Below, in pieces: positions 1-57,857 of a stretch of DNA of 57,857 nucleotides. The position numbers were made by a program, and so were the translations under genes. The stretch is from Acidimicrobiaceae bacterium (GTDB taxonomy: Bacteria > Actinomycetota > Acidimicrobiia > Acidimicrobiales > RAAP-2). The stretch covers positions 26,713 to 84,569 of the forward strand of contig PLRX01000030.1 of assembly GCA_003164095.1 (NCBI GenBank), in the 5' to 3' direction. Below the pieces are notes generated by a model that made no database searches, was not told the origin of the DNA, and was given only the letters and a program-made list of their open reading frames with translations. Position 1 is the stretch's first letter. Each line of letters starts with the position of its first letter.

Positions 1-1284
1 GGCAAGAACCTGGTCGACATCATCCTGACCAACAACGGCTACACGGTGCGGAACCTCGGCATCAAGATCGGTATCGGCGAAATGGCCGCCGCAGTCGAGG
101 AGTTCGGCGCCGACGCCATCGGCATGAGCGGACTGCTGGTGAAGTCCACGCTGATCATGCGCGAGAACCTGGATGAACTCAACCGCCGTGGCCTCTCCCA
201 CATCCCGGTCATCCTTGGCGGGGCGGCACTGACCCGCACCTACGTGGAGCGCGACCTGCGCCAGGTGTACGACGGGCGGCTCTTCTACGGCAAGGACGCC
301 TTCGAGGGCCTGCGCACGATGGACCGCCTCGTCGAGATGCGCAAGACGGGCGAGGACGACCCAGCATTCGGCACCGAGCTCGGCGGACGCGACCTCGGCC
401 CCCGCAAGAGCGAGCTGCGCAAGCAGGCCGCGGAGGAGGCCCGCGCCCGCGGCGAGCACCTACCGGCGCGGGCGCCTGGCGTGACGGACGACAACCCGCT
501 GTTCACGCCGCCCTTCGTTGGCAGTCGGGTGGCCAAGGGGATGGCGCTCGACGACATCGCCGCCTACCTCAACGAGACCGCGCTCTTCCGCAACCAGTGG
601 GGCTTCCGGCCGGAGAAGGGCGAGGACGACCCTGCCTTCAAGGATCGGGTCCGGTCGAAGCTGCGCCAGGAACTGGCGACGGCCAAGGCCGAGCAGCTGC
701 TGCTCCCCCAGGTGGCTTGGGGCCATTTCGCGGCCAACGCCGACGGGGACGACCTAGTCATCTGGACCGATGAGTCGCGCACGACCGAGCAGATGCGCTT
801 CTCCTTCCCCCGGCAGGTCGAGGACCCCTACCTGTGCATCGCCGACTTCTATCGGACCATCGACTCGGGTGAGTCGGACTTCGCCAGCTTCCAGGTCGTG
901 ACCATGGGCTCCCGCGTGTCCGAGGAGGCCGCCCGCCTGTTCGCCGCCGACGAGTACCAGCAGTACCTGTACCTGCACGGCCTCGGCGTCGAGATGGCCG
1001 AGGCGCTGGCCGAGTACTGGCACCGACGCATCCGCGAGGAACTCGGCTTCGCCGACGAGGACGGTCCGACGCTGACCGGGCTGTTCCGCCAGAAGTACCG
1101 TGGAGGCCGCTACTCGTGGGGCTACCCGGCCTGTCCGAGGCTCGAGGACAACGCAAAGGTCGTCGAGCTCCTCGGGGCCGACATGATCGGTGTCGAGGTC
1201 AGTGAGGGGTTCCAGCTCCACCCGGAGCAGTCGACCACCGCGATCATCTGCCACCACCCCCAGGCCAAGTACTTCGTCGCCTGA
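1..1284 (+). CDS. metH: Cobalamin-dependent methionine synthase, C-terminal part (5' truncated)
   Basis: Transfers a methyl group from methyl-cobalamin to homocysteine. The frame is open from base 1, so the gene enters from the left; 427 codons are present. The window opens at the GKN that follows the cobalamin-ligand motif DxHxxG, so the ligand histidine itself lies outside. The B12-binding Rossmann part continues with a GMSGL motif and PVILGGA (about residues 42-75). Next comes the AdoMet-binding reactivation domain (about 165-420), ending in the characteristic GYPACP. The folate and homocysteine domains must lie upstream. Family assignment is firm; nothing suggests damage apart from the window edge. 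Confidence 0.96.
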   Translation, partial: GKNLVDIILTNNGYTVRNLGIKIGIGEMAAAVEEFGADAIGMSGLLVKSTLIMRENLDELNRRGLSHIPVILGGAALTRTYVERDLRQVYDGRLFYGKDAFEGLRTMDRLVEMRKTGEDDPAFGTELGGRDLGPRKSELRKQAAEEARARGEHLPARAPGVTDDNPLFTPPFVGSRVAKGMALDDIAAYLNETALFRNQWGFRPEKGEDDPAFKDRVRSKLRQELATAKAEQLLLPQVAWGHFAANADGDDLVIWTDESRTTEQMRFSFPRQVEDPYLCIADFYRTIDSGESDFASFQVVTMGSRVSEEAARLFAADEYQQYLYLHGLGVEMAEALAEYWHRRIREELGFADEDGPTLTGLFRQKYRGGRYSWGYPACPRLEDNAKVVELLGADMIGVEVSEGFQLHPEQSTTAIICHHPQAKYFVA

Positions 1285-1360
1285 CGTTCCGACTCCCGAC
1301 GTTCCGGCTCCCGACGTCCTGACGTCCTGACGTCCTGACGTCCTGACGTCCTGACGCTCC
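1283..1360. repeat. Short tandem repeats starting at the metH stop codon
   Basis: Two 15-bp copies (gacgttccgactccc, one mismatch) at 1283-1312 are followed by five perfect copies of the 8-mer gacgtcct at 1313-1352 and one decayed copy at 1353-1360. The array overlaps the metH TGA. It is non-coding and looks like a slippage minisatellite. The stretch 1285-1579 otherwise holds only the 12-bp repeat and promoter listed next. Confidence 0.9.
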
Positions 1361-1478
1361 GATGCGCCGGGAGTCCGACCAGGACCCAGCGACCGCGACG
1401 CGGAACGCAACCAGCGCTCCGGGCATGCCCGACCTCCCAGCGGGTGCAACCGGTGCTGCACCGGGCCACCCTCGTCGG

Positions 1479-1508
1479 GCCCGCATCCAGGCCCGCATCC
1501 AGGCCCGC
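1479..1508. repeat. 12-bp tandem repeat, 2.5 copies
   Basis: Unit gcccgcatccag occurs twice without mismatch and a third time as its first six bases. It lies in the non-coding gap between metH and the next gene. No function is visible. Confidence 0.8.
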
Positions 1509-1548
1509 GAGGAGCGGGCACGATCCCGACGTGATGCGCCGGTGTCAG

Positions 1549-1554
1549 TAGATT
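1549..1554 (+). promoter_or_regulatory. Possible -10 box (TAGATT) for the membrane protein gene
   Basis: TAGATT fits the TANNNT pattern seen repeatedly in this window. It lies 9 nt before a GGAGGGA ribosome-binding site (1564-1570), so the predicted leader is short. No convincing -35 was seen. Confidence 0.4.
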
Positions 1555-1579
1555 GGTCGTCGTGGAGGGAGTCGCCCTG

Positions 1580-2359
1580 ATGGGAAGCGGGTTGGATGCG
1601 TCGCTGACGGGCAGCGGTCGACTCGAGGTCGCCCTCGTCGGCGCCATCGTCGTGCTCGCCGTTTTTCTCCTGTTCTTCCGCTTCCTCCGGAGCTCGAACC
1701 AAAAGCGCCGCAGAGGTGCCTCCGCCTACTTCGACAAGAGCGCCGCCAACCGGGGTCGGTCCGACCGCGACACGTCTACGGGCACCTCGGTCTATCCCTC
1801 CACCAGACCGGGCGTGCCACAGCCCATGGCCCCGTCGTTCGCCGCACCCCTCAGAGGGATGACCCAGAAGGACGACAGGTCGAAGCAGGGTCGGACCGGC
1901 CCGACGCCCGCACCGACGCCCGCACCGGGGCCCGGCACGGCGTCCAATTCCTCGGCGACGGCGGCGGGAGTCCCGCCATTCGTCGGACCTGCGCCCGGAG
2001 TGACCACCCCGTCCCGAGCCGCTCCTCCGGTGAAGTCCCCCGTCCTCGATCCCGTTCCACCGCTCCGGTCCGAGGGGATCACCATGCCACCCGACCGACG
2101 ATCAGCGCCCCAGGGCACCGGGTCGGTCGAGCAAACTCCGGCGTCGCGGCGGACCGCCGTTCCCGCCAACCTGCCGCCGATGACACCGCCTCCGTCGGCC
2201 GGTGCCTCGCCGCCAACGCCCACCGGGGCGGGTGCCGAGGCAGATGACGGGCCGAGCCACAACGAGGAGTCCGACCCGCCTTCGGACCCGCCTTCGGACC
2301 CGACTACCGGGCCGGATGCCGACCGGGAGCCGGACACCGACGTGACGCCTGACGCCTGA
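1580..2359 (+). CDS. Single-pass membrane protein with long Pro/Thr-rich tail
   Basis: Unrecognised protein of about 259 residues. After a short polar start there is one strongly hydrophobic segment (about residues 16-34: VALVGAIVVLAVFLLFF), followed by a basic stop-transfer (SNQKRRRG). The remaining 210 residues are rich in Pro, Ser, Thr, Ala and Asp and look disordered. The expected topology is a short outside N-terminus and a cytoplasmic tail. The start is the ATG at 1580, because GGAGGGA sits 9 nt upstream; an in-frame TTG at 1553 would lie before that site. It converges with the SDR gene at 2443. Function unknown. Confidence 0.7.
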   Translation: MGSGLDASLTGSGRLEVALVGAIVVLAVFLLFFRFLRSSNQKRRRGASAYFDKSAANRGRSDRDTSTGTSVYPSTRPGVPQPMAPSFAAPLRGMTQKDDRSKQGRTGPTPAPTPAPGPGTASNSSATAAGVPPFVGPAPGVTTPSRAAPPVKSPVLDPVPPLRSEGITMPPDRRSAPQGTGSVEQTPASRRTAVPANLPPMTPPPSAGASPPTPTGAGAEADDGPSHNEESDPPSDPPSDPTTGPDADREPDTDVTPDA

Positions 2360-2360
2360 C
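2343..2360. repeat. 7-bp tandem repeat ending in a stop codon
   Basis: tgacgcc occurs twice and is followed by TGAC. The TGA of the third, partial copy is the stop codon of the preceding gene. It resembles the stop-associated repeats after metH and sufU. Confidence 0.7.
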
Positions 2361-2368
2361 ACGGCGGC

Positions 2369-2390
2369 CGGGTCGCCACCGAGCGACCCG
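2369..2390. terminator. Stem-loop between convergent genes
   Basis: CGGGTCGC, a 6-nt loop, then GCGACCCG gives a perfect 8-bp GC-rich stem 10 nt past the upstream stop codon. It lies between two convergent genes and could serve both strands. There is no T tract. Confidence 0.55.
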
Positions 2391-2442
2391 CCTTCGGACC
2401 GCAGCGACCTGGTGCCACGGTCGCGCCCGTGCGGCCGGGTCC

Positions 2443-3168
2443 TCAGAGTGCCAGTGTCGAGCCCCCGTCGACCACGATGGCGGAACCGTTGACGAATCCC
2501 GCCTGGGCCGAGCACAGGAACGCGGTGACGGCCCCGAAGTCCGACGGGTCGCCCATCACCCCTGCGCCACCCAGCTGTTTCATGCGGTCGGTGGCGTGCG
2601 GGCCGGGGCAGACCATGTTGAGGGTGATCCCGCTCGACTCCGAGGCGAGGTCCTGGGCGGCCGTCTTGATCCACGCCCACAGCCCGGTACGGGCCGTGTT
2701 GGAGAGCGCCAGCATCGGTGCCGCCTGCTTGACGGTGTACGACGTGATGCAGCAGATCCGACCCCATCCCGCCGGCCGCATGTGTGGCAACGCCTCGCGC
2801 ACCAGCCGCACCGAGGTCAGCAGGTTGGCGTTGAGGGCGGCCTCCAATTGCTCGTCGCCGAGGTCCAGGGCCCGTCCTGGCGGCGGGCCACCGGCGTTGG
2901 CCACGAGGATGTCCAGCCCACCGAACCGCTCGACGGTGGCCGCCACCAGGCGGGCCGGCTCATCGGGATCGGTCACGTCGCCGGCGCGCACGTCGACGGA
3001 AGCGCCGAGTGAGGCCACCTCGTCCCGGGTCGCCGCCAGGGTGGACACGTCCCGGCCCGACAGCATGACGCGCACCCCCTCGGCGGCGAGCGCCAGCGCG
3101 GTGGCCCGTCCGAGGCCTTTCGACCCTGCGGTCACGAGCGCCACCTTGCCCTCGATGCCGAGATCCAT
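2443..3168 (-). CDS. SDR-family protein lacking the YxxxK catalytic pair
   Basis: Protein of 241 residues with a Rossmann fold: cofactor motif TAGSKGLG (13-20), NAGG (91-94) and a C-terminal VDGG. The family normally uses Ser-Tyr-Lys catalysis. Ser143 is present, but the Tyr and Lys positions, 13 and 17 residues on, are Ser156 and Arg160 (LSNTARTG). A minor branch of FabG-like SDRs shows the same loss, so it may be non-catalytic or use other residues. The ATG follows AGGAGGG at 5 nt, and that site overlaps the stop region of the peptidase gene upstream. It is the last gene of the lpd operon. Confidence 0.85.
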   Translation of the reverse strand: MDLGIEGKVALVTAGSKGLGRATALALAAEGVRVMLSGRDVSTLAATRDEVASLGASVDVRAGDVTDPDEPARLVAATVERFGGLDILVANAGGPPPGRALDLGDEQLEAALNANLLTSVRLVREALPHMRPAGWGRICCITSYTVKQAAPMLALSNTARTGLWAWIKTAAQDLASESSGITLNMVCPGPHATDRMKQLGGAGVMGDPSDFGAVTAFLCSAQAGFVNGSAIVVDGGSTLAL

Positions 3169-3179
3169 GACGTCCCTCC

Positions 3180-4328
3180 TCAGTGGTCAACGACGACGAG
3201 GCCATGGTCCACGGTGTTGAGCGGATCGGGCCGACCGTCCGACCCGATCACCACGATGTCCTCCAGGCGCATGCCAAAGCAGCCCTCCAGGTAGATGCCG
3301 GGCTCGACCGAGAAGGCGTGGCCGGGCACCAGCGGGGCATCGTTGCCCACCACCAGGTACGGATCCTCGTGCTCCTCGATCCCGATGCCGTGACCGGTCC
3401 GGTGCACGAAGAGGTGCCCGAAACCGGCGGCGTCGATGGCATCCCGGGCAACGGCGTCGACCGCGGCGGCCGTCGCACCGGCCACGGCCGCCTCGACCGC
3501 CGACTGCTGGGCCGCCTGCAGAACGTCGTAACACTCGCGTATCTCGGGCGACGGCTCGCCGGTGACGACCGTCCGGGTGATGTCCGAGCAGTAGCCGACG
3601 TCACCGTCGAGCGACAGCGTGCCCCCGAAGTCACAGACGACTGTCTCGTCCGGCCCTATGACCCGGTCCCCGGGCTCGTGGTGGGGGCTGGCCGCGTTCG
3701 GTCCGCTGCCCACGATGGCGAAATTCACGGCACTGTGCCCTTCGGCGACCAAGAGCGCGCCCAGGTCGGCGGAGACTGCCGCCTCCGTCCGGCCGAGGAG
3801 CGGGATCCCGCCCGACTGCAGCACCACCGCCACGCGGTCGGCAGCGGCACCAGCCGCTCGGAGCGCCGCCACCTCCGCTGCGTCCTTGACGGCCCGGATG
3901 GGCGAGGTGACGGTCGATGCCTCGATCCACCGGGCGTCGGGCAGACGACGCTGGAGGGCGAGCGTCGTCGTGGCCCACGCCCGATCGGACAGTGCGAACC
4001 GGCCCGACGACACGCCGGCCACCTGGTCCACGACGAGGTCGACGGGATCCACGTCGTCCGCCCAGGGCAGCACGTCGAACAGTCCGTCGGCGCCGGGCAC
4101 CCGGGGCGCCTCCAGCCGGGGCACCACCAGGACCGGGTCGCCGACCAGCGGCAGGACCAGGAGCGTGAGGCGCTCCAGCGGCATGGCCCGGTACCCGGTC
4201 AGCCACGGCAGGTCGGCCCCGTGCGAGAGCAGGAGGACGTCCACCCCGGTCTCCTCCATACGGGCCCGCACCCGGGCCATGCGGGAGCGGCGGGCCTCGA
4301 GGGCCTGGGGGCTGAGTTCGTCCGACAT
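3180..4328 (-). CDS. M24-family metallopeptidase (Xaa-Pro dipeptidase/aminopeptidase)
   Basis: Cleaves Xaa-Pro bonds in family members, using two metal ions. The protein has 382 residues: a creatinase-like N-terminal domain (about 1-135) and a pita-bread catalytic domain. The metal-ligand segments are visible: CDFGGTLSLDG and CSDITRTV with the two Asp, the His in HRTGHGIG, Glu in FSVEPGIY and Glu in GMRLEDIV. The start is the ATG at 4328, only 4 nt past the lipB-lipA stop. A longer open frame runs upstream but lies inside lipA and has no family similarity. Likely cytoplasmic and co-transcribed with the lipoylation genes. Confidence 0.92.
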   Translation of the reverse strand: MSDELSPQALEARRSRMARVRARMEETGVDVLLLSHGADLPWLTGYRAMPLERLTLLVLPLVGDPVLVVPRLEAPRVPGADGLFDVLPWADDVDPVDLVVDQVAGVSSGRFALSDRAWATTTLALQRRLPDARWIEASTVTSPIRAVKDAAEVAALRAAGAAADRVAVVLQSGGIPLLGRTEAAVSADLGALLVAEGHSAVNFAIVGSGPNAASPHHEPGDRVIGPDETVVCDFGGTLSLDGDVGYCSDITRTVVTGEPSPEIRECYDVLQAAQQSAVEAAVAGATAAAVDAVARDAIDAAGFGHLFVHRTGHGIGIEEHEDPYLVVGNDAPLVPGHAFSVEPGIYLEGCFGMRLEDIVVIGSDGRPDPLNTVDHGLVVVDH

Positions 4329-4332
4329 CGGC

Positions 4333-6042
4333 TCAGCGGACCGACATCGAGACGGGCACGGGGGCCGAGGCGCCGGACGAGGCGTCCGCCGCTTCACGTG
4401 CGTGGTAGCTGGACCGGGTGAGCGGCGACGCCTGGACGTGGGCGAAGCCGAGCGCCATGCCGGCCCGGCGCAGTCCGTCGAACTCCTCCGGCGTCCACCA
4501 CCGGGCCACCGGGAGGTGTGAGGCGCTCGGGCGGAGGTACTGCCCGAGGGTGACGATGTCGACCCCGACAGCACGCAGGTCGGCCAGCGCCGCGAGCACT
4601 TCGTCCTCCCGTTCGCCCATGCCGAGGATGATCCCCGACTTGGTGGTGAAGCCGGCGTCGGCCGACCGGGCAAGCACGGTCAGGCTGCGGGCATAGCCGG
4701 CGGACGGTCGGACGGCCCGCTGCAGGCGCGCCACCGTCTCGATGTTGTGGTTGAGCACGTCGGGGCGGGCGTCGAGGATGGTCCTGAGGGAGTCGCGGTC
4801 CCCTTTGACATCGGAGATGAGGACCTCGACCGCGGTCAACGGGCTTGCCGCACGGATGGCGGCGATGGTCTCGGCGAAGGCCACGGCACCGCCGTCGGCC
4901 AGGTCGTCGCGGGCGACACATGTGATCACGGCGTGGGCGAGCCCCATCCGGGCGACCGCCTCTGCGACCCGGGTCGGCTCACCCGGGTCGAGCGGGAGCG
5001 GGTGGCGGGTGTCGACCTGGCAGAACCCGCAGGCCCGGGTGCAGCGGGAGCCGTTGATCATGAAGGTCGCGGTGCCCTCCGCCCAGCACTCGTAGATGTT
5101 GGGGCAGCCGGCCTCTTCGCACACGGTCACGAGGTCGTGGTCGCGCATCGAGTGCCGGAGGCCGAGGTACTCGTCGGCCATGGTCGCCTTCACCCGGAGC
5201 CACTCCGGCTTGCGGGACGACAGTGCCACCCCGGCGGCGGGGTCGACGCCCGATCGGGCCATGCGGCGCTCCAGGGCTGTCGCCGAGCCGACCAGCACCA
5301 CCGGCACCCCGCCCGGCGCAGCGTCGCGGGCGCCGTCGGTCACCATGGCGACGTCATCGACCGGTCCCCATACGCGGCCCGCTGCAGCGATCACCGCATC
5401 GACGGCCTCCGCCATGGACACCGCGAACCCCTCGGCGACCAGCGACGTCATGGGGTGGTCGGGGATCCCACATGGCACGATGTGCTCGAACATGGCGAGG
5501 TCGGTGGTCACGTTGAGGCCGAAGCCATGGGTGGTCCGCCCCCGTGAGGTCCGCACCCCGACGGCAGCCACCTTGCGGGGCCCGTCATGTCCGGTGCCGG
5601 TCGCATCGGGGTCGATCCACACACCCGGGTACGTCGGCATCCGACCCACCCGGTCCGCCGGGACGCCGAGGGCGACCAGCGCGTCGATCACCACCTGCTC
5701 GACCTGGCGGACGTGCTCCGGGCCGTGGTGGGGCCCACGCCCGACCGATCGCACCGGGTAGCCGACCAGCTGCCCCGGCCCGTGGTACGTCACGTCGCCG
5801 CCCCGGTCGACGGTCAGGAGGGTCGCGCCCACCGTCGACGGGTCGACCAGCACGTGGGACGGGTCGGCATTCGATCCGAGGGTGTAGACGGGTCCGTGCT
5901 CCATCAGGAACAGGTAGTCGTCGTCCGATCCTGAGGCCACCGCCCGTTGCAGGTCCCACGCCTCCGCGTACGGCACGCGGCCCAGCCACCGGGCGCGGAG
6001 GCCACGTCCCTCCACCTCGGCCGACCGGCGGTCGTCCTCCAC
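4333..6042 (-). CDS. lipB-lipA: LipB-LipA fusion: octanoyltransferase plus lipoyl synthase
   Basis: One uninterrupted frame carries both lipoate-making enzymes. Residues about 10-215 are LipB, which moves octanoyl from ACP to target lysines: RGGDVTYHGPGQ (80-91), Lys157 in RKVAAVG and the acyl-carrying Cys191 in VPCG. Residues about 275-560 are LipA, a radical-SAM enzyme that inserts two sulfurs: auxiliary-cluster cysteines 308, 313 and 319, radical-SAM CxxxCxxC at 334/338/341, and RSSYH near the C-terminus. A linker of roughly 55 residues, starting near VWGPVDD, separates them. No stop codon intervenes. The GTG at 6042 is 7 nt past the E2 stop; 28 further codons are open upstream inside E2 but are not LipB-like. 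The substrate, the E2 lipoyl domain, is encoded just upstream. Confidence 0.93.
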   Translation of the reverse strand: MEDDRRSAEVEGRGLRARWLGRVPYAEAWDLQRAVASGSDDDYLFLMEHGPVYTLGSNADPSHVLVDPSTVGATLLTVDRGGDVTYHGPGQLVGYPVRSVGRGPHHGPEHVRQVEQVVIDALVALGVPADRVGRMPTYPGVWIDPDATGTGHDGPRKVAAVGVRTSRGRTTHGFGLNVTTDLAMFEHIVPCGIPDHPMTSLVAEGFAVSMAEAVDAVIAAAGRVWGPVDDVAMVTDGARDAAPGGVPVVLVGSATALERRMARSGVDPAAGVALSSRKPEWLRVKATMADEYLGLRHSMRDHDLVTVCEEAGCPNIYECWAEGTATFMINGSRCTRACGFCQVDTRHPLPLDPGEPTRVAEAVARMGLAHAVITCVARDDLADGGAVAFAETIAAIRAASPLTAVEVLISDVKGDRDSLRTILDARPDVLNHNIETVARLQRAVRPSAGYARSLTVLARSADAGFTTKSGIILGMGEREDEVLAALADLRAVGVDIVTLGQYLRPSASHLPVARWWTPEEFDGLRRAGMALGFAHVQASPLTRSSYHAREAADASSGASAPVPVSMSVR

Positions 6043-6049
6043 CGTCGGG

Positions 6050-7510
6050 CTAGAGCTCGCCGACCCAGTCGCGGTCGTCGAGGATGGTCGACAGCCGGGA
6101 CAGGAACCGGGCGACGTAGGCGCCATCGACTGCGCGGTGGTCGAAGTTCATCGCCACCAGACCGATCGAATGGATGCCGATGGACTCGGTGCCGTCCGGC
6201 AGCTCCACGACTACCGGCTTTCGGGAGACGCCGTCGGTCGAGAGGATCGCCACCTGGGGCTGATTGATGATCGCCCCCGTGATCAGCGTGCCGAACGGGC
6301 CGGCGTTCGTGATCGAGAACGTCCCACTGCTGATGTCGTCGAGGCTCAGGCGCTTCGTGCGGGCACGATCGGCCACGTCGCGTATCCGCCGGGCCATGCC
6401 CCGCAGGTTGAGCTCCTCGGCGTTGTGCACCACGGGCACGATCAGGCCCTCGTTGTCGAGGTCGACGGCGATGCCCAGGTTGACCTCGTGATGGACGATC
6501 AGCTCGTCGTTGCCCACCGAGGCATTGAGGTGCGGGAACTCGGACAACGCCTCGACGGTGGCCCGCGCCACGAACGGGAGGTAGGTGAGACTGAAGCCCT
6601 CCTCGTCGCGGAACCGCTCGCCGTGGGCCCGGCGAACCTGCTCGACGCGCTCGTAGTCGATTTCCTTGACCATCAACGTGTGGGCCGAGGTCGCCTTCGA
6701 CCGCACCATGTGCTCGGCCGTCCGCCTGCGGATGTTGGTGAACGGCACCACTTCGTCGCGCTCACCGGGCCGCACGCCGTCACTGGTCGGCGTGGCCGCC
6801 CCGGGCGTCGCCGGTAGGGGCGGGGCGGCGGACGGGGCCACCGGTGCCGGATGCTCGGCGCCGATGCTGGGCACCGCCGCCGGCGGACCACCTCGCTCGA
6901 TGACGGCCTCGACGTCGCCGCGGGTGATCCGGCCCTCGAGTCCGGTGCCCCGGATGGTCGCAGGGTCGATGGCGTGGTCGGCCAGGAGCTTGCGGACCAC
7001 CGGTGACAGCACCCGTGCCTGGTCCGCTCCGGCGGGAACGGTCGGAAGGCTCGAAGCAGCCGGGGCGGTCGATGCAGGGGGCACGACCGGCGGCGCGGCG
7101 GACGGCACCGGCTCGTCGGGCAGCGCCGACAGCGGGGCGGCAGCCGCGGGGGCTGGAGACAGCGGGGCGGCCGGAGGGGTAGGTGTCGCAGCCGGCGCAG
7201 ACTCCGCGGCCGCGGCCGGCGCGGGCGCAGCCTCCGGGGTAGGTGCAGCAACGGGGGCGGAACCGTGTGCGGCACCGTCGCCGTCGATGACGGCCAGGGC
7301 GACGCCGACGTCGACGGTGTCCCCCTCCTCGACGAGGATCGCCGTGAGGACCCCGCCAGCAGGAGACGGGACTTCGGAGTCGACCTTGTCGGTCGAAACC
7401 TCGAACAGGGGCTCGTCACGGGCGACGGTGTCGCCGACCGCCTTGAACCACTTGGTGATGGTCCCCTCGGTCACCGTCTCGCCGAGCTGCGGCATGGTCA
7501 CGTCAGCCAA
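6050..7510 (-). CDS. sucB: Dihydrolipoamide acyltransferase (E2) of a 2-oxoacid dehydrogenase complex
   Basis: Core subunit that carries the acyl group on a lipoyl arm. The protein has 486 residues: one lipoyl domain (1-78) with Lys42 in the TDKVDS turn, a long Ala/Pro linker (about 80-160), a peripheral-subunit-binding domain (about 163-200), a second Pro/Ala linker and the catalytic domain ending in DHRAVDG (His458, Asp462). The start is TTG at 7510: GGAAGGGG lies 8 nt before it and the sequence then matches the usual E2 N-terminus. It overlaps lpd by 8 nt. With aceE and lpd in the window it probably serves pyruvate dehydrogenase; a 2-oxoglutarate role cannot be excluded. Confidence 0.93.
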   Translation of the reverse strand: MADVTMPQLGETVTEGTITKWFKAVGDTVARDEPLFEVSTDKVDSEVPSPAGGVLTAILVEEGDTVDVGVALAVIDGDGAAHGSAPVAAPTPEAAPAPAAAAESAPAATPTPPAAPLSPAPAAAAPLSALPDEPVPSAAPPVVPPASTAPAASSLPTVPAGADQARVLSPVVRKLLADHAIDPATIRGTGLEGRITRGDVEAVIERGGPPAAVPSIGAEHPAPVAPSAAPPLPATPGAATPTSDGVRPGERDEVVPFTNIRRRTAEHMVRSKATSAHTLMVKEIDYERVEQVRRAHGERFRDEEGFSLTYLPFVARATVEALSEFPHLNASVGNDELIVHHEVNLGIAVDLDNEGLIVPVVHNAEELNLRGMARRIRDVADRARTKRLSLDDISSGTFSITNAGPFGTLITGAIINQPQVAILSTDGVSRKPVVVELPDGTESIGIHSIGLVAMNFDHRAVDGAYVARFLSRLSTILDDRDWVGEL

Positions 7511-8981
7511 CGTGGAGTCCCCTTCCGGTAAGTGCCAGCACCGTCTCGCCGAATGCCTCCGTCAGCGACGGGTGCGGCTGGATGAACTGGGCGACCTCGT
7601 CGGCCGTGGCTTCCCAGTTGACGGCCAGGTAGCCGGCGCCGAGTTGCTCGGTCACCCACGGCCCGACCATGTGGACGCCCAGGATGCGACCGGTCGACCC
7701 GTCCGGGCGCTTCTCCGCGATCACCTTCACCATGCCCTCGGTGTCACCGATGATCCGGGCTCTGCTGTTGCCCCCGAACGGATCCTTCTTGACCACGATG
7801 TCGAGGCCGGCGGCCTTGGCCGCCGCCTCGGTCATCCCGGCGAAGGCGACCTCCGGGTGGCAGTAGATGGCCCACGGCACGCGGGAATAGTCCACGGCGG
7901 CAGCAGGCTCGCCGAGGATCGACTTGACCACCACGATCGCCTCGGCGAACGCCACGTGGGCGAGCTGCGGGGTGCCGGCCACGACGTCGCCGACCGCCCA
8001 CACCCCGGGCGCGCTGGTCCGCATCACCGCGTCGGCCACCACGAACCCGCGGTCGTCGATCGTCACGCCTGCCTCGGGGGTCACGAGGCCCTCCGTGCGG
8101 GGGCGGCGGCCCACCGACACGACCACGGCATCGACCGTCAACTGCCCGTCGTCGCCGTACGAGACCACCGTCCGGTTTCCCGAGGGGTCCGGGGTGTGCC
8201 CGTTCAGTGTCACGCCGGCCTTCACGTCGATGCCACGCTTCTTGAAGGAGCGGCCGATCGTGCGCACGACGTCGTCGTCGCAGCCGTTGAGGATGGCGGG
8301 AAGCGCCTCGAAGATCGTCACGGATGTGCCCAGGTCGGCGAACATCGACGCGAACTCGCATCCGATGGCCCCACCTCCGATGACCGCCACTGTGGACGGC
8401 AGGTGGTCCAGGGCGAGCACCTCGTCCGAGGTCAGCACGATCGTGCCGTCGACGTCGAAGCCCGGGATCGTGCGCGGCACCGAGCCGGCGGCCAGCACCA
8501 CGTCGGTCCCGGTGACCTCGACGGTGGACCCGTCGTTCCCGGCGATCCGGACCCGGTGGTCGCCCAGCAGCGTCCCACTCCCGTTGAACACGGTCACACC
8601 CCGGCCCTTCAGCAGGCCCGAGAGCCCGCTGAACAGCTGGTCCACGACCTGCTGCTTGCGCTCCTGGCTCACCGCGAACTTCACGGTCGGCTCCGACTGG
8701 TCGGCTCCGGCCGAGATCCCGAACTCGGCGGCCGAGCGGACGGTCCGGCGGACGGCGGCCGTCTCCAGGAACGCCTTGGCCGGCACGCATCCACGGTGCA
8801 GGCAGGTGCCCCCCACCTTGTCGAGCTCCACCAGCCCGATGGACAGCCCGGCAGCGGCACCGTAGAGGGCGGCCGCGTAACCGCCCGGGCCGCCCCCGAC
8901 GACGACCACATCGAAGTGCTGTGCTCCCCCCGTTGCGGTCTGCTCCGTTGCCACCTCGGGTTCCGTGGGAACCACCTCCAT
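7503..8981 (-). CDS. lpd: Dihydrolipoyl dehydrogenase (E3)
   Basis: FAD flavoprotein that reoxidises dihydrolipoamide and reduces NAD+. The protein has 492 residues: FAD motif VVVVGGGPGG (25-34), redox disulfide GGTCLHRGC (Cys60/Cys65), NAD-binding VIGGGAIGCEF, second FAD motif WAVGDV, and the dimer-interface HPSLTE pair near the C-terminus. An extra 20 residues precede the core, so a later start is possible. It is the first gene of the lpd-E2-lipBA-peptidase-SDR run; TAGGCT about 35 nt upstream on the minus strand is a possible -10. Confidence 0.95.
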   Translation of the reverse strand: MEVVPTEPEVATEQTATGGAQHFDVVVVGGGPGGYAAALYGAAAGLSIGLVELDKVGGTCLHRGCVPAKAFLETAAVRRTVRSAAEFGISAGADQSEPTVKFAVSQERKQQVVDQLFSGLSGLLKGRGVTVFNGSGTLLGDHRVRIAGNDGSTVEVTGTDVVLAAGSVPRTIPGFDVDGTIVLTSDEVLALDHLPSTVAVIGGGAIGCEFASMFADLGTSVTIFEALPAILNGCDDDVVRTIGRSFKKRGIDVKAGVTLNGHTPDPSGNRTVVSYGDDGQLTVDAVVVSVGRRPRTEGLVTPEAGVTIDDRGFVVADAVMRTSAPGVWAVGDVVAGTPQLAHVAFAEAIVVVKSILGEPAAAVDYSRVPWAIYCHPEVAFAGMTEAAAKAAGLDIVVKKDPFGGNSRARIIGDTEGMVKVIAEKRPDGSTGRILGVHMVGPWVTEQLGAGYLAVNWEATADEVAQFIQPHPSLTEAFGETVLALTGRGLHVG

Positions 8982-9017
8982 CAGGATGTCGTCGTCTGCC
9001 TGTGAGCGCCCACCAGC

Positions 9018-9962
9018 CTACCGGTCCCCACCTGGAGCCGACTCCGGTGCCGCGTCCCCGCCGGGCGGCCGCCGACCCCGGGCGGACACCATCGGCGCCG
9101 TAGTCACGTCCAGTCGTCCGGACGCAAGGCTGGCCAGGTGCCGGTCCACCTCCTCATCGGTCGCCAGCCCGGCACCGACCAGACCGGCACGTGTCTGCTC
9201 GACGGTGGCCCGCTCGAGCACCGAGCTCACCGGGGACGTCACGGGGAAGTAGGCCTCGGCCTCGACGTCGACCAGTCCGAGCGACCGCAGGAGCCGCGGC
9301 AGTGTGCGTCCGAAGGCCAGGTCGACCCCGCGATCGACCAGCAGCGACCGGAACCCGTCCCGGATTCTGTTGGCGAGCACCTGCTCCGGGCCGTACTCGT
9401 CGATGCACGCCAGCGATTGCAGTCGGGGGTCGGCGTCCTCGACGACGAGCCAACCGCCCGGGGTAAGGAGACCCGCCAGAGCACTCGCCACGTCGGTACG
9501 ACGGGGCAGGTGGACGAGGAGGAGTCGGGCATGCACCAGGTCGAACGGACCATCCGGGAGCGGGTCCGCCGTCACGTCGTGGCGGGCAACCGTGACCTGG
9601 GGCGGGACCGTGCCATCCGGCCAGGCGGAGTCGGCCAGCCACGAGGTGTCGATATCGGTGACCAGGACTCCACCGGTGAGCCCCACCCGCCCGGACAGCC
9701 ACGAGGCCACTCCGGGGCCGCCGGCGCCCACTTCCCAGCAGCGCCATCCGGGACTGATCCCGGTGGCGTCGAGTGTCCGGAACGTCGCGGCGTCGAACAG
9801 TTCGCCGATGGCGGCGAGCCGGACACCGGCCTCGGCCTGCCGGTTGTCCAGCAGGTACCCGGACGTGGACGCGCCGGGCGACGATCCGCCGGCCGCTGAC
9901 GATCCGGACGGCGTCGCACCGGCGATCTCCGGCGTCACTCCACGTCCCGGCCCGACGTCCAC
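9018..9962 (-). CDS. SAM-dependent methyltransferase
   Basis: Class I methyltransferase of about 314 residues, substrate unknown. The SAM-binding loop reads WEVGAGGPG, followed by the acidic VTDID, a DLVHARLLLVHLP segment (motif IV region) and LTPGGWLVVED. About 35 low-complexity Gly/Ser/Pro residues precede the conserved part. GTG at 9962 gives the longest plausible form; GTG at 9938 is also possible. The start lies 8 nt past the permease stop, so it is probably co-transcribed with the ABC transporter and may modify the exported compound or act in resistance (inference). Confidence 0.8.
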   Translation of the reverse strand: MDVGPGRGVTPEIAGATPSGSSAAGGSSPGASTSGYLLDNRQAEAGVRLAAIGELFDAATFRTLDATGISPGWRCWEVGAGGPGVASWLSGRVGLTGGVLVTDIDTSWLADSAWPDGTVPPQVTVARHDVTADPLPDGPFDLVHARLLLVHLPRRTDVASALAGLLTPGGWLVVEDADPRLQSLACIDEYGPEQVLANRIRDGFRSLLVDRGVDLAFGRTLPRLLRSLGLVDVEAEAYFPVTSPVSSVLERATVEQTRAGLVGAGLATDEEVDRHLASLASGRLDVTTAPMVSARGRRPPGGDAAPESAPGGDR

Positions 9963-9970
9963 CGGCTCGC

Positions 9971-10849
9971 TCAGGAGAGCACCCGTCGTCGGAAGTTCCG
10001 CAGCCCGATCCCGAGGAAGACGGCGAGGAACCCGACCAGCACGGGGTAGATGACGTACAGCGGCATGTGGGGCGCGTTGGTGAACGCCGCCCGCATGCCC
10101 TCGTTGATGTAGATGAGCGGATTGATCAGTACGAGCGTCTGGAGCCAGTGCCAGCCGCCGACCTCGACCGGCGCGAGGCGGGTGAAGGCGTAGTACGTCC
10201 CGCCGAGGAACGTGACCGGCAGGATGATGAACCCGAACATCAGCCCGATATTGCGCGGCTCGAAGCTCGTGCCGAGGAGGAGCCCCAGCGAGGCCATGGT
10301 CACACATGCCAGGGGCACCACGGTCACGATGACCCACCAGTGGAGGTTGAGATGGGCCTCGACACCCTTGGCGTGGACGACCGAGGCGATGGGCAGGACC
10401 AGCGCCGCAGAGATGAGCCCCTGCACGGCCCCGGACAGGACCTTGGCCATGGCGACCAGCCAGATCGGGCAGGGGGCCTGGACCCGGTCCTCGATCTCGC
10501 GGGTGTAGCCGAACTCCTGCGACATCGTCAGGGCCACCGACTGGACGCCCTGGAAGAGGATCGAGATGCCGACCACGCCCGGCACCAGGATCGTGGCGAA
10601 CTCGGACTGGGCCGATGGGCTGGCTCCGCCGATGCCCTGCCCGATCTTCGGGAACACGTAGAGGAAGACGAAGCACAGCAGGAACGGCTGGATCAGGGTC
10701 CGGGCCACGAACTCGAAGAGGTGCTTGCGGAGCACCAGGAGGTCGCGCAGGATGAGCGCCCACAAGGCGGTACGCCCGGCGGCGAAGGCCGAGTGCTCGG
10801 GACTGAGGTGGACGGTGGGGCCGGTCACGCCAGCGTCGACGACGGCCAT
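9971..10849 (-). CDS. ABC-2 type transporter permease (DrrB-like)
   Basis: Integral membrane half of an exporter, 292 residues with about six hydrophobic segments: an N-terminal one after HLFEFVARTL, then VPGVVGISILFQ, a GLISAALVLPI stretch, WWVIVTVVPLA, MFGFIILPVTFLGG and a C-terminal VLVGFLAVFLG. The pattern and the preserved LINPLIYINEGMR fit the ABC2 daunorubicin-resistance permease family. The start overlaps the ATPase stop by one base (TGATG), a sign of translational coupling. Substrate unknown. Confidence 0.88.
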   Translation of the reverse strand: MAVVDAGVTGPTVHLSPEHSAFAAGRTALWALILRDLLVLRKHLFEFVARTLIQPFLLCFVFLYVFPKIGQGIGGASPSAQSEFATILVPGVVGISILFQGVQSVALTMSQEFGYTREIEDRVQAPCPIWLVAMAKVLSGAVQGLISAALVLPIASVVHAKGVEAHLNLHWWVIVTVVPLACVTMASLGLLLGTSFEPRNIGLMFGFIILPVTFLGGTYYAFTRLAPVEVGGWHWLQTLVLINPLIYINEGMRAAFTNAPHMPLYVIYPVLVGFLAVFLGIGLRNFRRRVLS

Positions 10850-11853
10850 CAGTCCCGCAGCTCCTTGCCCGTCAGGTTGATGAACACGGTCTCGAGCGTC
10901 GGCTCGGTCACCGACACGTCGAGCACCGGGAACCCGGCTTCCTCGGCACCGTTGACGACCGCCGGCAACAGCCGGTCCTTGCCCTTCACGTGTAGCTCGA
11001 CACCGCCGTCGATCGACCGGGTCTGGGTCACGCCCGGGACCCGTTCGGCGAGCGCGCGCCCGAGCTCCTCGCGGTCGCCCGTCGCGGTGACCATCACGAT
11101 GGTGTCTGCGTTGACCTGGTGCTTCAGGGCATCCGGGGTGTCGAGCGCCAGCAGCTTCCCGTTGTCCATGATGGCTACCCGGCCGCACAGCTGATCGGCC
11201 TCCTCCATGTAGTGGGTGGTGAGGAGGATGGTCTGGCCGCCCTGGTTGAGCTCCCGGAGGATCTTCCACAGAGCCAGCCGACTCTGCGGGTCGAGGCCCG
11301 CAGTCGGCTCGTCGAGGAACAGGACGGCAGGGCGGTGGAAGATGGCCCGGGCCACCATGAGGCGCTGGGCCATGCCGCCGGACAGGGCGTAGACGGAGGC
11401 GGAAGCCCACTTGTCGAGTTGGAATTGCTCGAGCAGCCGGTCGGCCTCACGACGGGACTCGCGGGCGGGGATCCCGAACAGCCGACCGTGGAAGTAGAGG
11501 TTCTCCCACACGGTCAGTTGGCGGTCGAGGGTGTTCTGCTGACTGACGATGCCCAGGATCTGCTTGGCCACAGCCGGCTGGCGCACGACATCGATGCCCC
11601 CCACGGTGGCCGTGCCCGACGTCGGGATGACACGGGTAGTCAGCATGCCGGCGGTGGTCGTCTTGCCCGCGCCGTTGGGCCCGAGCAGGCCGAAGATCTC
11701 ACCGGTGCCGACCTCGAGGTCGAGGTGGTCGACCGCGGTGAACTCGGAACCCGCGTAGATCTTCGTCAGCCCCTCGGTCCGGATGATCGGCCTGACATGT
11801 CCCGACCCGGTCGCGGGTCCGGCGGTGGAGGGGGAGGGGGTGGTCACGGTCAT
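10849..11853 (-). CDS. ABC transporter ATP-binding protein (DrrA-like)
   Basis: ATPase of the neighbouring exporter, about 334 residues: Walker A GPNGAGKTT, Q-loop, signature YALSGGMAQRL, Walker B VLFLDEPTAGLD, switch His in LTTHYMEEAD, and the extra C-terminal domain of the DrrA/CcmA type. The ATG at 11853 is used; an in-frame GTG at 11865 follows a G-rich stretch and is a real alternative. It is linked by a one-base overlap to the permease, which precedes a methyltransferase. Daunorubicin-type or antibiotic efflux is the family theme, but the substrate cannot be read from sequence. Confidence 0.9.
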   Translation of the reverse strand: MTVTTPSPSTAGPATGSGHVRPIIRTEGLTKIYAGSEFTAVDHLDLEVGTGEIFGLLGPNGAGKTTTAGMLTTRVIPTSGTATVGGIDVVRQPAVAKQILGIVSQQNTLDRQLTVWENLYFHGRLFGIPARESRREADRLLEQFQLDKWASASVYALSGGMAQRLMVARAIFHRPAVLFLDEPTAGLDPQSRLALWKILRELNQGGQTILLTTHYMEEADQLCGRVAIMDNGKLLALDTPDALKHQVNADTIVMVTATGDREELGRALAERVPGVTQTRSIDGGVELHVKGKDRLLPAVVNGAEEAGFPVLDVSVTEPTLETVFINLTGKELRD

Positions 11854-11916
11854 GGTTCCGATCACGACACTACCCCCGCCCTCCCCCTGCCCTCCGTGGA
11901 GCGGAGGGCCCACGTG

Positions 11917-12684
11917 CTACTTGGGCGGCATCCGGATGCCGCCGTCGAGGCGGATGACCTCGGCGTTGAGGTAGCTGTTGGTGGCGATGTGGGCCACCAG
12001 GTCGCCGTACTCGGCAGGGTTGCCGAGACGCTTCGGGAAGTTGACCGACTTGGCCAGCGCGTCGCGGGCCTCGTCGGGCAGCATTGCCAGCAGCGGGGTG
12101 TCGAACAGCCCGGGGGCGATGGCCAGCACGCGGATGCCGACGACCGCCAGGTCGCGGGCGGCGGGCAGGGTCATGCCGACGACGGCACCCTTCGAGGCCG
12201 AGTAGGCCAGCTGGCCGATCTGGCCGTCGAAGGCGGCAACGGACGCCGTGTTGACGATGACGCCGCGCTCGCCGTCGGCCTGGGGCTCGACCTGGGCGAT
12301 CGCCGAGGCGGCCTTGGTCATCACGTTGAACGTGCCGATGATGTTGAGCTCCTGGATGAACTTGAAGGGCGCCAGGTCGTGGGGCGAACCGTCACGGTTG
12401 ATGACGCGGCCGACCCATCCGGTACCGGCGCAGTTGACGGCGATCCGCAGGTTGCCCCCGTCGGCCGCCTGGTCGACCGCCTTCTGGCAGTCGTCGGGGT
12501 CGGTCACGTCGCCGGCCACGTAGTTGGCGGACCCGCCGATCTCGGCGACGACCTCCTTGGCCCGCTCCTCGTTGCGGTCGAACACGGTGACCCGCACGCC
12601 CTCCGTGGCGAGCTTGCGGGCCGTGGCCTCACCGAGGCCCGAGGCCCCGCCGGTGATGATTGCTGAACTTCCGTTGATCTCCAT
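11917..12684 (-). CDS. SDR oxidoreductase, HSD10-type 3-hydroxyacyl-CoA dehydrogenase
   Basis: NAD(H)-dependent SDR of 255 residues: GGASGLG cofactor loop (12-18), acidic FDRN after the second strand (NAD preference), NCAG, catalytic Ser in NTASV, and the YSASK catalytic pair. The specific layout (ITGGASGLGEATARKL, GQLAYSASKGAVVGMTLPAARDLA, APGLFDTPL, IRLDGGIRMPP) is that of type-II 3-hydroxyacyl-CoA dehydrogenases, which act in fatty acid or branched-chain acyl-CoA oxidation. Transcription probably starts at the ATG itself (see the TAATCT box). Confidence 0.9.
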   Translation of the reverse strand: MEINGSSAIITGGASGLGEATARKLATEGVRVTVFDRNEERAKEVVAEIGGSANYVAGDVTDPDDCQKAVDQAADGGNLRIAVNCAGTGWVGRVINRDGSPHDLAPFKFIQELNIIGTFNVMTKAASAIAQVEPQADGERGVIVNTASVAAFDGQIGQLAYSASKGAVVGMTLPAARDLAVVGIRVLAIAPGLFDTPLLAMLPDEARDALAKSVNFPKRLGNPAEYGDLVAHIATNSYLNAEVIRLDGGIRMPPK

Positions 12685-12690
12685 GGCGTC

Positions 12691-12696
12691 AGATTA
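12691..12696 (-). promoter_or_regulatory. -10 box TAATCT for a leaderless SDR transcript
   Basis: On the minus strand TAATCT is followed by 6 nt and the SDR ATG at 12684. The first three bases of the hexamer are the TAA stop codon of rnhA, so promoter and stop share sequence. Confidence 0.55.
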
Positions 12697-13200
12697 CGGG
12701 AGCAACCGCCCCTGGCCCAAACCCGTGTCCGGAGGGGGGCCCGTCGGGTCCTGACGGGCCGCTGCAGCCGTCGCCAGGGCGTCGACCACGTCGTTCATCC
12801 GATCGCCCGAATGGCCCTTGACCCATTCGAAGGTGACCGCCCGCGTCGGGTCGAGGGCCAGGGCGAACAGGTCCTCCCACAGGTCCCGGTTGGCCACCGG
12901 CTTGCCCTGGGAGTTCTTCCAGCCGCGGCGCTTCCAGCCGTCGTGCCACCGCTGACGGAAGCAGTTCACGACGTAGGTCGAGTCGCTGACGATGTGCACC
13001 GGGCCGGACAGCGCACGGAGCGCCTCGATCACGGCGAGCACCTCCATCCGCTGGTTCGTGGCGTGGGGCTCGCCGCCCGAGGCGGACGGCCCGCCGTCGA
13101 CCGCCCACGCCCAGCCTCCCGGCCCGGGGTTACCGAGGCAGGAGCCGTCCGTGTAGACGATCGTCGGGGCCCCGCCGGCCTTGGGGGGAGGTGTGTGCAT
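12694..13200 (-). CDS. rnhA: Ribonuclease HI
   Basis: Degrades the RNA strand of RNA-DNA hybrids. The protein has 168 residues, the normal size, with the DEDD metal-binding set: Asp18 (YTDGS), Glu53 (RMEVLA), Asp73 (VSDSTY) and Asp137 (MNDVVD). The flexible-loop His130 (KGHSG) and the basic-handle region (HDGWKRRGWK) are also present. The ATG at 13200 starts the conserved part. It is divergent from aceE, whose ATG lies 194 bp away. Confidence 0.95.
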   Translation of the reverse strand: MHTPPPKAGGAPTIVYTDGSCLGNPGPGGWAWAVDGGPSASGGEPHATNQRMEVLAVIEALRALSGPVHIVSDSTYVVNCFRQRWHDGWKRRGWKNSQGKPVANRDLWEDLFALALDPTRAVTFEWVKGHSGDRMNDVVDALATAAAARQDPTGPPPDTGLGQGRLLP

Positions 13201-13394
13201 CGGGACAGCATGCCCGCTCCTGCCCGTGGCCGGGCGCACCTCCGGGCACACCTCGGCACACGCCCGTCCCGCCGGCCCGGCCCGTCGGCCCGTCCCGTCC
13301 CGTCGACACCGCGACCCCCGGCAACCGTCCCGTCGGGAATCGGTTCGACGGGGCGGTGGTGCACCGACGTCGGCTGGTGGGAGCATGGTGGGCG

Positions 13395-16112
13395 ATGCTC
13401 TTCGACGGTGTGGCCCACCAACTGCCCGACCCCGACCCCGAGGAGACCGAGGAATGGCTTGCCGCCTTCGACGACGTCGTCCGGGTCCACGGTCGGAATC
13501 GGGCCCGCTACCTGCTGATGCGGGTGCTCGAGCGGGCACGTAAGTCGCAGGTCGACTTCCCGCCCGTCGTGTCGACGCCGTACGTGAACTCGATACCTTC
13601 GGACGCCGAGCCCGAGTTCCCGGGGGACGAGCACCTCGAGCGGCGCATCCGTGCCTTCATCCGGTGGAATGCCGCCGTCATGGTGGTCAGGGCCAACATC
13701 CGCTCCGAGGCCATCGGGGGCCACCTCGCCACCTACGCCAGCTCGGCCGCACTGTACGAAGTGGGCTTCAACCACTTCTTCCGCGGCAAGGACGACGGTG
13801 GGCCGGGCGACCAGGTCTACTTCCAGGGCCACGCCTCGCCCGGCATCTACGCCCGGGCCTTCGTGGAGGGACGGCTGAGCGAGTCCCAGCTCGACAATTT
13901 CCGGTTCGAGGTCGGCGGCGGCGGACTGTCCTCCTACCCCCACCCCCGACTCATGCCCGACTTCTGGGAGTACCCCACCGTGTCGATGGGACTCGGCCCC
14001 ATCGACGCCATCGCCCAGGCCCACCTCGCCCGCTACCTGGCCGCCCGTGGTCTGGCCGATACGTCCTCCAGCCGCGTCTGGGGATTCGTCGGCGACGGAG
14101 AATTCGACGAGCCCGAGACCATGGCCCTGCTCGGCATGGCAGGTCGTGAGCACCTCGACAACCTCACCCTGGTGGTCAACTGCAATCTGCAGCGGCTCGA
14201 CGGGCCGGTGCGGGGCAACGGCAAGGTCATCCAGGAGTTCGAGGCCACCTTGCGCGGCGCCGGCTGGAACGTGATCAAGGTCATCTGGGGCCGGAACTGG
14301 GACGAGCTGCTGGCCCGCGATGTCGACGGTCTGCTGCTGGCCAAGATGAACGAGACGGTCGACGGCCAGTTCCAGAAGTACACCACCGAGTCGGGCGCCT
14401 ACATCCGGGAGCACTTCTTCGGCCCCGATCCGCGCCTGACCGCGCTGGTCGAACACCTGAGCGACGCCGAGCTCCAGAGCCTTCCCCGCGGCGGCCACGA
14501 CTACCGCAAGCTCTACGCCGCCTACCTGGCGGCCACCCAGCACGTGGGTGCGCCCACGGCGATCCTGGCCAAGACCGTCAAGGGATGGACGCTCGGCCCC
14601 GAGATAGAGGCCCGCAACGCCACCCACCAGATCAAGAAGATGACCAAGGACCAGCTGCGCGCGCTGCGCGACCGGCTGACCCTCCACGAGGAGATCGACG
14701 ACTCCGCCGTCGACGCCGACCTCCCGCCGTACTACCGGCCCGGACCCGACTCCCCCGCCGGGAAGTACCTGGCGGAGCGTCGGCGGGTCCTCGGCGGTCC
14801 CCTGCCCTCCCGGGTCGTACGGGCCCGGCCGCTGCCCGCGCCGGTACCCGCCACCTTTGCCGACCTCCTCGGCGGCTCGGGACGCCAGGAGGTCTCGACG
14901 ACCATGGCCTTCGCCCGGCTGCTCCGCTCGCTGACGCGGGACCCGGGCGTGGGATCGCGGATCGTGCCCATCGTCTCCGACGAGGCCCGCACGTTCGGAC
15001 TCGAGTCGATCATCAGCGAGATCCAGATCTACGCGCCGGACGGACAGCGCTACACGCCGGTCGACGCCGGGCTCGCGCTGCACTACGCCGAGGGGCCGGC
15101 CGGGCAGGTCCTGGAGGAGGGGATCACCGAGGCCGGGGCGACCGCGTCCTTCACGGCCGCCGCCACCTCGTACGCCACCTGGGGCGAGCCGCTCATCCCC
15201 TGCTACCTCTTCTATTCGATGTTCGGGTTCCAGCGGGTGGGCGACCTGCTGTGGGCACTCGGGGACAGCCGGGGCCGTGGCTTCCTGCTCGGCTGCACCG
15301 CCGGTCGGACCACGCTCAACGGCGAGGGCCTCCAGCACCAGGACGGGCACTCGCTCCTCCTCGCCTCGACGTACCCGTCGGTCCAGGCCTACGACCCGGC
15401 GTTCGCCTACGAGGTGGCGACCATCGTGGAAGACGGCATCCGGCGTATGACGGGCCCGGAGCCCGAGGACCGCTACTGGTACCTCACGCTCTACAACGAG
15501 AACTACGTCATGCCGCCGCTGCCGCTCGACCCCGACGACGTCGAGCGGGTACGGGCCGGCACCGTGGCCGGCATGTACCGGTTCGTCGACGTGCCCGAGG
15601 GGACCGCGGCGTCCGCGCCGCGGGCCACCGTGCTGTTCAGCGGGACGGCCTGGCGTGCCGCCATGGAGGCCCGTCGCCTGCTCGCCGAGGATTGGGGCGT
15701 GGGGGCCGACGCCTGGTCCGTCACCTCCTACAAGGCACTGCGGGAGGAGGCGCTCAGCATCGACCGGTACAACCGGCTCCACCCCGACGACGAGCGCAGG
15801 CTGCCCTTCGTCACGACCTCCCTCGAGGGATCGGCCGGCCCGGTGGTGGCCGTCTCCGACTTCATGCGGGCGGTGCCCGACCAGGTCGCCCACTGGGTGC
15901 CCCGGCGCTTCACGTCGCTCGGGACGGACGGCTTCGGTCGCTCGGACACCCGGGAGGTGCTCCGTCGCTTCTTCGAGGTGGATGCCGCCCACGTCACCCT
16001 GGCGGTACTGGAGAGCCTCGCCGCCGAGGGGGCCGTACCGTCCGCCGCGGTGTCGGCCGCCATCGGACGGTACGGGATCGACGCCGGTTCCCCCGACCCC
16101 TGGACCGTCTGA
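13395..16112 (+). CDS. aceE: Pyruvate dehydrogenase E1 component, homodimeric type
   Basis: Thiamine-diphosphate enzyme that decarboxylates pyruvate and acetylates the E2 lipoyl arm. The protein has 905 residues, typical of single-chain AceE rather than alpha/beta E1. The TPP motif runs from GDGEFDE (233-239) to NCN about 27 residues later. Further hallmarks are the YFQGHASPG substrate-loop region, KTVKGWTLG and HQIKKMTKDQLRALRD. The ATG at 13395 starts the conserved MLFDGVAHQLPDPDPEET; the in-frame sequence before it is not conserved-looking. E2 and E3 genes lie 5-6 kb to the left on the other strand, so the complex is encoded in two transcription units. Confidence 0.96.
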   Translation: MLFDGVAHQLPDPDPEETEEWLAAFDDVVRVHGRNRARYLLMRVLERARKSQVDFPPVVSTPYVNSIPSDAEPEFPGDEHLERRIRAFIRWNAAVMVVRANIRSEAIGGHLATYASSAALYEVGFNHFFRGKDDGGPGDQVYFQGHASPGIYARAFVEGRLSESQLDNFRFEVGGGGLSSYPHPRLMPDFWEYPTVSMGLGPIDAIAQAHLARYLAARGLADTSSSRVWGFVGDGEFDEPETMALLGMAGREHLDNLTLVVNCNLQRLDGPVRGNGKVIQEFEATLRGAGWNVIKVIWGRNWDELLARDVDGLLLAKMNETVDGQFQKYTTESGAYIREHFFGPDPRLTALVEHLSDAELQSLPRGGHDYRKLYAAYLAATQHVGAPTAILAKTVKGWTLGPEIEARNATHQIKKMTKDQLRALRDRLTLHEEIDDSAVDADLPPYYRPGPDSPAGKYLAERRRVLGGPLPSRVVRARPLPAPVPATFADLLGGSGRQEVSTTMAFARLLRSLTRDPGVGSRIVPIVSDEARTFGLESIISEIQIYAPDGQRYTPVDAGLALHYAEGPAGQVLEEGITEAGATASFTAAATSYATWGEPLIPCYLFYSMFGFQRVGDLLWALGDSRGRGFLLGCTAGRTTLNGEGLQHQDGHSLLLASTYPSVQAYDPAFAYEVATIVEDGIRRMTGPEPEDRYWYLTLYNENYVMPPLPLDPDDVERVRAGTVAGMYRFVDVPEGTAASAPRATVLFSGTAWRAAMEARRLLAEDWGVGADAWSVTSYKALREEALSIDRYNRLHPDDERRLPFVTTSLEGSAGPVVAVSDFMRAVPDQVAHWVPRRFTSLGTDGFGRSDTREVLRRFFEVDAAHVTLAVLESLAAEGAVPSAAVSAAIGRYGIDAGSPDPWTV

Positions 16113-16161
16113 GCCCTGGCGGCGCCGCAACAGGCCTGGCGGAGCACCGCAGTACCCCGAC

Positions 16162-16167
16162 TAGCCT
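16162..16167 (+). promoter_or_regulatory. -10 box TAGCCT for a leaderless transcript
   Basis: TAGCCT lies 6 nt before the GTG at 16174. There is no Shine-Dalgarno sequence, so transcription likely begins at or next to the start codon. Confidence 0.55.
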
Positions 16168-16173
16168 TGCCGT

Positions 16174-16755
16174 GTGCTCTGGCTCACCGGTGACACCGAT
16201 GCGGACGCACTGCTGTCGTCCGAACCCCTCGCCCTGCTCATCGGCATGGTCCTCGACCAGCAGATCCCGATGGAACGTGCGTTCAAGGCGCCGTTCGACC
16301 TGAAGGAGCGGCTCGGCGGTCACCTCGACCCCGCCGCCATCGCCTCGATGCCGCCGGACGACCTGGCTGCGGTCTTCGCCGACAAGCCCGCGCTCCACCG
16401 CTTCCCCCGTTCCATGGCCGGGCGCGTCCAGGAGGTCTGCGGCGCCGTCGTCGAGTCCTACGGGGGCGACGCGTCCGCAATCTGGACGACGGCCGCCGAC
16501 GGCAAGGAGCTGCTGGCCCACGTGAAGGCGCTGCCGGGCTTCGGCGACCAGAAGGCCCGGATCTTCGTGGCTCTGCTCGGCAAGCAGCTCGGTGTCCGGC
16601 CTACTGGCTGGGACAAGGCAGCAGGTGCCTATGGCGAGGCCGGATCCCACCGGTCGGTGGCAGACATCGACTCGCCCGAGGCCCTGGCCAAGGTGCGCCA
16701 GTTCAAACAGCAGGTGAAGGCCGAGGCCCGGGCCAAGCTCCCGAACGCCGGGTGA
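16174..16755 (+). CDS. HhH-GPD-type base-excision repair family protein
   Basis: Small actinobacterial member of the helix-hairpin-helix glycosylase group, 193 residues. The DQQIPMERAF segment and the HhH-like LPGFGDQKARIF are conserved-looking. The four-cysteine Fe-S loop of the EndoIII/MutY branch is absent, and I could not assign the usual catalytic Asp with confidence. A role in removing damaged bases is therefore a family inference. The start is GTG, probably leaderless, and the stop overlaps thiE by 4 nt (GTGA), so the two are co-translated. Confidence 0.82.
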   Translation: MLWLTGDTDADALLSSEPLALLIGMVLDQQIPMERAFKAPFDLKERLGGHLDPAAIASMPPDDLAAVFADKPALHRFPRSMAGRVQEVCGAVVESYGGDASAIWTTAADGKELLAHVKALPGFGDQKARIFVALLGKQLGVRPTGWDKAAGAYGEAGSHRSVADIDSPEALAKVRQFKQQVKAEARAKLPNAG

Positions 16756-17435
16756 GCCCAACGCCGGCCGGCGACCGCTGGGATCTGGCCCATCGCCGCC
16801 TCTACCTCTGCACCCCCGACCGGCCCGATCTCGAGACGTTCGTCGGCCGCTGCATCGAGGGCGGTGTCGACGTCGTCCAGCTCCGCGACAAACAGCTCGA
16901 CGACGCCGCTCTCGTGGTGAGGGCAGGGCTCGTCCAGCGGGTCTGCACCGCCGCCGGGGTCCCGTTCGTGCTCAACGACCGACCGGACCTGGCCGCTGCG
17001 GTCGGGGCCGACGGGGTCCACGTCGGCCAGGACGACGTGCCGGCCGCCGAGGCGCGTCAGATGGTGGGCGACGACACACTCATCGGGCTCTCGACCCACG
17101 CCACCGTGGAACTTGCCACCGCCCTCGGCGAGGGAGTCCCTGCCGGTGGTCCAGCCCCTGTCGACTACCTGTCAGCAGGCCCCGTCGTGGCCACGCCGAC
17201 CAAGCCGGGACGCCCCGGGACCGGCACGGGCTACCTGTCCGAGGCCGTGCGGCGGTCGCCCTGGCCGGTGTGGGTCACCGGCGGGGTGGATCCGGATTCC
17301 GTGGGCGACCTCGTCCACGCAGGCGCTCGCCATTTCGTGGTGGTCCGCTGGCTGGTGGGCGCAGACGACCCCGGAGCGGCCGCACGCGCACTCCGACGTC
17401 GGATCGACGGGCTGGTGGACGACGCGCCCCGGTGA
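16752..17435 (+). CDS. thiE: Thiamine-phosphate synthase
   Basis: Joins HMP pyrophosphate and the thiazole phosphate to give thiamine phosphate. The TIM-barrel protein has 227 residues with QLRDK (diphosphate/metal region), VLNDRPDLA, GADGVHVGQDD, and the thiazole-phosphate loop AGPVVATPTKPG. Its product, after phosphorylation, is the cofactor of AceE encoded just upstream. The GTG start overlaps the preceding stop by 4 nt. Confidence 0.95.
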   Translation: MSPTPAGDRWDLAHRRLYLCTPDRPDLETFVGRCIEGGVDVVQLRDKQLDDAALVVRAGLVQRVCTAAGVPFVLNDRPDLAAAVGADGVHVGQDDVPAAEARQMVGDDTLIGLSTHATVELATALGEGVPAGGPAPVDYLSAGPVVATPTKPGRPGTGTGYLSEAVRRSPWPVWVTGGVDPDSVGDLVHAGARHFVVVRWLVGADDPGAAARALRRRIDGLVDDAPR

Positions 17436-17464
17436 CGCGTCCCGCTGGGGCAACAGTCGGCAGC

Positions 17465-17482
17465 CGGCTACGGCCGTAACCG
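17465..17482. terminator. Interrupted palindrome between convergent genes
   Basis: CGG-c-TACGGCCGTA-a-CCG lies between the convergent thiE and secreted-protein genes and could end transcription. Its 10-bp core TACGGCCGTA is identical to the centre of the 36-bp palindrome upstream of sufC1, so a protein site is an alternative. Confidence 0.35.
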
Positions 17483-17504
17483 TCGATCGGGTTCGTACGG
17501 AGTA

Positions 17505-18116
17505 TCAGCCCTGCGGAGCGACCTTCGTGGTCTTGTACCCCTGGGGCAGCTCGACGGCTGGGGACGACCCGACGTTCGAGATGCCGAGGTCGATCGTTCC
17601 GCCCGGCGTCACGGCAGCGAACTTGGAGACGTAGTTACCGGTGACCGTGTAGTCCAGGACCTCCTTCTGGTTGCCCTGGGTCAGCGTGACCGTGGTCACC
17701 GCGCCGTTGCGGGTGGACTTGCCCTTGTCGTAGTAGGGCAGGTACGTGTGGGCCGGGTCGACGGCCTGGGCGCCCGTGGTCTGCTGGGTGTAGAAGGTCT
17801 TGGGCGCCGGGGCGGTCGCCGACTGACTCACGGCGATGTACTCCGTGGTACCGATGATGTAGATGTACGTCTTGCGCCCGGCACTCATCAGCCAGCCACC
17901 GAGGCGGTCGGGCGACTGGAACACCAGGCGGGCCGTCTGGTTCCCCTGGGGCGTCTTCTCGACGAGGTCCTCGGTGTAGTTGGCCGCCCCGAGCGTGTTC
18001 TTGACCGCTTGGCTGATCCCCGTTGCGCTCTGCGACTGAACGACGCCGATGGCGGCACCGCCGACGCCGACGAGGGTCAGGATGCCGAGTAGGAGAAATG
18101 CCAGGTACTTCCGCAT
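17505..18116 (-). CDS. Hypothetical exported or membrane-anchored protein
   Basis: Protein of 203 residues starting with a basic MRK and a hydrophobic core (LAFLLLGILTLVGVGGAAIGVV), i.e. a signal peptide or N-terminal anchor without a lipobox cysteine. The exported part is rich in Thr, Gly and Val with predicted beta strands (TARLVFQSPDR, KTYIYIIGTTEYIAVS, VTTVTLTQGNQ). The composition recalls LprG/LolA-like lipid-binding folds, but I see no decisive motif. Function unknown; monocistronic by context. Confidence 0.75.
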   Translation of the reverse strand: MRKYLAFLLLGILTLVGVGGAAIGVVQSQSATGISQAVKNTLGAANYTEDLVEKTPQGNQTARLVFQSPDRLGGWLMSAGRKTYIYIIGTTEYIAVSQSATAPAPKTFYTQQTTGAQAVDPAHTYLPYYDKGKSTRNGAVTTVTLTQGNQKEVLDYTVTGNYVSKFAAVTPGGTIDLGISNVGSSPAVELPQGYKTTKVAPQG

Positions 18117-18215
18117 GTCACTCGCTTCCGGGAGGGTGGGTGGGGACGGGCACGTCCGCCGGGTGGCCCCGTGTCGGAACCACGGTAGTCAAGGTCGGCG
18201 CCGGATCGGTGCCGG

Positions 18216-19331
18216 TCAGATGCCGATGCGCTGGGCCAGGAGCTCCCGATGGTACGAGGGGTCGCCCAGCATGAGCTCCGACGACTTGGCCCGCTTGAAG
18301 TACAGGTGGGCGGGGTGCTCCCACGTGAATCCGATGCCGCCGTGGATCTGGATCGTCTCGGCGGCGGCGTGGAAGTACGCCTCGGAGCAGTACGACTTCG
18401 CCAGGCTGGCGACGACCGGGAGCTCGTCGGAGTCCTCGGCGGCGGCCCATCCGGCGTAGTACGCCGCCGACTTGGCGGACTCGACCTCGAGCAGCATGTC
18501 CGCGCACTTGTGCTTGATGGCCTGGAAGCTGCCGATCGGGCGGCCGAACTGAATGCGGTTCTTCGCGTACTCGACCGAGCTTTCGAGGCAGCGCTGGGCG
18601 CCGCCGACCTGCTCGGCGGCGAGGGCCACGGCCGCGAGGTCCAGGGTCTTGGACAGCCCGGCCTCGGCACCCCCGTCCGTCCCGATGAGCCACGCCGGCG
18701 TGTCGGCGAACTCGAGCCGGGCCTGCTTGCGGGTCTGGTCCATGGTGGCCAACGGGGTGCGGGTCAGGCCGGCGGCGTCGCCCTTGACGCCGAACAGCGA
18801 CAGGCCGGCCTCGGTGCGACCGACCACGAGGATCAGGTCGGCGACGTGGCCGTCGACCACGAACGACTTGTGGCCGTTGAGGGCGAAGCCGTCTGCGGTG
18901 GGAGTGGCGGCCAGAGTGACGCCCTCGGCGTCCCACCGGCCGGAGTCCTCGGTGAAGGCCAGGGTGGCGATGGTCTCGCCGGAGGCGATGCCGGGCAGGA
19001 GGTACTCCATGGCCTTCTGGTCACCGGAGGTCAGCAGGGCGTTCGCGCCGAGGGCGACGGTCGAGAAGAACGGGGCGCACAGCAGGGCTGCGCCCATCTC
19101 CTCCAGGACCACCATCAGCTCGACGTAGGAGAAGCCGGCGCCGCCGTACTGCTCGGGGATGATCAGCGACTGCAGGCCGAGCTGCTCGGCCATCTGCGTC
19201 CACACCTCGGGGTCGTAGCCCTCCGTCGTCTCCATCAGGCGCCGGACCTCGGTCTCGGGCGACTTGTCGTCGAGGAAGCGACGCACCGACTTGCGGAGCT
19301 CGTCCTGCTCCTCGCTGAAGGCGAAGTTCAT
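18216..19331 (-). CDS. Acyl-CoA dehydrogenase (FadE family)
   Basis: FAD-dependent desaturation of an acyl-CoA, 371 residues. Domains follow the family order: N-terminal helices (MNFAFSEEQDELRKSVRRFL), beta domain with LAFTEDSGRWD, and C-terminal helices with QFGRPIGSFQAIKHKCAD and IQIHGGIGFTWEHPAHLYFKRA. This C-terminal signature belongs to the actinobacterial FadE group that often works as heterotetramers with a second subunit; no partner lies next to it. The ATG at 19331 follows GGAG at 7 nt. A 52-residue upstream extension of the open frame is not family-like and was dropped. Confidence 0.92.
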   Translation of the reverse strand: MNFAFSEEQDELRKSVRRFLDDKSPETEVRRLMETTEGYDPEVWTQMAEQLGLQSLIIPEQYGGAGFSYVELMVVLEEMGAALLCAPFFSTVALGANALLTSGDQKAMEYLLPGIASGETIATLAFTEDSGRWDAEGVTLAATPTADGFALNGHKSFVVDGHVADLILVVGRTEAGLSLFGVKGDAAGLTRTPLATMDQTRKQARLEFADTPAWLIGTDGGAEAGLSKTLDLAAVALAAEQVGGAQRCLESSVEYAKNRIQFGRPIGSFQAIKHKCADMLLEVESAKSAAYYAGWAAAEDSDELPVVASLAKSYCSEAYFHAAAETIQIHGGIGFTWEHPAHLYFKRAKSSELMLGDPSYHRELLAQRIGI

Positions 19332-19444
19332 CCTGATTCTCCATCCAGTGGAGTCCCCCACCGGGGACAACGTGCCCTGTTTGTCTACCAGAACCCCGGT
19401 CACGGTGACCAACGGGGGGAGGGACCTCGTGCGCGGCGCCCCAC

Positions 19445-19450
19445 TACGCT
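19445..19450 (+). promoter_or_regulatory. -10 box TACGCT with downstream AGGAGG
   Basis: TACGCT precedes an AGGAGG ribosome-binding site (19457-19462) and an ATG at 19471. The strong Shine-Dalgarno contrasts with the leaderless pattern elsewhere and fixes the start. Confidence 0.5.
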
Positions 19451-19470
19451 GCGAACAGGAGGTGGGAGCC

Positions 19471-20088
19471 ATGGCCGAGACCGTCATCGACTACCGGGAC
19501 GGCGCCGTCGAGGTGCACCGGGTCGTCGTCGGACCGATGGACAACAACGTCTACGTGGTGCGGTGCCGCGAGACCGGCGACGCCCTGCTGATCGACGCCG
19601 CCAACGAGCACGAACGGCTGCTGCAGCTGTGCCGCGACCTCGGGGTCCGGCGGGTGGTCGAGACGCACGGCCACTGGGACCACATCCAGGCCGTCGAGGC
19701 GGTCCGTGACGCCGGCTACGACGTGGCGGTCACCGCGGCCGACGCCGACATGCTGCCGGCCTACGACCAGATACTCGACGACGCCTCCGTGCTCGAGGTC
19801 GGGCGCCTGCGCATCGCCACCATCGCCACCCCGGGCCACACGCCGGGCTCGATGTGTTTCGCCGTCGAGGGGACGCCCCTCCTCTTCACGGGGGACACCC
19901 TCTTCCCGGGTGGGCCGGGCAACACCTCGTTCGAGAACGCCGACTTCGCCACCATCATCCGCTCCATCGAGGACCGGCTGTTCGTGCCGTTCGGGCCCGA
20001 CACCATCGTCCTTCCCGGCCACGGCGACGGCACCACCATCGGGACCGAGTCACCCCACCTGGCCGAGTGGGTCGAGCGCGGCTGGTAG
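19471..20088 (+). CDS. MBL-fold metallo-hydrolase (glyoxalase II-like)
   Basis: Protein of 205 residues with the metallo-beta-lactamase metal site: THGHWDHI (HxHxDH), His in PGHTPGSMCF, Asp in FTGDTLF and His in LPGHGDGT. Size and layout match short glyoxalase-II-like hydrolases that cleave thioesters, but the glutathione-binding C-terminal domain is absent, as expected for an actinobacterium. Substrate unknown. It has its own promoter and a strong ribosome-binding site, and converges with the debranching-enzyme gene. Confidence 0.88.
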   Translation: MAETVIDYRDGAVEVHRVVVGPMDNNVYVVRCRETGDALLIDAANEHERLLQLCRDLGVRRVVETHGHWDHIQAVEAVRDAGYDVAVTAADADMLPAYDQILDDASVLEVGRLRIATIATPGHTPGSMCFAVEGTPLLFTGDTLFPGGPGNTSFENADFATIIRSIEDRLFVPFGPDTIVLPGHGDGTTIGTESPHLAEWVERGW

Positions 20089-20109
20089 GACACTCCGGCG
20101 GCGGTCCGC

Positions 20110-22296
20110 TCAGACGGCGGTGGACGGGCGTCTGGGCTCGCGGATGACCTCGATCTCGGGCGGCAGGCCCGACACCGACAGCCCGCCGGGTACCTGGTCG
20201 CCGACTTCGATGGTGACGCGGGACCCCGCCAGTGGGATCCCCTCGACTTTGAGGTAGCCGATGCCCTCGGGCAGGTTCGGGCACAGCCACGTCTTGCCGT
20301 AGGGGATCCACGGGTCGAGGCGCAGCAGCGTGCGGAGGCACAGCAGCGGCGAGGCCGCCGACCACGCCTGGGGTGAGCATGACGTCGGGTAGCCCACGGG
20401 CACGTTCAGCTCGCCCCGGTCGAGGCCGCTGAACAGCTCCGGCAGGCGCCCTCCCTGGGCCGATGCGGCGTCGAGCAGCCCGAAGATGAGCTGCTGGGCC
20501 GCACCGTCATAGCCGTAGCGGGCGAGGCCGGCGGCCACGATCGCCGTGTCGTGGGGCCACACCGAGCCACAGTGGTAGCTGATCGGGTTGTAGCCACCGT
20601 TGTCGCTCGACAGCGTGCGCAGCCCCCACCCGGAGAACATCGAGGGGCCGACCAGGGCCTGGGCCACCTGATGGGCCTTGTCCTCGTCGACGATGCCCGT
20701 CCACAGGCAGTGACCGATGTTGGACGTCAACGAGTCGATCGGCTTCTTGTCGGCATCGAGCCCGACGGCGAACCATCCCTTCTCCTCGAGCCAGAAGTCC
20801 CGGTTGAAGTTGGCCTTGAGGTGGGCCGCCTTCGACCGGAAGCGGTCGTAGGTGGCCGTGTCGCCGGCCTCGAACGCGAAGTGGGCACTGGCCAGGTAGG
20901 CACCGTACGTGTAGGCCTGCACCTCGGCGAGGGCGATCGGGGCCTCGGCCACCCGTCCGTCGCCGTAGCGGATGCCGTCCCAGCTGTCCTTCCAGCCCTG
21001 GTTGGCGAGGCCGCGATCAGTTGCCCGGTGGTACTCCACGTACCCGTCGCCGTCGGCGTCGCCGAAGTGCTCGATCCATTCGATGGCCCGCGCCGCGTTG
21101 GGCAGCAGCTCGTCCACCAGCTCGCGAGCCACGCCCCAGCGCCGCATCTCGCCGAGCAGCATCACGAAGAGCGGCGTGGCGTCGGCGGTGCCGTAGTAGA
21201 TGCTCCCTCCCCCGAGGGACAGTGACGCGGCGTCGCCGAAGCGCATCTCATGGAGGATGCGGCCGGGCTCCTCCTCGTGCCGGGGGTCGACCTCCGTGCC
21301 CTGGAACCGGGCCAGCGTCTGCAGCACCCCGCGGGCCAGGTCGGGGTCGACGAGGAGCGCCATCCAGGCGGTCAACAGCGAGTCCCGGCCGAACACCGTC
21401 ATGAACCAGGGCGCTCCGGCCGCCACCACCACCCGCTCGGGGAAGTCTGGATCGAAGATCCGCAGCGCACCGAGGTCCTCCGCACTGCGGGCCACCACCT
21501 GCTTGAGCAGGGGGTGGTCCGTCTCGACCTGCGGGACCTGGCGGCGCCACGCGGCCAGTCGCTCCGAGGGCATGGCCCGCTCGACCGGCTCGCCGCAGAG
21601 GTACTTCGGCGCGAACACCTGGCCGTCGATGACCGGACCGACCTCGACGCAGGTGGACCACTCGCCGCGGGCCGGAACGACCACCTCGAAGGTGAGGAGT
21701 CCGGGAGTCACCTGCTTGGCGCCCGGGGCATGGATCTCGACGCCCCGATCCACCGGGCCTCGGCTGTAGTTGTAGGTCAGCGCCAGGGACCCGTCGCCCC
21801 CTTCGGGTGACACACGCTCCTCGACCGTCGTCGTGACCGACCCGTGACGCTGGTCGGACCCGACCCGGCCCTCCTTCACGGCGAACAGGTCCGCGAAGTC
21901 GGCGTCGACCAGTACCTCCACCGTGCAGACCGTGGCCTCGTCGCCGAAGTTGCGCAGGACCACCTCTTCGCGCATGCCCTGGCCGACGTGGCGGTGCCGG
22001 AAGATCATGAGGGTGGAGTCGGCCCGTCCGGGCGCGGGCATTCCGCGGGCGACGAACGTGGCGCTGAACGGGTCGTCGGTGACCGCGGCCAGGGGCTCCG
22101 CCCGGTTCCCGTTGACCAGTACCTCGAACTGGGACAGGATCCGGGTGTCGCGGAAGAACAGGCCCTGGGCTGCGCCCACCGAGATGTCGCCCGCGCCACC
22201 GCTGATGGCGAAGGTCGACTCGTCGACCAGGGTGACCGCTCCGCCGCCCGATCCGAGCTGGGTGACCGGGCCGGCGTAGTTCCACGGGTCGGCCAT
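20110..22296 (-). CDS. Amylo-alpha-1,6-glucosidase / glycogen-debranching-type glycosidase
   Basis: Cytoplasmic protein of 728 residues. The first ~220 residues form the beta-rich N-terminal domain of bacterial debranching proteins (GDE_N_bis type: FAISGGAGDI, GLFFRDTRILSQFEV). The rest is an (alpha/alpha)6 toroid with FGRDSLLTAWM, YYGTADATPLFV, DSWDGIRY, GLRTLSSDNGGYNP and SVWPHDTAIVAAGL. Homologues are annotated as removing 1,6-linked glucose from glycogen or trehalose-related glucans. The exact substrate is not readable from sequence. Transcription is probably leaderless from TACGGT, divergent from sufC1. Confidence 0.87.
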   Translation of the reverse strand: MADPWNYAGPVTQLGSGGGAVTLVDESTFAISGGAGDISVGAAQGLFFRDTRILSQFEVLVNGNRAEPLAAVTDDPFSATFVARGMPAPGRADSTLMIFRHRHVGQGMREEVVLRNFGDEATVCTVEVLVDADFADLFAVKEGRVGSDQRHGSVTTTVEERVSPEGGDGSLALTYNYSRGPVDRGVEIHAPGAKQVTPGLLTFEVVVPARGEWSTCVEVGPVIDGQVFAPKYLCGEPVERAMPSERLAAWRRQVPQVETDHPLLKQVVARSAEDLGALRIFDPDFPERVVVAAGAPWFMTVFGRDSLLTAWMALLVDPDLARGVLQTLARFQGTEVDPRHEEEPGRILHEMRFGDAASLSLGGGSIYYGTADATPLFVMLLGEMRRWGVARELVDELLPNAARAIEWIEHFGDADGDGYVEYHRATDRGLANQGWKDSWDGIRYGDGRVAEAPIALAEVQAYTYGAYLASAHFAFEAGDTATYDRFRSKAAHLKANFNRDFWLEEKGWFAVGLDADKKPIDSLTSNIGHCLWTGIVDEDKAHQVAQALVGPSMFSGWGLRTLSSDNGGYNPISYHCGSVWPHDTAIVAAGLARYGYDGAAQQLIFGLLDAASAQGGRLPELFSGLDRGELNVPVGYPTSCSPQAWSAASPLLCLRTLLRLDPWIPYGKTWLCPNLPEGIGYLKVEGIPLAGSRVTIEVGDQVPGGLSVSGLPPEIEVIREPRRPSTAV

Positions 22297-22302
22297 GGCG
22301 GT

Positions 22303-22308
22303 ACCGTA
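22303..22308 (-). promoter_or_regulatory. -10 box TACGGT for a leaderless transcript
   Basis: On the minus strand TACGGT is followed by 6 nt and the ATG at 22296, with no Shine-Dalgarno sequence. It lies about 70 bp from the large palindrome, which therefore probably does not act on this gene. Confidence 0.5.
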
Positions 22309-22375
22309 CCGGTTGCCCGGCAGGAGCGGGAATTCCCCAGCGCGGGAGCGGTGCGGACCGCATCGTCCCTCCTGG

Positions 22376-22411
22376 GAACTATTTCCCCTACGGCCGTAGG
22401 GGAAATAGTTC
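22376..22411. promoter_or_regulatory. Perfect 36-bp palindrome over the sufC1 -35 region: candidate operator
   Basis: Every base from 22376 to 22411 pairs about the centre at 22393/22394; the left arm contains ACTATTTCCCCTACGG. The predicted -35 of the sufC1 promoter (about 22397-22402) falls inside it, and the -10 starts 9 bp beyond its right edge. That placement fits repressor binding. Read as RNA it would be a stem of up to 18 bp, but it lies upstream of the predicted start site. A related half-site occurs upstream of sufB at 32123-32141. Confidence 0.75.
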
Positions 22412-22419
22412 GGGCAGGC

Positions 22420-22425
22420 TACAAT
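22420..22425 (+). promoter_or_regulatory. -10 box TACAAT of the sufC1-sufS-sufU operon
   Basis: TACAAT, close to the ideal TATAAT, ends 7 nt before the GTG at 22433, consistent with a leaderless transcript. The -35 position is buried in the adjoining palindrome. Confidence 0.65.
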
Positions 22426-22432
22426 CGGTGCT

Positions 22433-23193
<761 letters not shown>

Positions 23194-23206
<13 letters not shown>

Positions 23207-24459
23207 CCACCCACACCGGCGGGGGACCGGCCCTCGACGCCGCCACCCTGGCCAAGGACTTCCCCCTCCTCTCCCGCAAGGTCAACGGTCGCCCCATCAC
23301 CTACCTTGATTCGGCGGCCTCGTCCCAACGGCCCAGCGCCGTGCTCGACGCCATGCGCGAGTACGACGAGACGACCCACGCCAACGTCCACCGTGGCGTC
23401 TATGGCATCGCCGAGGAGGCCACCCGTCGATTCGAGGCGGCACGGACCAACGTGGGCCGGTTCATCGGTGCTCCCGCTCCGTCACGCGAGGTCGTCTTCA
23501 CCAAGAACGCCACCGAGGCGCTCAACCTCGTCGCCCACTCGTGGGGTCGCAGCAACCTCGAACGTGGCGATGTCGTCGTGCTCACCGAGATGGAGCACCA
23601 TGCCAACATCGTCCCGTGGCACATGCTGGCCGCCGAGCGGGGCATCGAGCTGCGGTGGCTGCCGATCGACGACGACGGGCAACTCGTGCTCGACGACCTC
23701 GATGCGGTGCTCGACGGCGCCAAGGTGCTGGCCGTCACCTGCATGTCCAACGTGCTCGGCACCCTGAACCCGGTGGCCGAGCTGGCGGCCCGAGCCCATG
23801 CGGCCGGCGCCCTGGTCGTGGCCGACGCCTGCCAGGCGGTCCCCCACCTGCCGACCGACGTGTCCGCACTGGGTGTCGACCTGCTCGCCTTCAGCGCGCA
23901 CAAGATGCTCGGGCCGACCGGGATCGGCGTGCTCTGGGGCCGCGAGGAGTTGCTGCAGTCCATGCCGCCGTTCCTCGGCGGTGGCGAGATGATCCTCGAC
24001 GTCCGCAAGGACGGCTTCACGCCCAACGACATCCCCTGGCGGTTCGAGGCCGGCACCCCGCCGATCACCGAGGCGGTCGGGCTCGGTGTCGCGGTCGACT
24101 ACCTGCGGGCGGTCGGCATGGACGCCGTCCGTGCCCACGAGATCTCGCTGACCTCCTATGCCCTCGACGCCCTGCGGGACCGGTTCGGCGCCGACATCCG
24201 CATCTTCGGTCCCCAGGCAGCCGAGGACCGGGGCGGCGTGCTGTCCTTCGCCTTCCGCGACGTCCATCCCCACGACATCTCACAGATCCTCGACGAGTAC
24301 GGCGTCTGCGTCCGGGCCGGCCACCACTGCGCCAAGCCACTCATGCGCCGCCTCGGCGTGAACGCCACCGCCCGGGCGTCGTTCGCCCTCTACAACGACG
24401 AGCGGGACGTCGACACGCTGGTCGAGGCCCTCGACGCCGCCGGGAAGTTCTTCGGATGA
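23194..24459 (+). CDS. sufS: SufS cysteine desulfurase (group II)
   Basis: PLP enzyme that takes sulfur from cysteine for cluster assembly. The protein has 421 residues: PLP-Schiff-base Lys237 in FSAHKMLGPTG, DACQAVPH, EMEHHANIVPW, and the persulfide-carrying Cys379 in AGHHCAKPLM. Group II members have the short catalytic loop seen here and need a partner such as SufU, encoded next. The ATG overlaps the end of sufC1 by 13 nt. Confidence 0.96.
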
Positions 24460-24470
24460 CCGTCCCCCGG

Positions 24471-24499
24471 TACGATCTTGCCCGGGTGCCAACGCACCC
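24471..24499 (+). promoter_or_regulatory. Possible internal promoter and leader hairpin before sufU
   Basis: TACGAT (24471-24476) could be a -10 box inside the sufS-sufU gap. Downstream, GGGTGC-caac-GCACCC (24484-24499) is a perfect 6-bp stem with a 4-nt loop in the presumed leader, ahead of a GAAGGGAA ribosome-binding region and the ATG at 24524. It could stabilise or regulate the sufU message. Confidence 0.4.
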
Positions 24500-24523
24500 C
24501 TGTGACGAAGGGAACCCGGCCTG

Positions 24524-25021
24524 ATGCCCGGCCTCGAAGACCTCTATCGGGAGATCATCCTCGACCACTACCGCTCGCCCCGGAACCGGGGTGAGCTCGA
24601 GTCGCCGCCCGCCGTCCGGGTGGAGGGGTTCAACCCGCTGTGCGGCGACGAGATCGTGGTGACGATCGACGTGGAGGACGACGTCCTGGCGGACATCAAG
24701 ATCGCCGGCACCGGCTGCTCGATCAGCCAGTCGTCGGCATCGCTGATGTCGGCGGCCGTCAAGGGCAAGTCGCTCGCCGAGGTGCGCGAACTGATCGGCA
24801 CCTTCAGGCAGATGATGTCGATCCACGAGTCGACGCTGCCGTCGGACGGCGCCGGTGGCGGATCCTCCGAAGCCGCCGAGCCCCAGGCAATCGACATCGA
24901 CGCGCTGGGCGAGTTGGCGGCACTTCAGGGTGTCGTCAAGTTCCCGGTGAGGATCAAGTGCGCCACGCTGAGTTGGAACACGCTGACCCAGGGCCTCGAC
25001 GAGGCCGGCGTCCCCGCCTGA
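24524..25021 (+). CDS. sufU: SufU, zinc-dependent sulfur acceptor for SufS
   Basis: IscU-like protein of 165 residues. The zinc/sulfur ligands are present: Cys40 and Asp42 (PLCGDE), Cys65 (GTGCSIS) and Cys146 (IKCATLSW). The insertion between the second and third ligand regions (about residues 100-130, with GAGGGSSEAAEP) marks SufU rather than scaffold IscU. It accepts persulfide sulfur from SufS by zinc-ligand exchange in characterised homologues. It is the last gene of the plus-strand suf operon; its stop lies in a 23-bp tandem repeat. Confidence 0.94.
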   Translation: MPGLEDLYREIILDHYRSPRNRGELESPPAVRVEGFNPLCGDEIVVTIDVEDDVLADIKIAGTGCSISQSSASLMSAAVKGKSLAEVRELIGTFRQMMSIHESTLPSDGAGGGSSEAAEPQAIDIDALGELAALQGVVKFPVRIKCATLSWNTLTQGLDEAGVPA

Positions 25022-25062
25022 TCCCCGCCCCGACGCACGCCTGATCCCCGCCCCGGCGCACG
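25017..25062. repeat. 23-bp tandem repeat containing the sufU stop codon
   Basis: Two adjacent 23-bp copies (25017-25039 and 25040-25062) differ at one base; each starts cctgatccccgcccc. A third partial copy (cctga) follows. The stop codon TGA is in the first copy and is repeated in each. The remaining gap to the LCP gene shows no other structure. Confidence 0.85.
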
Positions 25063-25181
25063 CCTGAATCCGACCTGACCCCCACCGGGCGACGTACCCC
25101 GGTCCCGCCCGACCAGATCGGAGTCGCGGGCCGATGTGCCCGCTCGACGCCGACCTCTCCTGGGCCAGGCGGCGCGTGGGC

Positions 25182-26735
25182 TCAGCAGGGTGTGGGGTCG
25201 AAGCTGGTGTCGACGGTGGTGGTCGTCACCGACGTCGCCGACGTGGACGGCGTGCTCCCGCCGGACGACGACGTGGCGGGGGGGGCCGTGGTCGTCGTGG
25301 TGGACTCCACCCCGTAGGGACCGGGGGGCGGGGTGCCGGCCGCCGGGACCGGGGTGCCGAGGAACTGGCTGATGACCTGGTTCGCCTGAGGCTGCTGCAC
25401 GTAGAGCACCGCGCCGTAGGACGCGAACTCCGATGACGAGGCCGCGTAGGTCGGCAGCGTGGCAGTGGCCAGGTTCGTCGACGCGAACTTCCGGAACTGC
25501 TGGGTCAGCGAGACGAGCTCCGAGATGGTGAACGTCGAGTCGATGGTGACGCCCTGGACGACCGAGCCGATGAAGGCGTTGAGCGTCAGCGGGTTGTACT
25601 GCTTCTCGGCCTGGTTGATCAGTGCCTTCAGGAACGCGTTCTGTCGCTGGATGCGCCCGAAGTCGCTCGTCCCGTCGTACTGCCAGTAGCCGTCCTCGTA
25701 GTACTCGTAGTGCCGACTGCGGGCGACGGCCAGTGAGTAGCCGCCGTTGAGGTGCTGGCATCCCGCCGTCGTGATGTCGAGGCCCGTGTACGTGTCCTTG
25801 GCCGGGTACGGAAAGTCCAGGTTCACCCCGCCGATCGCGTCGACGGCACCCCTGAAGCCGACGAAGTTCAGCTGGACGACGTGCTCGATCGGGATGCCGA
25901 AATCGGCCTCGATCGTCTGGACGAGCTGGTCGGGTCCGCTGTTGTAGGTGGCGTTGATGCGGTTGTAGGAGCCGGTTTCGCTCGTGTCCCCCGCCACGGT
26001 CACCATCGTGTCCCGCGGAATCGACAGGATGCTGACCTGCCCGGTTGCAGGGATCACGTGGACGATCTTCACGACGTCACTGCGCTGGCCGCCGGCAGTG
26101 GTCTCGTTGCCGTACGCGGCCTGGTCCGCCGGGGTGAAGTTGGCGCGGGAGTCGGAGCCGATGAGCAGCACGTTGAACGGTGCACCGACCGGCGCCACCT
26201 TCAGGTGCCGCACGGTGACCTTGGTCACCTGATGGAACCGGTACTGCACGTAGACATACCCGGTGGTGATGCCGACGAGGGCGAGTGCCACCACGATCAC
26301 TCCCGACAACAACAGCCAGTCGAGCCATGTCCGCGCGGACTTCGACCTGCCCGCCCTCGCCGATCCGGTTGGGCGGGCCTCACGCCGCTCCTTGCGGGTC
26401 ACGGCGACCCCTCGGTCGACCGCACCGGCGGTACCCATGGCGGCCAGGAGGTCGGCTCCGGTGCCTCCGGGCCCACCAGGGGAAGCGGAACCGGCTGCAC
26501 CGGGGGCCGCCGCGGAACTGCTCGGCACGATGCCGGTCAGGTCGGATTCGACCGGACCGTCCGGCGACGATCCACCACCCGATCCACCACCTGCCCCGTC
26601 ACCTGCCCCGTCATCCGCGTCACGGCCGGCACCCTCGCCTGCCCCGCTGCCGGCGTCGCCCGCCGCGGACGCATCTGCGTCTCTACGGCGCTTGGGGCTG
26701 TGCGCGCCTCCGCGTCGTCTGTCTCGGCGAGCCAT
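25182..26735 (-). CDS. LytR-CpsA-Psr (LCP) family cell-wall ligase
   Basis: Membrane protein of 517 residues that, in the family, attaches polymers such as arabinogalactan or teichoic-type glycans to peptidoglycan. Layout: a long Ala/Gly/Asp/Arg-rich cytoplasmic tail (1-135) with GAGDGAG-type repeats, one membrane segment (about 138-162, LLLSGVIVVALALVGI), then the extracellular LCP domain. LCP signatures are IGSDSR, RSDVVKIVHV, SIPRDTMV, YNRINATYN and SDFGRIQRQ with the expected Arg/Asp residues. The C-terminal 50 residues are Thr/Ser/Pro-rich. The gene sits between the two suf blocks without an obvious functional link. Confidence 0.92.
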   Translation of the reverse strand: MARRDRRRGGAHSPKRRRDADASAAGDAGSGAGEGAGRDADDGAGDGAGGGSGGGSSPDGPVESDLTGIVPSSSAAAPGAAGSASPGGPGGTGADLLAAMGTAGAVDRGVAVTRKERREARPTGSARAGRSKSARTWLDWLLLSGVIVVALALVGITTGYVYVQYRFHQVTKVTVRHLKVAPVGAPFNVLLIGSDSRANFTPADQAAYGNETTAGGQRSDVVKIVHVIPATGQVSILSIPRDTMVTVAGDTSETGSYNRINATYNSGPDQLVQTIEADFGIPIEHVVQLNFVGFRGAVDAIGGVNLDFPYPAKDTYTGLDITTAGCQHLNGGYSLAVARSRHYEYYEDGYWQYDGTSDFGRIQRQNAFLKALINQAEKQYNPLTLNAFIGSVVQGVTIDSTFTISELVSLTQQFRKFASTNLATATLPTYAASSSEFASYGAVLYVQQPQANQVISQFLGTPVPAAGTPPPGPYGVESTTTTTAPPATSSSGGSTPSTSATSVTTTTVDTSFDPTPC

Positions 26736-26741
26736 GCGGTG

Positions 26742-26747
26742 ACGCTA
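26742..26747 (-). promoter_or_regulatory. -10 box TAGCGT for a leaderless LCP transcript
   Basis: On the minus strand TAGCGT is followed by 6 nt and the ATG at 26735; no Shine-Dalgarno is present. Confidence 0.5.
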
Positions 26748-26816
26748 GCAACCCCGGCTCCCGACGCTGGGTCAGGCACCCGTTGCGGGCACCGTGCCGC
26801 CCGGGCGCCGTAGTAC

Positions 26817-27554
26817 TCAGGTGTAGGCCGCGTACCCGGTCCGGTCGACGATCTCGGCCAGCTCGCTCCCGCCCGTGGCCACCACCTTGCCGCCGGCCAG
26901 CACGTGCACCACATCGGGACGCAGGACGTCGAGCAGGCGACGGAAGTGGGTGATGGCGAGCACGCCGAGGCCCCACTCGGTCGTCGCCTCCTCGACACGG
27001 CGGCCGACGTCAGCCAGCGCGTCCACGTCGAGTCCGGAGTCGATCTCGTCGAGTACGGCGAACCTGGGTCGGAGGACACCCAGCTGCAGGGTCTCGTTCC
27101 GCTTACGCTCACCACCGGAAAGGTCGACGTTGAGCGAGCGGTCGAGGAACCGTTCGTCGAAGCCGATCCGGCTGGCCTCCTCGCGGAGGCGTGCCGTCAC
27201 GTCCGGCCCCGAGTCGGCACCGGGCACCGTCTGACGGGCCGCGGTCAGCGACTCGACGAGCGAGACACCGGGAACCTCGATCGGGTGCTGCATGGCCAGG
27301 AAGAGCCCGGCCCGTGCCCGCTGCCAGGTGGGCAACGACAGGATGTCGATTCCGTCCAGTGTGACCGACCCGCCGAGCACCTCGTAGCCGGGGCGACCCA
27401 TCAGCACGTGCGCCAACGTGCTCTTGCCCGAGCCGTTCGGCCCCATGACGGCGTGGACCTCGCCGCTGCGGACCGTCAGGGACAGTCCCTGCAGGATCTC
27501 CCGTCCGGGGATGCCGGCACGGAGGTCGTCGATGACCAGCTCGCCCGTGTTCAC
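26817..27554 (-). CDS. sufC: SufC ATPase (copy 2), in operon with sufD and a Rieske ferredoxin
   Basis: Second SufC, 245 residues: Walker A GPNGSGKST, Q-loop AMQHPIEV, signature LSGGERKRNE, Walker B LDEIDSGLDVDAL and switch His in AITHFRRL. It differs throughout from copy 1, so it is an old paralogue, not a recent duplicate. The GTG start overlaps the Rieske gene stop by 4 nt (GTGA), and that gene overlaps sufD. This copy is therefore the likely SufD partner. An upstream extension of the frame runs antiparallel to nothing known and was not used. Confidence 0.92.
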   Translation of the reverse strand: MNTGELVIDDLRAGIPGREILQGLSLTVRSGEVHAVMGPNGSGKSTLAHVLMGRPGYEVLGGSVTLDGIDILSLPTWQRARAGLFLAMQHPIEVPGVSLVESLTAARQTVPGADSGPDVTARLREEASRIGFDERFLDRSLNVDLSGGERKRNETLQLGVLRPRFAVLDEIDSGLDVDALADVGRRVEEATTEWGLGVLAITHFRRLLDVLRPDVVHVLAGGKVVATGGSELAEIVDRTGYAAYT

Positions 27555-27898
27555 GGGACCACCACCGAGACGTCGCCGTCCTCGATCACGAGCTCGTAGA
27601 CGGGAACCGGCCTGGTGGCCGGGAGCGAGCAGGGCGCCCCGGTCCGCAGGTCGAAGGTCGACCCGTGCTTGGCGCACTCGATCTCGCACTCCGGGCCCCA
27701 TACCTCACCGTCCGCCAACGAGAAGTCCTCGTGGCTGCAGCGGTCCCCCACGGCATGGAAGTCGTCATCGATGCGCACCAGCGCGACCCGCAGCCCGGCC
27801 ACGTCGAACCGACGCGCCTCGCCGGACGCCAGGTCGTCCACCGAGCAGAGTCGGGCCGTGCTGCGCCCGTCGGTCTCCACCACTGTCCCCTCAGCCAC
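27551..27898 (-). CDS. Rieske-type [2Fe-2S] ferredoxin in the suf cluster
   Basis: Small soluble electron carrier, about 115 residues. Rieske ligands are Cys54-x-His56 (CSHEDFS) and Cys75-x2-His78 (CAKHGS), with the GxPxS-like turn replaced by GAPCSLP. Spacing and length match the NirD/bedB-type ferredoxins often embedded in actinobacterial suf operons. GTG at 27898 overlaps the sufD stop by 8 nt; GTG at 27913 is an alternative start. It probably supplies electrons for cluster assembly or is an early client (inference). Confidence 0.88.
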   Translation of the reverse strand: MAEGTVVETDGRSTARLCSVDDLASGEARRFDVAGLRVALVRIDDDFHAVGDRCSHEDFSLADGEVWGPECEIECAKHGSTFDLRTGAPCSLPATRPVPVYELVIEDGDVSVVVP

Positions 27899-29276
27899 GG
27901 GTGCCCCCTGCACGTGCGGCGAGCGCCCTCGCCACGAGGTCGTGGGTGCCGGGCACCGGCACCTGGTCGGCGATGCTCTCGAAGAACCCCGCCACGATCA
28001 GCTGCTCAGCCCGTTCCGGCTTCACCCCGCGCGACTCGAGGTAGTACCGCTGGTCCTCGTCGACCGGTCCCACCGTCGAGCCGTGGCTGCACTTCACGTC
28101 ATTCTCCTCGATGTCCAAATTCGGGACGGAGTCGGCGTGGGCACCCTCGTCGAGCACCAGGTTGTGATTGGTCTGGACGGCATCCGACTTGACCGCTCCC
28201 CGCCGGACCCGGATCAGTCCGCTGTAGACCGAGTGGGAGGTGTCGGCGACTGCGCCCATGAACAGGAGATCACTCGTGGTACGGGGTGCCCGGTGGTCCT
28301 GGAGGGTCCGGAAGTCGAGCATCTGGTCGCCACGGCCGAAGAACGCGGCACGGAGGCTGGACGTCCCCGACTCGCCCACCAATGCCGAGTCGGTGCGCAG
28401 CCGGGCATAGCTCCCGCCGAGGGCGACGGCGTAGCTCGAGAGGGTGGCGTCGGCGCCGATCGTGCTGGCCTGGTGGGCGAGCTGCCACGTGCCGGCGCCG
28501 AGCGACTGGATGGAGACGTAGGACAGGGTGGCCCCGTCACCGACCGCCAGTTCGGTGACCGGCACGACGAGCCGCTCCGTCGCGTCACCGGGGGACGACA
28601 GCAGGTCGCCCCTGGATCCGGCCAGGATCCCACTGTCTGCGTCCACGACGATCTCGACGACCGAGGCGGTCGAACCGGCACCGGCCCGCACCACGGTCCG
28701 AGGAAACACTGCCTCGCCGGCCGTCCCGGTGACGACGTGCACCACGATCACGGGGTCGGCGGTCATCGATGAGTCCTGGACGTCGATCACCACAGGATCC
28801 GGAGCGAACGCGTCGTTCAGGAGCGGGAAGTCGCGTGGGTCGGCCAGGACCGCACCGAGGAGGGCTGCACCGTCCGGATGGTCGGCGGCACGGCCGAGCG
28901 AGATGACGTCGTCCCCGACGGTCGATGCCAGTGTCGCCAGCACCCCGTTGATGGTCACCACCAGACCGCTGCGGGGGCCGAGCCCGTCCACCAGTGAGTG
29001 GATGCGGTCCGAGGGTGACGGTCCGGGGTCGTCACCGGTGCGGATGGAGCCTGCGGGCCCGAACCGGTCCAGGTCGAGCTCGTCGATACGGCTGTAGCGC
29101 CAGACCTCGTCCTTCTCGGTCGGGAGAGGCGAGTCGGCGAACGCCTCGGCGGCGGCGGCGCGGCGGCGGGTCAGCCAGGACGGCCCGGGCAGGGCGGCGG
29201 CGATGTCGGGGGTGAACGTGGGCAGAATCGGGACCTCTCGCGGATCGAGGCCCGGTCGACGAGCCTCGGTCCCCAT
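27891..29276 (-). CDS. sufD: SufD, scaffold subunit of the SufBCD complex
   Basis: Protein of about 461 residues with the SufBD beta-helix core and the conserved C-terminal CSHGSTVG (the cluster-binding His of SufD), followed by YYLESRGV and AEQLIVAGFFE. An N-terminal helical region includes EKDEVWRYSRIDELDL. It pairs with SufB, encoded 1.4 kb upstream on the same strand but separated by an opposing gene. The ATG at 29276 begins a plausible N-terminus, but TAGTAT overlaps that ATG, so either the promoter resemblance or the start is accidental. Confidence 0.92.
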   Translation of the reverse strand: MGTEARRPGLDPREVPILPTFTPDIAAALPGPSWLTRRRAAAAEAFADSPLPTEKDEVWRYSRIDELDLDRFGPAGSIRTGDDPGPSPSDRIHSLVDGLGPRSGLVVTINGVLATLASTVGDDVISLGRAADHPDGAALLGAVLADPRDFPLLNDAFAPDPVVIDVQDSSMTADPVIVVHVVTGTAGEAVFPRTVVRAGAGSTASVVEIVVDADSGILAGSRGDLLSSPGDATERLVVPVTELAVGDGATLSYVSIQSLGAGTWQLAHQASTIGADATLSSYAVALGGSYARLRTDSALVGESGTSSLRAAFFGRGDQMLDFRTLQDHRAPRTTSDLLFMGAVADTSHSVYSGLIRVRRGAVKSDAVQTNHNLVLDEGAHADSVPNLDIEENDVKCSHGSTVGPVDEDQRYYLESRGVKPERAEQLIVAGFFESIADQVPVPGTHDLVARALAARAGGTRG

Positions 29277-29345
29277 ACTACCGGCCAGCGACCGGACCGC
29301 CGCCGGGCGCTGGCGGCACGGACGGCACCCCACGGGCCGGCGCCC

Positions 29346-29351
29346 TACGCT
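29346..29351 (+). promoter_or_regulatory. -10 box TACGCT for a leaderless transcript
   Basis: TACGCT lies 8 nt before the ATG at 29360. No Shine-Dalgarno sequence is seen. Confidence 0.45.
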
Positions 29352-29359
29352 GGGCGGCC

Positions 29360-30217
29360 ATGAGCGCACCCAGCATCGACTCCTTCTCGTCCGACGTCCT
29401 GACCATCGAGGTCGACGGCCACGTGGCCACGCTCTGGCTGGACCGACCCGAGAAGCGCAACGCCATGGGCCTCGCCTTCTGGGCCGACCTCCCCGTCGCC
29501 ATGGCAGCCCTCGGCGCCGACCCGGACGTGCGGGCCGTGGTGCTGGCAGCCAAGGGACCGCACTTCTCCGTCGGACTCGACCTGACGGCCATGGCGGACC
29601 TCGCCGGGGGCGGATCGACGGCCGGTGACGGCCCCCGGCCCTCGGTGGCGGCACGGGCGATGCGTCAGCGTGCGGAGATCATCCGCCTCCAGGCCTCGAT
29701 CACCGCGGTCGCCGACTGCCCGGTACCGGTCATCACCGCGGTCCAGGGATGGTGCATCGGTGGCGGCGTCGACCTCATCGCCGCCTGCGACATCCGCCTC
29801 GCCAGCGCGGAGGCACAGTTCTCGGTCCGGGAGGCGAAGATCGCCATCGTCGCCGACGTCGGCAGCCTGCAGCGGCTGCCCGCCATCATCGGCAAAGGCC
29901 ACCTGGCCGAACTCGCCTACACCGGCAAGGACATCGACGCCGAGCGGGCCGCCGCCATCGGGCTCGTCAACCACGTGAGCCCCGACGCCGACGCCGTCCT
30001 GGCCGACGCCAGGGCGATGGCCGCGGAGATCGCCGCGAACTCGCCGCTGGCGGTGCAGGGCACCAAGGCCGTACTGGCGGCCGGCGAGACCCAGTCAGTT
30101 GCCGAGGGGCTCGACTACGTGGCCACCTGGAATGCTGCGTTCCTCTCGTCCGACGACCTGGTCGAGGCCATGACCGCCTTCATGGAGAAGCGCCCCGGCA
30201 ACTACACCGGGAGCTGA
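29360..30217 (+). CDS. Crotonase-family protein, delta3,5-delta2,4-dienoyl-CoA isomerase-like
   Basis: Acyl-CoA enzyme of 285 residues. Besides the crotonase oxyanion-hole segments (HFSVGLDL, QGWCIGGGVDLIAACDIR), the three acidic residues of the mammalian dienoyl-CoA isomerase are present with matching spacing: Asp138, Glu158 and Asp166, in the context ADVGSLQRLPAIIGKG. Ordinary enoyl-CoA hydratases lack this set. It would move double bonds during oxidation of unsaturated fatty acids with odd-position bonds. It is inserted between sufB and sufD on the opposite strand, with no visible link to Fe-S assembly. Confidence 0.85.
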   Translation: MSAPSIDSFSSDVLTIEVDGHVATLWLDRPEKRNAMGLAFWADLPVAMAALGADPDVRAVVLAAKGPHFSVGLDLTAMADLAGGGSTAGDGPRPSVAARAMRQRAEIIRLQASITAVADCPVPVITAVQGWCIGGGVDLIAACDIRLASAEAQFSVREAKIAIVADVGSLQRLPAIIGKGHLAELAYTGKDIDAERAAAIGLVNHVSPDADAVLADARAMAAEIAANSPLAVQGTKAVLAAGETQSVAEGLDYVATWNAAFLSSDDLVEAMTAFMEKRPGNYTGS

Positions 30218-30288
30218 CCGGACGCTGGGTGCTCCGACCGGGGGTGACCGCCGGGCATCCTTGCGCGGTCACACGCCCCGTCGGCGAC

Positions 30289-30624
30289 TCACTTCCTCCG
30301 ACGCCACCACTTCCGACCGCGCTTCTCGTCCTCCGACCGGACGTCGGCGAGCACGTCGGGTGCCACGGCGTTGACGATGTCCTCGGCGCTGTCCAGCAGC
30401 GCGGCCGCCTCGTCACCGGGCACGTCGGGCATGGGCTCGATGGCCGGATCGACGAGCGATCCGTGGTCCCAGCCGACATCGGCCAGACGGGGTGCATACG
30501 AGGGGCAGTCAGCCGGGCATTTCCATGGTGCCTCGGGTGCCAGGTCGAGCACGCAGAAGCGGGCGACCTCCCCCGAGTCGTAGGTGCGGCTCTGGAAGTG
30601 CTTGCACTCTTCACGCATGGGCAT
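30289..30624 (-). CDS. Small four-cysteine protein downstream of sufB
   Basis: Unrecognised protein of 111 residues. The N-terminal 40 residues hold four cysteines, Cys7, Cys24, Cys36 and Cys40 (spacing 16, 11, 3), around ECKHFQSRTY, ARFCVLDLAPEAPWKC and ADCPSY. This suggests a zinc or Fe-S site. The middle is acidic and the C-terminus very basic (EKRGRKWWRRRK). The start has GAGGGAG at 7 nt. It lies 67 nt after the sufB stop on the same strand and is probably co-transcribed, so a role in Fe-S assembly or transfer is a reasonable guess, not a demonstrated one. Confidence 0.8.
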   Translation of the reverse strand: MPMREECKHFQSRTYDSGEVARFCVLDLAPEAPWKCPADCPSYAPRLADVGWDHGSLVDPAIEPMPDVPGDEAAALLDSAEDIVNAVAPDVLADVRSEDEKRGRKWWRRRK

Positions 30625-30691
30625 GGACGGGCTCCCTCGTCATGGTGGGGACCATTGTGGCCCAGCCGGAACGCAGGCACGCTCCACCGGC

Positions 30692-32092
30692 TCAGCCGAT
30701 GGAGCCCTCCATCTGCAGCTCGATCAACCGGCTCCACTCGACCGCGTACTCCATCGGGAGCGTCCGGGTGATCGGCTCGATGAAGCCGTTGACGATCATG
30801 CCCATGGCCTGGGTCTCGGACAGGCCGCGGCTCATCAGGTAGAAGAGCTGGTCGTCGCCGACCTTGGAGACGGTGGCCTCGTGGCCGATGCGGGCGTCGC
30901 GCTCCCCCACCTCCATGTACGGCTTGGTCTCGGACACCGAGATGTCGTCGAGGAGCAGGGCGTCGCAGCGCACGAAGCTCTTGGCGTTCTTGGCGCCCTC
31001 GTCGACGTGGACCAGTCCCCGGTAGGTCGTGATGCCGGCGTCCTTGGAGATCGACTTGGACACGATGGTCGAGGTCGTCTCCGGGGCGGCGTGGACCATC
31101 TTGGCGCCGGCGTCCTGGTGCTGGCCGGCGCCGGCGTAGGCCACCGAAAGGACCTCGCCCGAGGCCTTCGGTCCCATGAGGTAGACGCTCGGGTACTTCA
31201 TGGTGAGGCGGGACCCGATGTTGCCGTCGATCCACTCGACATGGGCCTCGGCCTCGGCCCGGGCCCGCTTGGTCACGAGGTTGTAGACGTTGTTGGACCA
31301 GTTCTGGATGGTCGTGTAGGTGATCCGGGCACCCTCGAGGGCGACCAGCTCGACGACGGCCGAGTGGAGCGAGTCGGTCGTGTACACGGGGGCCGAGCAG
31401 CCCTCGATGTAGTGCACCTGGGCACCGACGTCGGCGATGATGAGGGTCCGCTCGAATTGGCCCATGTTCTCGGCGTTGATCCGGAAGTACGCCTGGAGGG
31501 GCTGGTCGACGACGACCCCCGGCGGGACGTAGATGAACGAGCCACCCGACCAGACGGCGGAATTGAGCGCGGCGAACTTGTTGTCGTTCGGCGGGATGAT
31601 CGTCCCGAAGTACTTCCGGACGAGATCCGGGTGCTCGCGCACCGCCGTGTCCATGTCGCAGAAGATGATGCCGAGGGCCTCGAGGTCCTCGCGGTTGCGG
31701 TGGAACACGACCTCGGACTCGTACTGCGCGGTGACGCCGGCCAGGTACTTGCGCTCCGCCTCGGGGATCCCCAGCTTCTCGTAGGTGTTCTTGATGGCGT
31801 CGGGCAGATCGTTCCAGTCCTCCACCTGCCCCGACGTCGGCTTGATGTAGTAGTAGATGTCGTCGAAGTCGAGGTCCGGCATGTTGACCGCGAACCAGGC
31901 GGCCATCGGGCGCCGGTCGAACCGCTGGAGCGCGCGGAGGCGGAAGTCGCGCATCCAGTCGGGCTCCTTCTTCATCGCCGACATCTCGCGCACGATCGAC
32001 TCGTTCAGGCCCTTCTTGGGCTTGAAGACGTAGTCCTCTGCGTCGGACCACCCGAGCTTGTACTTCCCGAGGTCGAGGTCGGTGGACGTCAT
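30692..32092 (-). CDS. sufB: SufB, Fe-S scaffold subunit
   Basis: Main scaffold of the SufBCD complex, 466 residues, the usual size. Signatures are [43 protein letters not shown], the C-terminal FVRCDALLL with the conserved cluster-assembly Cys, and [10 protein letters not shown]. It starts at the ATG at 32092 with AGGAG about 6 nt upstream. A TACTAT -10 box at 32143-32138 predicts a leader of roughly 40 nt. It is followed by the four-Cys protein, then, past an opposing gene, by sufD, the Rieske gene and sufC2. Confidence 0.96.
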
Positions 32093-32122
32093 GAGCGCTC
32101 CTGGTCGGTGGGGGGAGAGGCA

Positions 32123-32143
32123 ATTACCCCTATCCAGATAGTA
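32123..32143 (-). promoter_or_regulatory. sufB promoter with a sequence related to the sufC1 palindrome
   Basis: The minus-strand -10 box TACTAT lies at 32143-32138. Overlapping it, plus-strand bases 32123-32141 align to 22381-22399 in the sufC1 palindrome with 13 of 19 identities, sharing ATT-x-CCCCTA then TAG. The inner CTATC-ca-GATAG is itself a short inverted repeat. This could be a weaker operator for the same regulator, so that both suf blocks respond together. Confidence 0.5.
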
Positions 32144-32189
32144 ACAACCCCGGGCCCCGGGCCGCGCAGGGGCGTGCCAATGTGTGCGC

Positions 32190-34433
32190 ATGGCCGACAC
32201 CCCGCAGCCGGACGCCCCCCACGTGGTGCCCCACGACGCCCCCCATGATGCTCCCGGCGACGACACGCACGATGATGCCACGGCCCGCGACGGAGGCCCC
32301 GGGACGCCGGTGGCACCCGCGGCCGAGCGACGGCCCGTCACCCTCGAGGCCCACGGTGACATCCGTACCGACGACTGGTTCTGGCTGCGGGACAAGGACG
32401 ACCCGGCCGTGATCGCCCATCTCGAGGCCGAGAACGCCTACACCGCGGCCGTCACGGCCGGCACCACGGCGCTCCAGGAGGCCCTGTTCGCCGAGATGGT
32501 CGCCCGGATCGAGGAGACCGACCTGTCGGTCCCGGTGCGCAAGGGCCCGTGGCTCTACTACGGGCGCACCCGGGAGGGCAGCAACTACGGGATCCACTGC
32601 CGACGCCCGGTCGACGGCCCCGAGGACGTCGAGCAGGTCCTCCTCGACGAGAACGCCCTGGCCGAGGGCCAGGCCTACTTCTCCCTCGGCAACTTCTCGA
32701 TCAGCCCCGACCACCGCTGGCTGGTGTACTCCACGGACACCACCGGGGGGGAGCGGTACACGATGCGGTTCCGCGACCTGGTGACCGGCGCCGAGGCGGA
32801 CGAGTCGATCGAGGACACCTCCTACGGCGTGGCGTGGGCCAACGACAACGCCACGGTGTTCTACGTCCGGGTGGACGAGGCCATGCGGCCCTTCCAGCTC
32901 TGGCGGCACCGGGTCGGGTCCGATCCGGGCGGCGACGTCCTCGTCATCGAGGAGCCGGACGACCACTTCTACCTCGGTGTGGGCCGGACCAAGGACGACT
33001 GCTACGTCCTGTGCGGCCTCGACTCCAAGGTGACCTCCGAGGTGCGGATCCTGGACGCCGACGACCCCGAGGGTGAGTTCGCGGTGTTCGAGCCCCGTCG
33101 CCAGGGCATCGAGTACTCGGTCGACCACGACCGCGGCGACCCGGCCAGCGGGCGCCCGGGCCGGTTCCTCGTGGTCACCAACGACGGTGCCGAGGACTTC
33201 CGGCTGATGGAGGCGCCCGACGACGCACCGGGCCGCGAGCACTGGACCGAGGTCATCCCCGCACGTGCCGGGGTGCGGCTCGATGCCGTCGACCCGTTCG
33301 TGCGCCATCTGGCGGTCTACGAGCGCGAGGACGGCGGGACCCGGATGCGGGTCGTCGAGCACGCCACGGGCACGTCCACGCCGGTGGACCAACCCGAGTC
33401 GCCGTCGACGGTGTGGGGCGAGGCCAACCCCGAGTACGACTCGACGGTGCTCCGCTACGGCTACACCTCGCTCGCCACCCCCCGATCGGTCTTCGACCTG
33501 GACCTCGACTCGGGAGAGCTCACGCTCCGCAAGCGCCAACCCGTGCTGGGTGACTTCGACCCCGCCCGCTACCGCACCGAACGGCACTGGGCCACCGCCG
33601 CGGACGGCACCCGGGTGCCCATCTCGCTGGTGTGCCGCCGGGACCTGGTGGACGCTCCGGTGCCCGGCTCCGAGGGGGCGCCCTGCCTGCTCTACGGCTA
33701 CGGCTCCTACGAGGCGTCGATGGACCCCATGTTCTCGTCCCTGCGCCTCAGCCTGCTCGACCGCGGCTTCGTCTTCGCCATCGCCCACGTTCGGGGTGGC
33801 GGCGAGATGGGACGCCACTGGTACGAGGAGGGCAAGTTCGCTGCCAAGCCGAACACCTTCACCGACTTCGTCGCGTGCGCACGTCAGCTGGTGGCCGACG
33901 GCTGGACGTCACCGGCACGCCTGGTCGCCCGGGGCGGAAGCGCCGGCGGGCTGCTGATGGGAGCGGTCGCCAACCTCGCCCCCGAGCTGTTCCGGGCCAT
34001 CGTGGCCGAGGTGCCCTTCGTGGACTGCCTCACCACGATCCTCGACGAGACACTGCCGCTCACCGTGCTCGAGTGGGAGGAGTGGGGCAACCCGGTCGAG
34101 GACCCGGAGATCTACCGGGTCATGAAGTCCTACTCCCCCTACGACAACGTCCGGGCACTCGATGACGCCGGGCACCCGGTTCGGTACCCGGACATTCTGG
34201 CCACCGGTGGGCTGACCGACCCCCGGGTGGGCTTCTGGGAGCCCGCCAAGTGGGTCGCCAAGCTCCGGGCCGCCAACCCGGTGAACCGCGCCCTGCTCAA
34301 GACCGAGATGGGGGCCGGCCACGGGGGACCGTCCGGCCGCTACGACGCCTGGCGGGACGAGGCCTTCGTCTATGCCTTCGTGCTGGACGCCCTCGGCATG
34401 GCCGACACGCCGCTGCAGCCGTACTCCGGCTGA
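32190..34433 (+). CDS. ptrB: S9 prolyl oligopeptidase family protein (oligopeptidase B)
   Basis: Serine peptidase that cuts small peptides after basic residues in characterised members. The protein has about 747 residues: an N-terminal seven-bladed propeller and a C-terminal alpha/beta hydrolase domain with nucleophile GGSAGG, Asp in GGLTDPRV and His in [23 protein letters not shown] and YDNVRA are typical of oligopeptidase B. Residues 3-40 form an unusual Asp/His/Pro-rich stretch ([15 protein letters not shown]) not part of the family fold. The ATG at 32190 is used; a GTG at 32184 is in frame. The specificity call is a family inference. Confidence 0.92.
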
Positions 34434-34492
34434 TGTCACGGAGCGGACGCCACCGGCGCCGCGTCGTCCCCGGGGGTTCGGGGCACTGACCG

Positions 34493-35488
34493 TCAGGGCG
34501 CTGCCGTGGCACCCGTCGACGTCGGGGTCGTGGTCGTCGTCGAGCCCGTCGAACCCGATGTCGAGGCCGCGGGCGAGGTGCCCGGCGTTGCCGTGGCCGA
34601 CGGGCTGAAGGTGGCCACGAACGGCGTGTGGAGCGGCGAGGGCAGCACGACCGGGATGGTGTCCACGGCGAGGGTCAGGGTGGGCGTCCCGAACTGCACG
34701 GTGGTGGTGCCCGAGGCCTGGACGTTCTGCACCGTGCCGGTGGTCAGTTCACCCGCCCAGACCGCCTTGCCGGTCGTCGACGAGTCGACCTCGACCCAGC
34801 ACGTGCCGGTGCCGGTCAGGGTGATCTGGTAGGTGGTGTGGGGAAGCGTGTACGTGGCCGAGGTGCCGCCCGAGCCGGTCGTGGTGGCGACGAACTGCGT
34901 CGGCAGGGTGGTCGGCGTGGGACGCGTCGTCGGCGTGGGCCGGCTCGTGGTCGTCGTCGTGCCGCCGCGGGCGTGGTGCGGCCGGGTGGTCGTCGTCGAT
35001 GCGTGGGCGGCGGTGTGCGACTTGTGGCTGCCGATGAGCGCGAGCGCTCCGATCACCACGATCACGGCGATGATCACCATCACTCCGGTGCCGGGCCGGC
35101 GTCGATGGTTCATCGAGTCGAGCGCCATGCGCTGCGCCCGGTCGGCCCGGGCCGGGGTGGTCGGCTCCGCTCCGATGGGCCGGCCGCGCTCCACCGGGCG
35201 GGCATCGTCGAAGACGATGGGAGCGTCGGGATCGGGAAAGTCGTCGGTCCCCCGCACCGGGACCGGGGGCACCACCCGTTCGGTCGTCGCCCCGGACTGG
35301 CTCGTCGGCACCACCCGGACGGGACGGACCGTCGACGGCTCGATCCGCCCGGACAGGTGCTCGAGCGTGCCCAGCGCGTGGTTGTAGTTCTGGACCGAGT
35401 GGGCGTCGGCACCGCGGGGTCGACGGGCGATGACGACCACGACGGCCACCACCACCAGCACCACAGCCACGAGCGCGAGGGTCCACAT
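34493..35488 (-). CDS. Two-segment membrane protein with RodZ-like (DUF4115) C-terminal domain
   Basis: Protein of 331 residues: an N-terminal hydrophobic segment (1-21), a ~110-residue soluble part rich in Pro/Arg/Asp, a second hydrophobic segment (about 137-154, VMVIIAVIVVIGALALIG), a Thr/Pro/His-rich spacer and then a beta-rich domain (about 205-290). The latter reads GTCWVEVDSSTTGKAVWAGEL ... VQFGTPTLTLAVDTIPVVLP, close to the periplasmic domain of RodZ-type morphology proteins. The N-terminal helix-turn-helix of true RodZ is absent. A cell-envelope or shape role is possible. The C-terminus is low-complexity Thr/Ser. Confidence 0.75.
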   Translation of the reverse strand: MWTLALVAVVLVVVAVVVVIARRPRGADAHSVQNYNHALGTLEHLSGRIEPSTVRPVRVVPTSQSGATTERVVPPVPVRGTDDFPDPDAPIVFDDARPVERGRPIGAEPTTPARADRAQRMALDSMNHRRRPGTGVMVIIAVIVVIGALALIGSHKSHTAAHASTTTTRPHHARGGTTTTTSRPTPTTRPTPTTLPTQFVATTTGSGGTSATYTLPHTTYQITLTGTGTCWVEVDSSTTGKAVWAGELTTGTVQNVQASGTTTVQFGTPTLTLAVDTIPVVLPSPLHTPFVATFSPSATATPGTSPAASTSGSTGSTTTTTPTSTGATAAP

Positions 35489-35589
35489 CCGGTCTATTCA
35501 ACCCCGAAACGCCCCCCGGGGGTGGAGTCGGGCCCGCGCGACGGACCGCGTCCGGCGTGGCTCGCGGCGTATCTCCCCTGGTCAGACGC

Positions 35590-36390
35590 TCAGATCGCCG
35601 TGACGGCAGTCATCCCACCGTCGACGGTCAGGTGTGCCCCGGTCACGAACGACGCCTGGTCGCTGAGCAGGAAGCGGATCGGGTCGGCGATCTCCGAGGG
35701 CTCGGCGATCCGACGGAGGGGAGTCCTCGCCTCGACCTCCTCGCGGAACCCCGGGAGTTCGAAGGCCGGCTCGAGCATGGGGGTCACCACCGCGCCCGGA
35801 CAGACGGCATTGACCCGGAAGCCCTCGAGGGCGTACCGCTGAGCGAGGGAGCGCATCACGCCGAGGACCCCGCCCTTGGAGGCGCAGTAGGCGGTCAGCA
35901 CCGAACTCCCGAAGAGCCCCTCGATGGACGAGATGAGCACGATGGCCGATCCGGGGCCCGCCTCGCGGAACGGGGGAAGCAGGTGGCGGCCGATGACGGC
36001 CGCGGCCCGCAGGTTGACGTTGAGGGTCGCATCCCAGATCTCGTCGTCGAGGTCGTCGACGGTGGCGGCACCGGACACCCCGGCCGCGTGGACGAACCCG
36101 CCGAGCGACCCGAGTGCCGCGGCGGCATCAGCCACCGCACCGGGCACGGCTGACGAGTCGGCCACGTCGACGACGGCCGCGTGTGCCGTCACCCCGAGTT
36201 CACGGCAGCGCGCCGCCGTCTGCTCGGCGCCGGGCCCGTCGATGTCCCACACGGCGACCGGGCGGCCGACCTCGGCCAGGGCGACGGCAGTGGCTCGCCC
36301 GATCCCCGAGCCCCCACCGGTGATGAGCACACCGGTGCCCGGCGTGCCGAGGAGGAAGGTGGACAGATCGTTCGGTCGCGTGTCGGTCAT
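35590..36390 (-). CDS. SDR-family oxidoreductase
   Basis: Classical SDR of 266 residues: TGGGSGIG cofactor loop, acidic VWDIDG after strand 2 (NAD preference), HAAG in place of NNAG, catalytic Ser in ISSIEG, YCASK pair, and CPGAVVTPM. Substrate unknown; family members reduce or oxidise sugars, steroids or acyl chains. The ATG at 36390 starts the family-like sequence. It is the last of four minus-strand genes that begin at 38391, separated from the epimerase-like gene by a 60-nt gap. Confidence 0.88.
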   Translation of the reverse strand: MTDTRPNDLSTFLLGTPGTGVLITGGGSGIGRATAVALAEVGRPVAVWDIDGPGAEQTAARCRELGVTAHAAVVDVADSSAVPGAVADAAAALGSLGGFVHAAGVSGAATVDDLDDEIWDATLNVNLRAAAVIGRHLLPPFREAGPGSAIVLISSIEGLFGSSVLTAYCASKGGVLGVMRSLAQRYALEGFRVNAVCPGAVVTPMLEPAFELPGFREEVEARTPLRRIAEPSEIADPIRFLLSDQASFVTGAHLTVDGGMTAVTAI

Positions 36391-36450
36391 GGGGTGAGTT
36401 TTCCAGACACCCGGGGTTCGGCGGCACCCCGGGTGCACCTGGGTGGCGTC

Positions 36451-37002
36451 TCAGGTGCGCAGACCGAGGTACGGCTGGCGACCGGCGGGGATGTCCGCCC
36501 GGCGCGGGTTCTGCTGGTCGCGGGCCGACAGCACCGGGTCGTTCACTCCCCAGTCGCCGGCGATCGCCGGGTCGTCCCACGCCACACCCAGCTCGTCGTC
36601 GGGGTTGTAGTACCCGTCGACCAGGTACCAGAGCGTGAGGTCGGTCAGCGACGCGAAGCCGTGGGCCACGCCGGGCGGGATGAACAGGCCGCGGTCGTGG
36701 TCGCCCGACAGGTCGAGGGAGAGCGTGGCGCCGTCGGTCGGCGACCCCTGGCGCAGGTCGTGGAGGACCACCCGGGCAGTGCCCGCCAGCACGTACCAGT
36801 AGTCCGACTGGTGCAGGTGGTAGTGGAGACCGACCACGGCACCCGCCTGCTTGGTCGAGCGGTTGCCCTGGATCATCTCTCGGCCCAGCGGGAACCAGCT
36901 GCGCCGGTAGGTCTCGACGAACCTGCCCCGCTCGTCGCCATGGGCGTCGGGCTCGACGACGATGACGTCGCGGATGACGTCGGACTCGATGATCTTCGGC
37001 AT
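36451..37002 (-). CDS. RmlC-like cupin (dTDP-4-dehydrorhamnose 3,5-epimerase family)
   Basis: Cupin-fold protein of 183 residues. The catalytic-His region GLHYHLHQSDYWYVLAG and the IPPGVAHGF turn match the RmlC family, as do DERGRFVETYRRSWF at the start and WDDPAIAGDWG near the end. Family enzymes epimerise dTDP-keto sugars for rhamnose or other deoxysugars. No other rhamnose genes are nearby, so the true substrate is uncertain. It starts 4 nt past the flavin-reductase stop. Confidence 0.87.
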   Translation of the reverse strand: MPKIIESDVIRDVIVVEPDAHGDERGRFVETYRRSWFPLGREMIQGNRSTKQAGAVVGLHYHLHQSDYWYVLAGTARVVLHDLRQGSPTDGATLSLDLSGDHDRGLFIPPGVAHGFASLTDLTLWYLVDGYYNPDDELGVAWDDPAIAGDWGVNDPVLSARDQQNPRRADIPAGRQPYLGLRT

Positions 37003-37006
37003 GGGC

Positions 37007-37537
37007 CTACCCCTCGTGCGGTGCTCGGTCGTGAACCACCGTATCGAAGTGGCTGCGGTAGAAGAGGAGGGGCGAGCCTTCACCGACACCGATGTCGCGC
37101 ACGTGGCCGAGGATCAGCTCGTGGTCGCCCGCGTCGTGCACGAGCGCCACGTCGCAGTCCACCCAGGCGAGGCTCCCCTCGATGATCGGTGACCCCGTGC
37201 CGGGGGCGGGCCGCCAGTCGACGCCGTCGAACTTGGGGCCCCCGGACACGGCGAACCCCATGCACAACTCCTCCTGGTCCTCGCCGAGCACGTTGACGCA
37301 GAAGCTGCCCGAGCGGGCGATGCGGGGCCAGCTCGTCGAGGTCCGGGCCGGGGCGACGGCCACGTACGGCGGGTCGATGGAGAGCGAGACGAAGCTCTGG
37401 CAGGTGAAGCCCACCGGCAGCCCGTCCTCGATTCCCGACACGATGGTCACACCGGTGGCGAACCGGCCCATGGCGTCCTTGAACTGCCCGGAGTCGAACG
37501 GCGGCACCGGCGTGTCCGCCCCGTGGGCCGCGGTCAC
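37007..37537 (-). CDS. Flavin reductase-like FMN-binding protein
   Basis: Protein of 176 residues of the split-barrel flavin reductase family (HpaC/HsaB type): FKDAMGRFATGVTIVS at the start, GFTCQSFVSLSIDPPYVAVAP for flavin binding, FCVNVLGEDQ and HELILGHVRDI. Such proteins supply reduced FMN or FAD to a partner monooxygenase; none is adjacent. The GTG at 37537 overlaps the MBL gene stop by 4 nt (GTGA). The open frame continues far upstream inside the MBL gene, but that part is not family-like. Confidence 0.88.
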   Translation of the reverse strand: MTAAHGADTPVPPFDSGQFKDAMGRFATGVTIVSGIEDGLPVGFTCQSFVSLSIDPPYVAVAPARTSTSWPRIARSGSFCVNVLGEDQEELCMGFAVSGGPKFDGVDWRPAPGTGSPIIEGSLAWVDCDVALVHDAGDHELILGHVRDIGVGEGSPLLFYRSHFDTVVHDRAPHEG

Positions 37538-38391
37538 CGCTTCCTCAGATCGAAGGTCCCGCCCTCTTTGGCCGCGTTGACCTGGACCTTGCCCGTGGAC
37601 TGGGCGACCTGGCGGGCCGACCGCAGCATGGCGTCGAGTTGCCGGTCGGTGTGCCCGGGGTCGTGGTGGAACATGTCGAGCCGCTTGGCCCCGGCGACGT
37701 TCGCCACGTGGACGGCGTAGGCCGGCGTCGAGTGCCCCCAGTCGAACAGCTCGACGAATTCGTCCTCGGTGTACTGCGAGTCGTGGATGAGGAGGTCCAC
37801 GCCCTCGCACAACTCCAGCACCTCGGTCGACACGGTCGTGCGGTCCACCGGAGCCTGGTGGTCGGGCAGGTAGGCGACCGACGCCCCGTCGGCCTCGATG
37901 CGGAAACCGAGGGTATTGCCGATGTGGGCGATGGTCCGGGCCCTGACCGTGATCCCACCCAGCTGGAACTCGTCGCGCCCGTTGAGGTCGTGGTAGCGGA
38001 GCTCGCCCCGGAAGTCCGACATGTGCACGGGAAAGAAGGGTGGCTTCACCATCCCGGCCATGGTGGACTGCAGCGAGTCGTCGGCCTGCGACGGCCCGTA
38101 GATCTCGAGCAGGGCACCCGGGTCGCGCATCGGTGGGAAGAACGGCGTCCCGAGGACGTGGTCGTAGTGCAGGTGCGTGAGGAGGCAGTTGCCGCGCAGC
38201 GGGCGACCAGTCGGTACCAGCGCGGCGTTCAGATGATGTCCGAGCGCCCGCAACCCCGTCCCCATGTCGAGCACGAGGGGCGGCTCGTCGTCGACCTCGA
38301 CCAGGACGCAGGAGGTGTTACCCCCGTACCGCCGCTGCTGGTCGGACGAGCACGGGCACGAGCCCCGGACGCCGAAGTAGGAGATTCGCAC
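37534..38391 (-). CDS. MBL-fold metallo-hydrolase (phosphodiesterase/RNase Z-like group)
   Basis: Protein of 285 residues beginning VRISYFGVRGSCP and GGNTSCVLV, the signature of MBL proteins related to cyclic-nucleotide phosphodiesterases and RNase Z. Metal ligands are visible in THLHYDHVLG (HxHxDH), the His of AHIGNTLG, Asp in YLPDHQAP and His in MFHHDPGH. Lactonase-type specificity is less likely given this N-terminus. It starts at GTG 38391, with a TAGCCT box about 9 nt upstream, divergent from the hydrolase at 38446. It is first in a four-gene run. Confidence 0.87.
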   Translation of the reverse strand: MRISYFGVRGSCPCSSDQQRRYGGNTSCVLVEVDDEPPLVLDMGTGLRALGHHLNAALVPTGRPLRGNCLLTHLHYDHVLGTPFFPPMRDPGALLEIYGPSQADDSLQSTMAGMVKPPFFPVHMSDFRGELRYHDLNGRDEFQLGGITVRARTIAHIGNTLGFRIEADGASVAYLPDHQAPVDRTTVSTEVLELCEGVDLLIHDSQYTEDEFVELFDWGHSTPAYAVHVANVAGAKRLDMFHHDPGHTDRQLDAMLRSARQVAQSTGKVQVNAAKEGGTFDLRKR

Positions 38392-38433
38392 AGTCAGAGG
38401 AGGCTAGTCGGAGCGACACGTGGGCGGCCGGGC

Positions 38434-38439
38434 TAGCTT
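38434..38439 (+). promoter_or_regulatory. -10 box TAGCTT for a leaderless transcript
   Basis: TAGCTT lies 6 nt before the ATG at 38446, with no Shine-Dalgarno sequence. The divergent MBL gene has its own TAGCCT box about 30 bp to the left. Confidence 0.5.
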
Positions 38440-38445
38440 CCGGCC

Positions 38446-39345
38446 ATGCACGCGACCCCCACCCCCGACGCCGCCGTCCGGACCGTCTCCGCCCACGGCC
38501 TCGAGTTCGCCTACCTCGAGGACGGCCCTGCGGACGGCCCCCTGGCACTCTGCCTGCACGGTTTCCCCGACACCGCCCACACGTGGCGCCACCTGCTCCC
38601 CGAACTGGCCGCGGCCGGCTACCACGCCGTCGCACCGTTCCTCCGGGGCTATGCACCGACGGCGGTGCCGTCCGACGGTCGCTACGACACGGGCACGCTG
38701 GCACTCGACGCCTGCGCCCTCCACGAGGCCCTCGGCGGCGACGACCGCGCCGTGATCATCGGCCACGACTGGGGAGCGCTCCTCACCTATCCGGCCGCAG
38801 CAGTCGAACCCGACCGCTGGCGCCGGGTGGTCACCATGGCCGTGCCGCCGCCCGCGTCGATGGGCTTCGGGTTCTTCGACTATGCCCAGCTCCGCCGCAG
38901 CTGGTACGTGTTCGTCTTCCAGACCCCGCTGGCCGAGTTCGCCGTGGGCCAGGACGACATGGCCTTCATCGACCGGCTCTGGGCCGACTGGTCACCCGGG
39001 TACGACGGCGCGTGGGACGCCGCCCGGGTGAAGGAGGCGCTCGCCACCGAGGACCGGCTGTCCGCTGCGATCGGCTACTACCGGGCCATGTTCGCCCCGC
39101 CGTCGGACGACCCGGCAGCCGCAGCCGCAGCCGCGGCCGCTGCCGGCGAGGCCCCTGCACCGCAGCCCACCCTCTACCTCCACGGCGCGGCGGACGGCTG
39201 CATGGGGCTCGAGATCATCGGGCCCGTCACCGACCATCTCGGGCCGGGCTCGGAGCTGGTGGTCGTCGAGGGAGCCGGCCACTTCCTCCAGCTCGAGAAG
39301 CCGGGCGAGGTCAACGGGCACGTGCTGCGCTTCCTCGCCGGCTGA
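38446..39345 (+). CDS. Alpha/beta hydrolase, epoxide hydrolase-like
   Basis: Protein of 299 residues: oxyanion HGFPDTAHTW, nucleophile Asp in GHDWGALL (Asp rather than Ser points to epoxide hydrolase or dehalogenase chemistry), cap domain, and a C-terminal GAGHFLQLEKP with the catalytic His. A run of about ten alanines (near residues 224-234) interrupts the cap-to-core junction and is encoded by a gcagcc-type repeat at about 39115-39146. Substrate unknown. Confidence 0.87.
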   Translation: MHATPTPDAAVRTVSAHGLEFAYLEDGPADGPLALCLHGFPDTAHTWRHLLPELAAAGYHAVAPFLRGYAPTAVPSDGRYDTGTLALDACALHEALGGDDRAVIIGHDWGALLTYPAAAVEPDRWRRVVTMAVPPPASMGFGFFDYAQLRRSWYVFVFQTPLAEFAVGQDDMAFIDRLWADWSPGYDGAWDAARVKEALATEDRLSAAIGYYRAMFAPPSDDPAAAAAAAAAAGEAPAPQPTLYLHGAADGCMGLEIIGPVTDHLGPGSELVVVEGAGHFLQLEKPGEVNGHVLRFLAG

Positions 39346-39395
39346 ACCGGCACGTCCGGACGACGGGTTCCCGTGACCCCGCGCGCACATGCGGG

Positions 39396-40160
39396 TCAGT
39401 CCGGGCCCAGTGCCACGGCGGCCACGGCACGGGCGACCGAGTCCAGCACGGCGAGCCGGTCGGCGTCCTCGGTGGGGACGCAGCGCTTCCGCCACGGGTT
39501 GTAGTCGGTGCCGATGATCCCGGCATGGTCGGTGTCGATCTGGCGGAGCACGACCCGCCACCCGGACTCGGCCAGCCGCCCGGCAGCGGACACGGACCCG
39601 GTCGGCGGCACCACCGGGTCCGCCGTGCCGTGGGCCACGAGCGCGGGCCTGCCGGCGCCGCCCACCGGCTCGCCCGCGTCCCTGTGACCGTCGAACGGCG
39701 ACCCACCGTAGGAGCCGGCCAGACCGACGAGCCCCGATGGGTGCCAGCCGTGGGCGATACCCGGGTGCTCGGCCACGGCCGCCGCGGCGTTCGCACCGAG
39801 CGACCAGCCCGCCAGGACGATCCTGCCGGGATCGCCGCCCAGCTCGCCCGAGGTGGTGCGGGCGAAGGCGATGGAGTCCAGGAGTTCGACCGACCCGATC
39901 ACCGGGTCGTCCGACCGCCAGTCGGGCACGAGCACCAACGGCCCGAGCCGGGCGATGCCGGCGGCAAGCGGTGCGAGGACGTCCCGTTCGTCGGGCCCGC
40001 TGCCGTGCCACAGCAGCACCACCGGGGCGCCCTCGGACTCCGGCGCCCGGAAGACGTCGGTCAGTCGGCCCGGTCGGTACTGCTCCGCGTGGTGGGCCAC
40101 CGCCACCGCCGGGCGGGCAGGCAGGGGCGGCCCGCAGTCCGCGGGGTCGTCAGCCACCAT
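39396..40160 (-). CDS. Alpha/beta hydrolase (esterase-like)
   Basis: Protein of 254 residues with the hydrolase core: HGSG oxyanion segment, nucleophile Ser in GWSLGANAAA, Asp in GTADPVVPP, and His in DTDHAGII. No signal peptide. The start is 12 nt past the stop of the lipoprotein hydrolase, so the pair is probably co-transcribed. Ester or dienelactone-type hydrolysis is plausible; the substrate cannot be told. Confidence 0.82.
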   Translation of the reverse strand: MVADDPADCGPPLPARPAVAVAHHAEQYRPGRLTDVFRAPESEGAPVVLLWHGSGPDERDVLAPLAAGIARLGPLVLVPDWRSDDPVIGSVELLDSIAFARTTSGELGGDPGRIVLAGWSLGANAAAAVAEHPGIAHGWHPSGLVGLAGSYGGSPFDGHRDAGEPVGGAGRPALVAHGTADPVVPPTGSVSAAGRLAESGWRVVLRQIDTDHAGIIGTDYNPWRKRCVPTEDADRLAVLDSVARAVAAVALGPD

Positions 40161-40172
40161 GACCCCGGTGCC

Positions 40173-41630
40173 TCAGCCGTCGAGGCGATCGAGCCAGGGC
40201 ACGACCGTCTTCAGGAAGTCGTTCTGGTCGGGGCTGGCCAGCAGCGGGTCGAGATGGCTGTAGGTATCGGTCCGGCTGACGGTGGTCACGCTCGGGATCT
40301 TCGACTCGGCTTTGTAGGCCTCGGCGCTGCCGACCACGCCGTTGTCCGCCCCGCCGAGGGCGGTCTGGAACGCGAAAAGCGGGACGTCGACCTGCGCGGT
40401 GTGGAGGAGGCGCAGGCCGAGGTAGGTGGCGACGGGCGTCTGCTCGAGCGAGGCAGCGGCGGCGGCATCGATCGAGAGGCGTTCCGGGTAGTACCACTCG
40501 GCGGCGGCCAGTGGGGTCTGGGCGAACGTGTCGACCACGTTCGTGATGGGCGTGATCCCGTCGTCGACCCAGCCGGCGGGCGTGCCGGTCCCGATGTGGC
40601 CCGAGTGGACCTGGATCAGCTTGAGCCCGGGAGGTGACGACCGGTAGTCGAAGGCGTTGCCGAAGAGCGCCTCGTTGATGGCCGGTACCGCCGGCTTGAA
40701 GGAGGCCGGCAGGTAGGGGAACGACTCGAAGGTGGTGGCCGGACCGTTCGGGTCCTTGTAGGCGGTGACGGCACCGACCTCGCTGAAGACGCCGGTGGCC
40801 CACGGCAGTCCGACGCCGAGCAGGTCGAGCCAGGGGCCGCTGGTCTGCAGCTTGGCGATCGACGCCTGCACCGAGGCGATGGTCGGGGGCGTCCCGTAGA
40901 AGCCCTGCGCACCGGCGCAGCCGTCGATGCAGATGATGCCGTTGATTGTCGTGTAGCCCGCCGTGCCGCTGAAGTCCCACGCCGGATAGACCGCCGCCTC
41001 GGTCCCGCCGAGTGAGTGCCCGCCCAGGGTGACGCTCCGCGTGCCACCCTCCCGGGCCTTCATGATCACGGCGTGGAGGTCGTTCATGGCGACCGCCATG
41101 CCCCAGTCGTCCACGAAGCCGTAGTCGGCCGGCTTGAGCGGCTGGTAGTGGTCCGTGATGCTCTTGTCCGCCAGCCAGCCCAGGTAGAAGTCGAACATCT
41201 TCTGCGTGGAGGTCGCGCCCGCCAGGGTGGACCGCACGACGGACTCGTCCTGGAGTACGCCCTCACGGCGCATCTCCGACCAGACCTGCAGGTCCGGCAC
41301 ATGCGTGACCAGGTAGGGCGCCACCAGGTCGAAGTCACCGGCTCCACCGTTCGTGCCCGGCACCAGCACCAGCACGTGCCTGGCCGACGGATCGCCGAAC
41401 GTGCGCACCTGGACCTGGTCGTACTTCGACGGGGTGCCGGCCACCGCCGGCGTGGGGATCGTGAGGACCGACTCCGGCACCGATGCCGGTGCGCCGAGGG
41501 CGATCGGGTCGCCCGGCACCGTCGTGACCGTCGACGACGACGAGGCCGATGAGCTGCCACACCCCGACAGCAGGGCGGCGGTCACCACCGCGACGCAGAC
41601 TGCCGTCGTCCATCTCCCGAACCGTCGCAT
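40173..41630 (-). CDS. Predicted lipoprotein of the alpha/beta hydrolase fold
   Basis: Exported protein of 485 residues. The signal peptide ends in a lipobox (ALLSGC, Cys at about 24), so it should be lipid-anchored at the outer face of the membrane. A Ser-rich linker follows, then LVPGTNGGAGDFDLV (oxyanion region), nucleophile Ser in GGHSLGGTEAAVYPAWD, and a C-terminal Asp/His region (TDTYSHLDPLLA). The length exceeds simple esterases. A GGGGGAG ribosome-binding site precedes the ATG at 41630, and a 14-bp palindrome lies further upstream. Natural substrate unknown. Confidence 0.85.
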   Translation of the reverse strand: MRRFGRWTTAVCVAVVTAALLSGCGSSSASSSSTVTTVPGDPIALGAPASVPESVLTIPTPAVAGTPSKYDQVQVRTFGDPSARHVLVLVPGTNGGAGDFDLVAPYLVTHVPDLQVWSEMRREGVLQDESVVRSTLAGATSTQKMFDFYLGWLADKSITDHYQPLKPADYGFVDDWGMAVAMNDLHAVIMKAREGGTRSVTLGGHSLGGTEAAVYPAWDFSGTAGYTTINGIICIDGCAGAQGFYGTPPTIASVQASIAKLQTSGPWLDLLGVGLPWATGVFSEVGAVTAYKDPNGPATTFESFPYLPASFKPAVPAINEALFGNAFDYRSSPPGLKLIQVHSGHIGTGTPAGWVDDGITPITNVVDTFAQTPLAAAEWYYPERLSIDAAAAASLEQTPVATYLGLRLLHTAQVDVPLFAFQTALGGADNGVVGSAEAYKAESKIPSVTTVSRTDTYSHLDPLLASPDQNDFLKTVVPWLDRLDG

Positions 41631-41674
41631 CGCGCTCCCCCGGATCGCACCCCGTGTCGCGCCGACGGGGGAGC

Positions 41675-41688
41675 CGCCCGATCGGGCG
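41675..41688. promoter_or_regulatory. 14-bp perfect palindrome upstream of the lipoprotein gene
   Basis: CGCCCGATCGGGCG is self-complementary and lies about 45 nt before the ATG at 41630, in the gap to mutY. It could be an operator or a terminator stem; the surrounding gap shows no other structure except repeated ATCGAC words. Confidence 0.4.
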
Positions 41689-41800
41689 ACCGCTCCACCG
41701 TAGCCAGCGACGCCACGCACCGGCACGACCTGCCACATCGACGTCTCGTATCGACAGGGCCATCGACGTGGACATGCCGGTGTGGCCCGACCTGCGCTCC

Positions 41801-42724
41801 TCACGGGAGGCGGAGCGCCCCCGCCGGGTCCCGGACGGCCAGCCCCTCGGCGACCAGCCCCTCGGCGACACGTCGGGCCCGGTCCGTGTCGCCGGGCCAA
41901 CCCGCGGTCACCGCCACCTCGTCGGGGCCGACCGGCCCGGTCCGCAGCGCGGCCACGAGTCGGCCCCGGCCCTGCCGGTCCGAGCCGTCGAAGCGCGCCT
42001 GCACCGTCGAGACCCCGGCCGATCCCTTCGCCGGGTCGGGTTCCGGCCGGCCGGCCACTGCCCACCGGCATCGCCGCCGCACCGGGCAGGCACCACAGAC
42101 CGGGGTGCGTGACATGCACACCAGTGCTCCGAGGTCGAGCAGCGCCTGGCCGAAGGACCAGCCGCGCCCGGAGGGGACCATCGCATCGACCAGCGCCTGC
42201 GCCTCCGCCGGTCGCAGGGACCTCCCCTCGACGGCGCGGGACAGCACGCGACCGGCGTTGGTGTCGACCACCCCCACGTCGCGGTCGAAGGCGAACGCCA
42301 GGATCGCCCGAGCCGTGTACGGCCCGATTCCGGGAAGCGCCAGCAGAGCGTCGAGGTCGTCGGGGACCTGCCCGTCGTGCCGGTCGACCACTGCGGCGGC
42401 GGCCAGGTGGAGGTTCCGGGCCCGCCGGTTGTAGCCCATGCCCCGCCAGGCCCGGAGGATGTCGCCGAGCGGGGCGGCGGCACAGTCCGACGCGGTCGGG
42501 AACTCGGCAAGGAATCGGTGGTAGGCCGGCACGACGCGCGACAGCTGGGTCTGCTGGGCCAGGGTCTCGCTCACCAGGACGGCCCAGGGGTCGCGGGTGG
42601 ACCGCCACGGGAGGTCGTCACGGCGGGTGGCGCCGCCGTCGGCCCGCCCCCAGCCCTCGATCGCAGCGCCGATCGCCCGGGTCTGGCGCACCGGGCGGAC
42701 GGCGGTCCGTGCCGACGCGGTCAT
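41801..42724 (-). CDS. mutY: A/G-specific adenine glycosylase, short form
   Basis: Removes adenine mispaired with 8-oxoguanine. The protein has 307 residues: catalytic Glu53 (VSETLAQQTQ), HhH motif LPGIGPYTARA, catalytic Asp154 (VVDTNAGRVLSR) and the [4Fe-4S] loop Cys203-x6-Cys210-x2-Cys213-x5-Cys219. The C-terminal NUDIX-like 8-oxoG-recognition domain of E. coli MutY is replaced by a ~60-residue winged-helix-like tail (GRLVAALRTGPVGPDEVAV). The ATG at 42724 is preferred; a longer frame overlaps the MaoC gene. It is a client of the SUF system. Confidence 0.92.
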   Translation of the reverse strand: MTASARTAVRPVRQTRAIGAAIEGWGRADGGATRRDDLPWRSTRDPWAVLVSETLAQQTQLSRVVPAYHRFLAEFPTASDCAAAPLGDILRAWRGMGYNRRARNLHLAAAAVVDRHDGQVPDDLDALLALPGIGPYTARAILAFAFDRDVGVVDTNAGRVLSRAVEGRSLRPAEAQALVDAMVPSGRGWSFGQALLDLGALVCMSRTPVCGACPVRRRCRWAVAGRPEPDPAKGSAGVSTVQARFDGSDRQGRGRLVAALRTGPVGPDEVAVTAGWPGDTDRARRVAEGLVAEGLAVRDPAGALRLP

Positions 42725-42764
42725 CCGGGGTGTCCCTCCACGGGCCGCCACCCGGGTCGGGACG

Positions 42765-43277
42765 TCACCCCCAGACGTCTTCCCCATAGGGACGTCGACG
42801 TGGCGGCGCGAACGCCTCCTTCCAGACCATGACCTTGCGGCGGAAGAAGCAGACCTCGTCGCCGTGCTGGTTGAACGCCTTGGTCTCGACGGTCACCACG
42901 CCACGGTCGTCACGCGACTTCGACTCGACCTTGTCGATGACGATGGTCTCGGCGTAGATGGTGTCGCCGTGGAAGGTCGGCGCACGGTGCAGGAGCGACT
43001 CGACCTCCAGGTTGGCGATGGCCGCGCCGCTCACGTCGGGAACGCTCATCCCGAGGGCGAGCGAGTACACGAGGTTGCCCACGACGACGTTCTTCTTCTG
43101 GACCGACTCGTTCTCGGCGAACCACGCGTTGGTGTGCAGCGGGTGGTGGTTCATGGTGATCATGCAGAAGAGGTGGTCGTCCGCCTCGGTGATCGTCTTG
43201 CCGGGCCAGTGCCGGTAGATGTCGCCTGGGGTGAAGTCCTCGAAGTGGCGGCCGAACGGGCGGTCATACGTGGTCAT
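42765..43277 (-). CDS. MaoC-family dehydratase, possibly mesaconyl-CoA hydratase
   Basis: Hot-dog-fold enoyl-CoA hydratase of 170 residues. The hydratase-2 catalytic region is seen in FCMITMNHHPLHTNAWFAE (Asp/His-type pair with NHHPLH), with VVVGNLVYSLALGMSVPDVSG and APTFHGDTIYAET. Actinobacterial homologues with this exact pattern lie beside ethylmalonyl-CoA pathway genes, and the large acyl-CoA dehydrogenase 1.4 kb away also fits that route. The pathway call is inference. A TACTAT box 8 nt upstream suggests a leaderless message. Confidence 0.85.
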   Translation of the reverse strand: MTTYDRPFGRHFEDFTPGDIYRHWPGKTITEADDHLFCMITMNHHPLHTNAWFAENESVQKKNVVVGNLVYSLALGMSVPDVSGAAIANLEVESLLHRAPTFHGDTIYAETIVIDKVESKSRDDRGVVTVETKAFNQHGDEVCFFRRKVMVWKEAFAPPRRRPYGEDVWG

Positions 43278-43285
43278 GACCGCCG

Positions 43286-43291
43286 ATAGTA
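43286..43291 (-). promoter_or_regulatory. -10 box TACTAT for the MaoC gene
   Basis: On the minus strand TACTAT is followed by 8 nt and the ATG at 43277. It is among the best -10 matches in the window. Confidence 0.55.
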
Positions 43292-43340
43292 GGCGGCCCC
43301 GGCGGCGTGCCGACCCGGCGGCGCGTGCCGCCCCGTGCCC

Positions 43341-43775
43341 TCAGACCTGGGGCTCGGGCAGCGGCCTGGTGGTGAAGGCCAGGACCCAGTCGGGGTGGCT
43401 GTCGCCGTCGATGGCCATCCGCCACGTGTACCGGGTACCCGGGGCCAACGGCAGCGGGCCCAGGTTGACGGCCAGGGCGACGTCCACGGGCGAGCCCTCG
43501 GGCACGTCGGTCGGCCGACCCACGGTGAACTCGCCGCGCACCTCGACCGGGTGTTCGCCGTCGGGGGTGGGGACCAGGACCGGGCCGCCGTCGGCGTCCT
43601 CCAGGTAGAGCTCCCAGTGGTGGGCGGACTCGGCCTCGTGCCAGCCGACGTCGATCTTCAGTGCGATGGCCGAGGGCACCGGGTCGGGGCCGGTCATGCT
43701 CCATCCGCCACCAAGGACGTAGAGTTTTCCGTCAGCCACCTGGGCGGAGTCACAGAGCATCATCGTTACCTTCAC
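43341..43775 (-). CDS. DUF6941-type conserved protein
   Basis: Soluble protein of 144 residues. The pattern MLCDSAQVADGKLYVLGGGWSM, then VGWHEAESAHHWELYLEDADG, FTVGRPTDVPEGS and a C-terminal PLAPGTRYTWRMAIDG matches a widespread actinobacterial domain of unknown function (I recall it as DUF6941). It looks like a single beta-sandwich. The start is GTG 43775, 8 nt after a TAGCCT box; further GTG codons upstream would precede the promoter. Confidence 0.8.
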   Translation of the reverse strand: MKVTMMLCDSAQVADGKLYVLGGGWSMTGPDPVPSAIALKIDVGWHEAESAHHWELYLEDADGGPVLVPTPDGEHPVEVRGEFTVGRPTDVPEGSPVDVALAVNLGPLPLAPGTRYTWRMAIDGDSHPDWVLAFTTRPLPEPQV

Positions 43776-43783
43776 GAAGGGTG

Positions 43784-43789
43784 AGGCTA
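43784..43789 (-). promoter_or_regulatory. -10 box TAGCCT for the DUF6941 gene
   Basis: On the minus strand TAGCCT is followed by 8 nt and the GTG at 43775. Confidence 0.45.
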
Positions 43790-43867
43790 CCGGTTCCCCC
43801 GGGGTCCTCCGCAACGGATCGGGCGCGGCAGGGCATCACGGGTACGGGCGACCGCCGAACCTGCCGG

Positions 43868-43873
43868 TAACTT
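43868..43873 (+). promoter_or_regulatory. -10 box TAACTT for a leaderless methyltransferase transcript
   Basis: TAACTT lies 6 nt before the ATG at 43880. It is arranged divergently with the TAGCCT box of the DUF6941 gene about 80 bp away. Confidence 0.5.
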
Positions 43874-43879
43874 GAGGCG

Positions 43880-44527
43880 ATGGAACTGCGCGGACTGCGG
43901 GACGACGTCTACCGGCGGCCCCTGGCCACGGCCCTCGACCGGCTCGGCATCGGCCCGGGCTGGACCTGCGTCGACGTGGGCGCCGGCGGGGGCGACGTGT
44001 CGGTCGCCCTGGCAGAGATCGTCGGGCGCGAGGGGCGGGTCTACGCCGTCGACTCCGATCCCACGGCTCGTGACGAGGTGGCCTCGGCCGCTGCCGCCCA
44101 CAGCCAGGTGCTGGCCATCACCCAGGCGGGCGAGGACCTGCGCCTCCCCGAGCCCGTGGACCTGGCCTTCTGCCGCTTCCTCCTCCTCCATGTCGTCGAT
44201 CCGGGCGTGGTGCTGCGACGGATGGCGGCCGCCGTCCGGCCCGGCGGCTGGGTGGTGGCCCAGGAGCCGATCACCTCGGCCGGACGCATCGACGGCCGGC
44301 CCTTCTCGATGCCCGACGCCCGGCACCCGGACATCGGAGCGCTCCTCCCTTCGCTGGTGCGCGACGCCGGCCTGGTGACCGTCGACGCATGGGCGGAGGC
44401 CCCTGCCGGAGCCGGACCGGGGCCCGTCGCCGACTACGTGGAGCTCCTCACCGAGGTCGACCCGGGGGACGACCCGGTGGTGCTGCCGCCGCTCGTCACC
44501 GTGGTGGCCCAGCTGCCCGTCGGCTGA
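43880..44527 (+). CDS. SAM-dependent methyltransferase
   Basis: Class I methyltransferase of 215 residues: CVDVGAGGGDVSVAL SAM loop (about 31-45), acidic VDSDP, AFCRFLLLHVVDP and VRPGGWVVAQEP. It resembles the first methyltransferase (9018-9962) in layout (R-LLLH-V near motif IV, PGGW-V) and may be a distant relative. Substrate unknown. Monocistronic by context. Confidence 0.82.
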   Translation: MELRGLRDDVYRRPLATALDRLGIGPGWTCVDVGAGGGDVSVALAEIVGREGRVYAVDSDPTARDEVASAAAAHSQVLAITQAGEDLRLPEPVDLAFCRFLLLHVVDPGVVLRRMAAAVRPGGWVVAQEPITSAGRIDGRPFSMPDARHPDIGALLPSLVRDAGLVTVDAWAEAPAGAGPGPVADYVELLTEVDPGDDPVVLPPLVTVVAQLPVG

Positions 44528-44618
44528 CCTCCCGGCCTCCCGACCGGTTCGATCGCCTGACCGGACCGACGACCTGACCAGGAGGTCCACCGGCTGTCCG
44601 GCCCATCGGGTCGCCCGT

Positions 44619-44624
44619 TATCCT
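44619..44624 (+). promoter_or_regulatory. -10 box TATCCT for a leaderless acyl-CoA dehydrogenase transcript
   Basis: TATCCT lies 6 nt before the GTG at 44631. There is no Shine-Dalgarno sequence in between. Confidence 0.55.
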
Positions 44625-44630
44625 TGTGCG

Positions 44631-46250
44631 GTGACCACCGACTCCCTCCCCACGCCCGACCTGCTCGCCGCCACCGACGCCACCGCCGTGGCCCGCTCCG
44701 TCGTCGAGTCCGGCATCGCCGCGCTGCGGACCGCCGGCGGCCCGGACCAGGCCCAGGTCCTCGCCTATGACGTGTCCCACGCCGCCGCCGCCGTCCGGAC
44801 GGCGGAGTCGGTCCTGACCTACGGCGCCCAGGGGGACACCGAGGCCCGCATCGCCTGTGCCTTCGTGGCCGACGCGCTCGCCGAGCTGGCCGGCCGCCTC
44901 GTGGGCCGCACCGCCGACTGGGGTGTGGCCGCCGACTGGATGTCCCCCGCCGAGGCCTTCGTGGCCACCTTCCGTGATCCGGCCTTCCTCTCGTCGCTCG
45001 CCGAGACCCAGGGCGAGCGCCACCTCGACCCGGACTTCGAACTGGTCCGCGAGACGTTCCACCGCTTCGCCGACGAGCAGATCCGACCGCGGGCCGAGCA
45101 CATCCACCGGGCCAACACCGACATCCCCGAGGAGATCATCTCCGGCATGGCAGAGATGGGCGGTTTCGGCATGTCGGTCCCGGAGGCGTACGGCGGGTTC
45201 GCCGCCGAGGGGGACGCCGACTACCTGAGCATGGTCGTCGCCACCGAGGAGCTGACGTGGGGCTCGCTCGGCGCCGGTGGCTCGCTCATCACGCGGCCCG
45301 AGATCCTCACCCGGGCCATCGTCAAGGGCGGCACCGAGGAGCAGAAGCAGCACTGGCTCCCCAAGCTCGCAACCGCCGAGGTCCTCGGAGCCGTGGCGGT
45401 CACCGAGCCCGACTACGGCTCGGACGTGGCCGGCGTGATGCTGCCCGCCACGAAGGTCGACGGCGGTTGGATCCTCAACGGCGTCAAGACGTGGTGCACC
45501 TTCGCGGCGAGGGCCAATGTGCTCCTGCTGCTGGCACGCACGGACCCGGACCGCTCGAAGGGCCACAAGGGCCTGTCGATCTTCCTGGTGGAGAAGCCTC
45601 CGGCCGACGGTCACGGTTTCACCTTCACCCAGGAGCCCGGTGTCGACGGCCGCCCGTCCGACTCGGCCGGGAAGATGGAGGGGCGGGCCATCGACACGCT
45701 CGGGTACCGCGGCATGCACTCCTATGAGGTCTCCCTCGAGAGCTGGTTCGTGCCCGACGCCAATCTGATCGGTGGCGAGTCCGGCCTGGGCCAGGGGTTC
45801 TACCTGCAGATGCAGGGGTTCGAGAACGGGCGGCTGCAGACGGCGGCCCGGGCGGTCGGCCTCATGCAGGCCGCCTACGAGGCGGCCCTCGAGTACGCCA
45901 CCGACCGCGTCGTGTTCGGCTCGCCGATCCTCGACTACGAGCTGACCAAGGTGAAGTTGGCCCGGATGGCCGTCCTGATCCAGGCCTCGCGCCAGTTCGC
46001 CTATGAGGTGGCCCGCCTCATGTCCAAGGGCGAGGGTGCGCTCGAGGCGTCGATGATCAAGGCCTATGTGTGCCGCACCGCCGAGTGGGTCACGCGCGAG
46101 GCGCTACAGATCCACGGTGGCATGGGCTACGCCGAGGAGTACCCGGTCAGCCGGTACTACGTCGACGCCCGCGTGCTCTCCATCTTCGAGGGCGCCGACG
46201 AGACCCTCTGCCTCAAGGTCATCGCCCGCCGCCTGCTCGCTGGCGGCTGA
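44631..46250 (+). CDS. mcd: Large acyl-CoA dehydrogenase, probably (2S)-methylsuccinyl-CoA dehydrogenase
   Basis: FAD-dependent enzyme of 539 residues. The first ~125 residues form an extra helical domain absent from ordinary acyl-CoA dehydrogenases (~385 residues) but present in methylsuccinyl-CoA dehydrogenase of the ethylmalonyl-CoA pathway. The C-terminal half also fits that enzyme: LGYRGMHSYEVSLES, GQGFYLQMQGFENGRLQTAARAVG (split here for length), EALQIHGGMGYAEEYPVSR and IFEGADETL with the catalytic-type Glu. Together with the MaoC dehydratase it points to acetate or C4/C5 assimilation through methylsuccinyl-CoA. Other pathway genes are not in the window, so this is a likely, not proven, assignment. 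Confidence 0.82.
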   Translation: MTTDSLPTPDLLAATDATAVARSVVESGIAALRTAGGPDQAQVLAYDVSHAAAAVRTAESVLTYGAQGDTEARIACAFVADALAELAGRLVGRTADWGVAADWMSPAEAFVATFRDPAFLSSLAETQGERHLDPDFELVRETFHRFADEQIRPRAEHIHRANTDIPEEIISGMAEMGGFGMSVPEAYGGFAAEGDADYLSMVVATEELTWGSLGAGGSLITRPEILTRAIVKGGTEEQKQHWLPKLATAEVLGAVAVTEPDYGSDVAGVMLPATKVDGGWILNGVKTWCTFAARANVLLLLARTDPDRSKGHKGLSIFLVEKPPADGHGFTFTQEPGVDGRPSDSAGKMEGRAIDTLGYRGMHSYEVSLESWFVPDANLIGGESGLGQGFYLQMQGFENGRLQTAARAVGLMQAAYEAALEYATDRVVFGSPILDYELTKVKLARMAVLIQASRQFAYEVARLMSKGEGALEASMIKAYVCRTAEWVTREALQIHGGMGYAEEYPVSRYYVDARVLSIFEGADETLCLKVIARRLLAGG

Positions 46251-46301
46251 CCGGGTGTCGGAGGCACCAGGCCCCCGCGTGGCCGCCGCTACCACGCGGC
46301 G

Positions 46302-47015
46302 ATGAGCAGCAGCACCCCGGGCGACCACGCACCTGGACACGACCACGGCCACGGCTACGACGGCGGCGTCCCACCGGTGCTGGACGAGGCGTTCTGGGAC
46401 GAGCGCTACCGCTCGAGCGACGCCCTGTGGAGTGGCGAGCCCAATCGCCAGCTGGTTGCCGAGGTACTGCCGCTGCCACCGGGACGGGCGCTCGACGTCG
46501 GCTGCGGCGAAGGCGCCGATGCCGTCTGGCTGGCCCGACAGGGCTGGCGGGTGACGGCGGTCGACATCTCGGGTACCGCGCTCGAGCGGGCCCGGCGCCA
46601 CGCCGACGACGCCGGTCGCGAGGTGGCGGACCGCATCGAGTGGGTACGCCACGACGTCACGACCTTCGAACCCGGCAGTCGACGGTTCGACCTGATGTCG
46701 TCCCAGTTCGTCCACCTCCCGGGCGCCCCGCGCGACACGGTCCACCTACGCCTGGCCGGGGCCGTGGCCGAGGGAGGCGTCCTCCTGATCGTGACCCACG
46801 ACCCGACGGACCTGGCCACGAGCGTGGGGCGCCCTCCGTTCCCGGACTTCTTCGCCACAGCAGGCGAGGTCGCCAGGGCCCTTCCGATCGAGGAGTGGGA
46901 GATCCTCGTCGCGGAGGCCCGACCCAGGACGGCGGTCGATGCGGACGGTCGCGACGTGACGATCCACGATGCAGTGATGGAGGCCCGTCGGCGCCCGGCT
47001 ACGAGTCGCTGTTGA
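46302..47015 (+). CDS. SAM-dependent methyltransferase with His-rich N-terminus
   Basis: Class I methyltransferase of 237 residues: FWDERYRSSDALWSGEPN, SAM loop ALDVGCGEGADAVWLA, VTAVDISGTAL and VHLP. This pattern belongs to the TehB/thiopurine-methyltransferase-like group. The first 25 residues contain HAPGHDHGHGYD, a possible metal-binding stretch outside the fold. Its end overlaps the convergent 77-residue gene by 17 bp. Substrate unknown. Confidence 0.85.
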   Translation: MSSSTPGDHAPGHDHGHGYDGGVPPVLDEAFWDERYRSSDALWSGEPNRQLVAEVLPLPPGRALDVGCGEGADAVWLARQGWRVTAVDISGTALERARRHADDAGREVADRIEWVRHDVTTFEPGSRRFDLMSSQFVHLPGAPRDTVHLRLAGAVAEGGVLLIVTHDPTDLATSVGRPPFPDFFATAGEVARALPIEEWEILVAEARPRTAVDADGRDVTIHDAVMEARRRPATSRC

Positions 47016-47232
47016 CCCGGGTGAGCTCGATCGAGATCTGGTCGTCGGCGAGCTCCTGACCGGAGAAGACGCAGTCGAAGGCCTTGGCGATCCGAAGGAC
47101 CATCTCCGCGTTCGAGGCGCTCACCGCCATGTGGCAGGCACCATCGGCGCTGAGCCGCTCCCACAGGATGCCGATCTCGAACCCGCGCTGGAACTCGGGG
47201 TCGTCGGTGTCGAAGTGCAGGACCGATTCCAT
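46999..47232 (-). CDS. Small conserved-looking protein
   Basis: Protein of 77 residues, MESVLHFDTDDPEFQRGFEI at the start and FDCVFSGQELADDQISIELTRV near the end. Its composition is balanced and globular, unlike the Arg/Pro-rich shadow frames around it, so it is probably real. No motif recognised. It converges with the methyltransferase gene and lies divergent from the broken CoA-transferase gene. Confidence 0.6.
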   Translation of the reverse strand: MESVLHFDTDDPEFQRGFEIGILWERLSADGACHMAVSASNAEMVLRIAKAFDCVFSGQELADDQISIELTRVNSDS

Positions 47233-47324
47233 GTGTCAGCTATCGACCGTTCCACGTCATTTCTTGACCCCTCGTGTATCGCCGGGCGATTGACGGAAGC
47301 ACGTCGACGACCGACGATGGGGTA

Positions 47325-48712
47325 ATGGATGACCGGTCCACCGCGATCCTCGACCGCATCCTCGCGGCACTCCTGCTCCCGGGGTCACGCGCCGAGGTCC
47401 TCCTGCCCGCTGGCGGGACCCTCCCCTCCGCCTTTGCCGTCAGCGACCTCGCCCAGGCCTCGATCGGTGCGGCGGGCGCCGCACTGGCCCGTGTCGCAGC
47501 AGGACCGGGCGGTCACTCCGGCCCCGTCATCGTTGACCGCGACCTCGCCTCTGCCTGGTTCGCACTGTCGATCCGACCCGACGGCTGGCAACTGCCCCCC
47601 GTCTGGGACAGCGTGGCCGGCGACTACACCACCGCCGACGGTTGGATCAGACTCCGCACCAACGCCCCCACCACCGGGCGCCCGCGCTCGGGGTGCTCGG
47701 CGTGCCCGGCAGTCGAGACGCAGTGGCTGCGGAGGTCGCCCGGTGGACCGCCGACGATCTCGAGGCCGCGATCGTCGCGGCCGGCGGCGCAGCGGCCGCC
47801 ATGCGGTCCGCTGCGACGTGGGACGCGCATTCCCAGGGCTCGGCGGTCGCCGCTGAGCCCCTGCTGCACGTCGAGCGCACGGCGACCGGCGATGGAAGGC
47901 CGGGCGGTCCCACCGGAGACACGCCGGGACGGCCGCTGGACGGTGTCCGGGTCCTCGACCTCACCCGCGTCCTGGCCGGTCCCGTGGCCACCCGCCTCCT
48001 CGCCGGATGGGGTGCCGACGTGCTGCGCATCGATCCGCCGGGGTGGGACGAGCCGGTCGTCGTGCCCGAGGTCACCTTGGGGAAGCGCTGCGCCCACCTC
48101 GACCTCCACGAGGCACCCGACCGTGAGCAGCTGCTCCGACTCCTGGCGGGGGCCGACATCGTCGTCCACGGCTACCGGCCCGGGGCCCTCGAGGGACTGG
48201 GCATCGGCACCGACGTCCGTGACGCCGCCCGGCCCGGCCTCGTCGACGTCAGCCTCGACGCCTACGGCTGGGCCGGCCCGTGGGCGGGACGCCGCGGCTT
48301 CGACAGCCTTGTCCAGATGAGCTCCGGCATCGCCGAGGCCGGACAGATGGCCGCCGGCACCGACCGCCCGGTCCCGTTGCCCGTCCAGGCACTGGACCAC
48401 GCCACCGGGTACCTGCTGGCCGCCGCCGCCCTGACCGGACTGGCCCTGCGCACCGAGGACGGTCGCGGCAGTCGGTGGCGGACGTCGCTGGCCCGGATGT
48501 CCCGGCTGCTGGTCGACGCCGGGGTGGCCCCGACCATCGAAGGTGACGGCATCGAACCGGCCGGACCGGCACCCGGGGCACCCATGGAGCGGACGGCGTG
48601 GGGCGATGCCCGCCGCCTGCCGCCTCCCGTCGTGGTGGAAGGGGCGCCGCTGCGTTGGGACCGTGCGGCCGGACCCCTCGGGACAGCCGTGCCGGACTGG
48701 GCGTCCGGCTGA
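47325..48712 (+). pseudogene. Class III (CaiB/BaiF) CoA-transferase interrupted by a -1 frameshift
   Basis: Two frames carry one protein. The first (from ATG 47325) reads MDDRSTAILDRILAALLLPG to ADGWIRLRTNAP; the second continues HHRAPALGVLGVPGSRDAVA and holds the CoA-transferase core (VRVLDLTRVLAGPVATRLLA, GADVLRIDPP, LGKRCAHLDL, VHGYRPGALEGLG, ALDHATGYLLAAAAL). The join is a run of five C at 47665-47669; six C would restore one frame of about 462 codons. Either the gene is decayed, or the read dropped a base, or slippage makes some full-length protein. Otherwise intact, it would transfer CoA between carboxylic acids. Confidence 0.85.
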
Positions 48713-48714
48713 GT

Positions 48715-48743
48715 CCCGGTCGTCGGCCTCACGATCGACCGGG
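48715..48743. terminator. Stem-loop between convergent genes
   Basis: CCCGGTCG, a 13-nt loop, then CGACCGGG forms a perfect 8-bp stem immediately after the CoA-transferase stop and before the end of the MFS gene. It can act on both strands. A small gcctcgt repeat (gcctcgtgcctcgtgcctcgtg) follows at about 48744-48765. Confidence 0.55.
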
Positions 48744-48768
48744 GCCTCGTGCCTCGTGCCTCGTGCGG

Positions 48769-50016
48769 TCAGCCGGCCTGTGCGGCGCTGGGCGCCCTCG
48801 TGTGTGCCGCGCCCCGCACCGCATCGTGGAGGGCGAGTCCCACGGCCGCCACGCCCAGGCCGGCGCCGAGCACGCAGACGCCTGCCCAGCGGTGGTTGGC
48901 ATAGCACCAGCTCCCCGCCGCCGAGCCGAGGGCGCCGCCGATGAAGTAGCAGACCATGTAGGCCGAATTGATCCGGCTGCGGGCGTGCGGGGCCAGGCGG
49001 TAGATGATCGACTGGTTGGTGACCTGGAGCCCCTGCACGCCGACGTCGAGCACCAAGACCCCGACGATCATCATCGCCAGGTCGTGGCCGCCGAGCCACA
49101 ACGGCAGGAACGACGCCGCCATCAGGACGGCGAAGACGGTCGTGGTCCGACGGGTGAGGTCACGGTCGGCCCACCGGCCGGCGAGCGTCGCACACAGCGC
49201 ACCGGCCGCACCGACCAGGCCGAACAGCCCGATGGCGGCGTCGCCGTAGTGATAGGGCGCACCGGACAGCACGAAGGCCATCGTCGTCCAGAAGACGCTG
49301 AACGCGGCCATGCCCAGTGCGCCGAACAGGATGCGCCGCCGGAGGATCGGCTCCCCCAGGAACAGTGCCACCGTCGAACGGAGCAGCGTGCCGTAGCCGA
49401 TGGCCGGTCGCTCGCCCTCGGCGGGGAGCACCCGGGCGAGCACCAGGGCCAGCACGACCATGAGGACCGCCGCCGCGGCGTAGACCACACGCCAGCTCGT
49501 CGCACCGGCGATGAGGCCCGAGACGGTGCGAGCCAGCAGGATACCGAGCAGCAGTCCGCTCATCACCCGCCCGACCACGCGGCCCCGGGACGAATCGGTC
49601 GCCAGGCTCGCCGCCATCGGGACGAGCATCTGGGCCACCGTCGACCCCGCGCCGACGAGCAGTGCGACGGCGATGAGCACGCCGATGGTGGGTGAGAGGG
49701 CGGATGCGATCAGTCCCACCGCGGTCGCCACCAGCACCACGGGGATCATGCGCCGCCTGTGCAGGATGTCGCCGAGTGGCACGAGGAGTGCCAGTCCCAC
49801 TGCGTACCCGATCTGGGACAGGGTGACGACGAGCCCGGCGGTGGCTGTACCGGCGCCGAACGTTCGGGCGATGTTGTCGAGGATCGGCTGCGCGTAATAG
49901 AGGTTGGCCACGGCGAGGCCGCAGGCAACCGCGAACAGCAGCACCATCCCCCCGGAGATGCCTGCCCCCTTCGTGCCGCTCGACTCGCTCGTCTCTACCG
50001 TCTCGCTCGCATCCAT
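48769..50016 (-). CDS. MFS transporter (drug/metabolite efflux type)
   Basis: Membrane protein of about 415 residues with about 12 hydrophobic segments. It starts MDASETVETSESS and enters the membrane at GMVLLFAVACGLAVANLYYAQP, the hallmark of the MFS group that includes YnfM/AraJ-like exporters; GDILHRRRMIP is the loop 2-3 motif. The start at 50016 has GGAGAG at 7 nt; ATG 50031 is an alternative. It is divergent from a TetR gene with a palindromic operator between them, so it is probably the regulated efflux pump. Substrate unknown. Confidence 0.88.
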   Translation of the reverse strand: MDASETVETSESSGTKGAGISGGMVLLFAVACGLAVANLYYAQPILDNIARTFGAGTATAGLVVTLSQIGYAVGLALLVPLGDILHRRRMIPVVLVATAVGLIASALSPTIGVLIAVALLVGAGSTVAQMLVPMAASLATDSSRGRVVGRVMSGLLLGILLARTVSGLIAGATSWRVVYAAAAVLMVVLALVLARVLPAEGERPAIGYGTLLRSTVALFLGEPILRRRILFGALGMAAFSVFWTTMAFVLSGAPYHYGDAAIGLFGLVGAAGALCATLAGRWADRDLTRRTTTVFAVLMAASFLPLWLGGHDLAMMIVGVLVLDVGVQGLQVTNQSIIYRLAPHARSRINSAYMVCYFIGGALGSAAGSWCYANHRWAGVCVLGAGLGVAAVGLALHDAVRGAAHTRAPSAAQAG

Positions 50017-50047
50017 CCGGGAACTCTCCATGATTATCTGAACACCT

Positions 50048-50072
50048 CGTACAGTATCAGTATTCCTGTACG
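50048..50072. promoter_or_regulatory. TetR-type operator between the MFS and regulator genes
   Basis: CGTACAG, 11 bp, CTGTACG: a perfect 7-bp inverted repeat spanning 25 bp. It overlaps a TACTGT -10 box for the MFS gene (minus strand, 50056-50051) and covers the expected -35 region of the tetR promoter, so a dimer bound here could repress both. Confidence 0.7.
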
Positions 50073-50086
50073 CATCGTCCATGATC

Positions 50087-50092
50087 TACAGT
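50087..50092 (+). promoter_or_regulatory. -10 box TACAGT for the TetR gene
   Basis: TACAGT lies 7 nt before a GTG at 50100 and 10 nt before the ATG at 50103, consistent with a leaderless regulator message. Confidence 0.45.
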
Positions 50093-50102
50093 GGCACCCG
50101 TG

Positions 50103-50711
50103 ATGGTCGCTACGGAAACCGTGCCCGAACCGGCGCCCCCTCGCCTCGGGCGTCCCAGGAGCGAGCGGGCCCGGCTTGCCGTGCTCGAGGCCGCCGCCGA
50201 CCTGCTCGACGAGGGTGGCCTCGCGGCCGCCACCATCGCGGCGATCGCAGCGAGGGCGGGCGTCAGCAAGGTGACGATCTACAAGTGGTGGCCCACCCGG
50301 GGCGCCGTCGCCATCGACGCCTACTTCCACCGCTACCGGCAGACCGGCACCTTTGCCGACACGGGCGACATCCGGACCGATCTCACCGGCCAGATCCGCG
50401 TGCTGATCCGGGCCTTCCGGGGCCGGGCGGGACGGATTATGGCTGAGCTGGTCGGCCAGGCGCAGACGGACGAGGTGCTGGCCGAGGCCCTCCGCACCCG
50501 GTGGATCGAGCCGAGGCGGGCCGCCACCGCCGAGGTGCTGCGACGGGCCGTCGACCGTGGTGAACTGCGTCACGGCCTCGACATCGCCATCGTCATGGAC
50601 CAGCTCTACGGTCCCGTCTACTACCGCCTCACCATGGGCCACGAGTCACTGACGCCGGCACTGGCCGACGCGCTCGTGACGTCGCTCCTCGACGGGATCC
50701 GCGCCCGCTGA
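50103..50711 (+). CDS. TetR/AcrR-family transcriptional regulator
   Basis: One-domain-plus-ligand-pocket repressor, about 202 residues. The DNA-binding domain is residues about 20-65: GRPRSERARLAVLEAAADLL, TIAAIAARAGVSKVTIYKWW with the typical recognition helix. The C-terminal part is helical with an EPRRAATAEVLRRAVDRGELR segment of the TetR_C_16-like type. The start is ATG 50103 or GTG 50100. It is divergent from the MFS gene and probably represses both genes through the palindrome until a ligand binds. Confidence 0.9.
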   Translation: MVATETVPEPAPPRLGRPRSERARLAVLEAAADLLDEGGLAAATIAAIAARAGVSKVTIYKWWPTRGAVAIDAYFHRYRQTGTFADTGDIRTDLTGQIRVLIRAFRGRAGRIMAELVGQAQTDEVLAEALRTRWIEPRRAATAEVLRRAVDRGELRHGLDIAIVMDQLYGPVYYRLTMGHESLTPALADALVTSLLDGIRAR

Positions 50712-50796
50712 GGGGATGCGGACACACTGAATCGATGCAGGCCCCTGACGGGTCCGGACCCACTGACGGCTGCGGGGCCCGGCGGTGCCGTGTGGG

Positions 50797-52053
50797 TCAG
50801 CCCGGTGCGGACGAGGCGGCGTCCGTGGCGATCTGGTGGATCAGGTCACCGGGGGTGAGCTGCTCGGACAGGAGTCTGTCGAAGCGTGCCGGATCGCCGT
50901 GGGTGAACGCCCGGCAGAGGGGGAAGCCCTCCACGTAGCAGGTGAGGTAGGCGCGCCACGTCGGGTGGGTCAGGAACTCGACCGCCTTGACCGCCCGGTC
51001 CCGTGGCAGGAGTCCCCACCGCGCCACCTCGTCGACGACCGTGTCGGGGTCGGCGCCGTCCTCGTGGAGGCGGAAGGCGGCATTGGTGCGCACCGCCCCG
51101 AGGGCCTCGCCCGCGTTGGACACGGCGGCCACGACCTCGGCGTCGTAGCGGATGCCGAGCGGGCGCAGGTGCTCGGCCACCGTCTGCTCGGGGTGCCGCC
51201 CCCAGGCCACCTCGAGGCCCAGGTCGGCCAGCCCCTCGGCCAGCAGGCACTGTGGCGTCCCGACCAGGAAGATGGACTCCTCCCACCACTGGCGGCGTCG
51301 GACCAGGCCGACTTCCTTGCGGGTGTGCTCGGTGTGGTGACCGGGGTAGACCTCGTGGGCGACGAGGTGCGCGAGGCCGGTCGAGAGCACCGGCAGATCG
51401 GTGTTGATCGCCACCCGACTCTGCAGGCCGCCCAGGTAGTAGTTGAAGCCGGACCACGGCTCGTCCGTCACGAACTCGAACTCCACGTGCTCGCCCTCGG
51501 GAAGTCCGAACAGCTCACGGGTGCGGTCGCGCAGTGAGTCGGCGAGGGAATCGACGGCCCGTCGCAGCAGGTCGACCGGCACTGCGTGGGACTCCCGCCA
51601 CGCCACCAGGCGCTCGGCCAGGGGCCCGCCGCCCGGCAGCACGTCGTCGAGCAACCGGTGGGCCTCGGCCAGTGGCTCCTCGTCGACGCGGCTCGGGCGT
51701 ACGCCGTAGCAGGCCTCGACCTCGTCGGCATAGCCGATGGTCTCACCGGCCAGCTTGGCGCACGTCGTCGCCAGACCGCGCACCTGCGCTGCGAGCCAGT
51801 GGCGGCGTGCAGGTGCCGTCGAGTCCTCGGGACCGACTGGGGTGTCCAGGGCCCCGCCGGCCTCGAGGGCGGCCAGCAGGTCGCGTGCCGAGGCCAGCAG
51901 CCGCTGCGGCGTGACCACCGGCTCCGCCCCGGCGGCGTGGGCCAACGCGGGTGGCCCGTAGTAGGCATCGACCATGCCGTCGATGTGACGACCCAGCCGC
52001 AGGCCGAGCGTCAGGTAGTCCTCGACCAGCCCCGGCCCGGGCGCCTCCGGCAC
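50797..52053 (-). CDS. Putative DUF885-like metallopeptidase
   Basis: Protein of about 418 residues. A zinc-peptidase-like site is visible: HEVYPGHHTEH (HExxxGH variant) followed by Glu in LLAEGLADLG about 40 residues later. Upstream, FNYYLGGLQSRVAINTDLPV resembles the beta-strand edge of the DUF885 family. The start chosen is GTG 52053, 10 nt past the dienelactone-hydrolase stop; the longer frame overlaps that gene and is not family-like. Peptide or amide hydrolysis is a family guess. Confidence 0.78.
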   Translation of the reverse strand: MPEAPGPGLVEDYLTLGLRLGRHIDGMVDAYYGPPALAHAAGAEPVVTPQRLLASARDLLAALEAGGALDTPVGPEDSTAPARRHWLAAQVRGLATTCAKLAGETIGYADEVEACYGVRPSRVDEEPLAEAHRLLDDVLPGGGPLAERLVAWRESHAVPVDLLRRAVDSLADSLRDRTRELFGLPEGEHVEFEFVTDEPWSGFNYYLGGLQSRVAINTDLPVLSTGLAHLVAHEVYPGHHTEHTRKEVGLVRRRQWWEESIFLVGTPQCLLAEGLADLGLEVAWGRHPEQTVAEHLRPLGIRYDAEVVAAVSNAGEALGAVRTNAAFRLHEDGADPDTVVDEVARWGLLPRDRAVKAVEFLTHPTWRAYLTCYVEGFPLCRAFTHGDPARFDRLLSEQLTPGDLIHQIATDAASSAPG

Positions 52054-52063
52054 GACGGCCCGC

Positions 52064-52756
52064 TCAGCCGAGCTGCGATCGCAGGAACGCCACGGTGCGC
52101 TCCCACAGCAGGTTCGCCGCGTCGGCGTCGAAGACCTCGGGGCGGTCCTCGTTGAAGAACGCATGGTCGACACCCGGGTAGAGGTGGAACGACGCCTTCT
52201 TGCCGAGCGCCGTCAGCTCGTCGACCAGTGCATCGGCGGCAGCCGGGCTGAAGGAGCCGTCGAGCTCGGCCACGTGGCCCTCCACCACCGCCTGCATGGC
52301 GGAGTAGTCGGGCTGCGCGTCGGGCCACGGGATGACCCCGTAGGCGGGCACCACGGCGGCGACCGCGTCGGGCCGCTGGCAGGCCAGCACGAGGGCCAGG
52401 CCGCCGCCCATGCAGAAGCCGACCACGCCCACCGTCGCGGCGCCCGTGCGGCGCCGGAGCTCGTCGACCGCGCCGCTCAGGTCCTTGGCCGCCTCGTCCA
52501 TCTCGAGGGCCATCATGTGCTTGGCCGCCTCATCGGGTTCGGTCAGCGGCACCGAGGTGCCCCTGTAAAGGTCGGGGGCGAGCGCCGTGAAGCCCGCCTC
52601 AGCGAATCGATCGCACGTCCGCATGATCTGGTCGACGAGGCCCCACCACTCCTGGATGACCAGGACGCCGACAGTGCCGTTGGCCCCGCCCTCCGGGACC
52701 GCCAGGTAGCCGCCAGCGTGGTTGCCGTTGCTCGGGAATTCGATACGTTCACCCAT
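52064..52756 (-). CDS. Dienelactone hydrolase family protein
   Basis: Cys-type alpha/beta hydrolase of 230 residues: Glu in VIQEWWGL, nucleophile Cys in GFCMGGGLAL, Asp and His in LYPGVDHAFFNEDRP. All three functional positions are intact. Family members open dienelactone or related cyclic esters in aromatic degradation, but also act as general carboxymethylenebutenolidase-like esterases. It is preceded by a TAGGGT box for a leaderless start and followed at 10 nt by the metallopeptidase gene. Confidence 0.9.
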   Translation of the reverse strand: MGERIEFPSNGNHAGGYLAVPEGGANGTVGVLVIQEWWGLVDQIMRTCDRFAEAGFTALAPDLYRGTSVPLTEPDEAAKHMMALEMDEAAKDLSGAVDELRRRTGAATVGVVGFCMGGGLALVLACQRPDAVAAVVPAYGVIPWPDAQPDYSAMQAVVEGHVAELDGSFSPAAADALVDELTALGKKASFHLYPGVDHAFFNEDRPEVFDADAANLLWERTVAFLRSQLG

Positions 52757-52763
52757 GGCCCCG

Positions 52764-52769
52764 ACCCTA
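52764..52769 (-). promoter_or_regulatory. -10 box TAGGGT for the dienelactone hydrolase gene
   Basis: On the minus strand TAGGGT is followed by 7 nt and the ATG at 52756, without a Shine-Dalgarno sequence. Confidence 0.5.
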
Positions 52770-52897
52770 CCCGGAGCCGCCCCATTTCATCTTCCGGGTA
52801 GGGTGCCACGGCGCGACGTACACGACCCCGGCAACCGTTCCGCACCGATGCCCCGGGGAATAAGTCCAGTTCAGGGCCTTGCATTTGCAGGGTGTCC

Positions 52898-52926
52898 TTG
52901 TGGCGGCCCAACAGGTGCACTACCAT
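52898..52926 (+). promoter_or_regulatory. Promoter of the NlpC/P60 gene (-35 TTGTGG, 17 bp, -10 TACCAT)
   Basis: TTGTGG at 52898-52903 and TACCAT at 52921-52926 are separated by the ideal 17 bp. The ATG at 52937 is 10 nt beyond, so the leader is only a few bases. The rest of the 180-bp gap (52757-52897) shows no riboswitch-like structure that I could support. Confidence 0.6.
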
Positions 52927-52936
52927 CTGCCTGCAT

Positions 52937-54178
52937 ATGACTCACCCCGAGCAGTACTCGACGGTCGAGCCAGGTGCCTGCTCCGCACGTCGCAAGTGGT
53001 CCCGCAACCGGGTCATCGCGACGCTCGCAGTGGCCTCCGTTCTCGGAGCGACCTCCATGGTCGTCGCCTCCTCCACCCCCGCATCCGCCGACCAGATCTC
53101 CGATGCCCAGGCTCAGGCCGCGGCCATCTCGGCCAAGATCAACGCGACCGAGGGTCAGATCCAGGCGCTGACCGGCCAGGTCAACCAGGCCGACTACAAG
53201 CTCAGCCAGCTACAGGGCCAGATCGCAGCGAACCAGGCCCAGGTGGCCAAGGACCGCAGCCAGGTGGCGAAGGACCAGGGTCAGCTCCAAGTCCAGGCCA
53301 TCAGCGACTACACGAACTCGGGCACCTCGAGCACGGCCACCCAGCTGTTCACCTCCAACGTGAACACGAGCGGCATCCGTGCCGAGTACTCGTCGATCGC
53401 CACGGGCAACGTGACGTCGACCATCGACCGGCTCCACACGGCACAGGCCCAGCTGGCGGCGAGCCAGTCCAGCCTCGAGCAGCAGAAGTCGCAGGCCCAG
53501 GCCGCCCGTGACAGCCTCGCCTCGGCCCAGAGCCAGGCGGACTCGCTGGCCAGTCAGGACAAGGCCACCCTGGCGAGCGTCGACGCCAACATCCAGCAGC
53601 TCGTGCAGCAGCGCCAGGCCCAGGCCGCTGCCGCTGCCGCTGCCGCTGCACAGGCCGCGTTCAATCAGAAGGTCGCTCAGTCAAAGGCCGCGCAGGCACA
53701 GCAGGCGCAGCAGACCGCGTCGGTCAGCTCCGGCAGCTCCGGCAGCTCCGGCGGGGGTTCGAGCTCCGGTTCATCGGGCGGGGGCGGCACGGTCAGCACG
53801 CCTTCGGCACCGCCGCCTCCGCTGTCCTCCGGTGCAGCCGGTGCAGTCCAGGCCGCCGAGCGTGAGATCGGCGTCCCCTATGTCTGGGGTGGCTCCACCC
53901 CTGCGGGCTTCGACTGCTCGGGTCTCGTGATGTGGGCCTATGCCCAGGTCGGCATCAGCCTCCCGCACTATTCCGGAGCCCAGTTCGACGACACCACCCA
54001 CATCCCGTTGGCAGACATCGAGCCGGGCGACATCCTCTTCTACGGACCGGGCGGTGACGAGCACGAGGCCATGTACGTGGGCGGTGGCTCGATGATCGAG
54101 GCCCCGTACACCGGGGCGAGCGTGTGGATCACCGGCGTCCGGACCGATGGCCTGGCCGGCGTCGGCCGGGTGTCCTGA
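52937..54178 (+). CDS. Secreted NlpC/P60 peptidoglycan endopeptidase with coiled coil
   Basis: Exported protein of 413 residues. The signal peptide ends around SSTPASA before DQISDAQ. Then come two long Gln/Ala-rich coiled-coil regions (about 55-120 and 165-240), a Ser/Gly linker (GSSGSSGGGSSSGSSGGGG) and the NlpC/P60 domain (about 290-413). Catalytic residues are Cys in GFDCSGLVMW and His in EHEAMYVGGG. It resembles actinobacterial RipA/RipB-type enzymes that cut the peptide stem for daughter-cell separation. The coiled coil would hold or regulate the enzyme. It has a strong promoter. Confidence 0.93.
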   Translation: MTHPEQYSTVEPGACSARRKWSRNRVIATLAVASVLGATSMVVASSTPASADQISDAQAQAAAISAKINATEGQIQALTGQVNQADYKLSQLQGQIAANQAQVAKDRSQVAKDQGQLQVQAISDYTNSGTSSTATQLFTSNVNTSGIRAEYSSIATGNVTSTIDRLHTAQAQLAASQSSLEQQKSQAQAARDSLASAQSQADSLASQDKATLASVDANIQQLVQQRQAQAAAAAAAAAQAAFNQKVAQSKAAQAQQAQQTASVSSGSSGSSGGGSSSGSSGGGGTVSTPSAPPPPLSSGAAGAVQAAEREIGVPYVWGGSTPAGFDCSGLVMWAYAQVGISLPHYSGAQFDDTTHIPLADIEPGDILFYGPGGDEHEAMYVGGGSMIEAPYTGASVWITGVRTDGLAGVGRVS

Positions 54179-54262
54179 GCCGGACCTCTCCGTTCCGGAG
54201 GCCGGGGGTCGTCACCGACCCTGTCGGCCGTCGCTCCGGTCCGACCCGTCCGGTCACATGCC

Positions 54263-54673
54263 ATGTCGTTCGGCCAGCCTTCCGGCCCCCCGGCAACGGC
54301 GCGCCAACTCCGTTACCTGACCGCACTCGTCGAGTCCGCAGGGCATTCCGGCTTCCGCGACGCACGCGGTCCGCTGGGCCTGACCCAGAGGCAGGCGGGC
54401 GGGCGATTCACACGTGACGAGGCCGAAGAGCTCATCGCCCGTCTGGAGGCCGAGGCCGAGGCTGCGGGCAGCGACCAGCACGGTCCGGACGAGCGGTCGG
54501 CCGACCCGACCACGGAGGGCGGTCCCGTCACCCGCGCTCGGACGGCCCCACCCCAGGCCCCCGCCGCCTCACGCCGTCAGAGCCTGGCCCGCCAGCTCGA
54601 GCGGGTGCCCGAGGACCTCCTGGTCGACGAGCTGCGTCGACGCGGCTGGTCGGTCACGCCACCGCAAGGCTGA
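54263..54673 (+). CDS. Small actinobacterial protein of unknown function
   Basis: Protein of 136 residues. N-terminal half: ATARQLRYLTALVESAGHSG and RDARGPLGLTQRQAGGRFTR, then EAEELIARLEAEAEA, an alpha-helical unit resembling helix-turn-helix-like domains of unknown function. The middle is polar and disordered; the last 30 residues form another helix (SLARQLERVPEDLLVDELRR). Cytoplasmic, no cysteines. No clear promoter or ribosome-binding site. It converges with the SDR gene at 54694. Confidence 0.7.
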   Translation: MSFGQPSGPPATARQLRYLTALVESAGHSGFRDARGPLGLTQRQAGGRFTRDEAEELIARLEAEAEAAGSDQHGPDERSADPTTEGGPVTRARTAPPQAPAASRRQSLARQLERVPEDLLVDELRRRGWSVTPPQG

Positions 54674-54693
54674 CCGGGCCGGCCGACTGCGAC

Positions 54694-55491
54694 CTACTCC
54701 TGGTCGTGTGCGGCAAACTCCTTCGGCGGCATCCGGCCGACCGTCCCACCGGCACGCGGGCCGGGTGGGCGGGCGAAGCGGAAGGCCAGCGCCTCCCGAC
54801 CCGCCTGGATCACCATGGCCTCACCGGTGGCCTCCCCTGCCAGCAGGTCGACGACCGTGGTCGACACCGAGTCCACGTCGATGAGCGGGAAGCCGCTCGA
54901 CTCCAGTACCTCGCGCATGTCGGCGATGAGCGGGGTGTCGACGATGCTCGGGCAGACGGCGTTGATGGTGATCCCCTTGTCGGCCAACTGCGGGCCGAGC
55001 GAGCGCACCAGGCCGACGACGGCGTGCTTGGTCAGGCAGTAGATCGGGTCGGGTGAGAAGCCGATGAGACCGGCCAGCGACGCCGTGGCGACGATCGACC
55101 CGCCGCCCCGGGCGGTCATGGCCGGCACCACGGCCCGCACGCCGTAGAAGACGCCGTCCACGTTCACCCGGGTTGCCCGCTCGTAGATCTCGTCGGTCAC
55201 CTCGGTGATGTCCGCCTCGCCGGTCGTGACCCCGGCGTTCAGGTGGGCGAGGTCGACGCCACCGAACCGCCGGGTCACGGCCTCGATGATGCCCGGCCAC
55301 TCGTCGGAGCTCCCGACGTCGGCCTGGAGTGCCAGCCCGTCGAGCTCTCCGGCCACCCGCTCGGCCGAGTCGCCGTCGAGGTCGACGACGGCCACCGAGG
55401 CGCCCGCTCCGGCCAACCGGGTCGCCGTGGCCAGGCCGATGCCCGAACCGCCGCCCGTCACCACTGCCACCTTGCCTGCCAACGTCCCCAC
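54694..55491 (-). CDS. SDR-family oxidoreductase
   Basis: Classical SDR of about 265 residues: TGGGSGIGLATA cofactor loop, acidic VVDLDG (NAD preference), LNAG, catalytic Ser in TASLAG, YCLTK pair (Tyr and Lys kept) and NAVCPSIVDTPL. The start is GTG 55491: GGAGGTGA, a near-perfect Shine-Dalgarno, ends 4 nt before it. A GTG seven codons upstream would lie before that site. Substrate unknown; divergent from the Lgt-like gene. Confidence 0.88.
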   Translation of the reverse strand: MGTLAGKVAVVTGGGSGIGLATATRLAGAGASVAVVDLDGDSAERVAGELDGLALQADVGSSDEWPGIIEAVTRRFGGVDLAHLNAGVTTGEADITEVTDEIYERATRVNVDGVFYGVRAVVPAMTARGGGSIVATASLAGLIGFSPDPIYCLTKHAVVGLVRSLGPQLADKGITINAVCPSIVDTPLIADMREVLESSGFPLIDVDSVSTTVVDLLAGEATGEAMVIQAGREALAFRFARPPGPRAGGTVGRMPPKEFAAHDQE

Positions 55492-55658
55492 GGCGTCACC
55501 TCCGACACTCACTCGGGGGCGTCGCCGCCGGATGCGGCCCCGGACCCCCCGTCTGCCGCGGCACCAGGCCCGGCGAGGCCACCCTACCGGCCCCCTGGGG
55601 CATACTGAGGGCCTGGCCGGTGTCCCGGGGCACCCCCGTCCACCCGGCTCCCCACACC

Positions 55659-56627
55659 ATGAGACCCATCCCCGTCGCCTTCCACATCTGGTTCCTCGAG
55701 GTCCACACCTACGGGATCGGCCTCGCCCTGACCTTCTGGTTCGGGCTCCGCTACACCGAGCGGCGCCTGCGGAACCGGGGCTACGCGTGGCAGTGGGTGA
55801 CGGGCATGTTCGTGTGGGTCGTCGTGGCCGCCATTGTGGGCGCCCGGGCCATGCATGTGCTCTCCCACTTCTCGTACTACACGGCCCACCCGTCCCAGGT
55901 CTTCGCCATCTGGCAGGGCGGACTGTCGTCGTTCGGGGGCATCATCCTCGCCGTGCCGGTGGCCATCGTCAGCCAACGGCGCCGCTGCCCGCAACTCCCG
56001 ACGCTCCGCTTCGCCGACATGATGGCCCCGGTGCTGATGGCCTGCTGGGCCATGGGCCGGCTCCTCGGTCCCCAGCTGATGGTCAACGGGGGCGGCCACC
56101 CGACCAACCAGTGGTTCGGCATGTACTACGCCGGTGCCCATCCCAATCAGAAGGTCCTGCCCGTGCCGATCTTCCAGGCGGCCGAGGACTTCACCATCTT
56201 CTGCCTCCTGCTGCTCGTCGAGCGTTGGCTCCGGAACCGTGCGCCCACCGTTGCCTCCGACGGCTCGCTGATCCCGCAGAACCTGGCGCCACTGCCACCG
56301 GCCGGGATCGTGCTCGGTGTCGGCATGGTGCTGTGGGGCATCGAACGGTTCCTCGACGAGCACCTGTGGCTGGGCGAGGACGGCCACCTCGGATCGCTAC
56401 TGGTCCAGATCGCCGGCGTTTCGCTGGCGATCGTCGGCCTGCTCCTGCTGGCCTCCCGCGTGGGCCCCTACCGGCAGTGGCGGGACTCGAGGCCAAACCC
56501 GGTGCCCGTGCCTTCGGATGACGCCGGAGTGGGCGACGCCACCGGAGTGGACGACGGCACCGATGCCGACCGTGTCATCGGGGAGCTCGCCTCCCCAAAC
56601 CCCGGCGGCTCAGCCGACGGCGACTGA
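55659..56627 (+). CDS. Lgt-family prolipoprotein diacylglyceryl transferase, divergent
   Basis: Membrane protein of 322 residues with about seven hydrophobic segments. Lgt landmarks are present in altered form: FHIWFLEVHTYGIGLALTF, WQGGLSSFGGIILA (the glycine-rich catalytic loop), and GRLLGPQLMVNGGGHPTNQW in place of the strict GRxGNFxNxExxG signature. The second invariant motif is changed, and the C-terminus has an acidic tail. It may still transfer diacylglycerol to lipoprotein cysteines, or be a paralogue with another lipid substrate. No other Lgt is in the window. Confidence 0.78.
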   Translation: MRPIPVAFHIWFLEVHTYGIGLALTFWFGLRYTERRLRNRGYAWQWVTGMFVWVVVAAIVGARAMHVLSHFSYYTAHPSQVFAIWQGGLSSFGGIILAVPVAIVSQRRRCPQLPTLRFADMMAPVLMACWAMGRLLGPQLMVNGGGHPTNQWFGMYYAGAHPNQKVLPVPIFQAAEDFTIFCLLLLVERWLRNRAPTVASDGSLIPQNLAPLPPAGIVLGVGMVLWGIERFLDEHLWLGEDGHLGSLLVQIAGVSLAIVGLLLLASRVGPYRQWRDSRPNPVPVPSDDAGVGDATGVDDGTDADRVIGELASPNPGGSADGD

Positions 56628-57482
56628 CCGTTCCGGCTGACGGTCCTCCGTCTGCCCGATAATCGACTCCTCGACCACAGGCTGATCGACTGTCCGAGCG
56701 GCACCGTTTCCGGCTCCCGTGCGATGGTGCCACACCGCCCGCAGTGCCACCGTCCCCACGGCCACCCCGCCCACGGACGACAGGGCGATGACGGGTCCGG
56801 CCTCGCCAGACAGGGCGACGGCCGTGGCGACGAGGGACACCACCACGCCCCGGTCCGCCCACGGGCGCAGTGCGGCGAACCGCTGGTGGAAGGCCAGCAG
56901 TGCCGTCGGCGTGGTCGTGCGCCACGTCAGCAGGACAGCCGCTCCTCGCACCAGCCCGAACACGACGCCGACGCCGAGTGCCGCCAGCGGGCGCCCGCTC
57001 AGCGCGGCCAGGACCACGGTCAGGTAGACCGCCGCGGTGGTGATGTAGGTGGCCAGACCGCACCCGATCTGGAACCCGAAGCCGGCGCCGTAGACCCAGG
57101 GCCGATAGGCGTCGAGCCACCGTTCGTTGACCTGGCGGAAGTGGACCGGGACCCGGTATCCGGCAAGACCGGTGTCCGACACCAGCGCCACCAGGGTGGC
57201 CACGACGGCCACCGCCCCGATGGCGGCGACCGAGGCGCCGACTGCTGCGACCAGGGCCGCCAGACCAGCGGCGAACGCACCGAGGACGAGGCCGCCAATG
57301 GTCGCACCGACGATGAACCAGGTTGCCGTTGCGGCATAGCGATGACCCTTGGCCCGCTCGCCGAAGGGGGTGATGGTCGACAGCATCGACAGGCCACAGG
57401 GCGACCACGTCGATCGGACGGCGGCGGCCACACCGACGAGGAGTGCCAGCACGACGAGCAGGGCGGACAAGGACGGTGTCAT
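56610..57482 (-). CDS. Polytopic membrane protein with CcdA-like cysteines
   Basis: Protein of 290 residues with about seven to eight hydrophobic segments. An early STWSPCGLSML and a later FQIGCGLATY each hold one cysteine beside a membrane segment, reminiscent of the CcdA/DsbD thiol carriers that pass reductant across the membrane. The Pro after Cys seen in typical CcdA is missing, so the similarity is limited. GGAGGAA precedes the ATG at 57482 by about 6 nt. Neighbours are the Lgt-like protein and a repeat protein, so an envelope role is possible. Confidence 0.7.
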   Translation of the reverse strand: MTPSLSALLVVLALLVGVAAAVRSTWSPCGLSMLSTITPFGERAKGHRYAATATWFIVGATIGGLVLGAFAAGLAALVAAVGASVAAIGAVAVVATLVALVSDTGLAGYRVPVHFRQVNERWLDAYRPWVYGAGFGFQIGCGLATYITTAAVYLTVVLAALSGRPLAALGVGVVFGLVRGAAVLLTWRTTTPTALLAFHQRFAALRPWADRGVVVSLVATAVALSGEAGPVIALSSVGGVAVGTVALRAVWHHRTGAGNGAARTVDQPVVEESIIGQTEDRQPERSVAVG

Positions 57483-57564
57483 CGGATTCCTCCGGTTCGT
57501 ATCGGACAGTAGGACGGCTCTGGCGGCGGGGTCGGCAGGCGCCGAGCCGGGTGATCTGTGGAGC

Positions 57565-57857
57565 TCATACGGGCGATCCGTAGAACGGCGCGTCGAAGGC
57601 GAAGATCCCGCCGTCGGCGGCGACCATCCAATAGCCCGCACCGTCGGCAGCCGCGCCGACGATCGGCCGCTGCAACGGTTGACCGCCCATCGACCCGTCG
57701 AACAGGGCGTCACCGTAGGAGAACACGCCGCCGTCGGCGGCAATCAGGTGGTAGCCGTGCCCTGTCGACGTGGTCGTCATGCCCACCACCGGTCGGTTGA
57801 GGAGCTGGCCGCCCATCGACCCGTAGAAGAGTGCGTCGCCGAAGGCGAAGATCCCGC
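57565..57857 (-). CDS. Repeat protein, C-terminal fragment (DGGxF/GDAxFxGS repeats)
   Basis: The frame runs out of the right edge, so the start is missing; 96 codons plus stop are visible. They contain nearly three copies of a ~40-residue unit: [19 protein letters not shown], then [21 protein letters not shown], and a last [13 protein letters not shown]. This tandem repeat resembles beta-propeller-like extracellular repeats that are common in Acidimicrobiia genomes. Probably an exported surface or cell-wall-associated protein; function unknown. Confidence 0.75.

Follow-up and report, generated by a model that had tools for sequence, protein, structure and literature searches.

A single open reading frame of an Acidimicrobiaceae genome most likely encodes, judging from its sequence, a bifunctional enzyme in which an octanoyltransferase (LipB) is followed by a lipoyl synthase (LipA), and which would octanoylate and then thiolate the same lipoyl domains. 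The LipB-LipA fusion is present in nearly every genome checked in the class Acidimicrobiia, and we consider it probable, at roughly three chances in four, that this bifunctional enzyme became established a single time, when the class arose or close to that point, through loss of the stop codon between neighbouring genes. The term window refers throughout to the whole stretch of 57,857 nucleotides that was analysed (contig PLRX01000030.1).

The fused lipB-lipA gene, for which the earlier note gives no strand, is located on the minus strand, where its frame ends at a stop codon at 4335-4333 and is open up to an ATG at 6126, corresponding to 597 amino acids. Counted from a GTG at 6042, the gene (4333..6042) comprises 569 codons, its product has 569 amino acids, and the numbering of Lys157 and Cys191 used previously is then correct; the choice of start codon is provisional, homologues aligning from about residue 15. 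The LipB domain (residues 15-221, 5380..6000, minus strand; PF21948, TIGR00214) contains Lys157 (5574-5572) and Cys191 (5472-5470). The LipA domain, a radical SAM domain (residues 278-556, 4375..5211, minus strand; TIGR00510, PF04055), contains a first cysteine triad, C308/C313/C319 (CX4CX5C, 5086..5121), which we take to serve the auxiliary cluster, a second triad, C334/C338/C341 (CX3CX2C, 5020..5043), presumably serving the radical SAM cluster, and Ser544-Ser545 of an RSSY motif (4408..4413), all on the same minus strand. We assume that the two cysteine motifs together with the conserved serine are the defining marks of the LipA family. The two domains are separated by an inter-domain linker (residues 222-277, 5212..5379, minus strand), which is translated in frame, shows an excess of third-position changes and is variable in length across the class.

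Both halves of the fused protein score above the curated cut-offs of NCBIfam, with 128.2 bits for TIGR00214 (lipB, cut-off 83.55) and 340.4 bits for TIGR00510 (lipA, cut-off 310.25). The Pfam models LplA-B_cat and Radical_SAM are likewise above cut-off, and LIAS_N is matched partially, just below its threshold in hmmscan (24.7 versus 27 bits) and just above it in the genome search (27.5 bits). The proposal of the earlier note that one frame carries a complete LipB, with Lys157 and Cys191, and a complete LipA, with both triads, is thus borne out, and a search of the window sequence for a stop codon or frameshift between residues 220 and 280 found none.

The residues expected of both active sites could be followed in 221 distinct full-length fused proteins from the window's class, which its named relatives indicate to be Acidimicrobiia; the GC content of their genes ranges from 32 to 77%. 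No substitution is seen in 221/221 at His87, Lys157, Cys191, Ser544-Ser545 or any of the six cluster cysteines, Arg543 is invariant save for one ambiguous residue, and position 546 is Tyr in 203 proteins, with His in 15 and Phe in the other 3. Nothing in these residues points to a dead half. We also note 2 alignment columns in LipB and 12 in LipA in which at least 90% of 51 fused rows have one residue that is found in at most 35% of the separate rows.

How widespread the fusion is had been left open by the earlier note; it could now be found throughout the samples of the window's class and in none of the closely examined pairs outside it, phyla beyond Actinomycetota being barely sampled. The family sample has a match in 95 of 100 genomes, 85 of which show one continuous match across both halves. 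Five more have both halves in one open frame, three are cut by contig ends, one (G019) has a frame change near the end, and one (G039) has a weak radical SAM match only. Stops were flagged in 18 of the 85 continuous matches, and none lies at the junction in the six that were examined (genomes G025, G028, G040, G053, G091 and G096). We therefore reject the flagged stops as signs of separate genes, none being at the junction among the fetched in-class loci with both halves. The class sample has a match in 364 of 395 genomes, which is a count of matches and not a tally of fusions; when 160 of the 395 genomes were searched again, 80/80 and 74/80 matched, and the six misses were genomes that had also missed earlier.

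Among the best 80 loci of the named records, the titles are mainly Acidimicrobiales, Acidimicrobiaceae, Acidimicrobiia, Candidatus Microthrix, Acidiferrimicrobium and Candidatus Actinomarina, and a few (Bifidobacterium breve, Acidobacteria) seem wrong for the contents of the record. Actinomarina is assigned to the class Actinomycetes by NCBI; in the grouping of the genome collection, g104, which we take as Actinomarina, belongs to the window's class. Of 266 loci with both halves, repeats included, 243 have one frame through the junction, and the remaining 23 consist of 22 from outside the class and a single one (L237) from inside. In L237, the LipB frame passes through the linker into the start of LipA and then shifts; we read this as a probable sequence error or young mutation rather than as two genes. 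Other in-class exceptions are a frame change inside LipA (L263, from G019) and a stop inside LipB (L270). The halves are on different contigs or at contig ends in the genomes represented by L239 to L243 and L246. One in-class genome, G187, has LipB alone (L238, where the frame at 2117-2695 is about 44% identical), and no LipA was matched in it; the contig may be a contaminant, the genome may be incomplete at this point, or the LipA half may truly have been lost.

Outside the class, the phylum sample has a match in 325 of 396 genomes. In each of the 22 outside pairs, lipB ends at a stop codon before lipA, and the matched LipA part starts 54-204 bases after the lipB stop in 21 of them and 1 kb away in the other. 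Eight of the outside matches listed reach well into the LipB half (G525, G625, G644, G692, G748, G783, G817 and G823; L163 to L167 and L175 to L177), and all of these have stops and are separate genes. Some other outside matches start between residues 197 and 241, which lie in the LipB tail or the linker; four stop-free ones of this kind were examined (G481, G599, G678 and G734), and no LipB match was found in them. In a set of 20 further outside loci, these four included, 13 have LipB near LipA, always in another open frame. Beyond the phylum, the sampling consists of a plasmid collection, which yielded 214 records, all below 60% identity, with no continuous match among the 15 listed; the 8 of these 15 with a rounded coverage of at least 80% each consist of two pieces. 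Viral contigs gave 19 pattern matches and no relative, and viral structures gave distant lipoate-ligase or radical SAM folds only. In two loci of an outside family (L279 and L296, f71), we observe the order lipA then lipB, the reverse of that in the fusion.

The distribution in the samples is complemented by phylogeny. In a concatenated tree of 51 fused proteins and 29 separate pairs, the fused proteins are all on one side of a branch with support values of 98/95, and two Actinomarina rows sit among the fused rows. Quick single-domain trees have three label changes for LipA and four for LipB, and only the concatenated tree gives one; the single-domain trees are nevertheless compatible with one origin, and a single ancient fusion fits the concatenated tree. 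We hypothesize that lipB and lipA were neighbouring genes and that the stop codon between them would have been lost before the class diversified. No clear return to separate genes was found in the sampled in-class loci with both halves, though one new stop would suffice for it.

On the same strand and closely packed, the window has the order E3, E2, lipB-lipA and M24-type peptidase. The dihydrolipoyl dehydrogenase (E3) gene (7503..8981, minus strand) is above the cut-off of TIGR01350 and overlaps the frame of E2. The E2 gene (6050..7510, minus strand), the product of which is a likely substrate of the fused enzyme, has a Biotin_lipoyl match and scores 387 bits with its best model, TIGR02927, below the cut-off of 423 bits, and it is therefore given no name more specific than 2-oxo acid dehydrogenase E2. 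GTG 6042 follows the end of the E2 stop codon by 7 bases. Downstream, the gene for an M24-type Xaa-Pro peptidase (3180..4328, minus strand; no NCBIfam model above cut-off) likely starts at ATG 4328, 4 bases past the lipB-lipA stop codon. The placement of the fused gene between an upstream E2 gene and a downstream peptidase gene, as described previously from the sequence, is thus confirmed in the window. When named fused loci with 2.5 kb or more of upstream sequence are considered, E2 is within 200 bases in 42/53 and E3 is upstream in 52/53, as against 3/12 and 2/12 of the separate loci, 9/12 of which have E2 anywhere upstream. Of the 56 named fused loci for which 2.5 kb or more of downstream sequence is available, 26 have a peptidase gene there, as against 0/14 separate loci, so that it is not a fixed part of the arrangement. 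Elsewhere in the window, about ten copies of an 8-base unit, CCTGACGT, are present at 1280-1356, both at and beyond the end of the first gene, the stop of which is near 1284.

The window's own genome, which is 95.5% complete, has one LipA match, one true LipB and one GcvH. New lipoyl groups are therefore probably made in this organism by the fused enzyme alone, its probable clients being E2 and GcvH. There are five Biotin_lipoyl domain matches in the genome, some of which will be biotin carriers. Another contig of the genome (C58) encodes a distant LplA-like protein of 244 amino acids (L162:1381-2115), with a Pfam score of 59 bits, over cut-off, and a weak NCBIfam score of 30 bits; it may function as a ligase in salvage or as a transferase of the LipM/LipL type.

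LipB transfers octanoate from ACP to a lysine of the lipoyl domain and LipA inserts two sulfurs there, according to the accessible text of two papers (PMC9307952, PMC12246082). In the fused enzyme, the N-terminal half would accordingly load octanoate from octanoyl-ACP onto Cys191 and transfer it from there to a lipoyl-domain lysine, in E2 or GcvH, on which the C-terminal half would insert two sulfurs by radical SAM chemistry; both reactions are predicted from family knowledge. The join could raise the local concentration of octanoylated lipoyl domain at the lipoyl synthase site and would keep the two activities at 1:1. AlphaFold2 models were obtained for the window protein (pTM 0.91, mean pLDDT 90.8, with low confidence near linker residues 235-255) and for an Actinomarina protein that is 43-44% identical to it (pTM 0.89, pLDDT 89.0), where pTM is AlphaFold2's own estimate. 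A rough bound on pTM is 0.52-0.55 for a domain misplacement of 20-25 Å and about 0.68 for one of 10 Å. The observed values imply that the domains are confidently placed relative to each other in the models, which, having been built on alignments of the same family, are not fully independent. Since the solved relatives found are separate enzymes, no known structure of a fusion can simply have served as the template for the arrangement, and we infer that the domains may dock in a fixed manner.

The first of the two regions by which human LIAS contacts the H-protein comprises residues 66-110, in the N-terminal part of the enzyme (PMC12246082, accessible text). Residue 69 of LIAS corresponds in the alignment to a position close to where the LipA half of the fused protein begins, which places the attachment of LipB close to the carrier-docking edge. 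In the predicted bi-domain enzyme, a lipoyl domain leaving LipB would thus be near LipA, and a hand-over without release, i.e., channelling, would be plausible, although the carrier must still exit one active site and then enter the other. The stronger proposal, that the whole class possesses a rigid machine in which LipB is docked on the carrier-binding N-terminal edge of LipA and one lipoyl domain is octanoylated and then thiolated, being committed before it leaves, appears to us rather doubtful. The length of the linker, measured from S200 to W281, ranges from 55 to 202 residues (median 84) in the 221 fused proteins, and this wide range, together with its partly poor prediction, also suits a loose tether. 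A motif, F-[TSAV]-R, is present in 120 of the 221 linkers (mean 18 and maximum 28 in 200 shuffles) and was found in 0/22 tails of separate LipB proteins, nor is it present in the window's own linker. The linker is otherwise variable, and the motif reads FSRG in, for example, L042, L078 and L141.

The fusion could equally be accounted for by nothing more than a constant 1:1 dosage, and we give a little less than even odds to the possibility that the join sets expression and stoichiometry only, the domains working independently, the carriers diffusing freely and the join being not easily undone. Such an explanation draws on the adjoining lipB and lipA genes of many other actinobacteria, given which one lost stop would have been enough for the fusion, on the variable length of the linker, and on the resemblance of each half to stand-alone enzymes (TMt 0.81-0.93 to LipB and LipA structures). 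Against it speaks the confident mutual placement implied by the pTM values of both models, and no clear reversion is seen among the in-class loci with both halves, although one new stop is all that it would take.

A second possibility, that the gene gives two products, namely the long protein and a free LipA that is either translated from an internal start codon or cut off within the linker, seems to us improbable. In the window, codon 261 is an ATG and is preceded by GGAG at a distance of six bases, but of the 221 proteins 158 have Leu at the equivalent position and 31 have Met. A Shine-Dalgarno-like score of -6 or below is reached by 24.5% of linker ATG codons (19.4% in the LipB part, 20.0% in the LipA part), by 23.4% of linker GTG codons (17.8% and 14.0%) and by 17.2% of linker TTG codons (11.7% and 18.5%), and 133 of the 221 genes have at least one linker start with such a score. 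At a score of -8, the excess of GTG persists (7.0% versus 4.0% and 3.9%) but that of ATG vanishes (4.1% versus 8.2% and 7.5%), and the small excess of start codons is possibly due to the Gly/Arg-rich nature of the linker. As the score ranks several real LipA starts from outside the class poorly, the test is weak either way. Thus, the slight enrichment at positions that are not conserved lends an internal LipA start weak support at best, and a single bifunctional product is the reading that we prefer.

That the linker is part of this product is indicated by its substitutions. Comparisons of the window linker with three close relatives reveal 41, 44 and 44 changes at third codon positions, as against 11, 16 and 21 at first and 11, 15 and 12 at second positions, and the linker is therefore translated in this frame. 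At the highest GC content (77%), 80 linker codons would be open by chance with a probability of about 0.39, and the open frame alone thus proves little there, where it is conservation that does; in the Actinomarina-type genes, with 32-34% GC, the frame is open as well and the corresponding chance is about 0.001. The frame could in principle be an assembly artefact, given the 163 contigs of the window genome, or have stayed open by chance over a long distance because the DNA is GC-rich, as the probability of 0.39 might suggest. Both readings are rejected with near certainty, the same junction being present in 221 distinct proteins, in the single-contig genomes G101, G113, G126 and G202 and in AT-rich Actinomarina-type genes, with linker substitutions of the coding type.

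LipB and LipA modify the same lysine in turn, which raises the question of whether LipB passes the octanoylated carrier directly to LipA or sets it free first. A natural fusion that is found class-wide and has a confidently predicted arrangement offers a single construct with which hand-over can be tested directly, and perhaps a route to a structure with a bound lipoyl domain. The fusion might also serve as a marker for Acidimicrobiia as a class, and the fused gene might be used as a one-gene lipoylation tool in engineered hosts.

No report of a LipB-LipA fusion was found in the literature searched, which covers few subscription papers, and the fusion is absent from the accessible text of PMC10332631, PMC9307952, PMC3917532, PMC12246082, PMC4398509 and PMC7186572. 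The statement of the earlier note that LipB and LipA are separate proteins in characterised bacteria agrees with this literature as far as its accessible text goes. A 2023 survey of lipoate assembly in prokaryotes describes, in its accessible part, fusions of LplA with LplB and of a LipB-type unit with LplB (PMC10332631). Automatic database labels may already mark LipB-LipA proteins. Further, as NCBIfam already has a model for an LplA-LipA fusion (NF053790, LplA_LipA_fuse), the principle of coupling an enzyme of this sort to lipoyl synthase has a precedent. By its name, a bifunctional lipoate--protein ligase/lipoyl synthase, NF053790 has a ligase joined to LipA, and LplA and LipB share the Pfam catalytic domain PF21948; the fused protein described here, however, matches the LipA half of this model only (351 bits versus a cut-off of 800).

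The fused protein shares with stand-alone LipB (TIGR00214; PDB identifiers 1w66, from M. tuberculosis, and 2qhs) the fold, the Cys/Lys pair and the RGGDVTYHGPGQ motif, but runs on without a stop into the linker and LipA. With stand-alone LipA (TIGR00510; PDB identifiers 5exi and 5exk, from M. tuberculosis, and 8v0j, human LIAS) it shares both cysteine triads, the SS motif and the fold, 5exk and 5exi being the closest solved structures (about 51% identity of the LipA half to 5exk; TMt up to 0.93), but its LipA half is joined at the N-terminal end to LipB. The separate neighbouring genes of Rhodococcus, Dietzia, Streptomyces and others have lipB before lipA, as in the fusion, and differ from it in the stop codon that follows LipB; such neighbouring lipB and lipA genes probably represent the state that preceded the fusion.
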